Notes under the pieces: model-generated | Told to the model about the DNA's origin: nothing | What the model saw: the letters and a program-made list of their open reading frames with translations, nothing else | Database searches by the model: none | In this document: positions 1-64,000 of the stretch, piece by piece | Layout: every line of letters starts with the position of its first letter | Position numbering within the stretch: the stretch's first letter is position 1 | Position numbers and translations under genes: made by a program | NCBI GenBank assembly: GCA_033439265.1 | Contig: JAVTVX010000001.1 | Span: 17,130,608 to 17,194,607, forward strand | Source: Dillenia suffruticosa | Lineage: Eukaryota; Streptophyta; Magnoliopsida; Dilleniales; Dilleniaceae | Direction: 5' to 3' | DNA: 64,000 bases

Positions 1-804
1 GAGCCACTAAGGCTTTCAATTTACTTGTTCGGTCATAATCTTCTTCGAGCCCTGAATGAATTTCAACAGAATTTGTTAATACCATTCTATCCTCACAAAG
101 ATCGGACTGGTTTTACGAGAAGGGCTAAACGCTAGAATGATCTGAACTTGGACGAGTAATTTAACAAATGGAGTGTCATGGCACAAAAATTTTATATATT
201 TCGAAAAATATTGAGCAAACTATTTTTTACTATTCATTTTAAATCTACTATTCTTTTATATGTTGTAAAATTATGAAATTGATTGGATGAAAGAAAAAAG
301 AAAAAACTAATCTTGGGTATTAAAAAAATATACAACAATAACAATACGATTTTTAAACCCAAATCTGAGTCTTAAAAAAATATATCTGTAGTAATTATAA
401 ATTTCACTGAATTTTATTTTTTCTTTTTATATTTTAACATTTTATAATTTATTTTTATTTTTATATTATTTTAATATTTAATAATTCTCGTATTATTCCT
501 AATATTACATAGACTAAAAGCACATTAATACATTATACGAGTTTTAGGCCCAACAAGGAAGATGAGCCATAGGCCCATCAAGACGTGTTGTTCACATGAA
601 CGCACCCCTCCCGATCAATGTCCAATGACCAAACATAGTTGAATCTCCTCGATATTCAATACTCGGTGAGTTTGGAGTAATATTCATTTCTTCATAAAGT
701 ACGAGAACAAAATCTTGTAATAAAGAAAAAAAAATTCAAATTTTCTTCGATAAAGAAAGCAATCTCCTTGTAAGTTTTAATTTCCTTCACTTGTCTTCAA
801 AGGA
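1..804. other. AT-rich intergenic DNA, no gene seen
   Basis: No open frame with a recognisable family match and no repeat structure that I can name. It is strongly AT-rich with poly-A and poly-T runs. It lies downstream of the decayed first exon at 1480-2155 and holds no trace of the second and third exons that family members carry. Confidence 0.5.
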
Positions 805-1185
805 ATAGCTTAGTGGTCACAATTCCTCTCCCCCAACCTGATGATCTCGGATTCAAATCTCAATATAACAAAAAAAAATCCCTCCACTTGGTAAGACTTC
901 GTATCTTCTAAGATTTCATTAAATTCCAAGATGAAAACTAGGATTTTAGTACCTCGAATGCATACAGGACTCGTACGAGCAATCCTTAGTGGTCACAATT
1001 TTTCTCCCCCAACCTAATGATCTCAGGTTCAACTCTCAATATAACAAAAAAAAATTCCTCCACTTGGTAAGACTTCGTATCTTCTAAGATTTCATTAAAT
1101 TCCCATAAATTTTGGAACCCTTACAAGAAAATTAGGGTTTTAGCACCCGAATGCATACAGAACTCATACGAGCAACCTATATAGA
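805..1185 (+). mobile_element. tRNA-derived SINE-like unit, head-to-tail dimer
   Basis: Two copies of a unit of about 176 bp lie directly head to tail. Each begins with a tRNA-like head: an A-box-like stretch (TAGCTTAGTGG at 806-816, CTTAGTGG at 985-992) and a B-box-like stretch (GGATTCAAATC near 851, GGTTCAACTC near 1027). Both share the body around TTGGTAAGACTTCGTATC and end near CATACGAGCAA. The second copy starts right at the end of the first. The promoter boxes point to a Pol III SINE. The dimer could be a tandem duplication or a composite insertion. No clear flanking target duplication was found. Confidence 0.5.
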
Positions 1186-1257
1186 TATATATGACCTTTA
1201 CTCGACTGACCAGATAAGTCCCTCCAACCCTCAAAACTGACACGGAGCACACAAGAG

Positions 1258-1264
<7 letters not shown>

Positions 1265-1323
<59 letters not shown>
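1265..1323. repeat. (CT)n microsatellite
   Basis: Uninterrupted CT dinucleotide run of about 29 units just downstream of the decayed dioxygenase exon. Confidence 0.95.
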
Positions 1324-1327
<4 letters not shown>

Positions 1328-1479
1328 GCAACTCTCATTGATTAGGATCTCCAACCGATCAGTCATCCCTAGCAGAGCCATCATCTACAGAGTGTGGACC
1401 CACCTCCAACAATTCCTATAACAATGGTGTGCTTATAGTGCCCATAGACATTAAGGAGCGGTGAACTAAAGGAGTAACT

Positions 1480-2155
1480 TCTGCAATTCCTCAGGTTTTG
1501 GAGAATTAGGAAACATAGGGCATATAAAGGTATCCCTCCTACTAGCGGCTGCAACTCTGAACAGATCGATGTTGGTCGAACTTCCTCTTTGGATCATCAT
1601 GGGAATAGAACTGTTTCTTTTTTTTTTTTTTTTTTTTGTTCATATTAAGGTAACTCGAGTTTATTACATGAGGAGGGGGAATGTGTCACTTGAACCAAAG
1701 TTCATTGGCGAATAGAACTGTTTCTTCACCTATGTATCTTGCTCAAAAAACCTTCTGACCCTATCAATCATCTCATCCAACACTTTTTGTGGGATCCCAT
1801 GATTCACCACCTGAAAGAAACCCCACTTTTCACAAGCATGCTTAACTTCTTGGACAACCTTGGCTCGCGAAATCTCGTCTTTGTTAACATTTTTGAGGTC
1901 TATGATTGGCATACTCAATTCTTTTCACCCAAAAAAAAAAAAAAAAATCCTCAATTCTGTTGGACTCAAGGAAAATGCATCTTCTCCAGGCTTGTCATTG
2001 TTTTGGATGAATATCTGTGGGAGCTTCGTTATTCCGGCATCTACAAGTCCCTTCACCTCAATTTTGGATTCATTGAAAGATTTCACTTCGCTTTCTCGAT
2101 CATCATCCGATTGATGAGATTGTGATAGAACTCCATCCGAGATTGTGACAACCAT
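1480..2155 (-). pseudogene. Decayed first exon of a 2OG-Fe(II) dioxygenase
   Basis: The minus strand from an ATG at 2155 encodes a protein like exon 1 of the intact neighbours: a stretch ending in FNESKIEVKGLVDAGITKLP, then [20 protein letters not shown], then [15 protein letters not shown] and [15 protein letters not shown] (the DIOX_N region). It cannot be functional. A poly(A) tract at 1931-1947 shifts the frame, a TAG falls right after FFEQDT, a retroposed segment (1620-1709) splits the following KKQFY/RD region, and the end (about 1496-1600) is out of frame and lacks the normal VCR/GT splice junction. Exons 2 and 3 are absent downstream. It is the 3'-most member of the minus-strand array. 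The long readable stretches suggest fairly recent death compared with the relic at 15253-15480. Confidence 0.85.
1603..1726 (-). mobile_element. Short SINE-like retroposon with 17-bp target duplication
   Basis: The 17-mer GAATAGAACTGTTTCTT occurs perfectly at 1603-1619 and 1710-1726. Between them are 90 bp (1620-1709) that read on the minus strand as a body of about 72 bp followed by a poly(A) tail of about 18. The body opens with GCCAATGAACTTTGGTTCAA, which includes an A-box-like TGGTTCAAGTG. No B box is obvious, so it is a short or internally deleted SINE. It interrupts the decayed dioxygenase exon. The exact duplication and tail make retroposition by LINE machinery very likely. Confidence 0.75.
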
Positions 2156-4910
2156 GCTGTGCGTTTTCACTTGTGAGAGAGTGAAATGTATTTGGCTATT
2201 TTTGACGTGATACAATTGTGCCTTTCTCAGAGAATCGTATAGAGCTGTGTAATGAATAATGCAGAACAAAAGACTACCACAATAATTGTACTATCTTAGA
2301 GGTAGGAGGAGACCAAGGCCACAACATTTTCTAAGATCATTGCCATCATTAGAAACAAACTGTGAAATGGTATATTAAATTTTTTAATTAATTTTTAAGT
2401 TCAAAATTTGGAATAAAAAATTTTATATCATAAAAGTCATTCCCTAAAAAAGACATTTAAATCGAATTAATCAAAATATAATTCTAAATACCCGTATGGA
2501 AACCAAAAAATCAACTTTAGAAACAATGAAAATCACATGTAACCATGTGACGCGGCAAAATACTGGGGTAAAAGATTAGTGCTAAACTGTATTCTAAAAA
2601 TTAAAAAAAAATAATAATCTAAAAACTTTTAGAAAGATACAAAAAAAATTAAAATCAATTGAATTAATTAAAAATGATGGACTTTATTTATATTGTGAAA
2701 ATATAATATACATGTACTAAAATTAACAAACTTATTAAGTAAATAATTTTTAAAATAAAAAGAAAATTCAAAAATTAAATTACTCAGTAAAAATTAATTC
2801 TCGAAAAGCAAAAACTTTTCGACTAACAATCCTCAATTCCAAAATAATAAAGAATCATCCGGGTCCCCCTCCTCACTCTGGATCTATTTGATAACAAGCG
2901 TTGGACATACTCTCTCTGCAGACTTTATCTTGGCGTCCACTTATTCTAAAAAACTTATCATTTTGATGTATATTGGATATTGCACTAATACTTCAAGGAT
3001 AAAACATCATTCATGTAATGTTGAAATCAAACACCTTCTCTGGATGCATTGCTTCTACCTCTTGTAATGACAAAAGATTTTGCAAATTCGTGGAATTGTC
3101 ATGTCATTATTCCATATTAAATATCTATGTTTGTGTTTCATAACTTTCCATTTTTCATGTACAGGAAATATCTTTTGGTTGACTAATGTCGGGAACTGAC
3201 GTCTCTTAACCATAGTCGGGAGTTCAATTCCCAATGAAAACAGAAAAATCAATGCTAAGAGACATGCCTCTCAATTGGACCCTGCAAGCGGTCGATCCAG
3301 ATTAATCAGAGCAAAACTCTAGATACTGGATTGATGATTTAGCCATAATATAAAAAAAATATATATATCTTTTAGTTGAAAGTACAAGGCATTTCTTGTG
3401 ATAGTGAGAAACCATAAATGGTGAATTCCCACAAGGAAAGTGTGGGGACGCGAACACGTTGGCGGTGCATGTGATTCGTTAATGTCGCTATATATGGCTG
3501 TGAGGGGCCGGCTGGACAAGCTACCTTACCCCAAGGGGCTGTAAGGCAAGCCAAGCAGCTTGAGCTGTATCTGAGTATTACTTGTCAAAATCCCAACAAA
3601 ATCTCGGCTATGCAACTAATTCAAAAACTTTGGTGGGATATGAATGATCTGAGAGAGTAGTACTTATACCAACAAGATATAGTTCAGCTTGTAACATATT
3701 CTTTCTGTTTAGACATCTTGAATTCAATTCTCTCTAAAGTATTAAAAAAAAAAGGATTAGACATAATGGGAAATTAAATATATATTTTGTAATGGGTGGA
3801 AAGTGTAAAAATATTGCCCAAAAGTAGCCGTGTCATGGTTTTAGCCCGTTGATTAGGATTGCAAAAGTGACGATTTTGGTTCCATGGTTAGAGGAACATG
3901 TTTACCTTGCTTCTACGACATTTGTGACTGGGACGGACATGCTCACCTTGCTTCTTCCTTTTTTGTTTTTTTGAATGTTTGGTTACATGCTTTTAGATCC
4001 AATTTCAAAATTGTTTCTTTCAGTTCTTTGAAAGAAGAAATTGAAACTAGAACCTTCACTTTCAAATTCTGTTCCGATTCAAAAATAGGAAGTCTTGCCT
4101 TGTTCTAGTTTTAGTTCCGGTTTCTACCCATTGAATTTCCAGTTCTTATAAAAATATTTAAAAAGACACTTCCTTGAAAATTTAAGATTTTGAACTCAAA
4201 TAAATAACAAAAATTTGAACTTACAACTTTTTTTTTAATAAACCATCTGTATTTAGTAATTATATTAAATTCAACTAAATTTAATTAGATTCAAATTAAA
4301 ATTTATGTTTTATTATACATAAAATTCGAATTCAAAAATTTACTTAAAAAAAATCCCAAGGACCGGCCACTGAGCTCACAACTATAAAAATAAAAGATTC
4401 ATAATAAGCCTAGTTTAACGCAACTTAACCCCACCTAGGCAACCCAACCCACACGAGGTTGTGCCCACCCAGTGAACAGACAGTGCCTCAACAAAAGTAT
4501 GTTCACCCCAAGCCTATCATTTTTCTTTACTAAGAATTTCAGTACATGATCCTTGGATCTAGAAAATGCACTCACATTGTTCTAATTAGACTTGCCAGAC
4601 CTAAATCAGCTGCCATTTCCATAGCTCCTGATATTACTAGTATACATCAGCACTTAGCAAGAATCTCACTGGGATTCAAATATCATTCAAATATATAAAA
4701 CCTTTGTTAAAACATGGATGCTACAACGTGCTTTGGTTTATCTAAACATTTATTACAACTCTTAATACAACATCGTCCATACTCCAAATTACCGCCTCGG
4801 ACATGCATACTGTCGGATCCTAATAAACACTAATTGATCTCCACACTAGAGCCTTATTTTATTACATTTCCATAGTATATAGATAGCACACAACACTATC
4901 AAGTGCAGAA
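2156..4910. other. Intergenic DNA with one SINE, no gene
   Basis: AT-rich spacer between the relic exon and the 3' end of the first intact dioxygenase. Apart from the tRNA-like element at 3170-3330 I see no coding or structured element. The stretch 3420-3560 is locally GC-richer but has no recognisable coding content. Confidence 0.5.
3170..3330 (+). mobile_element. tRNA-derived SINE (diverged)
   Basis: An A-box-like TTGGTTGACTAATGTCGGG (about 3175) is followed 45 bp later by a B-box-like GGGAGTTCAATTCCCA (3218-3233). The 3' part, GATTAATCAGAGCAAAACTC and onward, matches in layout the elements at 37810-37985 and 59555-59705. All three end in a GATTAATTAGAG-type motif about 75-100 bp after the B box, so they look like one SINE family. 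Confidence 0.5.
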
Positions 4911-7656
4911 TTACACCTTCTGCAAGCCATTTGCAGAAGATGAATTTGACAGCTTAAACTTTTCGAGTGCACGAATGCCATCAAGGCCTTTGGCGTAGAA
5001 GTGTGTCATGAACTCTTTCTCAGTGGTTTCCCTATAAATTGGAGGGTTCTCTTCTGATAAAAGCTCCTTAATTGGTCCATACACCTTAGGGTTAGGATCT
5101 AATTGAGAGCATGCTCTAAAAAAAACAGGCACCGAAATTCTCGGGCCTGCCTTTTGTGCGATAACTCTGTGCTTGACGCTTTGAAATTTATCGTTGGTGA
5201 TGAGCTGCAGAAAGAAGACAGAAACAAAATGATCAACTCACAGTCCACATTTTGTTGCATTATGTTAACCAATTGTTGCCCCTCATGGAAATTAACATAA
5301 GCTTAGATGTAGCAGAATCGAATAAAAAATATATAATAAAATAAATATAGACAGAGCGACTAGTTTTTGTTGTTCTTTTTAGACATTACCGTTGAGATCT
5401 CCACCTGTTGTGAAATATTTAATTTAAGTTATAATTTCTACTCTCAGAGAAAATCTACCACCATACCCTCATGTAGTGATCGATAGGCCACAAACCAAAA
5501 CCAAGACACTTGATTAATTACAACGTATGCACATTGAAACAAGATCAATAGCAGGAAGCTAAACAAAATTTCGAATGGATCAATTGCAATCCAATGCAAA
5601 TGCAGTCCTTCAAGGATGATGATTTTCTCTCTCTTCTCTTGATAAGTTTGAAGTTTAGGAGGTTTCACATGCAAGGCCTTTCGATTTAAAGTGAGGAGAC
5701 ATGACAGAAAACAGCTAAAAAGAAAAGGATATGCATGATTATATAACACTTGCCTGTAAAAGATCCCCAACATTGGCTACTAAAGCACCACGAACCGGAG
5801 GAACATCGATCCACTGATCTTGATTGAGCACTTGGAGGCCACCAATATCGTCTTGTAGGAGGAGAGTCAAGAAGCCAGCATCAGTATGGTTGGTGATGCC
5901 CCATGTTGATTCTGGCTCTGGACATGCAGGGTAGTAACTACCGAGAAAAAGAAGACCTCTTGCACAATCCAATTCCGTCAGGTAGTTGGAGGGAAGACCA
6001 AGACTCTCTGACATTAATTCTAATATGGTATGCGCAACCGCCATCAAGTGCGTCGAGGATTCAATCATCATATCTCTGCAAATTGATTAAGTGCATAGTG
6101 ATTAGTACATCACATCATCGAGTGTGATTTGGTAATGAACAAACGAGAAGACAACTTTGGCCCAGTACATTTAAAAGTCACAAGTAGCTTCTTCCAACAT
6201 CAAAATTACTAGGTGGAAATACAAAAGAATGAAATTTAGACCTTATGTTGTTCCAATATTCGTGTCATTCAACAATTGTAATTAAGAGACAAGCAGAGAG
6301 TGATCATTTGTCATTACAAAAATTATCATTGAGGGATTGACAAAATGTATCACAATGTTAATCCCTTTTAAGGTTAATAGTTTTATCAGTAGGAAAAATC
6401 AAAAACATTTTCTACAACAATTAAAACATCATGTGTGAGCTTCATCAAGTGTCATACGATACATTTATCTGCATATGATTGATTACTAAAAATAGAGCAA
6501 TGACACTTATCACCGTTTTTTTTATTTGTTTATTTCATTTTATTTTTATTTTTTTTCTCGATATTTCATCCAAAATCTGGGATTAAAATCTAGATTATTG
6601 TTATTGTTCCACACTCATCACCACCCCAAAAAATACTCCTCTCTTGTCTTTACTATCACCTTGAATCAATCATTAAAATATGAGAAAAACAAAATCCTTC
6701 TTCCTCAAATTATTGTTCAAACAAAAGTAGAACAATGAAAAAAAAAGCCACGCACACTCCTGACTTGATTTTATAATGACCCAAAATTATAAATCATAGT
6801 TTTCATTTGAAATTGGTAAAAGAAAACATTAGTGCTTTCACTTGCACCTTTTTTTTTTTTTTCCTTTTTTTGGGAGAGTACATTAATGGATACAAAATAA
6901 TGAAGTGCACAGCATGGCATTAATTATTAGTCCAAGAGAAATAGATATACCAAGAGAACATGAGCAAACCATAAAAGGAATTTTCTATTATCATAATGGT
7001 GGATTTAAAAAATTTTAGATGGTCAAGATTTATCGTGATTACAATTTTGTGAGTGTTGATAGTCATAGAATAAAAGAATAACTAAACATATGCACTCAAA
7101 TAAGATTTTTAATAAAATTAAAAAAAAAATAGTACCTGCAAACCTCAGGCAATTCCTCAGGTTTAGGAGGATTAGGAGCCATATTAGCCATAAAAGTGTC
7201 TCTCCAACTGGCAGCCTTCACACTGAACAAATCAAAATTGGAATTATACAGAAACTTCCTTGTCATATCTCTTGTATAATACTGTTTCTTAACCTCAGAG
7301 TCCTGTTCATAAAATCTACGAACCCCATCAATCATTTCATCCAAAACAGCCTGTGGAATCCCGTGATTGATCACCTGGAAAAAACCCCATTTTTCGCAAG
7401 CATCTCTGACCTCATCTACGACCTTTGATCGGCGAATTGCGTCCTTATTGATGTCTCCGAGGTCAATTACCGGAATCCCAGAATGGATTTGGTTGGTAGA
7501 TTTAAGGTCGAGTTTGTCGGTTTCGTGGACGAAGATTTTTGGGAGTTTTTCGATTCCGGAATCTACGAGACCTTTTACTCCGATTTTCGATTCGTCAAAT
7601 GTTTTCAGTTCGGTTTCTCGTTCGTAGTTCAGGACTGATTCGGCTGTTGCGCCCAT
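4911..7656 (-). CDS. 2OG-Fe(II) dioxygenase, ACC oxidase homolog type (copy A)
   Basis: Three exons: 7656-7136, 6075-5754 and 5204-4911, giving 378 aa, the normal family length. Intron phases 2 and 0 and a 322-nt middle exon are shared with both other intact copies. An N-terminal DIOX_N domain (about residues 60-165, with [15 protein letters not shown]) precedes the oxygenase core. The iron triad is H237-T-D239 and H293, and R303-I-S305 is the 2-oxoglutarate-binding RxS. The enzyme should be a soluble cytosolic oxygenase that uses O2 and 2-oxoglutarate to hydroxylate or desaturate a small molecule. Relatives in this DOXC group include GSL-OH and deacetoxyvindoline 4-hydroxylase. It is not a true ACC oxidase, and the substrate is unknown. 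Intron 2 begins with GC (CAG/GCAAGT) rather than GT. Exon 3 carries a C-terminal tail about 14 residues longer than in the sister copies, ending SSANGLQKV. Confidence 0.92.
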
Positions 7657-7746
7657 TTTTTTGTTGTTTCGAGAGATTAATGGAAGATGAGTAGATCAGA
7701 GAAGAACAGAGCGTGGTCCTTTCTGAATTGATGGAAATAGAGTGGT

Positions 7747-7755
7747 CTTTATAAG
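7747..7755 (-). promoter_or_regulatory. TATA box of dioxygenase copy A
   Basis: CTTATAAAG on the minus strand lies about 95 bp upstream of the ATG at 7656, a normal spacing for a plant TATA box plus a leader of about 65 nt. A GA-rich stretch (7758-7782) lies just upstream of it. Confidence 0.5.
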
Positions 7756-8424
7756 TTTAGAGAGAGAGAAAGAGAAAGAGAACAGTCAAAGGAAGCAGAT
7801 TAAGGAATCGAGGGGCACCATTAGTTTTTGCTTTGATGCGTTTGGTGCAGATTTTGAAAAGACGACTCCTGTCTCTGGAAGAGAAGAAAAAAAATAATAA
7901 TAATTACTTTCTAGAAAAATTGTTCTGCATTTAGATTCTGTTAAAAGAAAATTCAAAACAAATTTTAGAAAATCAATTTCTAGAAGAAAAAAATTGAAAA
8001 CCATTTTTGAGGGAACTCATTTTCTAGAAAGAGCAGCTAGAAAATTTGGAATTTATGGAATTTATTAAGAAACAAAATTTAATTTCAAAAAAAAAAATTA
8101 GTTTCTTATAAAGAATGGTATTTTGGTTTCATGTTTTAGAAATGAATCCTTTCGAGAGGAAAACATTTTGTTTCCTTATTTGCGTTGAGAGATGTAATCA
8201 AATTTAGATCATTTGCAATTGATGGGTAGAAAATAATATTTGAAAAAGATAAATATTAATTAAATTAAATACATATTTTTTTTAATAAATGCCAAAAAAA
8301 ATTCTTTTCTCGTCACCAATTTTCAAGATATATTCCGATTAATTTCGTTTGAACATCTACAAAACCCTATTTGGGAGATATATTCATACTAATCTATTCA
8401 AACATTTACAGAATTCTATTTAGA
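7756..8424. other. Upstream intergenic DNA of copy A
   Basis: AT-rich upstream region with repeated GAAAA/TTTTC and TTTCTAGAAA-like stretches. No gene seen. Confidence 0.45.
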
Positions 8425-10670
8425 GGATAAGAATAATTTTTTCTATTTTTAAATTTTGAATTTAAAAATTAATTAAAAAATCTAATATTTTATCTTATTG
8501 GATCAATAGTTCATTGGTTAAATATTAAATAATTAATTTTTTAGTTTTATATCAATTTATATCTAAATTTATATTTTAATTAATTCAATCTAAGATTTAT
8601 GATAACCTATTTAAATGATTACCCTTTCAATAAGGCTCGTTCAATATTCATGTCGGGAGTTTAATTTAAAAATTTAATCAAAAAATCTAATATCAAGGAT
8701 GAAAAATTATTGGACAACAATCAGAGAGATCGGGTCAGCAGCGTGAAAGACCATGCAAAAGAGGAGCTTCTGCGGGTCGGTGGGCCCAGTTGCGACCTTA
8801 ACGTTGAAGTAAACCCCACAATTGACCAATGGACATTGACACTTTTCGGAAAAAGACAAAAATCCTCAGCGCAATGAAATGTTTTATGAATCTCACTTGT
8901 GTCCTTTGTTTTTTGGAGGACCCGCTGTATTTTTTTTTCATTCAGAACCCTACCATTTTTCGTATTTTTTTTATTCGAGTTCTTGTGCTTTTTTTTTGCC
9001 CGATTTCTTTTTTTTTTTCCACGTAGATCCTTTGTCTTTTAGAGAATCCCACTATATTTTCTTTTTTCATTTAGGATCCACTATTTTTGCATTCAAATTC
9101 TTCCACATTTTTTACCTTTTTTTTCATTTAGGTCTTTGTCTCATGAGAGACCCCACTATTTTTTTCATTTAGATCCTTATAATTTTTTTCACCTGCTTTT
9201 CTTTTCTTTTCATTTAGATCCTTCAACTTTTCTGGACTGCACTTTTTTAAAATATTTTTTTTACTTAGATCCTTCGTCTTTTAGGGACTTAAGTTTTTCT
9301 CCTTTTATTTTTTTAGCATCCACGGATGGTCGGCTTTTTATTTTTAAATCCTAACTTCTTTTCCTATCTAGGTCCTTACTATTTTTATTTTTTAACCAAA
9401 CTTTTTTTCCTCTTAAATTCTTCATCTTTATCAAATATACGTTTTTCTCTTTTAGATTTTTGAGTATTGTGGATGGTCGTCTCTTCATTTTTAAACTATA
9501 GTTTTTTTATTCAGATATTTACTCTTTTTATTTTTTTACACTATTTTTTTCCTTAAATCGTTCGTCTTTTTTAGACATAAGTTTTTCCCTTTTTGGGCTC
9601 CACTTGTCCATTTAGGTTCTTGATTTTTTTTATCCTTTTTTTTTAACTTTAGTTTTTCAACTTTTTTAAATATAGATTTTTTTTCCTTTTGTTTTCTTTG
9701 ACCCTATAGATAATCATCCATTTATTTTTGAATCACATTTTTTTATTATTTTCATTCGAATCCTTTTTTTAATATTTTAACCATTTTTTCTCTCTAAGTC
9801 CTTCGGTTTTTTTTTTAAATATTGATTTTTTCCCTTTGATTTTTTAGAACCCCACGGATAGTCATCACTTTATTTTTTACATTTTTACTCAACGTATTAT
9901 CCTTTTTTATCTCATTCGTTGGTTTTTTTTAAAGTTTTAGTGGTTAACTCTTTTTTTTTCTGGTCACCGATATACGTCATATTTTTCATTAATTTGGACA
10001 ATAATTTAATTTAGATATTGAGTTAATTATAAATTTAATAAATATTTATACGGTTAAAAAATGCAATCCATATTTTGTAGGCGTCCCATATGTTAGTGGA
10101 TCCGATCACTAGTTTTAATATTAAATGTCTTATTTGAAACTTTTTGATTCCATCGTTGTTTAATTTTCAAAATATTTCTAAAATATTTTTTATTTTTAAA
10201 ATATCCATTAAATTAATTAATACTTATATAAAAATCTTTATATTTGTTATATTTACATATTTTTCATATTTAATGAATTATTTGATTATTTAATTATAAT
10301 TTTTATTTTTATGATATTTTTCTTATAATTAATAATAACATATTTGATCATTTTAGATTATTATTATTATTATAAAATATAGTAATTTTATTTTTTATAA
10401 AATAATTAAAATTTATATTAAAAGTTTTTATATTTTTTATATTTACACATTTATCTATATTTTTATTTTCTTTATTTTTATAAAATATCTTTTTTTATAT
10501 CATTTTATATCTATTTTTATTTTTTTTGTTTTTGTTTCCATTCAATCGACCTTGTAATGAATCAATCATCATCATGATATTGCGTAATACTTGTAAAAAT
10601 TTTGTGTTTCTGTTACTATTACTTTATCTAGCAAGAATCTGAAATATATACTACAAAAACATTTATTAAA
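8425..10670. repeat. T-rich minisatellite unit, copy 1 of a 2.26-kb tandem duplication
   Basis: This segment and 10671-12770 are diverged direct copies. Anchors include GGGTCAGCAGCGTGAAAGAC (8732 and 10999), GACCAATGGACATTG, and the GGCGTCCCA(T/C)ATGTTAG motif (10081 and 12327), all offset by 2246-2267 bp. Inside, from about 8900 to 9960, the plus strand is almost pure pyrimidine and is built from degenerate units of about 35-45 bp around CATTTAGATCCTT, CTTTTAGAG and CCCACTATTTTT. The last third is AT-rich. Copy 1 has about 165 bp (about 10470-10635) lacking from copy 2. No coding capacity is credible. Confidence 0.85.
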
Positions 10671-12601
10671 GGGTGACTATAATTTTTTTTATTTTCAAAT
10701 TTTAAATTTGAAATTGATTAAAAATTTAATATTTTATTCTATTAGATCGATAGTCTATTGGTTAAATATTAAAAAATTAATTTTTTTGATTTTATATCGA
10801 TCGATATCAAAATTTATATTTTGATTAATTCGATTCGAGATTTTCATTTAAAAGATTATTTTTTTAATATAATTTATTTTATATCTAAATTACGAATCAA
10901 ATTTAAAATTTTATTTAAAAAATTTAAAATCATGTCTTAATAAATCAATCGATCGTTGTGAAAAGATAAAAAAATTATTGGGAAACATGAGAGAGAGTGG
11001 GTCAGCAGCGTGAAAGACCATGCAAAAGGGGAGCTTCCATGGGTCGGTGGGCCCAATTGCGACCTTAATGTTGTCTTTAAGTAAACCCCACAATTGACCA
11101 ATGGACATTGGCACTCTTTGGAAAAAGACAAAAATCCTCTGCGCGATGAAATGTTTTGCGAATCTCACTTGTGTCCTTTGTTTTCTTGGAGGACCCCGCT
11201 GTATATATTTTTTTTTTATTTAGGACCCTATCATTTTTTGCATTTTTTTATTCGAGTTCTTGTGCTTTTTTTTATCCGATTTTTTTTTTTTCATTTATAT
11301 CCTTGTCTTTTGGAGGATCCCACTATATTTTCTTTTTTCATCTAGGATCCACTATTTTTTTCGTTCAAATCCTTTCACCGTTTTTTGTCATTTTTCCGGT
11401 TGAATCTTTCACTTTTCGAGAGACCCCATTATTTTTTTCATTTAAGTCCTTATAATTTTTTTCACCTATTTTTCTTTTTTTTTTTCGTTTAGATCTTTCA
11501 ACTTTTTTGGACCGCATTTTTTTTAAACCTTTTTTTTTACTTAGATCCTTCATCTTTTAAGGACATAAGTTTTTTCCCTTTTGTTTTTTTATATCCACGG
11601 ATTATCATCATTTTATTTTTAAATCGTAACTTTTTTTTTCCTATCCAGGTCGTTACTACTTTTATTTTTTAACCAAACTTTTTTTCCTCTTAAATCCTTC
11701 GTCTTATTAAATATAGATTTTTCTCCTTTTGGTTTTTTTGAGACTTATGGATGGATTTTTTTATTTTTAAACTATAGCTTTTTTATTCAGATATTTGCTT
11801 TTTTATTTTTTTATACTATTTTTTCCCTTAAATCATTCATCTTTTTTAGATATAAGTTTTTCCCTTTTAGGGCCCCACTTGTCCATTTAGGTCTTTGGTT
11901 TTTTTATCATTTTTTTAAATTTACTTTTTTGACTTTTTTAAATATAGATTTTTTTTCCTTTTGTTTTCTTTGACCATATAGATAATCATCCATTTATTTG
12001 TGAACCATAGTTTTTTTTTTATTTTAACCATTTTTTCTCTCTAAAGTCCTGTTTTTTTTAAATATTGATTTTTTCCCTTTTATTTTTTTAGAACCTCACA
12101 GATGATCATCACTTTATTTTTTTACATTTTTACTCAACGTATTATCCTTTTTTTAATCTTATTCGTTGGTTTTTTTTAAAGTTTCAATGGTTAAACTCTT
12201 TTTTTTATATCACTGATATACGTCATATTTTTTACTAATTTAGACAATAATTTAATTTAAATATTAAGTTAATTATAAATTTAATAAATATTTATACAGT
12301 TAAAAAATGCAATCCATATTTTGTAGGCGTCCCACATGTTAGCGGGTCTGATCACTAGTTTTAATATTAAATGTCTTATTTGAATCTTTTCGATTCCATC
12401 GTTGTTTAATTTTCAAAATATTTCTAAAATATTTTTTATTTTTAAAATATTCATTAAATTAATTAATACTTATATAAAAATCTTTGTATTTTTTACATTT
12501 ACATATTTTTTCATATTTAATGAATTATTTGATTATTTAATTATAATTTTTATTTTTATGATATTTTTTATAATTAATAATAACATATTTGATCATTTTA
12601 G

Positions 12602-12634
<33 letters not shown>

Positions 12635-12770
12635 AAATATAGTAATTTTATTATTTTCATAACATAATTAATATTTATATTAAAATTTTTTATATTTTTT
12701 ATATTTACGTATTTACCCATATATTTTTATATTTGAAATGTATACTAAAAAAGGTATTTTCAAGAAAAAG
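10671..12770. repeat. T-rich minisatellite unit, copy 2 of a 2.26-kb tandem duplication
   Basis: Direct, diverged copy of 8425-10670 with the same order of anchors and the same internal pyrimidine-rich minisatellite (about 11200-12180). It ends with ATTTGAAATGTATACTA, which corresponds to ATCTGAAATATATACTA near the end of copy 1. A (TTA)n run (about 12604-12630) is expanded relative to copy 1. Divergence by many small length changes suggests the duplication is old. Confidence 0.85.
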
Positions 12771-12973
12771 ATAAATATGCAATAAATCAAGCTCTTATAA
12801 ATGGTTATGACTAATCTTATAAGAATAACGACATATGTCATCATCACTGCTACTATGCATAAAAGGATTCTTTTAATCGAAAACATATCAAAAAAAATAA
12901 TTTTAGTAAATTTAAATCTACAGATTTTAAATATAATCTTTGCTTAAAATTGATGTAATAGGTGATGTGTGTG

Positions 12974-13023
<50 letters not shown>

Positions 13024-15252
13024 GAGGGTTGATGCATGAGATTGAGAATATATGTGTTGTAATAGGTGATTTATGTATAATATAAGAATAATAAAATTAA
13101 AAATTAAAAATCAAATCAATTACATTAAAAAGATATATATTATAATGTAAAAAACAAAATATTAAATATTTATATTTTTTTATAAATTATAAATTAAATT
13201 CAGTTTAAATCAGAATAAAATTTTAAAAAGTAAATCACACATATTTTTATTATATTTCATGTATTCAAGAAAAGATATACGTCCCTCCGGATGGTTTAGT
13301 GGAACTACAGGCTGGCAGCATTAATCGGCAGCACATGGTTTCCATTTCCCGGAGGATCAGCTTTGGTAGATGTATAAAGATGAGGAGAATACGGAGTTTC
13401 TAGAAGTTATCCAAAGTTGTTGTTGTCCTAAGACCTCACTAGTCAATGAATTCGGTGCAACGCTTTCCAATTCGATGCCCCATTTTTCCTTTTGCTGACC
13501 CCTCTACTTAATATTTCTCTTTTTTCTTCTTTCTTAAGGCACAACCAACGCCACGTCCCTCTCTCGGTTTTTTTTTTTTTATCATCAAAATAAGAGTTAA
13601 GTATTATAAGATTTATTTTAGAATTGATTCTCTCAAATTTTTTTTATCATTCTCAGAATTTAAATTCAAAATCTCTGATCAAAGCGTAAAGTGTCTGACC
13701 ACTCAATTTAAAGAAATATAATCTCTCTCTGTCTAAAAAAAAAAAAAAGCAAAATGCTATATTTTTCTCATGAGAGTCATAAAAATCCTAAAAATATACG
13801 TATTTACGAAGATTTAAATACAAAATATTAAAAAAACATTTAAATAAAAGTTTTTTATCACTCGAATGTCCTTACGAGAATAAGTAAAATGCTATATATC
13901 TACTCTTAGAGTATTTAATTATTAATTCAGAAGATTGATTAAATTATTATTCCACATCTATCATTCTAGATTAATTCACAAGATTGATTAAATTATTATT
14001 CTTCGTCAGTCATTCGAGGAGGCCAAAGTCAAAAAACCCATTTCCAATAAGATAAAAATTTCTTATTTCATTATATTTAACTATAAAATCTACATATTAC
14101 TTATCTAAAAACCATATTACTAAATTGAAAAAAAAAAATCCACGAGTATGCTGCGTGGGGCGGCATGGCATCAAATGTCATTGGGCCTTACTTTGCCTCT
14201 ACTCTATTTATTCCATATGAAATAATTTTTTTTTTTTTTTGTAATCATTTTTAAGATTATAATTTACCCATGTAAAGTCTCAGCCGCGGGATTTTGAACA
14301 TCACATCACAAGGTTCTGGTAGTTCTTGCTTGAAGGATAACTTTGAATGCTTGAATGTTATTCTTATTATATTATTTTTTTTCATTTTTGTTATAAATTA
14401 TCGTCGATAATCACATCATTTATTTTAAGAGATAAAATTTCTCTAATATTTAATTTTTTATACAGGAGTCAAATTTAAAATTTTATTTAAGAGATATCAG
14501 TGACTGATTATCAGACTAACCGGACATTAATTCTACTCATTATATTTTGGGTGGTTTTCTCGGGCCTTGTGAACTTTAATTGTTCCTACTAATTGAACAC
14601 AAATTTCTTCTATTAATGGGCTCTTGATCTGGTCTAAGTCTCCCTTTAGATAATCAACCTAAACCCAACTAATACTCAGATTCAGTAAAGATTTATCCTA
14701 AAAAATAGAAAATAAAAAATAATAATAATAGACAATACTGGCGAAAGGTTCGGGGCCTTTTATTGGGCCTGAGCAAATCATAGGCCTATTATGATCGACT
14801 CGTGTGGCTTCGCGCTACCCATGCCACACAAGGACAAGCCTATCTTTTTGTGCCTCTTTTTATATATATATATGAATCATATAATTACGTTACACCAAAC
14901 TAAATCTAATTGGATATGAATTAATTTTTAAGGGAATAAGACTCTTCTGATCTTTACCTTTTTTATATATATAAAATTTGAATATAAAATCTTATTTAAG
15001 AGAAATCGATGCCGAGTCCGGAGAAAGAGAGATCATATCTTACTTTCATCGGGAGCAGCGGAGTTAAAAGAAAACATACGGATAAAAAAGGCCAGACAAG
15101 AAAAGATTAGGTATAGAAAATATTATGAGCATTATCAAGCGTGACAAAGCTGAAAATTTTGTTGGTACTTGCACACCTATTACATATTGGGTCGGTCACC
15201 AAACAAAAAATTAATATATAGACTTAGAAATGTCTTACAAAGCAAAGAATTA
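12771..15252. other. Intergenic DNA, no gene
   Basis: AT-rich spacer between the duplicated minisatellite block and the relic exon at 15253. It holds the GA microsatellite at 12976-13021 and otherwise nothing I can support. Confidence 0.5.
12976..13021. repeat. (GA)n microsatellite
   Basis: Uninterrupted GA run of about 23 units. Confidence 0.95.
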
Positions 15253-15480
15253 TTAAATTCTTGAGGCCATGAGACAAATAAAAGCGTGTCTCCCATTAGC
15301 AGCAAGGGGTTCATGCAAATCAGACCAGAATTTTTTCGCATTAACTTGAGTATACAATACTCTTTTGATCTTTATCTGTAGCACATCCCAAACATTTTCC
15401 GGAATACCATGATTAGCCACTTGAAACCTGAATTGCTTGCAAGAGTCATCGCAGTTCTTGATGCAAAACACTTGCTGCAA
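15253..15480 (-). pseudogene. Old relic of a dioxygenase first exon
   Basis: The minus strand still reads as a 75-aa frame holding FQVANHGIPENVWDVL, matching the GFFQxVNHGIPxxVLDEM block of the intact copies, followed by PLAANGRHAFICLMAS, matching [16 protein letters not shown]. The segment between these blocks (the RRF...KKEFYxRD region) is shortened and scrambled. The part before CKQ is lost, as are the splice donor and the later exons. It lies about 400 bp downstream of the intact gene at 15880-18032, in the same orientation. It is therefore a fifth member of the array, much older in appearance than the relic at 1480-2155. Confidence 0.75.
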
Positions 15481-15879
15481 ACTGTTGTATTATATTGTGT
15501 TTTTTGTATTTTAAAAATATATCTAAAATTATTTTTAAAAGTATTGATATAACTTGGTTTGCATATTAAAGTTTAGAATTCTTTTAAAATTTTCATGTAT
15601 CAAAAAATCTATCAAGAGTAACATCTTCATGTCATTGATCCTTGTGTTGAATTCTAGGCACTTGGAACAATACGATTGTAACATTGCTTTCAAAATTTTA
15701 AAATTTCATGAAAAAATTTTGTTCAAATATATTTTCATTATAGAGTAGATTTTGAGAGGTACATTGCCAAACATAACACTTCAACTCACTATCTCTAAAT
15801 CTTGCATGCTTGCTCGAATTCAAATAGCCAACCTCAACTAAATTGGGGCAAACAATCAATCTGAATCAGAATGGCCAAT

Positions 15880-18029
15880 TCACAACCTGAAATGTGAGAG
15901 TGTGGAGACCCCATCAAGTCCTTTGTGTAAATGTTGATCAATAAGTTCTTTAACCATTATATTTTTGTAAATCGGAGTATTTTCCTTTGATAGCAACTCC
16001 TTAATTGGCCCATAAACTCTGTCGAAAGTGCCTCTTATGAAACATGCCACTGAAATTCTTGGACCAACCCGCTCTGCCAACACTCTGTGCTCAACGCTTC
16101 TAAACTTGTCATTGGTGACAAGCTACGAAAATCAGGTTCAAAGAGCAATTTATGAGCAGAAAATTGTGCTTTTAAGAACTTCACTACCACAGGTTTCATA
16201 TAAGATCTTTGAGTGCAAGGACTTTTACCTGTAAGAGGTCTCCCACATTGACTACTAAAGCTCCGGGTATTGGTTGGACATCAACCCAATGATCCTTGTG
16301 GAGAACTTGGAGACCGCCTTGTTGGTCTTGCAAGAGAACAGTGATGAAAACAGTATCAGAGTGGGCGGTGAGTCCCAAAGTTAATTCTGGTTCAGGACAT
16401 GCCGGATAATAATGACCAAGAAGAAGCTGCCCTTCAGCACAGCCCATATCTTTCAGATGGTGAGGACTCAGCCCGAGAGCCTCTGATAACAGTTCAAATA
16501 GTGTACAACTCAAGGCTGATAGATGTCTGGAGTATTCTATGAGAATATCCCTGCAGATACATCAACTAGTCTTGGCATAATAAAGAAAAATGGCTTACAT
16601 TCGGGCTCTCATGTGGTGTGTAGAGAGTGAAAACTTCAAAATAATAAATTTTTAGAAAAAAAATGTGAATTCAATTAAAATTTTTAGAGAAAATTACTTT
16701 ATTTATTTTTAGAGATATAAATACTAATCTTTTTAAAAGAGAGAAATTTAATATGTACTTAGTATTAAAAAGAAAAATAAAATTTTATTTTTTAAAAAAG
16801 AAAAAATTTAATCAACATATTTAGAAGAAAGTATAAACTAAATTAATTTTACCATCTAACAAATTTCCATCTAACCTTCTAGCTCATATAACAAATATTA
16901 CCTTTGTTCAACAAAGGAAAAAAAGAAAAAAAAAATATCATGAGAGTAACATTTACTTCTTAAAATATTATTCTTATAATTTTTTTTCCCTTAACATTTT
17001 TGTTATATACCAAACAAGGTATAGAGAGAACTACTTAAATTGAATTCCACAATTATCAATCGGATAACTAAGCCGGTGGTCAAGAAAAAAATAAAAAACA
17101 TGTCAACCATTATGTCACAACCCGGAAACAAAAAAACACGCCATGTAACGGGTACAGAGCGAACTATTCTCTCGGCTTTTACTAAAGAAAAAAATAAAAA
17201 ACATGTCCTGAATGGGAAAATGGTAGAGCATCAATCAAGTAAAAGTGATCCGATTTGACTTGTATATGATTACATTCTCAAGTTAATGCTAATGGCAGCA
17301 GCAGGCCGGTGCTGTTGGGGGGGGGCATTCTTTTATGTTGGCTCCACCAATAGACTGCTGGCTCAGTGGCCCTGATGCTCCTCCAGGGCGAGGAAGAAAA
17401 GCATTTTCGTTCCCATGAGAGACTTGACTCTAAACTCGATAAAAAGCGTAAAAAGAACTGGAGAAATATGATAAGGTTGCTAGCACATACCTGCACACTG
17501 CAGGCAATTCTTCAGGTTCTGGTGGATGGGGAGCCATTTGACAATTTATACTATCTCTCCAATTAGCTGCCGGGGCTTGAAACAGATCAAAATTGCAAAA
17601 ATATGAAAACTTTCTAGAGAAATCACGCGAGTAGAACTCTTTTTTGGTTTCACTGTCCAGCTCATGAAATCTACGTACCCCGTCAATCATCTCATCCAAA
17701 ACACTTGACGGAATTCCGTGATTCACCAGCTGAAAGAACCCCCAATTCTCAGATGCTTCTCGGATTTTGTTGACAATATTAGCACGCCCGGTGGCATCCT
17801 CGTTGATGCCTTTCAGGTCTATGATGGGAATGCTATACTCGGAAGTGCCAGAATCTGACCCTGTTTTGAGATTTTTCTGGTTATGGAAGAATATGCGTGG
17901 AATGTTTTTAACATCACCATCTATGAGGCCCTTTACACCTGTTTTTGTATCATCAAAGGCTTTTAGTTCTCTTCTTCTATCATAACTGGATTCATTTCCT
18001 GCCTGCACTTCATCTCTGCTGATGACCTC

Positions 18030-18032
<3 letters not shown>
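15880..18032 (-). CDS. 2OG-Fe(II) dioxygenase, ACC oxidase homolog type (copy B)
   Basis: Three exons: 18032-17491, 16550-16229 and 16122-15880, encoding 368 aa, with intron phases 2 and 0 and a 322-nt middle exon. DIOX_N contains [16 protein letters not shown]. The core carries H244-S-D246 and H300 as iron ligands and R310-I-S312 for 2-oxoglutarate, so the enzyme looks active. It oxidises an unknown small molecule in the cytosol. All introns are GT-AG. The start codon at 18032 follows directly on a GA run (CT on the plus strand, 18034-18064), which would be transcribed in the leader. Intron 1 is 940 bp. Closest by eye to copy C. The array, shared exon lengths and one orientation argue for origin by unequal crossing-over. 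Substrate preference probably differs, since the residues after the HxD motif (TVFITVLL versus AGFLTLLL) vary among copies. Confidence 0.93.

Positions 18033-18033
<1 letters not shown>

Positions 18034-18064
<31 letters not shown>
18034..18064. repeat. (CT)n microsatellite in the 5' leader of copy B
   Basis: CT run immediately upstream of the minus-strand ATG at 18032, so the leader reads (GA)n next to the start codon. Confidence 0.9.
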
Positions 18065-18067
<3 letters not shown>

Positions 18068-18421
18068 AATATCTGTTGAACCAAAATAGGCGAGAACCAC
18101 CAAATTAAAAAAAGCAAGATAATGCCTGATTTTGGTCACTTCCCATAAGTGAACAACGCAAATGGCCGAACAAAATTAACCATAGTTATTAAACCCGGAT
18201 GACTCATCGGACCATGTCAACCTTCCACCAGTTTAGTGTACGGGTTGATTTACAAGATGGACCATTTATGCAACTGACTTGAAAAAACCCACAAGTCAAT
18301 ATGGGATAATCAGGAAACCATATGATCCGCAAGTTTTTATAAAAGGACTCTAATAAGATTTGGTATCAGAGGAGATGACTACTAGTACTAGTAGTCCACA
18401 TTTCATAGTTATTAGGCAATT
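18065..18421. other. Upstream DNA of copy B; possible small insertion
   Basis: No gene. The 11-mer CATAGTTATTA occurs at 18181-18191 and again at 18404-18414, bracketing 212 bp that start AACCCGGATGACTCATCGG. This could be the target duplication of a small dispersed element. A perfect 20-bp palindrome (GACTACTAGTACTAGTAGTC) lies at 18377-18396, just before the foldback element. Confidence 0.35.
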
Positions 18422-18430
18422 CCTTCAGCT

Positions 18431-19562
18431 GAGCTTTGTACAGATTTAACCTAAAAAATAAAAAAACAATTTAAAATAACTCAAACAAAAAAATATTTTC
18501 GTTTGTAATCCGTATTTATCAGGAGTTGAAAACGCGACGCAATGTGTCACGTCTTCAACCGTGACAAAGTCTCTAGAGAGAGAAGAGTCCACGGGGGAGG
18601 GAGAGAGAGGGGAGGAGCGCGGCGCGGGGGGGCGGAGGGGGGAGGGAGAGAGAGAAAGGGGAAGAGCGCGGGGGGCGAAGGGGGGAAGGAAAGAGAGGGG
18701 AGGGGCGTGGTGGGGTGTGGAGGGGGGAGAGAGAGAGAGATGGGAGGGCCGCAGAGGGGGGAGGGAGAGAGAGAAAGAGGGGAGGGCGGCGGGGGAGGGA
18801 GAGAGAGAAAGAGGGGAGGAGCGCGGCGGGGGGCAAAGGGGAAAGGAGAGAGAGAGGGGAGGGGCGTGCCAGGGTACGGAGGGGGGAGGGAGAGAGAGGG
18901 GGAAGGCCGCGGGGGGTGGAGGGGGGAGGGAGAGAGAGAAAGAGGGGAGGGCAGTGGGGGGTCCGTCGGGCTCCTCCTCTGTCTCTCTCTCCCTCCCCCC
19001 TCCGCCCCCCGCTCCTCCCCTCTGTCTCTCTCCCTCCCCCCTCCACCCCCGACTCCTCCCCTCTTTCTCTCCCTCCCCCTCCCCCCCTCCAGCCCCCCCG
19101 CCACGCTCCTCCCCTCTTTCTCTCTCTCTCCCTTCCCCTTCGCCCCCCGCAACCCTCCCCTCTTTCTCTCTCTCCCTACCCCGGCGGACCCCCCCGCCGC
19201 CCTCCCCTCTTTCTCTCCCTCCCTCCCCCTCCGCAGCCCTCCCCTCTCTCTCTCCCTCCCCCTCTGCACCCCACCGCTCTCCTCCCCTCTCTCTCCTTCC
19301 CCCCTCCGTCCCACCGCCACGCTCCTCCCCTCTTTCTCTCTCTCCCACCCCCTCCGCCTCCCCGCCGCGCTCATCCCCTTTCTCTCTCCCTCCCCCGCGG
19401 ACTCCTCTCTCTCTCTCTGGGGAGTTTGTTATGGGTTAAAGATACGACACAGTGTGTTGTATTTTCAACTCCCGATAAATGCGGGTTAGAAATGAAAATA
19501 TTTTTTCGTTTGAATTATTTTAAAAATTTTTTTATTTTTTAGGTTAAATTCGTACAAAGCTC
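18431..19562. mobile_element. Foldback Mutator-like (MULE) non-autonomous element
   Basis: The 9-mer CCTTCAGCT flanks the element perfectly at 18422-18430 and 19563-19571; 9 bp is the Mutator hallmark. The outer arms (18431 to about 18596, and about 19415-19562) are inverted repeats of about 150-165 bp starting GAGCTTTGTAC, with roughly 80-85% match by eye. Inside, the left arm (18597 to about 18965) is nine or so purine-only minisatellite units of about 35-48 bp (GGGAGGGAGAGAGAGAAAGAGGGGAGG followed by a GC-rich spacer, shown here only in part). The right arm (about 18975-19405) is a like array in reverse complement. The whole 1.13 kb is thus close to one hairpin. No transposase is encoded. 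Four or five long open frames here are by-products of the low-complexity purine/pyrimidine code. Confidence 0.85.
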
Positions 19563-19571
19563 CCTTCAGCT

Positions 19572-20940
19572 AGTCTATTTCACTAATACAATCCCACGAC
19601 AGCTTTCTTATAAATGACCAATAATCTACAACTACCCATATCTGATAATTACTCAGGCTTTTCCATGATTTTGAGAGACAGTTTTCGTTTATGATTTTGT
19701 TTGTTAGACCTTGATGTGACTTTGCATATGGATATATTACCTAGATTCTCAATAAATGACCTTTCCAAGGTGAAAAGTTTGTACCATCAAAATAGAGTGT
19801 TCTATTGATGGTTTAATCAAATGTATAAGAAAAAGTCATAAATCTCTTACTTTAAAGATGTCTCTTTAATGGAGCAGAACACTAACTCTGATACCACTTA
19901 TTGATTCCTATGACAATCAAAAAATGGGATTGAATTGGTTGTCTTTGATTGATCTCAATTCCTTAATCTATCTCCATTTAAATTCTAATTAATCCTATAG
20001 TGAATCTAGATATATGCAATATGAAATAAAAGTAAATGATACAGAAGCAAACCCAATTTTATAATGGGTTGGGTTTATACCTATGCCCAGTTCAACAAGC
20101 TGAAGTCTAACAATCTATTAGTTTTCCATTATGATGAAGAGTGACAAGTTCTAATCCAAACTGTTGACTACTTATTTTCTTAACCTGAAAATTCATTCGT
20201 TCAACAGAGATAGACTCTTAACTCTCACCAAATTATTTCACAAAACTAAGTATACAACACAACACAATTTGAAAACTCTCAGACGAATTTAAGTTTTTCA
20301 AAAACAAAGTTTTCTTCACTGAATTTATTTATAAAATTGTGTTATATTTGTTTCTTCAAAACCTGATGTATGTGCCCCTTTAAATTGAATTTTTCAACTT
20401 CCAAAATTTGCTATAAATCCACTAAATTACTAGTAAAAATTAATAATTTTTCTAGTTAATGTCCTGATTTTGTAGCGTTGGAATCTTTCCTGATTTCTTG
20501 AAATATTTCAGTTATTGTAATTCAAATTTAAAATTTGAACTTCCATAAACTCTTGTTTAAATTTATTTAGTCGTTGAATCTTGCAAAAAAGTCGAAATGC
20601 ACCCTGAAAATCAGCCTATGGATAGAATTTTTGCTGGAAAAATAGAATGACTAACTAAATTCTCACATATTTTTTTTCATCTTATTTTTAAGTTTTTACC
20701 ACCGTAAAGATTTAAATTTGTAATCATTCACACTTTTTTTAATATGTAATTTTTAAATTTGAACACACTAATCGCAGAAAAAAATATAATAGTCTGAACA
20801 TGTATAAATGATCAACTCATCCTTCCTAAAGAGCTGCCTATCTTTCTGAAACTTGAAATTTGTATTTCAATAAAAACTTTAAAATTTGATTCTCAACTGT
20901 TGAATTCTCAAAATGTGTATCTAATCATATTTTTTAAACT
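19572..20940 (-). mobile_element. Ty1/copia-type LTR retrotransposon fossil (5' part)
   Basis: On the minus strand the motif TGGTATCAGAG (plus-strand complement at about 19883-19897) is the usual initiator-tRNA primer site of plant copia elements. It directly follows an LTR-like end, and about 90 bp further on lie remnants of a gag start with FDGTNFSPWKGH. The LTR would lie to the right (from about 19904), but its outer limit is not resolved, so the end given is a guess. The element is broken, short and old. The foldback element at 18431-19562 abuts it and may have inserted into it. Confidence 0.45.
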
Positions 20941-20969
20941 AAGTGTAGTGCACAATCTACACTTAGTTT
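20936..20969. other. Perfect 13-bp inverted repeat, 8-nt loop
   Basis: AAACTAAGTGTAG and its exact complement are separated by TGCACAAT. It could mark the end of the neighbouring fossil or of a small foldback insertion. No terminator-like context is evident. Confidence 0.5.
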
Positions 20970-21299
20970 GTTGAGTTGGGTTTTCAATTTAAGAAAGGAT
21001 TTTATGTTTCTATAATAATTTCTATGAACCAGAATAACTTACCTCTATGGATTTTTTATCGTCTTTCTACTTTATAATAGACTCTGTTCTTTTACAATAG
21101 ATTCTAAACTCTCTCTGTGACAATTTTTACAATATCTCTAAGTCACCATACTTTTGATTTTATAAAAAAATCATTAAATTTTATGATACTTTTATGATAA
21201 TCTCTTTATCATTTCTAGGGAATTTTTATAAGAATTTTCAAATGAGATTTAACATGCACCCTTAATACAAAAATTAAAATAATATGAAAAGATTTATTA

Positions 21300-22691
21300 T
21301 CATCAAAATCAAAGTATGATAAAAGATAGTGTCTTTTGGAATGACAGCTCGGTGGGGGAGGAGTGATTTTCGGATTATATCATTTCCCCTCAACCAAGAG
21401 ATCTTCCAGAATTTAAGGTTCAGGACTTCATTGATAGTGAAGGTAGGTGGAAGGTTCAAGATCTTAGCGAATGGGTGGTGCGGAAAAGGTGGAGGAAATT
21501 AAAGGGATTATGATCCCTAGAAAGTGGGAGGTGAAGGACTCTTGCTTCTGAAGAGACTCTAACATCGGTACCTTTTCAGTAGCCAGTGCTTACGGGGATA
21601 TGCAGGGGCCGCAGGGTAATTAGAATGATGGTTTGGAAGATTCGAGATGGGTGTGGAGAGGTAAGTGTCCTACAAGGGTAAAATTCTTGTGCAGACTGCC
21701 GGGATGGGAAGATGCATGACTAACAAAGAAAGAAGGAGGAGAGGTTTCACCAATGATGAGTCATGTCCCCAATGCAGAAACCATCCAGAATCTTTGATGC
21801 ATGTCCTCAGGGATTGCTCTGAAACTAAGGCTTTTTGGAGGTTGGTTTGTCCAGGCGTTGAGGAGAAGCAAGAGTTCTGGAGGGGAGAATTTTAAGCTTG
21901 ATTTGAGAAAGGGCTTGGAGAACAAGTTTAATGATCTCAACTTCCAGAATTGCTGCTTCTTTACAGCAGCAATCTGGTCTTTGTGGAAGAGGAGGTGCAA
22001 GTTGTGCATGGAAGATAAGAAAGAAGACAACCTGGTGCTCGCGAGAAAGGCTAGTAGCTTGAGCCGGGAGGGATTGAAGATGTTGAGGACAATTGCAGGG
22101 AGAGGGGAACAGGTTACTTGGGTGAAATGGCACCCACCCAATGAAGGGTGGGTGAAGCCCAACTCTGATGGTGCAGTTTCATCGGGCTCCAAGAAAGCAA
22201 GCACGGGTGGGGTTCTGAGGAGGGAGGATGGGAGTTGGGTGAGAGGATACACAATCAACATTTGCAGGACTGATGTTTTAACAGCTGAACTTTGAGGGCT
22301 GAGAGAGGGCCTAAGGCTGGCTAAGTTAATGCATGTTCATGGTCTTCAAGTGGAAATTGACTGCCTGTCTTTAGACCTCCTTCAGGGAGAGAAGAAGGAA
22401 GACCAGCCTTTCCATCTTATTGTTTTAGAGTGAGTGACCCCCGTCTTCAGAGAGGCAAAAAAAGATTGCTGATTTCCTGGCCACATTAGGTGCTTCTGGT
22501 CCCCCGGCGGTCACTATTCTGGATCATCCACCTCAGTCCCTGAGCAAGCTACTTGAAGAAGATAGTGTGGGACTGGGGTCCCTTAGAAACTCTGGTCCTA
22601 GATCTCTCAGTCTGACCTTACGTGATGGTTTCAGTTGCTTCTGGTTGTTTTTTGTTTTCCCTTGCTGCTCACCAAAAAAATAAAAAAATAA
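21300..22691 (+). mobile_element. L1-type LINE, 5'-truncated 3' end with RNase H
   Basis: Remains of the 3' part of a plant L1 LINE. First come reverse-transcriptase C-terminal fragments (SVFWNDSSVGEE, then a linker around WKVQDLSEWVVRKRW). Next is the zinc-binding domain (CPQCRNHPESLMHVLRDCSE at about 21766-21825). Then come AAIWSLWKRR and an RNase H domain with KPNSDGAVSSGS (catalytic Asp), TAEL-GLREGL (Glu) and VEIDCLSLDLL (Asp). Several frame breaks and stops show that it is dead. It ends in an A-rich tail at 22671-22691. I found no convincing target duplication. Confidence 0.8.
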
Positions 22692-23271
22692 AGAATCCGT
22701 GAAATGCTCAAAAGGTCAAGAATCAGTTAGATTCTTCATAGGTTGTCGACTTGCTGGTTTGTGTCTTTCATGTTTATCAGATTAGCATCTCATTCTGCTG
22801 TTTTAGTGGTTTTGGATTGTATCTGCTTGTGCTTCTGTTGTTGTCCAATGCTGTGTCTCCAATTAGCTGACTAAAATTATTAAGTTCCCCATTGACTAAC
22901 ACTACCTGAACTCCCCGCCTTAGAGTAGCTCATAAGGGCATTTTAAAATTTAAAATTTGAAATTTAAATTAATAGAGAGGTTGGGGGGAATGGTTAGGTG
23001 AAGTTAACCACGCCCTCCCTCCAACTATGATTCTTCCCCGAAAAAAGAATCGAGTTGTGAGAGAAGAAAACTCTTAAGATTTTCATACACATGAAACTGA
23101 GAATTTGGGTATTGAAACACTAGAATTTGGAGTGTAGTGTCGTGAAGAGCATAGTTTTGATTCGAATTTGTAATCAATACTTCGATTGATCAGGAAAATT
23201 TGAGAAGCAATCCATGACAATTTGAGATACACATTTATAATTCCGCAATTATAAACCCAATGGTGGGATAT
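22692..23271. other. Intergenic DNA, no gene
   Basis: Short spacer between the LINE tail and the 3' end of dioxygenase copy C. Nothing recognisable. Confidence 0.5.
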
Positions 23272-24514
23272 TTAGAGCCTGAGATGCTGGAGGGAAGACA
23301 TCCCATCTAGCCCTTTCGCATTGAAATTGGCAACATAGTCTCTAATGGTGGTCGCTCTGTACTTTGGAGGATCATCATCCGACAACAATTCTTTAATGGG
23401 ACCGTAGAGTTTTGTTGATGGTAGAAGAGCGGTACTAAAGAAACAAGCCACCGAAACTCTTGGACCCTTAGAATTTGCCAGTACTCTATGTTCCACGCTT
23501 CTAAACTTGTCATTTGTTATGAGCTGAAACATCAAATAACGTGTAGTCAGTGCCCTACCTTTACGATTTACACTTCAATGCAAAGCACTTACCTGCAAAA
23601 GATCTCCAATATTGACAACCAGGGCTCCATGAACTGGAGGGACATCAAACCACTGATTTTCATGAAGGACTTGAAGGGCCCCAATTTCATCCTGAAGTAG
23701 CACTGTGAGGAAGTCATTGTCAGCATGTTTCGTAGTGCCCATAGTCAGTTCTGGCTCTGGGCAGGGTGGATAATAATGGGAGAGCAGAATAAGCCCCTCT
23801 CCGCAGTCCATGTCATTCAAATGATTAGGATTTAGACCAAGAGCCTCTGACAACAACTCAAACAAAGCAAACCCCAGCCTTTGTATCTGCTTCGAGTACT
23901 CAATAAGTACATCCCTACAAGTTTACAAAATCAGCTTCGGAAACTGAACCAATAAATGGACAAATTTGTCAAATATATTGATCACAAAACCTGCAAGCAG
24001 CTGGCAACTCCTTTGGCTTGGGAGGATGAGGAGCCATAAGGCAATAAAGGGTATCCCTCCAATTAGCTGCCGGTGCACTAAACAAATCAAAGTTGCAATT
24101 AAAGACCACTGGTTTAGTGTACTCACGTGTGTAGAACCCTTTCTTCACCTGAAGATCTTGCTTATTAAATCGACGAACTCCATCCAACATTTCCTCCAAA
24201 ACATTTACAGGAATCCCATGATTGACCACCTGAAAGAAACCCCATATCTCTGATGCTTCCTGGACTCTCTTTACAATCTCCTTTCTCAATACAGGATCAT
24301 TGTTGATGCCTCCAAGGTCTATCACTGGTATACTAAATTGACTGTTGCAAGTGTCTGACTTCTTCTCGAATTCATCTGGGGGTTGCATGAATATCCGAGG
24401 AACTTTTGTTACCCCTGAATCAACGAGTCCTTTAACTCCTTCCTTGGATTCATCAAATGCTTTTAATTCACTCAGCCGATCATAATTATCCAGAATTTCA
24501 CCAGAGTTCACCAT
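23272..24514 (-). CDS. 2OG-Fe(II) dioxygenase, ACC oxidase homolog type (copy C)
   Basis: Three exons: 24514-23991, 23914-23593 and 23523-23272, encoding 365 aa. Introns are tiny here (76 and 69 bp), in phases 2 and 0, all GT-AG. DIOX_N contains [16 protein letters not shown]. The iron ligands are H238-A-D240 and H294, and the 2-oxoglutarate motif is R304-V-S306, so catalysis should be intact. Position 239 is Ala where the other copies have Thr or Ser, a normal variation of HxD. It ends [14 protein letters not shown], close to copy B. It is the 5'-most member of the minus-strand array and the one nearest the HR-lesion gene. A soluble oxygenase of specialised metabolism is inferred; the substrate is unknown. 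Confidence 0.93.
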
Positions 24515-26233
24515 TTTTATATTTTGTCTTGAGACCTATTTTCATTGAGAACGCCCACGAGAAGGTATTCCAATCAAGGGATAAACGAAGATGCCGGTTT
24601 TTCATGGTAAAGAGTCTAAATAGAACAAGCAAACAAAACACGTTTAACATGTATGACTGGCAATTGGAATTGGACAATACACCGGAAGGACCGGTAGCTG
24701 AAATGGGAGGATACGCCAGAAGTTATGTGGTGGTCCTTTTTTTTTTCATTTCTTTTTTAATAGGAACCTCAACAGCTGAGTCACTACTCTTAAGAAAAGC
24801 TACTTTTAAGTGTACAACTGTGCAATACAAATTTTAAAAGTCGAATCATATACCTTACAAAAGGGTTGGTGGTACATGTTCTGCTAATTAGCACGGGATT
24901 GGAGAGCATGAGGTGGTTTTACTTGCACTAAATACATTTTTTTAATAATTAATTGATATCTGAAATTATATTTCGATTAATCCGATTCAAATATTATTAG
25001 ATCTAATTTAAAGGGAGCTCAAATACACCGGACTAAAAAGCATCACTAATATTTTATTTTCTAGGTCCAAATTGCCTATTCTACATCATTCACTAATATT
25101 CCATTTACATTTTTTGGCTTTGTCTTTAGAAATTCAGCAATGCTCATGACCCAATACTAAATGCATACACTTTCGACGCACTGATCAAACCTTTTCTTTT
25201 CGAACCATTCGAGAGAGCTTTTCATCTTAGGATTAAGAAGCTACTCGTCCAAATTTTATAGATTGCAGAGTTAGAAGCCACCGAAACAATCGAGGAAATA
25301 AACCTATGATTAGGAAAGATCGACCATTAATAACTGAAAATAAGGTTAAAGGATTGTATTTTTCTCGAGTATGTCATTGATATAAACCCAGACCCAACAA
25401 TAATTTAGCGCTGGTGTTGGCCAAGATGTTAACTAAGCCTGAGAAACTGAACTCACAGAGCTTTCTCAAAGACTACCCTTAACAATGTCATCACATATTA
25501 TTCTAATATTTTACATTTCAGATAATTATATTGTTTATATTTACCATGTATTCAATTTATATATATATTATGAATCATATATTTATAAATTCACAAATAT
25601 AATTTGCCACCCTAAAATCAAATTCTGACTCCGCCACTGATCAAGATAGTTAACGTTTGTGATGATTTTAGATTTTTTTTTTTTGTGTATTGTTTGTCAT
25701 TCCAGCAGTGGAGTCATGATTTGATTTCAGGTGTGCTGATCACTTGGCAAGGCTTCCTTGTGTGCATAATGTGCTAACGTAGAGCCACTTAGTGATCACC
25801 GCATCAGCACATCGTCAGCCAAAGAGTTGCCTGAAAAGAAGCAAACCCAGAAACACATGTTTCAAGATTCAGATTCACCACCAAGGGCCAATTTTGCATC
25901 AAAATCCCAGCACTTGAATTGACAGAAAGTGACAAAAGCTGAGAGCATCGCATCAATGCAGGGGAAAATGGTGGATGGTGAAGCAGGGAGAACATACTTC
26001 TAGAGAGAAAAAAACATATTCCTTTCATCAGGTCCATCGACCAATTTCCTAAGATCTAAAACAAAACTAAGCATGTAAGAACAGTATAAAAATAAACACA
26101 CCCCCCAAAATGAAAATGTTTAAAACCAAATGGAAAATGGTACAACCGCCAAAAATGTAAGCCCAGAACATGAACACGTCCACAGGCAGCTTTGATTGTG
26201 TGTGGGGAATGCTAGTGACATGAGAACCGAGTC
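24515..26233. other. Intergenic DNA between copy C and the HR-lesion gene
   Basis: Contains the promoter side of copy C and the 3' region of the minus-strand HR-lesion gene. The open frame on the plus strand at 24457-24837 overlaps exon 1 of copy C antisense and has no family signature. Nothing else supported. Confidence 0.45.
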
Positions 26234-28537
26234 TTAAACTGTTTTTGTCTTGGGAGCCTTCTTTTTCACTTGCCTTCTAGGCATCGAGTTCTTCATGCCC
26301 ACGAAGAAAAGCAAGGCTCCAACTAGTGCCAAGTTCTGCAATCCCAAAATATCCAAAAAAAAAAAAAAAAATGTATTAGTTATGACTTCTAGTTTAAGTT
26401 ACGATGGAATTTTACAGGTCCTAATTGATATCAAACCTGTGTAAACTTGACAAACAGCTGAGCAAATTCTTTCTTGTCAGCATCATAGTTGTAGAAGTCA
26501 TACATGATGGGTGTAACAAAGAGCTGATGCACAAGCTAGTAAAGAATGCAATGTAAGTGTCAGTCTAGAAAAACAAAACCACAAAATTCAGCGAAAGGAA
26601 GTTGCAGAAAAAACTATATACCAATAGTGAAGCACCAAGTGAGCTTCCAAAGATGAAAATGAGGCCTCCAAGACACTTCAGAGCTATTGCTGTGGCGACC
26701 ATGTACTTGATCTGCAAATAATAACAAAGTCATAAACTATAATAAAGAAGCTAATTTGTATGCGGCAAGGTATCAGCAACATCAGAATTGATTTTACCTC
26801 AAATTCTGGAATTTTAACCCCAACATGAGCTGAAATATGCCTTGAGAACACATTAACTTTGGGTCTCAGAGCCTTCGCTGCAGGACCACCATCAATGCCA
26901 AATTCATTAAACCTGTATGCAAAAATTCAGAGCGTCAACAGTAGACACCAAGCATCACAGTAGTGAAGGATTGTGAAAGTCGTATCAATTCACACAGCAA
27001 CAGACAGTAAAACTTGTACTCTCAAAATCTAGAACATCCAATATGGGAGAGTAGGACAATTTAGGAACTCCAAAAGAATCCAATGGCTGTCCCTTTCAGC
27101 CGGAATGTAAGACATAGACAGGCACATGAAGCACTTTCCAAGTATCTTTCCACAAATAGAATGAAATTCAATCAAAGGCTCACTTGCATAGTATTAACAA
27201 ATATCATAACAAAGAGAAAAAAGATGCAAGGAAAAGTTGCTTAGATGGATACAAATCCACATTTCGTGGAAAGAAAGGATAATCCAATCAAGAGTGGCCC
27301 ACAACCACTTTTCAAAGTTTAGCTGCATATGTCTCACACATGTTCTAATTTAAACCCTCATCCACAATTCCAATACCAGTATTCCCTGTGTCACATTCAG
27401 GTTTGAAAGAAATGTCTAATGAATATTTAACAAATCTAAATTGTTGATTGAAACTAAAAAATTAAAGCAAGTGTAAGATTTTACATTTTCACTATTCCAA
27501 TTAAATAGAGGTTGAAGAGCTATCGAAGATTAAGTTAAGCACAACTAAATTAATAGACAAATGAAAAAAATTCTGCTCCTGGACTGAAGAACCTCTATTG
27601 CTTCTTCTGAGACAGATGGGTTTAACTCCTATTTAATAGGGACAGAGCTGGGAAATTTTCAATTATCAACCCAGGTACAAAGTGGTGACAGCTTAGCCCC
27701 TCCTACCAGATCATCAAAGAAAGTGGTATTATCTGCATCAAACTTTTGAGGAAAGAAATCTGAAGAGAATGTAAGACCACACGCAAGCCAGTCACACGAT
27801 TTATGAAGCATGTAAATCTAAATTCACTGTCTCATATCAACAATATGCTAAAGAAGCAATCAAGCAAGACCTTTAAGCACATGCGAGATAATTGTTTTCG
27901 AAATCCTTGAACTGCAGTTTTTGTTAAAGATGAAGCCGGACCCAAATAACCCCAGCATTATCCAAGGACCCTTCCCCCTTGAAACCAGAACAAGCAGAAG
28001 TTTAGAGTGATCCAACCAATCCCCTCACTCTCTTTCCTAGTGCATACATTTCAAAACAAATTGGCAAAATCATTTCCAGTGCCAAGATCACATCAATACT
28101 CCAGACATACATTGAACGACAGAAAGAAAATAGATAGGAAGGGCAGAGACTTTGGCTTTAGTGAAATTTCAAATCTGACTTTGCTCATTAATAACAACAG
28201 CTGCTTACACCAAAAGCAAAAGACTAGGACCAAACTAAAAGTGCAGTGGATGATATGAATGAGCCACAACTATAATGTACAGTTCCAATCCTTTAAATAA
28301 ACAGAATAAATCAAAATCAAGCTACCAGGTCACAAGGCACCTGGAGGAAGAAGAAGTGGAATATGGACTCGGACTTTAGATCCAACAACGTGATAGGTAC
28401 GATCAACTCAATTGTCATGGACTATAAAGCTCTACTGCTGTCCCAAGTTGGGGGTAGGGTAAAGGAAGGGCAAAAAAAATAAAAGAAAATAACATAAAAC
28501 ATGGAAAAAATTCATTTTTTCTCTCTTGTTTGTGGAC

Positions 28538-28568
<31 letters not shown>

Positions 28569-29223
28569 CCCTCTCTCTCTCTCCCCTCTAATAGATGAAA
28601 ATCATCATGGAAAATTCAAGTGAAAGTTCCTCCTAATTCAACCAAGGGGAACATTTTCATGGGAGTAAATTTGATGCCCTAAGTTGCTATTCTCCTACCA
28701 CGCGTCCTTTGGTGCAAAAATTAGTCCAGCAATTTAAAATCTTGCGATTAATGCTAGAAACTCACACAGAAATTCTAGATAAAAACCCTAATTTCGAATC
28801 CCTTTGTAAAAAACTGCGTCTGCAAAACAATTAAGTGCTTAAGCGAAACCCCATAAGCAGGTTTATCAAGAAAACAGAACAAAAATTACTCGATAATGGC
28901 ATTAGCAACAGATTCAAAACTCAAATCATTTCCACAATGACCAGGACTCTGAAACATCACATCTATACAAATCTAAGCTGACAGTACAGTCAGAGAGGAA
29001 GTCCCTAAATAGATTAGATCCAAACACAAACAGCACATAGTCCAAAACCGTAGCACTTAAAAAACAGCCAAAATAACAAAGCAAATGCCAAACAATTCTC
29101 ACAGATCTGAAAAAATAAATACAGAGAGAGAGAGAGAGAGAATGGAGTTGCTCACTCTTGCCAAGCCGAGAGAATAAAGATGGAAGCGAAAAGCACTCTC
29201 CCAACGAACGACACGAGAGCCAT
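26234..29223 (-). CDS. HR-like lesion-inducing protein (PF05514 type), copy 1
   Basis: Five exons: 29223-29156, 26912-26798, 26711-26622, 26535-26437 and 26335-26234, giving 157 aa, the usual length. The protein starts MALVSFVGRVLFASIFILSA, a first membrane span, followed by the family motif FNEFGIDGGPAAKAL (about residues 24-38). Further spans cover about residues 64-92 (VATAIALKCLGGLIFIFG) and 126-138 (LALVGALLFFVGMK). It ends in a basic tail RRQVKKKAPKTK. This is a small DoxX-like four-helix membrane protein. Family members were named for inducing lesions when over-expressed; their biochemical role is unknown. Intron 1 is 2.2 kb, the rest are short. GA runs lie close to the start codon, both in the leader (29254-29272) and in intron 1. 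Its paralog is at 33930-36423. Confidence 0.92.
28540..28588. repeat. (CT)n microsatellite in intron 1 of HR-lesion copy 1
   Basis: CT run with CCCC interruptions. Confidence 0.85.
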
Positions 29224-29253
29224 TGATCGTACAGACACGAACAGCTCTGGGAA

Positions 29254-29272
29254 GAGAGAGAGAGAGAGAGAG
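29254..29272. repeat. (GA)n run in the 5' leader of HR-lesion copy 1
   Basis: GA on the plus strand (CT in the mRNA sense), about 30 bp upstream of the minus-strand ATG. Confidence 0.8.
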
Positions 29273-29955
29273 AGGAGGGAGAGAGTCGAGAGACCGTGGT
29301 TATGTGTTGGCTGGAGGGTAAAAAGGCCCTTAAAAACCTGTGAATATCGGCCGTGATTTTTGGAAAGGCCACTGGACACTGTTCAAAAACACCAGATGCT
29401 GGAGACTATAGTCGCGGCTGTACAAATGGAAGGTACTCGCGATTAAGGAGGCCCCGTTTACGTACTATCAACCAATAGAATTCTGACATGTCATCAATCA
29501 ACACGTGTTTGAAAATCTCCCTGGATTTCCTTTGAATTTCAACAGTGCCCTTCCACATGATTTCCCCTCCGTTTCATTCTGTCCCCATGTCTTTTGAAAT
29601 TTGAAATTAGGACTTTTGGTTGAAATTATGTGCGATAAGGAAAAAAAATATGACAAGAGGAGTAGACGTAAGAGAGAAGTATGGGCAAAGTGAGATCAAA
29701 GGAAACTAAGGAATTTATAGAATTAATTATTATTAATATATATATAGAAGTAAATAACAAGTCAGGCATGGAGTGCGGTTCCCATCCATCTGCCCTGAAT
29801 CTAATTCTACTAAAGTATGCTGGCAACCAGCATCACTTTCATAACCCTCCTTTTTTTCAACTTTGTTCTTTCTGCTTGTATGCAGATGAGAAACCCCTCC
29901 CACGTCTGTTCCACCCACTTGCACCCCAAAACTTTGTTCCTTCACTCTTAAAGCT

Positions 29956-30012
<57 letters not shown>
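29956..30012. repeat. (CT)n microsatellite
   Basis: Uninterrupted CT run of about 28 units. Confidence 0.95.
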
Positions 30013-30016
<4 letters not shown>

Positions 30017-30036
30017 TTCTCATTAAATCTACTAAA

Positions 30037-31225
30037 AATTATCATATATTACGATAATATTTAATTTTATTATAATATATTATATAACGTTGATTTGATT
30101 TTGAGTATATTTAATTTTATTTATTTTTGTATTTATATCAATTGTTTTAAAACTTGTACCAATAAATTTTTTTATATAAATTTAATATATTTTAATAATT
30201 CAATAAAACAATAAAGTATTAGATTTAATCCTTTTTATATTATTTCTAATATTTTTAATATAGTATTAGAGTATATTCATCTATTTTTTATATTCATATT
30301 ATTTTATATTTTTAATATGGTAACTCACTTTGAACCTAAATTAGAGCTCAGAATCAGAACCTGAGCCAACGCTTGAGTCAGAGCCAGAACCAGCTATAGA
30401 GTCAAAGAGTCAAAACCAGAGAGCCTATGAATTGAACTAATACACTTATTGTTTCTTTTCAATTTAAATGATTTTTATTATACTAAATTGAATTTAAGGA
30501 GATGTGAAAATTTATCATATATTATGAAAATGTTTAATTTTGTTAAAATATATTATGTATTAATATTAAATCAATTATTGATTTGATTTTAAGTGTGTTT
30601 AACTTTATTTATTTCTATATTTGTAATAATGGTTTCTATATTTGTAACAATGGATTTCTATATAAATTCAATATATTGTAATAATTTAATGAAATAATAT
30701 GGTATTAGATTTAATAATTTTATATTGTTTCCAATATTTTCAATATGATATTAAAATTATATTTATGTACTTTTCATATTCATATGATTTTATATTCTTA
30801 ATATGATATCAGAAGCTAAATCTAAATTCAGAGCCAGAGTTAGCGCCAAAATCAAAGAGCCAAAACCAAAGAGTTAATGCATTGCTTCCACTAATAGATT
30901 CATCGTCTCTTTTAAATTTAAGTTATTTTTATATATACCATATTGAATATAAGGTTAATTTTATTAAAAAATATTATATATCATAATCAAATCAATTATT
31001 AATTTGATTTTATATATTTTTATATTTGTAACAATTATTTCTATATTTATAATAATATACTTTTTATATAAATTCAATATATTATAATAATTCAATGAAA
31101 CAATAAAGTATTATTTTTAATATTTCTATATTACTTTCAATATTTTCAACATAATATTAGAGTTATGTTTATCTATTTTTCACATATATATTATTTTATA
31201 ATTTTAATAAAATCAATAATAAAAA
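30037..31225. repeat. AT-rich tandem array, about 2.6 units of about 450 bp
   Basis: Units start near 30037, 30505 and 30955. Each opens with a TTATCATATATTA...TTTAATTTT...ATATTAT block, then GATTTGATTTT, then AATTCAATATATT...AATTCAATGAAACAATA, and then a TTTTCAATATGATATTAGA-like stretch. Units 1 and 2 each carry a GAGCCAGAACCA-rich segment (about 30340-30420 and 30825-30870). The last unit is partial. Some motifs recall LTR and primer-site junctions of retroelements, so it may descend from amplified LTR-related DNA, but that is uncertain. Confidence 0.65.
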
Positions 31226-33709
31226 TCTCTGAAGTATCACCCAAATTTGTTTTAAACTCAAGTTTCAAACAAGGTATCATCAAGTATTTTCTTTAATTTT
31301 GAATGAGATTTCATATTATTCTTTTACTTCAAAAAAAGGGTTGTCGCGGTCTGATTAACTTTTCTTTAGAAGTCCTATAATATATAATCTAAAAAAGGTT
31401 GTTAATAGGATTTGACGAGCTATGCAGGATGATTAAACTATTTTCGCCAAAAATGGTTTACAAGATATGATGTGGGGTTGATGTAAACATAGATGATCAT
31501 ATCTCATTGATCATAAATGATTTGAAATCGAAATCAAAATTGAAATTGAATTCAGAACTATTGTAACCTTTAAAAGTACCTAAAGTTTATATTACTAAAT
31601 GTATTTTTACGTAAACAATTAAAAGATATTTTATATGAAAAAACGTGTTAAGAATTTTTATTTAATACTTACACGTTACTAAGTTCTCTCAAAATTGTTT
31701 AACTTTTCTAGTATTACCCATTCTTTTGATATTAATTACCCTACCATAAAAAATTGAGACATTGCAAAAGTGCCAAAGTTATTGAAAAGATTGATGATTT
31801 CTTTAGGCCTAAGAGAGGCACCCTAAGATATCTTAGATGCAGGAAGCTTGGGGACTGCATTCATAACTTCTGCACTTTGAGTGCTTTTAAAATTCTATAA
31901 TTATACTTTTCTTGAAGGTTTTTTTTGGTAAAATTCTTATTTGTGCTATTATATCTTGTTTTATTTATAATTAAAATAATTAAAATAATTGTTTTAAATA
32001 CAAAATTTATAAATAGAAATTAAATTTCTCATACAATAAATAAAAGTTAAAACTTTGATTATGTCAATAATTTCTTTTTAAAAACTTGTCTACTTTCGGT
32101 TGAATTTAATTTTAATTTTCTTAAACCAGCCCATCAGGCATCTCTATTTTATCACATATACAATAATCAAAAACTTTGTACTAAAATTAAATTCAAATAA
32201 TCGTCACTGTCTACACTCATTCATCGAATTTCAAAGGGATGATACAATATATGTTCTATATAGAGTAGGGATGATAAGTTCTATTTTTTCTCCTTTTATT
32301 TGTTTAATCACTTATATAATATTCGGCTCATTGTAGTACTCATATAGAATAATATAACACTCATAGTAGGGAGGGTAATATTTGACCCGACCCGACGGGT
32401 ATCTGATTAATTCAATCCGACGAATCAAATTTTTTTTAATTAAAAAATAGATTAAGAGACTTTTTTTAATCAGGTCAATTCGTATATGAATTTAACTTTA
32501 GAAAATTCAATCCGACTCTAACCCTACACTCAAATATGAATTTTAATAATATAAAATTAAGTTTTAACAAATTTCATTTCTCTAAAACAATTTGAAACTA
32601 TCATATCCACCGTCTGAGATCAAAAACACTTGATGGTAGTGATGAATATCTTTATTAACAAATAGGATAGATTTTAAGTTTTTGATGTAGACGATGAGGT
32701 CAGGTTTTAATTGAAAATAGATGAGGTTAATAATGTTTTGTGCTTCTATAGTCAAATAATTGGTGTTTTTACTGTTTTCACATATCTTAAGCTGATTGAT
32801 TTTGGATTGATGCTAAAGCATTTAATTTGATCGGATGGAAATGGGGTGCCTTTGATAGAGAAGGGAAGAAGAACACATAAATTTAGGGAATGGGAAAGGA
32901 CAAAAAAGTATAATGGGGTCAGGTGATTAAAAGACGATAAGTTCAATTCAGTTCAATTTTATGAAAAAAGAAAAAAAAATATATAATATGGGATATGATT
33001 TTTTATTTTAATTATCAAGTAAAGTCAAGGTTAGATATAAATTATAATGTTAGGGTTTCGAATCAAATATGATAATATCAAAAAGCGCATTATATCCATC
33101 CTGCTCTTATCCCCAACTCATAGTTTATTGTTACGGTGATACGATGTTCATTATTATGATGATAATAAACTCAAAATTCAATATTATCATTATATTAATT
33201 TAATAACAACACATAGATATTATTTACACTCATAAGACGTAAGTTTAAAATTTTTTATAATTATTATTCATAAATTAAACATTTTACGGACCATTAGTAT
33301 TTAGGTAAAAATATGTTGATAAAATCATCATATATTCTTCGGTCGGCGGATCGACTAATAAAGTGGTAGTATTCTAATATTTTAATTGTGTAATTTCCGA
33401 AAATAAGTAATTCATCATTGTTCCCTTCTTGGTTTATTTTGTTTTCTTTTTTCTTATTTATTTTTGGACATTGACCAGCTCAGTTAAATAATTTGTTACC
33501 ATCCGAATTTACTTATTTTCTATTCTAGATAATGAGCAGTAATTTTACAATCCAGTTTACTTAATAAGGTTCTAATTAGGTCTCATTTTGCCGAGATTAC
33601 CCAAATAAATAGACAGTATTAGAAGTACAGAGACCTGAAGAGCTGTGGGCAAACAGTCATTTATCCGGAAACAGAGTCCAATCTTGAAAGTGAGGGTGAA
33701 GTTTGGGCG

Positions 33710-33738
33710 CCCCCCGGGGGGGCGGGGGGGGGGGGGGG
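33710..33738. repeat. Poly(C)/poly(G) tract
   Basis: C6, G7, C, G15 in a row, preceded by TTTGGGCG. It lies about 190 bp upstream of the HR-lesion copy 2 start codon. Confidence 0.9.
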
Positions 33739-33929
33739 AATCACTGTTAACAATATTTGTTGAGCTAGGAGTCTTTTTTTGACCGCGTCAGGCAAAAGCT
33801 TTAAAGCCAACATACAAAACTCAAAAAGACAAAGACACAGACATAGTTGGGTCTCGTTCGAGGTCGGAGAGAGAGAGAGTGAATCGTCCGAGATTGGCTG
33901 CGCAGACATCAACAACAGAGACAGTAGTT

Positions 33930-36423
33930 ATGGGTTTTATTTCATTTCTGGGTCGACTTCTCTTTGCTTCTCTCTTCATTCTCTCTGCTTGGCAGATGTA
34001 AGCCTCTCTCTCTCTCTCTCTCTCTATCTCGCTCTTCTAAATTTTGACTAGGGTAACGATTTTTGGTTGCTGGATCTGGGTTTTGAATACTAGATTTGAT
34101 GTGTTTACTTGGAGGGTTCAATTGGGTTAGCATTTAATGGGATTAATTGTCTAGGTGATTTATTTTCTATTTTGGGATTTTTTTTTTCATTGATGGATCA
34201 AGCTTGGGAATTGTTAGTTTTTAGTGAAATTTATACATGGTTAAAGTCTAAAGAGAATTTAGTTGTAAACTATGCACATATTTGGATATTTGGCATTCAA
34301 CAAAAGCAAGAGGTGCTAAATAGGGTAACTGTTTATTTACAAAATGGTTTGGACACTATCTTCAGCATTTGGCAATGGGTTTGCCCCAATTATAATGATT
34401 ACTTCCGATTCAGCTATTATTCTGGCATTTTTACCAAAACTGGAGATTTAGTATTGATCTGGTTTTCAATATTAAGTCTAGTCACTGGATCATCATCCCT
34501 GTAGATTTGATAAATCCAAGAAATATGCAAGGTTAGAGCCCAGGATCTTGTTAGTGTGGTATCTTGCAGGGCATTGGACAGAGACAAATACCTAGTTGAA
34601 GTGTCTGTACAAGAATAATTTTCCTAGCCGCCGTGTTATGTTTAAGAATGTTTATGGTGATGTGGTCGACATCATTTATTTATGTAATTCTAGCTATTTT
34701 GAATCCATATTCGGTCGTGAAATCCATATCCTTTCACCCTATTGGTAATGTGTGCAAGTGGTTTAAATTGATTGCTTGATTAGTTCTAACAAAGAATGGA
34801 CTACTTGATCAGAACTTCTTTTTCTCTCTCTCCCCTTCAAGATGGTCCATCTGTGTGGCCTTGATATGGGGGTTTTTTTTTTCACTGGTGCTTGCATGAT
34901 CTAATTTCTATATTTTGTTGATAGCAGTCTGAATCTTTTTCATCCTTGTTGAAAATCTTTTGCCTTGCGCTTGTTCTAGGGTTGATGAGCTTCCTGCTTG
35001 TTTGTGGTTGCGCGCTTGGTGTTTGATTTAACCAGAAGAGTTTCAATTAGTTTACAACAGTACTTAAAAATTGTCTCGCCCCAAGTCCTGTATACAACTA
35101 GTTGATTGTTAAATTTGAGAATATTTTCCTATTGGATAATATTTTATATCACCGAATTAATTTAACCATTTTGTCACCCCACTAAATGCCAAAAGGATGT
35201 TCTTCCCTTACTCTTCCGAACAAAAAGATTAATCTTCTTGCACATCCTGTGTGACAAACTGGTGAAGATGGAGGTGTGACATAATATTGTCCATTTTTCT
35301 ATTCTTACTTATAGGGGAACAATTTACTCTAGGGCCTGCTTCTTGTTGTAATATTGGAATCTACTATATACTTAGAAGCACCATCTATTAATATTGAGTT
35401 TCCTTTACCATTTTTGACCCCTTTAACTTGATCTCAGTATTGTAACTTATAGTTGTATAGCTATACTTCTCAAATCTCCTCTACTTGGGGGAAAGATTTG
35501 ATTTGATTCAACCCCTTGTGTTAGATTGAGCAGTAGCTCCTGTCTTATGCTTATGTATCCTTCATTTCTTAGGTTTAAAGTAGATTTACAATTGAGGACT
35601 TAAAATCTGATTCCCTAAGATTGAGTTGGTACCTTACTGATGCTACATTTATATGTAGGTTCAATGATTTTGGTATCGATGGTGGGCCGGCGGCAAAGGA
35701 GTTCAAATTTAAGTTTGATATCATAGATAAGTACCTAACTTCTAAGCTGGGAATAAGTCTGCCACAAATTGACGTAAGTAGCCACAAAATTTCTGCATTT
35801 ATTTCATCTACTCTGTCTTTTGCGCCTTGTGGATAAATTCGGTGTGTTTCCTTTTCTTTCTTGTTTTCTTTTTAACTTGGAGACATTCTATGCAGGCTAG
35901 ACATTTGGTTGCGACTAGCATTGCTGTTAAGGGGATTGGAGGTTTTCTATTTGTGTTTGGCAACTTGTTTGGTGCTTTTCTCCTTGTAAGTATCAACTAC
36001 ATCCTTTTTTTCTTTTTCTGCCTATGTAATTAAATTAGCCAAGTGGCTAGTCATTACCGTTTCATCATGCTTTTAATATCCTTTTGTACCCGTTGACAGT
36101 TGCTGTCTGCATCCCCTCCTCTGTTTGCCTTGTACAAGACTGATTTTGGAAGCCCAGATTTCTACACCTCCCTTGATGAAAACTTGCCGGTAGTTTCCAA
36201 TCTCTGTTCCAAAAAAAAGAGTCTTTACATGCTCAAAATTTGATTCTCCCTCCCCTTCACCCCCCCCCAAAAAAAGCTGTGAAGAAGTTAATTCTGGTTG
36301 TGATATTTGATATGCTTGCAGAAAATTGCACTTTTTGCCGCCTTACTTTTCTTTGTGGGAATGAAGAATTCACTCACAAGGAGACAGCTCAAGAAGAAAA
36401 GCCCAAAACTGAAGGCATCATAG
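33930..36423 (+). CDS. HR-like lesion-inducing protein (PF05514 type), copy 2
   Basis: Five exons: 33930-33997, 35659-35773, 35896-35985, 36100-36189 and 36322-36423, giving 154 aa. It starts MGFISFLGRLLFASLFILSA and carries the family motif FNDFGIDGGPAAKEF. Spans lie near residues 5-22, 64-100 and 123-138 (IALFAALLFFVGMKNS), with a basic tail RRQLKKKSPKLK. Exons 1, 2, 3 and 5 have exactly the same lengths as in copy 1 (68, 115, 90, 102); exon 4 is 90 versus 99. The difference lies in the variable loop between the last spans. It is likely a membrane protein of the secretory system linked to stress or cell death; function inferred from family only. A CT run (about 34005-34030) begins intron 1, right after the donor site. 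Confidence 0.93.
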
Positions 36424-37809
36424 GAAAAATGAAAGAAAGCATTGCAAGCCGGATTCTTACTGTTCTATAGCCACAAGTGTTGGGGTATCAATTTCCTGCC
36501 TGTTCAGTATTAGTTACATTTGAACATTTTCTCTTTTTTCAAGTAATTTTCAAATATCTCATTTGTCTTTTCCTTTTACATTCTTATATTTTGATTGAGT
36601 TGGGAAGCGCCGATTCGGGGAAGTAGGGTTGTATTGACTGGGCTTTGACTGCAAAAAGTAAATATTTCATGGAACATTACTCTTGAGAGTAATCTATCGG
36701 ATTCTAAATGTGCTTTCAACCAAGGATCTTTACCGTCAATGCCTCGAGCTTCTTGTGGTTGGATATCATGGAAATGTTAATCCTGATAATAGGGTGCCCT
36801 TATTTAAATTTTACACTTACAATTTGACTAATGAAGTTGTGGAGTTTCACCCGGTTGAGTCTTGTGCACCAGGGAAGACGATGAAATCAATGGATTTGCC
36901 CCGTATTTTGGCATCTATGCTAAATTTTCATGCATTTTGGCCCTTAGATCTCAGATGTCTCTTCATTTTATTGAAGATAATTTTCATGCTATGGTTAGGT
37001 TTTGTTGTTGGTATGGTTAATATTATTCATGGGCCGAAATGTTGTAATTAATGATATAGACTAGAGCATGTCTTGCCTGTTGGAAGGGATGGCAATTATT
37101 GCAATGTTATTTTGTTTTTCGAATTACTGGGGTGGGGGGGGGGGGGGGGGGAGACGATGACTATGAACTATGCGCCTCGTTTAAAATGATGAACTATGTT
37201 CTTATCCTCTTCTTAAGTGGAAAGAACGATAGGATCACCTCTTTCACAGATTTGAGCTTTTGGGTTTGTCGTTTTGTTTCACAAAATTTTAGGACCATAT
37301 TAATGGTGAGATTGTCAGGAAAATCAACTTGATTTATCTTTATTTTATTTTATATATTTTTTCTATTGGGATCTTTTTGGGGTTATAAGGGGTTCACATG
37401 TGTTGCAACAAATGTATCTATAAAAACAATATAAATACCTTAATAGAGATTTTAAATTCGAATTTTAAGAAAAAAAAATAAGAGATTTAATTTTTAAATT
37501 AAATTTTACAACTATTCAAATCGGGTTCATAGAATTTTAGATATCGATGATTAAGTAAAAAACATGATCTTATAGGTTAAATTAGAAAAATAATATGAAT
37601 TCCCCTGCAAGTTTAAACTTTTAGAGTAGAGCTTGTTTTGCCTATTTATTTTTGTTTTCTTAAAAAAATTGAGAACAACAGTTTCAACTCATTTATCATA
37701 ATTTCTCCCCATTATTGGCAGGACAACTTATGTTCATTTCTAAGAAAATTTCAACTCATTCATCGTATTTTTCCCTCGTTATAGGTATGGCAATTGATAT
37801 TGATTTATC
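36424..37809. other. 3' flank of HR-lesion copy 2
   Basis: Probable 3' UTR, then AT-rich spacer with an 18-G run (37134-37151). An open frame at 36683-37051 (122 aa) has no recognisable domain and sits where the 3' UTR would be; I do not call it a gene. Confidence 0.45.
37134..37151. repeat. Poly(G) run, 18 bp
   Basis: Preceded by TACTGGGGT; pure G run. Confidence 0.9.
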
Positions 37810-37985
37810 AACGATTAGTTGGTTGATCGGTTGATTGGATAGATTATTTGGCCCTTTAATCAAGGACTTAAGTTCGAATCACGAATTGGGGACGAAGTGA
37901 ATTACGTTGGGAGGTCCTTATCCTTCGAATAGAGATCATATACAGGTCGGTTTGGATTAATTAGAGTGAAATCTCAGACAACGGG
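37810..37985 (+). mobile_element. tRNA-derived SINE
   Basis: A-box-like TTAGTTGGTTGATCGGTTG (from 37815) and B-box AAGTTCGAATC (37870-37880) at tRNA-like spacing. The 3' part, GTTTGGATTAATTAGAGTG (about 37950), is shared with the elements at 3170-3330 and 59555-59705. It lies 115 bp upstream of the LINE tail at 38101. Confidence 0.6.
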
Positions 37986-38060
37986 AAGTCGGGAAGTGTT
38001 TTGTGTACATCCAAAAAAAATTCGATCTCTTGTGCAATCTTGCACAACTTTTTCATGCCT

Positions 38061-38091
<31 letters not shown>

Positions 38092-38100
38092 GGGGCAAGT

Positions 38101-39494
38101 GGAGAATTAGAGATGGTAAAGGCATAAACTTGTGGCATGACATTTGGGTAGGCAACGACAAGTTGCAAGACCAAATCCCTCCTAATGTAAAGCTGAATTG
38201 CTATTTGCATAATAGGAGTAACGGGAAGCTTGGAGTCTCTGAATGGTCCTCCCTCACCAGAAAATAGAAGATATTAGAGACATAATTCTCCCATCTTCCA
38301 ACCATCACAAAGACTCCTTCTATTGGAAAGAAGCCTCTAATAGAACTTTCATAATTCAATCTGCTTATAATCTCCTCCGTGAAGATATCTCTCCATCCAG
38401 TAACCGGGAGTCTTCTTCGAAATGAATCTGGAGAGTCCCTTGCCAAGAGAGAATTAAATTCTTCATTTGGCTTGCTAGTAAGAGAAAAATTTTGATCAAT
38501 CTGGAAAGAACAAGAAGAAGAATCTCCTTCGATCCTCTTTGCTAATGTTCAGATGAGTCAGTCCTTCATATTCTTAGAGACAGCAGATGGAGCAAAACAG
38601 TCTGGTCTATGGTTGCTCCAAGCAAGCAAACAACACATCAGTTCAACTCTACCTCCACTTATGAATGGTTAAAGGCCAACTACAATAGAATGCGTAATGC
38701 AGATCATTGGAGTATGACTTTCTCAGCAACCATTTGGCACATATGGAAAGTCCGTTGCAAATACATATTTGACCAAATCCTTCTCAATACTTGCACACGG
38801 CCACAATAGTGAGAAGATTTGTTGGCAACATTGCTTCTGCTCTAGAAGGCAATCTCACCACTCTTCCCAAGCAAATCAAGATGGTCTCGTGGTCTCCGCC
38901 CCCTACAAATACTCTTAAGCTCAACACTGAGGGCTCGGCTACTCTTTAACTCTTACAGAGCTAGTACAAGGGGGCATCATAAGAAATTCTGAAAGTAAAT
39001 GGATTATTGGCTTCATAGCAAATATGGGTATCTCAGATAGTCTAATGGCCGAATTCTAGGGGCTCAGAGAGGGTCTAAAGATAGCTGACAACTGTAATTT
39101 CAAAAGCCTAATTATAGAATCTGACTCCCTGACGTTAGTCTCCTTGCTCAACAATGGTGTCCACAAGCAACTCCCCCTTGTCCCTATTGTCGAAGACTAT
39201 GCACCTCATCAACAAGTTGGGCGCCCCCCCTTCCCCCCCCCCCCCCCCCCATGGTGCATGTGTATAGAGAAGGCAACAAATGTGCTAACCACCTTGCCAG
39301 CTTGGGATACTCTTACCTTCCTAGTCTTCACGCTCTGCATGATTCTCCTGACAGCATTAGAAAGCTTTTGTGCGAAGATGAAAGAGACTATTTTTTTAAG
39401 GAGCTAAGCTCCTTTACTGTTTTCTTTCTTGGGCTCGGGCTTGCCTCTGTTTTCTTTTGGGCCTTTTGGCCTCTTTTCAAAAGAAAAAAAAAAA
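38101..39494 (+). mobile_element. L1-type LINE, 5'-truncated, with target duplication
   Basis: Decayed LINE 3' end. Fragments in order: RIRDGKGINLWHDIWVGN (end of the reverse transcriptase), KDSFYWKEASNRTFIIQSAY, a zinc-binding remnant (VLHILRDSRWSKTVW), SATIWHIWKVRCKYIF, and RNase H pieces (KLNTEGSAT, where the catalytic Asp is Glu; GLREGLKIADN; LIIESDSLTLVSLLNN; VHVYREGNKCANHLASLGYS). Frame breaks are many, and a C18 run lies inside the RNase H part. It ends in an A-rich tail (about 39480-39494). GAGAGTATTGGGGCAAGTGG at 38083-38102 and the near copy starting GAGAGTATATTGGGGCAGG at 39495-39515 look like the target duplication. Confidence 0.8.
39224..39250. repeat. Poly(C) tract inside the LINE RNase H region
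   Basis: C7-TT-C18, preceded by GTTGGGCG. It replaces the residues normally just before the HVYREGN motif. Confidence 0.9.
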
Positions 39495-39519
39495 GAGAGT
39501 ATATTGGGGCAGGTGGGAG

Positions 39520-40318
39520 CATGGTTAAGCTTTATATCAGGCATTCTCAACTCATACCATTTGGAGTTTGAGACTCAATGTCCTAAACCGACGATATTGG
39601 AGTGATTTTAGCATTACAACTTTGTGTTTATGCTCACAATGGCGAAAAAGAAGCATACATTAAACCTTTTTTGTGTGTTTTCATCCAAGTTTTGGCCAGG
39701 ATGCCTAATCAGCAAGGAGCCCTGGCATTATCCTTCTATATTAACACAATGAATTTGAGAACCAAAATTTTTACTGTTACCACTGTCTCATTGAGTGTAG
39801 CCAATTTTCGTGACCAAATTAAATGAAAATTACAACCATATCCATAGGTCGTGCATTTTATTTTTGAGAAAATAATAATTAAGAAGAGGGAAATATTTGT
39901 CTAAAACCAATTTTTAAAATCAGAACAGAATAGTACGTGAGTTTTTCAAAATTATGTTTTTGTCCCTGTGCAAAATGTTGGTGTTACCCCCCACATTGCT
40001 TAGAATTCAAGTGAAGCAAATTGGGAATTGATCTTCCCAGTTGACACCGCTATTTCCCATTCTGTTTTTTGCCCAACAAATGTAGCTTAAGGCCAACATG
40101 TGGATCGGGTCGACACATGACTTTTGATAGCTCCTGTCGGTCGGTCGGTCGGTCGGTCGGTCTTTAACTCAAAATTGCCGATGCCCTCTACTTCTGGATA
40201 TTCTCCCCCCCTCCGTGTCTCCCCCCCCCCCCCCCCCGCGGGCGCCTCCGATTCTTTTCCAACGGACAAATTTATGTAACGAAAACTTGCATTGCCAAGT
40301 TAAGCACTAACCCTAGAC
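39520..40318. other. Intergenic DNA upstream of ARP9
   Basis: Spacer and presumed promoter and leader of ARP9. Contains the GTCG repeat (40136-40162), C-runs (40205-40210 and 40221-40237, followed by GCGGGCGCC) and a telo-box-like AACCCTAG at 40309-40316, just before the start codon. No clear TATA box. Confidence 0.45.
40136..40162. repeat. (GTCG)n tetranucleotide repeat
   Basis: Nearly seven perfect GTCG units, about 160 bp upstream of the ARP9 start. Confidence 0.95.
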
Positions 40319-43300
40319 ATGGTATGAACCTCTCTCTCTATCTCTCTCTCTCTCTTCTTGAACTCAGAAGAACTCACTTTCACTTCCTCGCAGGACTACT
40401 TGAAAACAGTGGTTCCTTCTCTACTGATCGCAGAACGCGGCTCAAACCTCGTCGTCATCAATCCAGGTTTTGCATAAACCCTAATTTCTTCAACTTGAGA
40501 AATCTCAATGCAATTGGATCATGCTAGGGTTTGTCATGCATGTGTATAGGTTCTGCAAATATTCGAATTGGCCTTGCGTCTCAAGACACTCCATTTAACA
40601 TTCCTCATTGCATTGCTCGTCGTGTCACCCCTTTGCCCAATCAAGCGCCGCCCAAGAAAAATGTGCAAGATCAGGTTTGGGAATTTCTACTTGTGTTTTA
40701 TATTTTGGGTTATCTATGAACTCTTTAACTTTATCTCGATATGGTATTCATCGGGTTATATTGGTCGTTTCACACTTAGATAGTCGTGCATTCGCATAAA
40801 AAAGGACTCTGCAACAATCATTATGATCTATTACCCTGATAAATAGAATTTCTCCTTTTTTCTTATGCTGTTATTGACATAGTTGAGGGATTGGGGTTTT
40901 AGATGCTCAATTCTCAAGTTACTACAGCTCAACATATTGAGCGCGAGAAGGCCTATGATATGGTAATTTCTTGCAAATTGTTTGGTTTTGCCTTCATACT
41001 TTTTAGTTGGATTGAAGTTGATATAATTTTTATTATCTTGATCAGATTGCGTCATTATTGAAAATTCCTTTTTTGGATGAAGAAGTTGCGAATAATTCAT
41101 TTCCGCGTAAGGTAAGGAAAGTCCAATACTTTTGGTTTCTGTCACCCAAAATTCTTCAATCGTATTTATGTGATCATTTTTCTAAGCAAATAATGTGTTT
41201 TAATTTGGATGATAACCTTTTATTTATAATTTATTGACGTGGCTACACAATATCATTATCAAAGTATTTTAAGTACTTCTAGGACTTTTGCTGACCATTG
41301 AAAATGGCCACTTTGATGCGGTATGCCTTCTTAGTGAGCACCATATGTGGTCACTAATTGCTCAATGCAGGAGGTGACTCCGGAGACGGATAATCAACGT
41401 CTAGCCTTGCATTTTATGTTTATTGGGCAATTGTTTTTGAATCATGTAGCAGTACTTCCTATTTACCTCTCAATTGCCGGTTCAGTTGTTAAATTTGTGG
41501 GAGCTTGTTAATTTGGTGGACAGATGGGACGTGTTGATGGATTTAATCCACAAAGTGGCAGGAAAGATACAGCCTTTACCTGGACTGATGTATTTGAAAA
41601 GGCTCCTTGTTCTTCATCAGCATTAGGAGGTAATACAACACTATTGTGTCATCAATGGTGAGAAAGGATAGGACCTCCAGGGAGTAGAGGGTTTGTGGTG
41701 TAAATTTATAGCCAAAGTCTATTTATTTTAAGTTATTGGATTTTTTAGTTCTTTTCCCATCCTCTTTTTCATTGCTACCTTTGGCCAATTTTTCATATTG
41801 TGAAACATCCTTGACTTTCATCACCCTAAGGTGATGTTACTACTTTGTTTACCCCTAATTTTTAAGATGAATTCAAACTAGTTTCTTGTTAAAAACCGTA
41901 AAATAGTCCCTTCCTGCTGCATGGTATGCTTTAGTTTTAAAAATAACTACCTTATGTTTCTATGCAGAAAATTCAATAAATAAAGGGCCCAGTAGTGAAT
42001 CGGCTAGCAATTATGAAGTTAATGAGCCAAAGGAGCTTAGTTCAACTAACCGCAAGTATCAAGAGTGTATTTTTGGTGAGGAAGCATTAAAAGTATCCCC
42101 CACTGAGCTGTACTGCTTGTGTCGTCCTATTCGGAGAGGTCACTTCAACATTTCTCTTCATTATCCTATGCAACAGGTATCATCTCTTCATTTCTAGGAG
42201 CATTTCTTTTTGGCATGACAATTCTTATGCTGGAGACAAAAGGTCGGTCTGGAGTATTATCTATTTTCATTTCATAAAGGGGGAAAGTGAGAAATTGATC
42301 TCGTTGGAAATGATTGGCAGTGATTATTTCAAAATGTTGAGATTTTATCTGCATTAAAAGCTGTACTGCCCCATCAACCATGAACCAACATTGCCAAATT
42401 GGCTGCGGAAAGCAACACAGCTTCTAGCAAGGCCCTTCAAGATAATATTTTGCAGTCTAGCCCACAGTTCTTCCTCCAAAGTTTTGATTATAATCTATAT
42501 TTGCAAGACCAAGCTTTTTCCCATGATTTTTCAGAAGTTGTAGCAAGTTTGTCTTTGGAAGTTTGAGTTGACATTATCTAGGAATCTTTCATGGATTTGG
42601 CATAATGACACATATTCTGGTTATTCTACGCTTTTGAATCCTGGAAGTCATGTTCTTGCCCTCTACTTGCAGGTGCTTGAAGACCTGCATGCTATTTGGG
42701 ATTGGATATTGAATGAGAAACTACAAATACCTCTATCTGAGAGAAACATGTACTCTGCTGTCCTTGTTGTGCCAGAATCATTTGATAATCGCGGTATTTA
42801 TAATATGCTTTTTTTTTCTTTTTTAATTTTATAGATATAGGATTTTGGAAGGGGAAAAAATTTGAAGTTTCATACCTGATGGCCAAAGATCTGACTTTTG
42901 TGTCAAATCTTTTTAACTAAAGTATTGAGGAAAGGTTTCTACTAGCAGATGGCTGTGCTTGGGTTTCAAAATTGCCGCAAACAGTCTTATTCCTATTTAA
43001 TGTGCTGCTATTGTCATTATCACTCTTCTGTCTCGTTCTGCACTGTGATTATGCACTTTTTTTTCGATTTTAATCCAAATGTGAGTTGATTTTGGTTTAG
43101 TATTTCCAGGCAAAATTCTAATGCCCTTTCAATATGGTCATGTTTGTCATTTTATGTATGTTAAGCTGCACCGTAGTATTTTTGTGTGATAGTTTTTTTT
43201 TTTTTCTAAATGCAGTAAATTATGGACAAGGAAGGTGTTGATCCATATTGTGGTTCTCGTGTGTTGCTTCTCAATCTTGATTCTTCCTTTTGTCAAACAC

Positions 43301-46300
43301 GCCTTAATGTTTAGAATCTCCCCCCCCCTTCTGTAGCAACTTGTGTGCATCTTTCCATTAGCTTCTTTTACACCAATCTTTTCTGAATGGATCAACTTAG
43401 TTGCATGTCTATATAATATCCTCCTCTTGATGCCATGACATAGAACAAAGTTGGTGCAATATAGCATCTTATATACAATGACATATGATAAATTAATTGT
43501 AGGACTATCTCATTTGTATTATAGAATTTGAGCTATTTGTGGTTTGGGACATGATTGGGTGCAAGTTCTTGAATCTCAGATGGGTTATACATAATACTGG
43601 AATAAGGAGACGAAGAGCTTTGGTTCAAGTGGTCATTTGAGTAACTTGAATTCCTTGCCTGTAATAAAGGTCCAAAATTTGTCCCTCTCTCCGTTTCCAA
43701 GCCAAAATTAATAAACAAATAAACAAAAGATTGCTAGAATAAGGAAGCTACTTCAGGAGTAGCTTGTTTTGTTCATCCTTGATGGGTTAAGAGATATATG
43801 ATCTTAAGAAGCAAATATTGTCCCATTTGTCTTAGCAGGGTTCTTGCATAATTGCATTGGGTAATATATGCAAAATTGCAAAATGTTTTGTGCAAAGGAA
43901 AGACTAAGGCACATTTTGGTTAAGCAATTTGTGTAGTATTGAACTCATCATCAATGACTTCTATAATGATCATTGGCTGAAAGAGATCCACGTTCTACTG
44001 AATCTGGGGATGCCTTCTGTTGTGTTGAGCTAAAATGATAATCAAATCACCTTAAAACAATAAAAGATGCTGTGCAATGTTCATATCTAATCTTGTGGTT
44101 GCTATTTCATGTGTGGACTGCAGCAACACTTGTAACAATTTTAAATACTTTACTACACTGCCTTGTGTGGATCTATCATAAATGTGGATGTTTTAGATAA
44201 AGGCTCTCACATCTTTATACATGCTCTGTTTGGGTTGATGTCATCTTTTTTTGTAATAACCTTAGCAGAAGATTCACCACTGGAAGCTGTTGAACTAATT
44301 CCTACTTTTTATTCCTTTTTTCATAATGTGCAGAGATAAAAGAAATGCTATCTATTGTACTGCGAGACTTGCGCTTTAGCTCCGCGGTGATCCACCAGGT
44401 AAAGATTCTTTCACTCTTAAGTATAAAATGTTCTTGAAATATTTTCTCATAATGCTATTGTAAGAAATAGTATTCATCCTGAAAACTGAGAAAAAAGCCA
44501 TGATTCTATGAGAATTTGCATACAAGTATTAGATCTTTGTCCAGATTTGCTTTCATATGAATTTGGGCAGTGTTGGATTAGCTAGACTTTGTTTACCCTG
44601 AGTGTGGTAACAACTTTCTTCCATTCCACTTTTAGTGGAGACATGTTCAGAGTTTAGTTGTTTACATCCATCTGGTTGGGAGGGGGCTTAAAATCAATAT
44701 TTAACTGGAATTTTTTTTTTTGTACAAGCGCATATATTTCCAATTCATAGAAAAAGGAAGAGATCAATAAACTGTGCACTAAAGGCATAGTTGGATTGCG
44801 TATTGTTTCAAGAGTTGACAATAAATATTCTACTGTTTACACATCTTGATTTAGAGTCACACAGTAAGAACCCTTGTTATATGTTCTTCTCTGCTTAGCA
44901 CCCTTTCTTGTTTTTTTGTTGGGGGGGGGGGGTTTAACATAACTATTTGCTGGCTGATCGTACCCTCAAATGCTCTTTTCAGGAAGGGCTAGCTGCAGTC
45001 TTTGGTAATGGATTATCTACAGCATGTGTTGTGAATATGGGTGCTCAGGTGACGTCAGTCATCTGTATCGAGGTAACCATTTTCTTGTATTGCCCTTATG
45101 GTTACTTGTGTCGATTGTAATTGTCACCTATATGATTTTAGAACTATGTTGCACACACACTTCTAAAAATAATTTGTGCCTGTGTTAAACATGTCTTTGA
45201 ACACAACACAATAAAACAAGTTGTAAATTACAATGATGTATTTTTACAAGTTGGAAATTACAATGATGTATTTTTTTAACCCGTCATCGCTGCACCATGT
45301 CATGTCTCATCTCACGTCCCATGTCCATGCCCGTGCTTCATACTTTCTGAATCAAGCAACTTGTGCATGTGTATGTTTGGACATCATATAGCACCATACA
45401 GACATGGGGAAGAAAATAAAGAAACCAGCACAACCACCCTTGTCACCTACAAAATCTTTAGTGCTGCCATTGCCACCACTAACATGAATCTAGTTCATGC
45501 CATTGTGACTGAACTTCCACGCTGACATTGTGACAATTTTCCTTTATCATCACTCCCATAAAGGCACTTGCTTATCCAGCCACCTCTGTCCATGCATTCT
45601 CAATCCTGTTTAGCTGACGCTTTGCTTTTTATGATCAGAAAGTTCCTTGTCCATGGAAGTTGTAGTTTCTTAATGTTGAGACTATGTTAGAAAGAGCTCC
45701 TAAATGTGTTCTATTTGATATTGAGTAGGCCTTACACATTTGAAGTACTGTAACACTTCTTTTATTTATTCAACGGTTTTCAGGATGGAGTGGCTTTACC
45801 TACCACACAAATGACTTTGCCTTATGGTGGAGAGGTTACATTCTGTTATTCCCTTATCTGCTCATTATAATCTGTATTCTGCCTTTTGAAATATGCTGAT
45901 TTTTGGCAAATGTGCTGGACATTTGTCATTGTTTGTTTTCAAGCAGCGATTAAACAATTTTAGTCTTATTGCTTGATTCCTTGGTTTCTTTAGGTTTAAT
46001 ATCTAGAATTAACTTGATCTCCACTTATCAGTGAAGAAATTGATTGAAGCTTATGTAGGGAAGTTTGAGTACATCTCCTAGAACTTTTCTTCTGTAAAGA
46101 ATCTGTCATATGACAACTAGATGCATTATTGACTGCTTACACTTCATTGGCATTCTGGTGATTCAAGGAGTAAAAAAAAATATCATATCCTATCTGTTTT
46201 AAACATTCAAGCTACTTCCTTGATCGTATTTTTGTCCTTGTCGGCGTTATATGTTTTGAAGTTCTGTTAATTACTGGATTTTTGGATCAGGTTGATAGGG

Positions 46301-49300
46301 ATCAAAGCTCCAAGGACTGATCATCTTTTTTGGGAGCTTGATTAAGATTATTGGAGTTAATAATGGAGGAGTACTGCTCATGAGTACTGTGGCAGTGCTT
46401 TTCCTGCAGCAAGATGCTTATTTCTTTATTTTATTTTATTTTATTTTTTTTGAAGTTTATTAGTTTAGTTAGAAATTATTATTGGTGTCTAGTTATTAAC
46501 TAAGTTCTTATTCTTCTTCTGCTTTTTTTTTGGTTACTTGTTAGCTTAGGAGTATTTAGGAGTTTATAAATGTTGGTCTGGTTTCTATTTTCCTAAGATT
46601 AATTGTTTATTTAGAGGTTTGTAACCTTATCATGAAGCAAGTTGAATAAAAATTTCAATTTCTCAGAAAAATTTTTTTGCTCAAACCCTAGAAATTTTTT
46701 GCTTTCTTGCCGGGTTTGTGATGCTAGAAACGCTATCTTTCTATTTTCCTTTTAGCTTGCCTGCTGCAGATTGTTCCCAGATAAGTATTTTGAGTATATT
46801 CAAAATTATGTGATATTAAGCTTGCCTGCTGCGGATTGTTCCCAGATAAGTATTTTGAGTATATTCAAAATTATGTGATATTTAGCTTTAAAGAAACCAT
46901 AATCCGTTTTCATGTTCAGTCGGTTTCTCATGCAGTCCAAATTCTCCATAGCTATTTATGAATGGCTACCTCCATGTTGTTCATTTTTAACAAAACGCAT
47001 GGTTATGCTTACAGCATTATTTTGCTTTCTTAGCAAATTCCTAGATTTTTGTTTGGGGGGGGGGAACTTTTATTATTGCCTTTGAGCATTTCCATCCCTG
47101 ACAAAAGGTTGGTCTTCCCATGTTCAGGAGCACATTGAATGATAAAAATTTTATCCATCTCTTTCTATGCATGTTATAATGTACTACTCAATTCATTCTG
47201 AAATTCTTATATCGGATTGAGGAACTTTCTCAAACTTTCCTTGCATAGTATGATTGTTTTTATTTATTCCTGGTTGAATGGCCAAAAAGTTTGATGTCAT
47301 CTAGTTGGTCTTTTTGGGGTCTGTAAATAATTTCTTTGAATGCCATCCAGTTAAGCAGGAGACTTTCAGATTGACTGAGCAGAGGTCTCTCAATTCCCAG
47401 ATCTGTTATCCTTTTCAATAGATCAATGTGGGAAACAGGCTTTGAAAATGTTTAAAACAGGGGATGGGAACATCTCTGGAGAAGGTGGTTGCTGCGAATG
47501 GTGCTTCAAGCAGTGTAGGAGGACTGCAATAGGGTACCAGGGATACAGTTTGGAAGGAAATCAATGGTTGGCAAGTTTTTGATATAAGCTCTAGTGCAGG
47601 ATCTAGTCACATGATACTCTATAGGAAAATTCTCTCTTCCCTTGCTAGAGTTTTTCCCTCCCTTAGACCCTATGATTGTAGTCTGGAAACATGTTCCCTA
47701 CCAAGTTTCCTACCGCTGTTCTTTTAAGGAAATTAGACTTGTTTCTTATTTATTGTACCCCTTTAAATAAGGGAAAATAGGGTTTATAATAGAATAGGTT
47801 TCCTACTAAATCAAACTCCTAAAATTAAGAATTCCAAAAATAAGAAAACTACTATTCTAAAGAGATAACTATCGACTATTAAATATTCTTCTAGAATATT
47901 TCTTTCCTATGAATGCATCGTGCATATCAGTTTTCTCTTCTAAGGATGAACACAATAAGTGCTGATTTTCTCTTGGTAGACGGAATAAGTGATGTAAGTC
48001 CCTTGAGTCATGGTATATATTTATCGCCAGGGATGAATAAGTTCTGGTGAGTCCTTAAATGAGATTGTCTTCGGTGAGGCCTGAGGGTCTTGAGACTTGG
48101 GAGTTAGAAGCTTCTTATTACCAGTGAGGAGGTTTGGAAGCAAAAGAGGTTGGGTGTTTTTTAATATTAAATCTTTCCTGAGGACTTTGGCTAAGCAGAG
48201 GATAGTGCATTAAATCTCCGTGAAAGAGTTGTTGGAATTCAAGGGCTTTAATTTTTTTTTCCTGCTTGAGAGTTTCATAGAAGAATGTTGTAGCTTAAAC
48301 TGGAGTTGGACTTTTGCACAGGGTGTTGACTTTGAAATGGTAAATCATACATCTCTTGATAAACTGGCATAGGAGATTGTCTAATCTAACTGCCTAAGTT
48401 AATGGTTTACTTTTTTGGCTTGGGGGGGGGGGGGGGGTTGGGAACTGCAGGCTTAAAGAAGTGTGCTTTGACATGCCAATAGCGAAACCTTTTTGTAATT
48501 ATGGTTTGCTCCAGCTCCTTTTTAAATGGTTTGGAGGGGAATAAGGTGAGAACTTTTAATGATGAATACTCTCTTTAGGAGTGGCTGGGATCCTCTTCCA
48601 CCTTTATGAAAAGTCTTTTCTCCCCGCAGGTTGAAAAGTACATTTTTATTGAACTTTGTGAAACAACTTCTCTTGCACATTCAATAGTCTTTTCATATAA
48701 GAGGATCTAACCTACCCCTTAGGTTAGTAAACTCACTCAAATATTTTGGTGACTATAGATTTTGTTGGTACCTGTCTCCATTGTAATTTGTTGCACTTCT
48801 TTGGTGCTTTAATGGCTTTTTCTTGTTAAAAAGGGTCATGTAATTATATATGATGCTGTTAATGGGTGACTGGCATTTTGCTTTTAATTCTTGAATTGAT
48901 GTTTAGCAATGTCTATCTTTGCCACTTACCACTTGCCACCAGCTACTGATTGAAGGTATTTTTAAATGCCTTGGATCCATCTGGATTGGATTAAGGAATC
49001 GTCATTAGTGCTGATAAGTGAATAGATTGGTATTGTCCTTGATTTCCAACAGTCTGTTGCAAATCAGGAGGTCAAGTAGGCTGTTAACTCCTGAAAGGTG
49101 CGTTGAGTGTGCTGGTATTTTCAAATGCAGTGCTGTTATTTTCAAATGCATATCACCTCCTGGTTTGAGAATGAAATGTGGAAAAAAAACCTTAAGGAGT
49201 GGAATAGAGAAATGCATGTTAAATGCACTTATAACGGGGTTCAATTATCAGAAACAGAATTCCCCAAAAACTGGTTAATAGACAGTATTCAAATAAAAAT

Positions 49301-52300
49301 CCTATTTCCTTTCTGCCTGAAACAAATCTAAGGCACCAACCCCTCATAAAGAGACAAAAAAAAAAAAAAAAAAAAAAACTAAAAGAGAAAAAACCAAATT
49401 TTGTTTTGGTGTTTTGATGATCCCTACCTTATTGATTGCAACTTCTGTATTTATTTTTGCCTTCATTGCTACTCCTCCAGTAGATAGTGATGGTATTCGT
49501 GAACCTATTTCTGGATGAACAATGCTTTTTTGAATAAGCCAATTCATTTGGGACCCTGCGGATCCGTTCTTTTTCCTATTCAAAGATCAGCCCTTTGTCT
49601 CTATGTTTTCACATCGAGAATGAGTTTTGGCAAAAGAATACCTCTTTTCCAATTCCGTAGTATGCAGTTTATGGGTCTACAAAAGAAGGCCACTTAATAG
49701 TCTTTAGGGCTTTGCAGTCTTAGCTGTGATTTGGTGACTCTGGATCAGAATGAGTGCAAGGTATTTTAAGGAGCAGTTTATTCCTAACTTTTTCTGCAGC
49801 AGGATAGTTTTTGTCTCTTCCTTGTGGGCTCATGCTTCTGGAGCTTTTGAGGTTTCTCCCCCCCACCCTCTTAAAATATATTTCATGGTCTTCCTTATTT
49901 CCTCTCATTTCTAGTAAATCTTTCTTTTCTGTGTTAGAACTTATCCAGTATTACACTATGTATATGCTTTTGGAAATCAATGCTGTGCTGCTTCCTGGGT
50001 TGGGTTTCAAATTGGCCAAATCATTATGGAGTCAGAAAGATATGTTTTGACCTGCACATTTACAAGTTATACAGTGATGTGCCATTTCGCCATTGACCAC
50101 ATTGTTTGCATGTATTTCATGCAAGATTAGTTGCTTTTCCAGGGTTATTGTTTGTTTTCACTGTTGTAATTGTTCTTGGATACTACAAGGATTACTGCTT
50201 TAAGTCATTTCAACTTTGTTGAACTTTCAAGACCTTTCTATATACAATTTACATTTGAAGCTGTGAAGCAAATGATAATTTCCTTTTTCAGGATATATCC
50301 AGATGTCTACTTTGGACTCAGAGACATCATCAAACCTGGCCACCAATTCGTACTGACATTTTAACAAAGCCTATAGATCTACTGATGCTCAATAGACTAA
50401 AAGAGTCCTATTGTCAAATCAAAGTGAGTTATACACTTTGACTCTAGCTGTTTGATTATGTCATCCTGCATTTTTTCTCATTGAGTTCTTAGATGGCAAC
50501 TGCTTCTATTTGCGAAAGAAATAAATAGCTCTCTCTACATGACATATGCAGTAGGTGTGTGCATGCAGGAGTGTTTGTTAAAACTGATTTTTAACTTTTT
50601 GCCTATCGTGTTTGTGTTTGTGTAACCTCTTTGATATCAACAATGTTAGCCAAATCAAGAAAACTATGTAAATGAAGAACTCTTCAAACAGGTCCGCGTG
50701 ACTTATAATTCTAGGATGACTGTTCTTTGAGAACCTGCATTACTGTCCTTAGAAATTGGATCTGACTATCATGCTGCATCATGGATTGTTTTCTGGGGGC
50801 AATTTCCTGCCAGTTAATACTAGTCCAGGTTCAGGACTGAGTAGGATTTATGATGGGACAAAGCGGGGGGGCAAATTTGCCTATTCTCGGCAAGCTGGGA
50901 AGATCCTACCTCCACGCTATCCTAATGGAAAGAGTTTTCATTTCCTTCTGCCAGAACCGGCCTTAGTGGCTTGCTGGGATCATTACATGTAATGTCCATG
51001 AACTTTGACCACGAACTTCAATTAAGTCCCTAAACTTCATTTCACATGATTAAGTAGTCGAACATTGAAATCCATATCAACAAGTTTGCGTACTCAATCA
51101 TGTGAAAATGAAGTCTAGGGACTTACTTGAAATTTGAGGTCAAAGTTCACGGACGTTACATGTAACTTTCCTGCAGTCTGCCTTGCCTTTGGAATTTAGT
51201 GACTGATCCTGTACATTTGCTTTTTTTTTTTCTATGTTTGGTGTTTATTTATGTGATGGAGTCTTCGTCTGAAAACAGGAACCAATTTCAAACATATTAC
51301 TTGATTGTTTTGGTAAAAAGAATTAAATGGAACAAGAAACAACCAGATCTGCTTGTTTTATTACTAAGTATTCTCTAAGAAATCCAGCTCCCTGAAAATT
51401 AATTACATGAAATACACTGAATGAACATATTGGTGTTACCAAATTGAAATGCACGAGAAGGAAATGAAACATTTAAAGCAATAATAATGATAATAAATGT
51501 GGAGGCTCTCTTACCAATGAGAGAGAGAGAGAGAGGTTGAAGCATAAATTTATTTCCACTTCTTGTTGGTTTAATTTGCTGGTAATTCTTTTCTTCTCAT
51601 GCAAGAAACATCTGCTCTTTTTTATTATCTTCTTTGGATCCTCACTCCAATATCTTGTGTAAAATTATATATTCTTCCTACAGGAAGGGGAACTTGATGC
51701 TGTTGCAGTGGTTTACTCCTATGAGGATGGCATGCCGGCCGGATCACATAAGACAAGGCTTACTGCTCTTAATGTATGGGGCCTTTAGTTTTCTTATTAT
51801 ACTTGTTGTGTTCTGATATTTACGACTCATTGAAGGAATATGGACAGATTGTTTCTACAGCACTCCTTCCATCCCACTTATGGAAAGCAGGTTGTCAAAA
51901 CACAATTATGTGGGCAGTGTATGGACAACTGTAACTTTGAAAATATGGGGTACATGAAAGACATTCTGGGTAGAACTATGGGGGGCTTTGGTTCTAGAAC
52001 ACCTTTTCTAGTATCTGTGTGTTGTTGATAGCAGTGTTGACAAGTTTGTGCAATTTATATTTATTGTTAGACTAATTAAGAACAAATAATTTTTTAATGG
52101 CAGTGGGTGTCGCTACTTGCTGCATTTTTCTGTCATAATTAATCAGCAACTTCAATAACATGTACCTCTTTAAATGGAATGGCAAGATATCTGGCCATAT
52201 AGTCAAACATGTAGAAGTAAAGAAAAATATTCAACAAAAGTTGTAGAATTTGATGTTATTTGATTTAATGCAATGACAGGTTCCCACCAGGAGGATAGAA

Positions 52301-55300
52301 TTTAAGTTGGTGGCCTCGGGATGTTGTATATTATGCTGGTATTGGGGCATATGGAGTTTGTTGAATGTAGACAACAGTTCTAATTTTTCTGCTTTTAACT
52401 AATTTAGAATTTGCTCATACTCATCAATTTATTGTTGGTTGTGAACTGTCATAAACGATGCCATCTAAATTATATGCATTTGATTATTTTGCTCTGTAGA
52501 CTGATTTTGATAAGGATAGACTTGATGAAAACTTTATCAAAGTGAGGAGTTTATGAAAAATGATTATCTTGATATAGGTTCCTCCTATGGGCCTGTTCTA
52601 TCCTATGCTTTTGGTTCCAGATGCATATCCTCCTCCACCTCGTTCTTGGTAAGTAATATTTTCTCATGGGTGTGCTTTTGCATTGTTGATCAGACTCTAT
52701 CATAATTTAATCTTATGTGATGCTTTCAATTCCCCAGGTTTCATGACTATGAAGATATGCTGGAGGACACATGGCATGCGGAATATCCTAGAAGAACTGA
52801 CATATCAGATGGTTTGTTTCCTGGGATTAGTGGTGGATTTCCAATGTGGGATAACTATCCTGTTTTTCCTACGAAACCCAAGAAGGTAGATAACATAGGA
52901 CTTGCAGAAGCTATTACCACCAGCATCCTGTCAACTGGTAGGCATGCAGGCAAACATTGTGCTATAATTGCAAACTTGAAGTAGATACTAACTAATGCTT
53001 TATTGGCAGGCCGTATAGATCTTCAAAGAAAATTATTTTGTAGCATACAACTGGTAAGCTTATACACCTAGGATACCTGTGCAAATTTTCTTTTGGAAGT
53101 GTAAATTATGTTTTGAAAGTACAGTAGGTGACATTGTGTAACACTTGTCTCTGTTTTAGATTGGTGGAGTGGCTCTCACAAGTGGCCTTATACCTGCAGT
53201 GGAAGAGAGGTTCGTTCTGCTCTTGCACCTACCATCTTAGTAGTCTTTTTCATTGGTTCCATTTATATGATGTGTCCTGTAACAAGGAATAGACTGGACC
53301 AGCATAAAAAATCATGTGCCAACAAATGAAATTATGTCTGTAGGTGCATTTAGTTGAATTTGATCATAGCCTCACTGATATGAAATCTCAAGATACCAGC
53401 ATCAAATGCAAAACTTCAATTGGTAGGATTGCTTTTTCACTGATGTCTTGATGAAACAAAACAGAAATTTTAATCCATTTGATGTGTTTTATTATAAAGA
53501 TCATAGTGGATTGGCAGAAGAGATATAAAGTTGCCAGTTGCAATATTAATGCCTAATTCATTAGTGGTCTATAGACCTTTTCCCCCTTGTTTTCCCATGG
53601 CCTCAAAAATGTTGTATGCTCATAAATGCGCAAGTTTACTGGTGTAAAAGAGAGAGTAGATTGCACTAATTTGCAGTTTTTGGAGCTTTGGAGTAGTTAA
53701 TTACCATGTAATGGAGAAGTTACAAAGCTATGAGAAGACAGTTCCTTAGATACTTGACACCAAAACAAAGTAGAAACTGTTGGGAAAAATGAATTTTCCT
53801 TGAGTTCTTTTTTCTTGCTTGTGATATGTTAGTCACGATGACTGCTTTCTTCTTTCAGGGTCTTACATGCAATTCCTTCAAATGAAGCTATTGATACTGT
53901 CGAGGTTGGTTTTTTCCACTTTCATCTTCTTGTCAAATATTTTGCTTTCTAATTCTTAATTCTTTTTATTTCACTTAAATAGGTTTCTGAAACTTTAACC
54001 TGTTTAAGCTGTCATATTTCCTTTTATTCTGCATAATGAAATGAGAGATGGTTTTTTTGTGGTTCATCTGCAAGAAGATAAGTAGTTTGACACTCAACTC
54101 ATTTGGCATCATCAGTTAGGGATTTCATTGCTGCAGTATAATAGGTGCAGCCATAATGCCATTCACATCTCTTCTGCAGCAATTAGAAACATTTGCTTTA
54201 TAGTTCTCTATTCTTCATTTATTGTATAGGTTATAAAAATTTAAAGCATTAAACTGGCACTATTCTCCTTGTTCTGCATAATGAGAAGGGAGATGGTCTT
54301 TTTGCAGTTCATTTGCAAGAAGATCAGTGGTTGAAGCTCAGACACTTGTTGAGCCAAGTGTAAATAATATTTTATAGCTTATACTTTGCAAATCTATATA
54401 AGAATAGGTCTATCACTCATTTGCAATAAGACTAGTTGTTGGAGCTCAGAGACTTGAAGGATCAAGTGTAAATATTGTTTTATAGCTTAGACTTGCAAAT
54501 CCATATTAAAATGGGTATAGTCTCACTCTGAAATTTACATTCTGCTTCACAAATTAGGTCTACAGTCCAGTTGGAAGACACAAACTTCACAAATTGCATT
54601 TAGGCTGAAATTGTAAATTTATCAATCATTGTATGCCTGTTCTGCGACTCCACATTAATTATCAGCTGTGATCTTTTCTGAGCTTACTGCTCCTTATATC
54701 TCTTTGAACTAATCATAGCTATGATTTAATAGGTTCTGCAGTCGAGAACAGATCCTACCTTGATTCCATGGAAAGGTGGAGTGGTAAGTCTAGCACACTA
54801 TTTCATCATGATATTTTTTGCTCTCAAGTCCAATTTTCTTGGTCATATAGACAAAGTATCATGTTATCTTCCTTGTCAAGAGCATAAATAGATTGATCTC
54901 TTGTAATATTAGGGACGTCCATGCAATTATTTTATGATCCTCTTGTCATCAAAATTAGATTCTCTCTCATGCATATCTCTTTTTTGAAATGCGGATCTGT
55001 ATGGTTGTGCAACTACTGGTCACCCAGTCTTAATTATCAGTCGTCTATACTGGTTGGAATAGCAAGTATGTGTCTGCAGTTCATACAGAAAGAAGGGAAC
55101 ACTACGTAGGAACTAATGATGCGTATGCCACAGCAGTCAGCACGTACCTAAAGAGCTGTGCCAAGCCCTTTTGACTGTGTTCAAATATTCATGCACTCAT
55201 TTCTTTGCCTTGTTGGAAATGACTTTATCTGTTTTAACTCGGTTATCTGTTTATTTATTATACGAGGGCAAAGGACGTTTTACTACTTGTTTCTGCACTT

Positions 55301-55782
55301 CTTTTAAGCACAAACAACATGCCTTTTTTTCCCTGTTAATAGTCATGCGAAGGATTAATAGACTCAATGGTATCCAGCGAGTGATTTGTGTGCTACAACT
55401 TAAGACTATCTTGATTGCTAAGGTTAAGTCTATATCAAGGTCAATATTTGGCACTAATATTGCTACTTTAAGAATCAGAAAGATGTTAACAAAGATTGCT
55501 ACCAATGTTTTCAATGAATTTCGAGGGAAATCATTTGTTATCTCAGAGTGTGTCAATCATTGGAGAACTGCAGTTGTTCTTGGGAGACGTAATAATGGTG
55601 CATGACTTATATGGCTGTCTCTCTGGTTATTTATACAGATTCTTGCCATTCTTGATTTTGGTCGGGATGCTTGGATACATCGAGAGGACTGGATCCGGAA
55701 TGGCATTCATATTGGAAGTGGCAGAAACTACAGGGACTCTTACTATCTTCAAGCGCAAGCTATGTGTTACATGAATAATTAG
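40319..55782 (+). CDS. ARP9: Actin-related protein 9 (ARP8-like, nuclear)
   Basis: Twenty coding exons: 40319-40321, 40394-40466, 40550-40674, 40903-40962, 41046-41111, 41524-41629, 41968-42176, 42673-42793, 44334-44398, 44983-45072, 45784-45834, 50292-50423, 51684-51773, 52578-52648, 52738-52937, 53010-53053, 53160-53209, 53859-53904, 54733-54783, 55639-55782. The frame stays open throughout, giving 598 aa, about the length of Arabidopsis ARP9. It begins [20 protein letters not shown]. Actin-fold parts include [13 protein letters not shown] (phosphate loop 1), [36 protein letters not shown] (phosphate loop 2) and [18 protein letters not shown], ending [11 protein letters not shown] plant-type insert rich in Pro, Trp and acidic residues (from [20 protein letters not shown]) lies between. 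By analogy with ARP8 it would act in an INO80-type chromatin remodeller; that role is inferred. The start codon is alone on its exon. Intron 11 is 4.46 kb and repeat-laden. Confidence 0.93.
45216..45275. repeat. 30-bp tandem duplication in ARP9 intron 10
   Basis: ACAAGTTGTAAATTACAATG...ATGTATTTTT is repeated immediately with one mismatch (TTGTAAA versus TTGGAAA). Confidence 0.85.
46290..46745 (+). mobile_element. Possible LTR fragment (Ty3/gypsy-like), fossil
   Basis: Within ARP9 intron 11. The stretch with TTAGGAGTATTTAGGAG, TTTGTAACCTTATCATGAAG, GTTGAATAAAAATTTC, AAACCCTAGAAATTTTTTGC and CGGGTTTGTGATGCTAGAAA resembles the 3' half of plant gypsy-type LTRs as I remember them. No internal coding region is present, so at most it is a solo or partial LTR. 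Limits are approximate. Confidence 0.35.
46754..46883. repeat. 65-bp tandem duplication in ARP9 intron 11
   Basis: Two head-to-tail units (46754-46818, 46819-46883) begin AGCTTGCCTGCTGC and end GTGATATT(T/A)A. They differ at only one or two sites, so the event is recent. Confidence 0.92.
48422..48437. repeat. Poly(G) run, 16 bp, ARP9 intron 11
   Basis: Pure G run preceded by TGGCTT. Further runs in the same gene lie at 44921-44932 (G12), 47055-47064 (G10) and 43320-43328 (C9). Confidence 0.9.
50983..51165. mobile_element. Foldback MITE in ARP9 intron 12
   Basis: A 163-bp body (50993-51155) lies between identical TTACATGTAA sequences (50983-50992, 51156-51165). Its ends are inverted repeats of about 60-70 bp: TGTCCATGAACTTTGACC at the left, against CGTCCGTGAACTTTGACC read from the right, continuing through AAGTCCCTA(A/G)ACTTCAT and CACATGATT(A/G)AGTA. 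The flanking sequence is itself palindromic, so the target duplication may be 8 bp (hAT-like TACATGTA) or 9-10 bp (Mutator-like). The ambiguity cannot be settled from one copy. No coding capacity. Confidence 0.8.
51518..51534. repeat. (GA)n run in ARP9 intron 12
   Basis: Short GA microsatellite. Confidence 0.8.
54273..54545. repeat. Diverged tandem repeat in ARP9 intron 18
   Basis: Two units of about 115 bp share CATTTGCAA(G/T)AAGA, GGAGCTCAGA, AGTGTAAATA, TTTTATAGCTTA and TTGCAAATC motifs. A further partial match to the first portion (TCTGCATAATGA...AGAGATGG...TGCAAGAAGATAAG) lies at 54031-54100. Confidence 0.75.
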
Positions 55783-57206
55783 AAGCACTTATATGTATTA
55801 TATTTGCCATTCTAAGACATGTAGCCGAAGTAGGATTTAGGTGAATTAAGTTTCTTAAAAGCGTGACGATTGTTTCTGAGTTTTGACAGAACTTGTCTTG
55901 CTTTGTATGTTGCAGCAAGTGAAACCGTTAAAAAGAGGCCGTGGACTTGCTTCTTAATGCAATGCATATATGCTTTCTTTCGCTTTTGGTGGTGTCTACT
56001 TTGGTTTTATGCTCCTCGATCGCTTGAACAGATCCTAATACTAAAAATATTGGCTGATTGATTAGAAAATGGAAAATGAAGTCTTTCTGGTCTTGATGGA
56101 TTAATGTTGCAAAATCGCCATTGTTCACTCCCTATGGTGAGCCCGGCACTGTCTTTTCTTTCTTATTCTCCTAGTCGTCTGTTGCTCATCTGTTTTGCAA
56201 GTGGTTCTCTCAATCCAAAGTGAATGCTCTCAAGGTAACACCGACTCCTCTTTAACCCTTAACCCGGGCAAAAAGGAAAAAAAAAAATGCCTTAGTGTAC
56301 TCAAAGAACAGTTTAATGACTTTTGGGGGCTAATTGTTGATAAACCACACTAAAAATGTGGAACAGAAACTCTGAGCTTTCAAAACTTCGCCTGTGATCA
56401 GTACCAAAAAAAACTTTGCCTATGATCAAGTCCAAGGCCCATGTTGCCAGATTGGACGGACCTCAGAATGGTTTATTGTACTTTTACCTTGCTTCAAGCT
56501 TGATTGATGATCATAATTTTGCAGCATAGAGAAAGTAAGAAATGATGAAACAAAAAAGCTTGGGTTGGCAAAGCTGACTTATATATTTGTTGTGCCGCAT
56601 CTTCATGATCCATGACCTTGTTATCTCTTAGAATCGGGAGCAAGAGTTCAGGATCATTGAAAATAGTCTATATTTCATAACATTGCTCTTGAAAGACTCA
56701 ACTACTAAAAGTCATTAATGGTGAATATCATTACTATTTTGATCTAAATGGATCAAATGCAAGTTCAATAGCCATTCTGCAATTAAAAGAATTAGAAGAC
56801 ACATCACACGAGTCTATTTTTCCTTTTGAGTAAAATAAGAAAAGGTGTTAAAAGTTAAAAGCCATTTTAACAGAAGGGTAGACAAGACTTTGGGGCCAAC
56901 TTCAGGTGTGGCAAGAAAGGAAACAAGTTCTCCACCCAGTGACCTACCTGAAATTCTGGCCTAATAACATAAACAAGCTGATTTAGCCTTGAACTGCACT
57001 TCAACAAAGAAAATACCTGAACTAAGGTCAGCAATGCACAGCATAGGCATCAGTGTATGGGAGTTCACTTACAGTATAAACTTGCAGCTAACCACTTTTT
57101 AGCCTCTGGGTACTTCTCTATCATCTCCATTTTTCACAGTGGAGAGTGAAACGAATGAGAAAACTAGGACATCATGAGATGAGAGGAGACGGGAACGGCG
57201 GAAAGT

Positions 57207-57257
57207 ATCCCACATCGTGACTTGGAAGAAAGAGGGAAGAGAGAGAATGCTATAAAG
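57207..57257 (+). promoter_or_regulatory. snRNA-type USE plus TATA box candidate
   Basis: ATCCCACATCG (57207-57217) matches the plant snRNA upstream sequence element RTCCCACATCG. CTATAAAG follows at 57250, a spacing like that of Pol II-type plant snRNA genes. Downstream (from about 57285) GTCGGTTGGCTAAATATGCC shows no clear match to U1, U2, U4 or U5 RNA. The motif also occurs in some retroelement ends, so this may be a decayed element. Confidence 0.3.
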
Positions 57258-59554
57258 AAGAGAGGAGGAGAAAGGAGAGAGATTAAAAAGGGTCGGTTGG
57301 CTAAATATGCCACGCTCGCCCTAGCCGGTGAGTGCTGTATGGCAATCAAGACATATGGCCGACATAATTTGTGGAACCCGCATAGGGTTGGCTCGTCTTG
57401 GCCGACCCTCCTACGCCAGTCCAATGATCGTTCAATCTATGGGGTTGCAAAGGATGATATGACGAAAACCTCCTTTTTCTTTTCTGGTTAGGAAAACCTC
57501 CTTTTAAATGAGGAGAGTTACGAAATTTGCTAGTCGGTGATCTATTTGTTTTTACCTCTAAAACAATAAAAAATACTGGAAAGGTATTTTTTTTCATTCA
57601 AAAATATTAAATATATATTTTTTTTTTCTCTAATTGTGAGAGTCAAAAATCATTAAAAAAAAAAAAAGGAGAATGGGGAGAGGTATTTTTCATTGTTTTC
57701 AACCTGTCCCTCTCGCTATAAAAACTCATGTCTCGTGAGCAACCTTCGATTCCTGCTCATAAGTGATGATTCCCTCTTATCTTTGGTCGGACTCATGGTT
57801 TTCTCAGTTCCTAAGCTTGAATTTAATTAAACTTGATTTCCCTTTTTTCCTAAACCCAGAGCCACTATCCATGGCCAAAAGCTCAAAACTCACTCTTCCT
57901 CTTCACTGCCAAACCCAAGAAGATCTTTTGGATATTTTGAAAACTTTTGTATCTTTTTTTTTTATTATTATATTTCTCCAACTCTCTCTTTAAACATTGC
58001 AAATTGTTTTTATTTTTGAAAATAAAAAATATATATAATTATTTTAATAGAAAAAAAAAATGTTAGTGACTACTTCTATACTCTTTCAATGTTTAAATGA
58101 GGTATTTTCATTTAAAAAAATAAGGAAAAATCAGAGAATTGATTAAATTTCAGAAGAAAAATTGTATCTTTTTACTTATAATTCTGTTCATCTCTGTCCT
58201 TCAAGATTGTTTTTCTTCCATAAATAGCAAAGTGGCAGAAGTCGAAAGACCAAATTACTTGCCTAGCGTAATCAGCATCACAAGTTTTTACATTTAGTGA
58301 TTTTTTTCTTTTTCTTGATCCTCAATTCACATACTATGTGGCCCAAACTAACTTTTTATAATATGATCTGGAATTTATGAGAAATACTAACTATAGTGTT
58401 GAAAATTTAAAAAAAAAATCCCTTGCCATATACTTTTTATAAAATATTTTCAATTTGATAAGTTTGATCGACTATATCATCTCTAAGTGTAATGCTAGTA
58501 TTTAACTCTACTTAACCTTACGGTGTTTTATATCTAATTTATTTTGAATGAGATTTTTAAAATTAAATCCTATAACTATTCGAAAATAAATCATTTGAAA
58601 ACGAATTAGTTAGATTCCCATCACGATCAAGTTTATAAAAGGGGGGCAATGTTAGCTCCTACGCCCCCACACTGTAGTATTTGGCCCAGATGCTGAGGCT
58701 CAGTAGTAGCCCAGTGAACCCAACAACTTTCACAATCCAAATCTAACCGATCAAAAAAGCATCACATCTCAGTAGCACAAAACAACATACTGACTCAAAC
58801 TCGTCAAACCAACCCTCCACATGACTACACCCTATGACACTAAAAGCTCAAGCCCTTACGAACGGCTTGTCATCCGTAGCTAATAATTGCCTAGCCAACC
58901 ATAGTTCTTGCGAGTACCAGTAATCAAACCAGTTGTGGCTCCGCTTGACTTGCCACTCATACAGATCATAGGAAATTAACTTGACAAGAAGAAAGGTAAT
59001 GTTGTACAAAAAGTTAAATTTAAATATCAATTAAAGCTCTTTTAATTTTTATTAGGAAATAGAAACTAATGCAACTTGATAAATTTGTCACCCGCCAAGG
59101 AAAGAGTGCTAATATACATGTCTTTGTTTTGTTATCTGCTCCAGCAACTTGGAAATTCACAACTACATCACTATTCCAGTGGTTTTTGCCTTTGGGGATT
59201 TTGGGCTGGTGGCTGGCACACTCCAGCCTGGTTTGTGACTATGCGGGTCGGGCTCTGAGCCCGCGGGATTGCATGTCCACGCGTCTCTCTGGCTCCTCAA
59301 AGTATGTTTTTTAAGCTTCCGATGTGGGATTGTGGGATGAGTCATGACTTCGTGTGAAGCATGCGTGGGGCATGAGATGCATGCCCGGGATTTTCTTCTA
59401 CACGTGGCATGCATATAAATTCAAAAGGAGGTGTCAGCTTCTCCTTTCAAAGGAAATGAAGTGCTTGCTGTCTTCACACAAGAACAAAGAAATTTATGAA
59501 ATGTCTAACATTGGTTGTGATTAAACTTAGCCATGTGAGACATTTTTATCCTTA

Positions 59555-59705
59555 TTAGTATAAGGGTTGAACGCTAAATTCCTTTATCAATGTCTCAAGT
59601 TTGAATCTTAGAAATAGAAAAATAGGTATTAAGAAAATCAATCCCTTAATCGAACTTACAATGTTTGATTGGATTAGTTAAGTTAAATCTAAATATCAAT
59701 CGTCG
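59555..59705 (+). mobile_element. tRNA-derived SINE (diverged)
   Basis: B-box-like TCAAGTTTGAATCTTAG (59594-59610) with the A-box region about 40 bp before it, and the family 3' motif GATTGGATTAGTTAAGTTAA (about 59668). Followed by A-rich DNA at 59720-59735. Confidence 0.45.
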
Positions 59706-60240
59706 ATAGCAAACATACGTTTGAAAAAAAAAAAAAGACATTTTTCTACTTGGAGATCGGCGCTAACCTTGCATGGCCCAATAAAGGAGCTCTGTGATGG
59801 CTTGTGGTCTCAATGAAGTTCACTTGTGCGAGGGCCTGGTGCCCCTTTTTGTGTACTGCTTGAGTAAGGCCCATTATGTCCTCTGCAGTAATTTTTATTT
59901 TTTGGTAATTTTGAGGATAAATTTGTTGGCAAACCTTTTTTTTTTTTTTTCCTTTTTCCTTTGTCATTGAAATTGAACAGAATGTTTCGATATATTTGTT
60001 ATGTTTTCTCCCTTATTTTTAGTTTTTTTCTTTTGGGCCCTGATGGGTTGGCCTGATGTCAAAAGAACAATAACAAATTTCAATTTATTTCTAGGCTCCA
60101 AAAAGGTTGAATTTTTGGGACCTGTCCTCCTGAAAAAGCTGCACTGTACTGTCATCGGAAACATCAAAACCCTTCCCTCCATTTTTTTTTTTTTTTTTTT
60201 TATTATAACCTCTTCTTCACCCAAAAATCTTCACAACTTT

Positions 60241-60324
60241 TTTCCCGCCATAAAACGAATTAAAAGAAAAGAAAAGAAAAGAAAAGAAAAGAAAAGAAAA
60301 GCGTTCCTACTTTTCGCGCCAAAA
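60241..60324 (+). promoter_or_regulatory. Two E2F-type sites upstream of RAD5B
   Basis: TTTCCCGCC at 60241-60249 and TTTTCGCGCCAAAA at 60311-60324 both fit the E2F consensus TTTSSCGC, the second being nearly palindromic. They lie 63-146 bp before the ATG at 60387, with an AAAAG repeat between them. E2F control is usual for S-phase and DNA repair genes, which suits a RAD5-type protein. Confidence 0.65.
60262..60301. repeat. (AAAAG)n repeat in the RAD5B promoter or leader
   Basis: Eight perfect AAAAG units. Confidence 0.95.
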
Positions 60325-60386
60325 AAGTTTAATCATCTGCAATACAAAACCCCTCCAAATTCATCTCTCTCTCTAAAAATCTTAAC

Positions 60387-63300
60387 ATGAATCAATCCAT
60401 TTCGATGGAGGTTGATCATTCAAGTAGAAATGAAGTAAAAGCAGAAGACGAAGCTATGGATAAATTTACATCAGAGTTGGAGGTCATTCAAAAGGTGAGA
60501 TCAGTGTTTCCTCACCTACTTCCGTGCGAAATGGATCGAGCGATTCGCCATTGCAATGGCGATACTGATAAAGCCATCGCTTTCCTCCATAAATCTTCCG
60601 AATGTACCCTCACTGTCAAACGCAATCTCACCTCCACCGGCTCTAGGGTTTTCGCTTACATCAAATCAGAACCCTCCGATGAATCTGAACCCCTCGATTC
60701 AAAGAAAGCGGTCAAGATTGAGAAAGTTTCAGATTCAGAATGCGAGATTGAGTCTGTTGATAGAAAATTTTCAGTCAAAAACGAAGCTGTTGAATCTGAT
60801 GATGTTCTGCAGAGAAAACCTAAGGAGGAAAACGTTTCAGAATCAGACAGTTTTCAGGCTCAAATGATTGAATCTGAGAAAAAATCTGTAGCAGTTGAAG
60901 TGGAGGAGGAGAAAAAGGAGATTAAAGAAGAAACAAATGATGAATTTAAGAGTTTTGAGAGGTTTCTGAAGAAGAAAACCCTACTTCGTCCCAAGCCAAT
61001 TTCTCAAATGCCCTTGACTGTAGAGAAGGATGAATATGGGATTTTGAATTTGGGGCCTAGTTCAGGTTCAGTGGATGATGGGGATTTTCCAGAAGAACAT
61101 GATTGGTTGCTGGTTGGGAGAACTACAATTACAGGACTTTCGACTACGAAAGGGAGGAAGTTGGAGTTCAATGAAATTGTTGATTTTCATTTTCCATGTT
61201 TGGATCCTAGGAAGAAGTGTTCTTCTCAGTTTGCATCTAGGGTTTCAGCTGCGGCATCTGAGATTGTGCGGTTTTCAACTAGGCGAAATGGAGAGGTTTG
61301 TCTGTCTGATGTTTACTTTTAGTCAATATAAATTTAGTTTATTTTGTGTTATTGTTGGATTTGGATATGGGGTCGAATAGACATGCTAGAATTCAGCTGG
61401 TGTTTGTTGTGTTCTGGGATTTAGATTTAGAGTTTTTAGAGGACAATTATTATTATTTCTGTTGCTGTTGTAATTGTTGAAATTACGGTTTGCAGAATTA
61501 GGGGAGACTTGTGAAAATACAATTGAAAACGGATGGTTTGCATATCTAGTTTATTTGCGCATTGTTCTTGGATTTCATTGAGTGAGTTGTTTGTTATAGT
61601 TGGTGTGTTACTGAAATGGTTTGGCTAGACTTGCTACAAGATTAAGGATTTTGTATTAATTGGGTTTTAATTGAATGTTGCGCTGATTTACAGATTGGGA
61701 GGTTACCAATGGAATGGGCAAAATGCCTCAATCCACTTGTAAGTTCTTCAAAAGTAAAAGTATTGGCTCGATGCGTGGCTGCACCGCCATGCCTTCAACT
61801 GATGCAAGAGATTGTTTTGTATGCAAGGTAAAAAGTCTAAATTGTTCTTTTTGAGTTCATTTAGATCAGACCTTCTGTGCAACTGAATCAGCAGCTATAT
61901 CCTATTTGTCCGTTCAAAGTTGTGTGGTGTTTGTTTCTTTTGACAGCTTTTATATTCATCTGTCCATTTTCACCAAGGGTGACAATTCTTCATGGAAGCT
62001 AAATGCATGCAACAACATAGGCTCCACCAACCATCCTCTTCCAACCTTGTTCAAACTGCTCAAAATTAAACCATATAAGGAGGTACCCTCTTAGATTTGC
62101 AAGTATATGTTGTGGCTTGGTCGGAAAATATTATCAGTTTTGCTATCAGTTTACTTTGTATCTGAGATTGATCATCATTGTTTCTAAATGTTACCATGCA
62201 GGCTGAATTTACTCCTGAAGAACTTGACTCTCGCAAACGATTACTAAATCAGCAGGTATATGTTGTTTTCAGCTTTGTTTTAGATTTGGAGCAATGCACT
62301 TTAACGAGACCAAACATTGCTATTTTAAGGTTTTATCATTCCCGTTCAGTTTGCTGGACGGCCTTGATTCTGATGTCTACCACGTACCGTATGCTATCGT
62401 TTGGTTGCTCTTGTTTGTAATTCAAGATTAGTATCATAATGCACAATATATGTTGCTAACAATGCCATTGATCAAAAGTTGTGGTTGCTATGGAGAAGCC
62501 AAATACCTATTAATGTTTTCTTTCTCTTGATCAAAACAGGATGATTTTGATGATGCTGAGGGACTGTCCCTGGGAGGGAAGAGAAGAAAGGGTGCTCAGC
62601 ATCCTGAGGCAAGCAATGATGAACAAGTTCTATCAGAGTCATCTCTGAACAAAATTGTTGGTGCTGTGGATGAATACAAGTTGGAGGTAACTCACACATA
62701 ACTCTTTTAAATTGATAACAATGATCAGATTGCTGTCAGTTGTCTCATGCTAGTTTCTCTCTCTCTCATTTACAGGAGATGGAGCCACCTCTTACCCTTA
62801 CCTGTGAGCTGAGACCATACCAGAAACAAGCTCTTCACTGGATGTCTGAATCAGAGAAGGGTATTGATGTTGAAAAAGCATCGGAGACTCTTCATCCATG
62901 CTGGGCTGCATATCGCATTTGTGACCGGTATGAACAAACTTAATGAATGACTTCATGATGCTAAGCTGCATGCAGCTTCCAAATGTGTCTTGACTGAAAA
63001 TGTTGCTGAACAGGAGAGCTTCCGCAATTTATCTGAACACTTTCTCAGGAGAGGCAACTACCCAATTATCAAAAGCTACACAAATGGCAAGAGGAGGAGT
63101 GCGTTTCTCAACAGAGTTCATCGGCATTTCAGTTATTATCTTATGTGTGCCTAGGATACATGTACTTTGTGTTGTATAACTGAAATATTTGTTGTGATGT
63201 TGCGAATGTAGATTCTAGCTGATGCAATGGGACTTGGAAAGACTGTGATGACAATAGCTTTGATACTTGCTAGAACTGGCAAAGTAGTATATGATGACCA

Positions 63301-64000
63301 TCCCATGTCCATAGGCACTGAACCTGTGTGCAATGGGAAAAGAAGCAAAGTTTATCAAACAAAGGTGGAACCAAAAGTGAAAGGTGGCACTCTTATCGTG
63401 TGTCCCATGGCTTTGCTGGGCCAGTGGAAGGTGAGTTTCCATGCCAGAAAATAACAAAAGATGTGAGAAAGTTCTGGATTGGATTTTGATTAGGCATTGT
63501 GTACCATTGTTATTATCCATAGTGTTCGGTATGTCCATTCCATGACTCTTTTTGACTCGACATTTTTGTTTATAATAACATTGTCAATACAATTGAAATT
63601 GTAGGATGAGCTTGAGACACATTCAAGGCCAGAAAGCATTTCAGTTTCTGTTCACTATGGTGCCAGAACTGATAACCCTAGTGTGTTGTCAGAACATGAT
63701 GTGGTCTTGACAACATATGGTGTCCTAACCTCTGCCTACAAAAATGTAAGTTCATAGTTAATATGCCCATTGGTAACAATCATGTGCTTTGAGGAACATG
63801 TTCCTTGTTTGCCCTACCAATAATTGAATCTCAATGGCATTTTGATTGTTTTACAGAATTTCTTAATTTTGCTATACAGGATAGGGAGGACAGCATTTTC
63901 CACAGAGTAGATTGGTATAGGGTAGTACTAGATGAGGCTCATACCATCAAGTCTTGGAGGAGTCAAGGTGCACAGGCTGCCTTTACCTTGTCTGCAAGCT
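60387..64000 (+). CDS. RAD5B: RAD5B-like SWI2/SNF2 ATPase with HIRAN domain (5' part)
   Basis: Ten exons: 60387-61295, 61694-61827, 61947-62082, 62202-62255, 62540-62686, 62776-62927, 63014-63098, 63212-63430, 63605-63745 and 63880-64000 (cut by the window end), about 699 aa so far of an expected 1,200-1,300. Residues 28-71 look like a UBA/CUE-type fold (LEVIQKVRSVFPHLLPCEMD and on). An acidic linker follows, then a HIRAN DNA-binding domain from about residue 240 (WLLVGRTTITGL). The SNF2 ATPase starts at LRPYQKQALHWM, with motif I DAMGLGKT at 543-550, TLIVCPMALLGQW, LTTYGVL, and motif II D677-E-A-H680. The RING finger and second helicase lobe lie beyond the window. Nuclear role: error-free damage tolerance by fork remodelling and polyubiquitination, inferred from RAD5. 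RAD5B is preferred over RAD5A mainly because ARP9 is the neighbour. Another possible start is Met7. Confidence 0.9.

Follow-up and report, generated by a model that had tools for sequence, protein, structure and literature searches.

The element at 18431-19562 of the window (the whole 64-kb stretch of Dillenia suffruticosa DNA analysed here) is, with a probability of about 90%, a non-autonomous foldback Mutator-like element (MULE), a member of a dispersed family that comprises at least two subfamilies, A and B. This type of transposon is well known; GC-rich purine/pyrimidine arms running across a family look unusual, and the distinguishing trait of the family is the GC-rich, strand-asymmetric arrays common to its two subfamilies.

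Anatomy of the element and its insertion site

The element, 1132 bp long, was flanked on both sides by a perfect 9-bp target-site duplication (TSD), CCTTCAGCT, as proposed in a sequence-only reading of this DNA (Table 1). That reading had also described inverted ends of ~150 bp, and the two outer arms, each beginning GAGCTTTGTAC, indeed aligned with 82% identity. Because its arms are only 82% identical, the window copy is considered old. Between the arms, the opposed arrays of nearly pure purine and pyrimidine that had been reported were recovered at 374 and 434 bp (89.6% versus 11.1% purine), abutting at 18966/18967, and the claim of GC richness agrees with the 71.7% GC of both arrays. Among 374-bp windows outside the element, across the 64 kb, the maximum purine content was 66.0% and the minimum 25.9%. 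The inverted-repeat relationship between the two arrays goes beyond shared composition: their inverted alignment scored 422, versus 171 +/- 10 (maximum 198) for 200 dinucleotide shuffles. The suggested unit of about 40 bp holds loosely. TRF listed 15 rows within the element, eight of them with periods of 33-44 bp, and the other periods were 16, 20, 48, 53, 80, 123 and 159 bp; 'about 40 bp' is therefore a fair but loose description. Open frames occur within the arrays, and an Rfam scan of 17000-21000 gave 0 matches.

Table 1. Positions of the element's parts and of the neighbouring gene in the 64-kb window
Feature	Position	Strand	Evidence
Neighbouring 2-oxoglutarate/Fe(II) dioxygenase, open frame from ATG (18032-18030)	17430..18032	-	Pfam PF14226 DIOX_N, E 1.5e-21
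Left target-site duplication CCTTCAGCT	18422..18430	.	Sequence; 9/9 match at element edges
A-rich left outer arm (inverted), terminus GAGCTTTGTACAGATTTAACC, containing two nested palindromes	18431..18580	+	Matches at 33 other loci; alignment of 56 arms (28 copies)
Arm palindrome, family consensus TTGAAGACGCGACACA/TGTGTCGCGTCTTCAA	18526..18558	.	At least 370 places in the genome with up to 3 mismatches; none for the reversed pattern
Purine array (89.6% purine, 71.7% GC) of units loosely 34-44 bp long	18593..18966	+	32-base unit at at least 346 genome sites
Pyrimidine array, inverted counterpart, 11.1% purine, 71.7% GC	18967..19400	+	Inverted alignment score 422 vs 171 +/- 10 shuffled
Right outer arm (inverted); GAGCTTTGTACGAATTTAACC is its terminus in the inward direction	19413..19562	-	Left-end matches; arm alignment
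Arm palindrome, right copy, diverged	19436..19468	.	Sequence; alignment of arms
Right target-site duplication CCTTCAGCT	19563..19571	.	Sequence; random-offset comparison

A dispersed family with two subfamilies

We searched the genome (596 Mb, 37 contigs) with the 159-base left end of the element and obtained at least 42 scored matches, which correspond to the window and 33 other loci; the search is a lower bound, with 294 candidates seen and 40 scored. The expected further copies, sharing both ends and 9-bp duplications, were thus found. Under fixed pairing rules, both arms were identified at 27 of the 33 loci (L012, L027, L028, L036, L040 and L041 stayed unpaired), and the terminal inverted repeats are shared among family members, as is characteristic of MULEs. 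In the 28 paired subfamily-A copies (window included), with a slack of +/-2 bases per edge, TSDs matched at 8 or more of 9 bases in 19 copies, versus 0.5% of 5600 random-offset controls; the match was 9/9 in 10 copies, versus 0.000 of the 5600 controls as printed, and below 8/9 in the remaining 9. Chance is excluded as the source of these duplications. The window copy and the family accordingly carry TSDs of the MULE kind (8-10 bp). With the joined flanks of the window copy as a query, no paralogous empty site was found in its own genome; the query matched the two flanks of its own locus and gave ten short partial one-flank matches elsewhere.

GC-rich purine or pyrimidine stretches (100 bases, GC >=58%, purine >=75% or <=25%) were present at all 33 other loci, and both kinds at 29 of them; purine stretches were missing from L018 and L028, and pyrimidine stretches from L036 and L040. 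The left part was the purine-richer one in 28/28 paired copies, the left part of L018 being just 14 bases long. Taken from either end towards the centre, arrays of >=100 bp were at least 80% purine in 50 of 53 cases in subfamily A (all except L010_R, L013_R and L021_R) and in 14 of 14 in subfamily B; the boundary was set at the purine maximum, which favours a high-purine result, and three short A arrays were dropped. Across the 28 paired copies, inner length ranged from 373 to 1545 bp with a variable purine/pyrimidine boundary, and arm length differed both between ends and between copies, as in foldback elements. Three loci (L013, L041 and L052) may be composite, having more than one purine/pyrimidine switch or extra arm pieces. 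A terminus scan yielded 14 further A-end stretches, 10 of which had arrays near the end by a stricter rule (GC >=60%, purine >=80% or <=20%); L042, L044, L048 and L053 had no nearby array, and L044 has one ~6.5 kb off. A conserved centre was considered as a family-wide feature and rejected: a junction motif was present in 11 of 28 A copies (the window among them) and 0 of 7 B copies, and is therefore not family-wide.

Subfamily B has outer ends unlike those of subfamily A, yet it too has arms of purine/pyrimidine arrays and 9-10-bp duplications. Among loci chosen by the palindrome (L056-L063), 8/8 contained both kinds of array. Flanks of the seven complete loci, read by eye with no control (L063 is cut and was left out), showed a perfect 9-10-bp TSD in L056, L057, L061 and L062, and a TSD with one mismatch in L058, L059 and L060. 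L056, whose TSD is a perfect 10 bp and whose halves share 97% identity across 512 aligned bases (57 gap positions), is probably a young copy. Five more loci were picked by paired B ends (L064-L068); arrays were present in four, and TSD quality, again read by eye with no control, was mixed. The TSD was perfect in L064 (CAATTTTAG; 4085 bp with a long insert within) and in L068 (CTCTTCTTC, of low complexity), 9/10 in L067, 8/10 in L066, and offset by one base in L065, a 265-bp copy without long arrays. As separate observations, the L064 insert (1305-3804) is 78-81% identical to L054 1823-4122 and 5856-6201 and is possibly a nested repeat, and an arm-like stretch, GACGCGACAGGTTATGTCGCG, lies at L065 386-501, just outside the 265-bp copy, perhaps as part of a neighbouring element.

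Genome-wide pattern counts, which refer to pattern sites and not to confirmed array-bearing elements, gave at least 48 sites for the subfamily-A terminus (23 bases, <=1 mismatch), at least 362 for the subfamily-B terminus (19 bases, <=1 mismatch), at least 346 for the array unit (32 bases, <=3 mismatches) and at least 370 places for the arm palindrome (<=3 mismatches), with 0 for the reversed-pattern control in each case. The palindrome count suggests ~185 copies, if two palindromes make one copy.

Origin of the arrays and evolution of the arms

The purine array had been presented as something that this copy 'has become', a claim that fails because arrays are common to 33/33 other loci and to subfamily B. 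A local minisatellite or microsatellite expansion in one ordinary MULE copy, with a polypurine interior arising by accident, would fit the GA/GGGA-rich composition of the arrays and the other (CT)n microsatellites in the window, but is highly improbable given this recurrence of GC-rich arrays in both subfamilies; moreover, when the left array of the window copy was aligned in turn to the left arrays of 7 subfamily-B copies, it scored well above the 50 shuffles made for every comparison. An assembly artefact is about as improbable: misassembly of long inverted GC-rich repeats is in general possible, but the architecture is repeated at many loci and on many contigs, with locus-specific duplications and variable lengths. 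For the family we infer that the common founder of the two subfamilies would already have had arrays, and that their length would have changed through gain and loss of units. A MURA-type transposase, supplied in trans, would bind the arms, cut the element out and reinsert it through a 9-bp staggered cut. Once an element has inserted, its arms would diverge from each other.

The relationship between the two arms of an element bears on concerted evolution, in which gene conversion or hairpin copying would keep the arms alike, at least when they are young. The nearly identical halves of L056 are consistent with such homogenisation, and so is the identity of outer arms, which is higher within than between elements in subfamily A (0.84 vs 0.79) and in subfamily B (0.93 vs 0.88). 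When arrays were split at the purine/pyrimidine boundary, an element's own opposite array was the best match in 6 of 14 B cases on the score per base and in 4 on the raw score, where chance would give an estimated ~1 of 14; its median rank among 13 was 1. In subfamily A, however, the own opposite array was best in only 1/50 cases per base and 2/50 by raw score, and the own opposite outer arm was nearest in 9 of 56. An earlier test with a midpoint cut, now superseded, had found the own array best in 2/14 B and 0/56 A cases; it is the weaker test because the purine/pyrimidine boundary is often off centre. Homogenisation within elements is thus not seen in the older subfamily A and is partly supported in subfamily B: the arms of old copies are not specially alike, and the B result leaves room for the process at or near the time of transposition. 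In view of the boundary-split result in B (6/14), we raised our estimate for homogenisation from a slim chance to a tentative possibility, still well short of even odds.

Compensatory change in the arm palindromes showed no clear excess, with 12 pairs versus 14.0 +/- 2.4 shuffled in the first palindrome and 18 versus 12.9 +/- 2.7 (maximum 22) in the second, and there is therefore no clear sign of post-insertion selection on them. Methylation-type decay was also considered and rejected, as C-to-T change differed little with context (0.165 in CpG, 0.18 in CHG and 0.20 elsewhere).

Classification, possible roles and genomic surroundings

One locus from the A-terminus scan, L048, contains an element of 6122 bp with related ends and a perfect 10-bp TSD, CTAGAAATTC (L048 3588-9709). 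Its translation, with stops as X, matched the MULE domain PF10551 at E 3e-6 and 28.0 bits, just over the cut-off of 27.6; when the open frames were scanned one by one, none had a Pfam hit at 0.01. Compared with the arm consensus, the right end shows 78% identity across 136 bases and the left arm 74% across only 106, and the scan for array stretches found no purine or pyrimidine arrays in L048. L048 is best described as a decayed relative with related ends and not as a proven helper; it or a kindred element may have moved the family. The proposed membership among the MULEs is supported by the TSDs of the family together with the related ends, 10-bp duplication and marginally scoring transposase domain of L048. 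A plant mobile domain (PF10536, E 1.4e-11) is also present in L048, downstream of the transposase region.

Long inverted tandem-repeat arms able to fold back, the mark of foldback elements, are found here in the arrays, the outer arms and the predicted RNA fold of the element, which is one long hairpin of -916 kcal/mol (computed with no shuffle control). At 1132 bp the element is long for a miniature element (MITE), and one copy in the family, L065, is short (265 bp) and free of long arrays. Foldback elements with repeats in their inverted arms include SoFT, Tnr8 and Drosophila FB.

The nearest described families are Tm1, FARE and MuTAnT. According to the excerpted description of Tm1, a Mutator/Foldback family of the nematode Meloidogyne, its TSDs are 8-10 bp (mostly 9 bp), its composite terminal inverted repeats (TIRs) have tandem units variable in number and unequal between ends, and MITE-like members occur along with members carrying a Mutator-type transposase (PMC3169594). 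The present family is similar in its 8-10-bp TSDs, its unequal tandem-unit ends and, if the decayed relative L048 is counted, its members with and without transposase. The Tm1 units are 13-15 bp with a purine-rich motif of 12 bp in the same excerpt (PMC3169594), whereas units here are loosely 34-44 bp and whole arrays, unlike that 12-bp motif, are ~90% purine and 72% GC. FARE of Arabidopsis comprises foldback elements, now classed as MULEs, whose two ends both bear long palindromic repeats (PMC4486113), and the present family, compared with it by description, is likewise a plant foldback element with long end repeats; the excerpted account of FARE makes no mention of GC-rich polypurine arms such as those seen here (PMC4486113). 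MuTAnT of Medicago is also a foldback family of MULEs; it has 218 copies, modular TIRs and an element encoding a mudrA-like transposase (PMC4486113), and the present family resembles it in type and in having a decayed transposase-bearing relative. The MuTAnT element that was discovered first is 292 bp long, its TIRs being 144 bp; MuTAnT prefers TA microsatellites, and its excerpted description, unlike ours, does not mention long arrays (PMC4486113). Searches confined to open-licence papers listed no MULE family of plants whose arrays are polypurine and GC-rich.

Predicted motifs of the G-quadruplex type numbered 5 in the purine array (plus strand) and 6 in the pyrimidine array (minus strand), compared with 3 and 3 elsewhere in the 64-kb window. 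Read-through transcription of the element would yield a long hairpin RNA that could feed siRNA silencing. It is unlikely, and less probable in our estimate than homogenisation, that the GC-rich polypurine arms are selected and functional (e.g., as triplex, G-quadruplex or hairpin DNA) and not passenger repeats. Arms under selection would explain why both subfamilies keep arrays with the purine strand reading inward from each end; if functional, they might aid excision, keep young arms alike or alter silencing. The family constitutes a dispersed natural set of long strand-asymmetric purine/pyrimidine hairpins, with at least 370 arm palindromes in one genome. It thereby offers a test of how foldback transposons acquire their repeat arms and retain them, of whether young arms homogenise, and of whether such hairpin DNA is unstable or feeds siRNA pathways.

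The edge of the window element is 399 bp upstream of the start codon of the neighbouring dioxygenase gene, which is outside the element. Four repeated segments of the window (1483-1860, 7149-7424, 17504-17779 and 24004-24279) apparently belong to 2-oxoglutarate/Fe(II) dioxygenase genes arranged in a tandem cluster; frames around 17504-17779 and 24004-24279 contained DIOX_N, and 2OG-FeII_Oxy was detected at 5739-6086. A direct duplication with a spacing of ~2.24-2.28 kb occupies AT-rich DNA at 8476-12744, parts of which show T-rich strand asymmetry (AT skew -0.46 and -0.41). At 46751-46880, the window contains a 65-bp tandem duplication whose copies are 97% identical.
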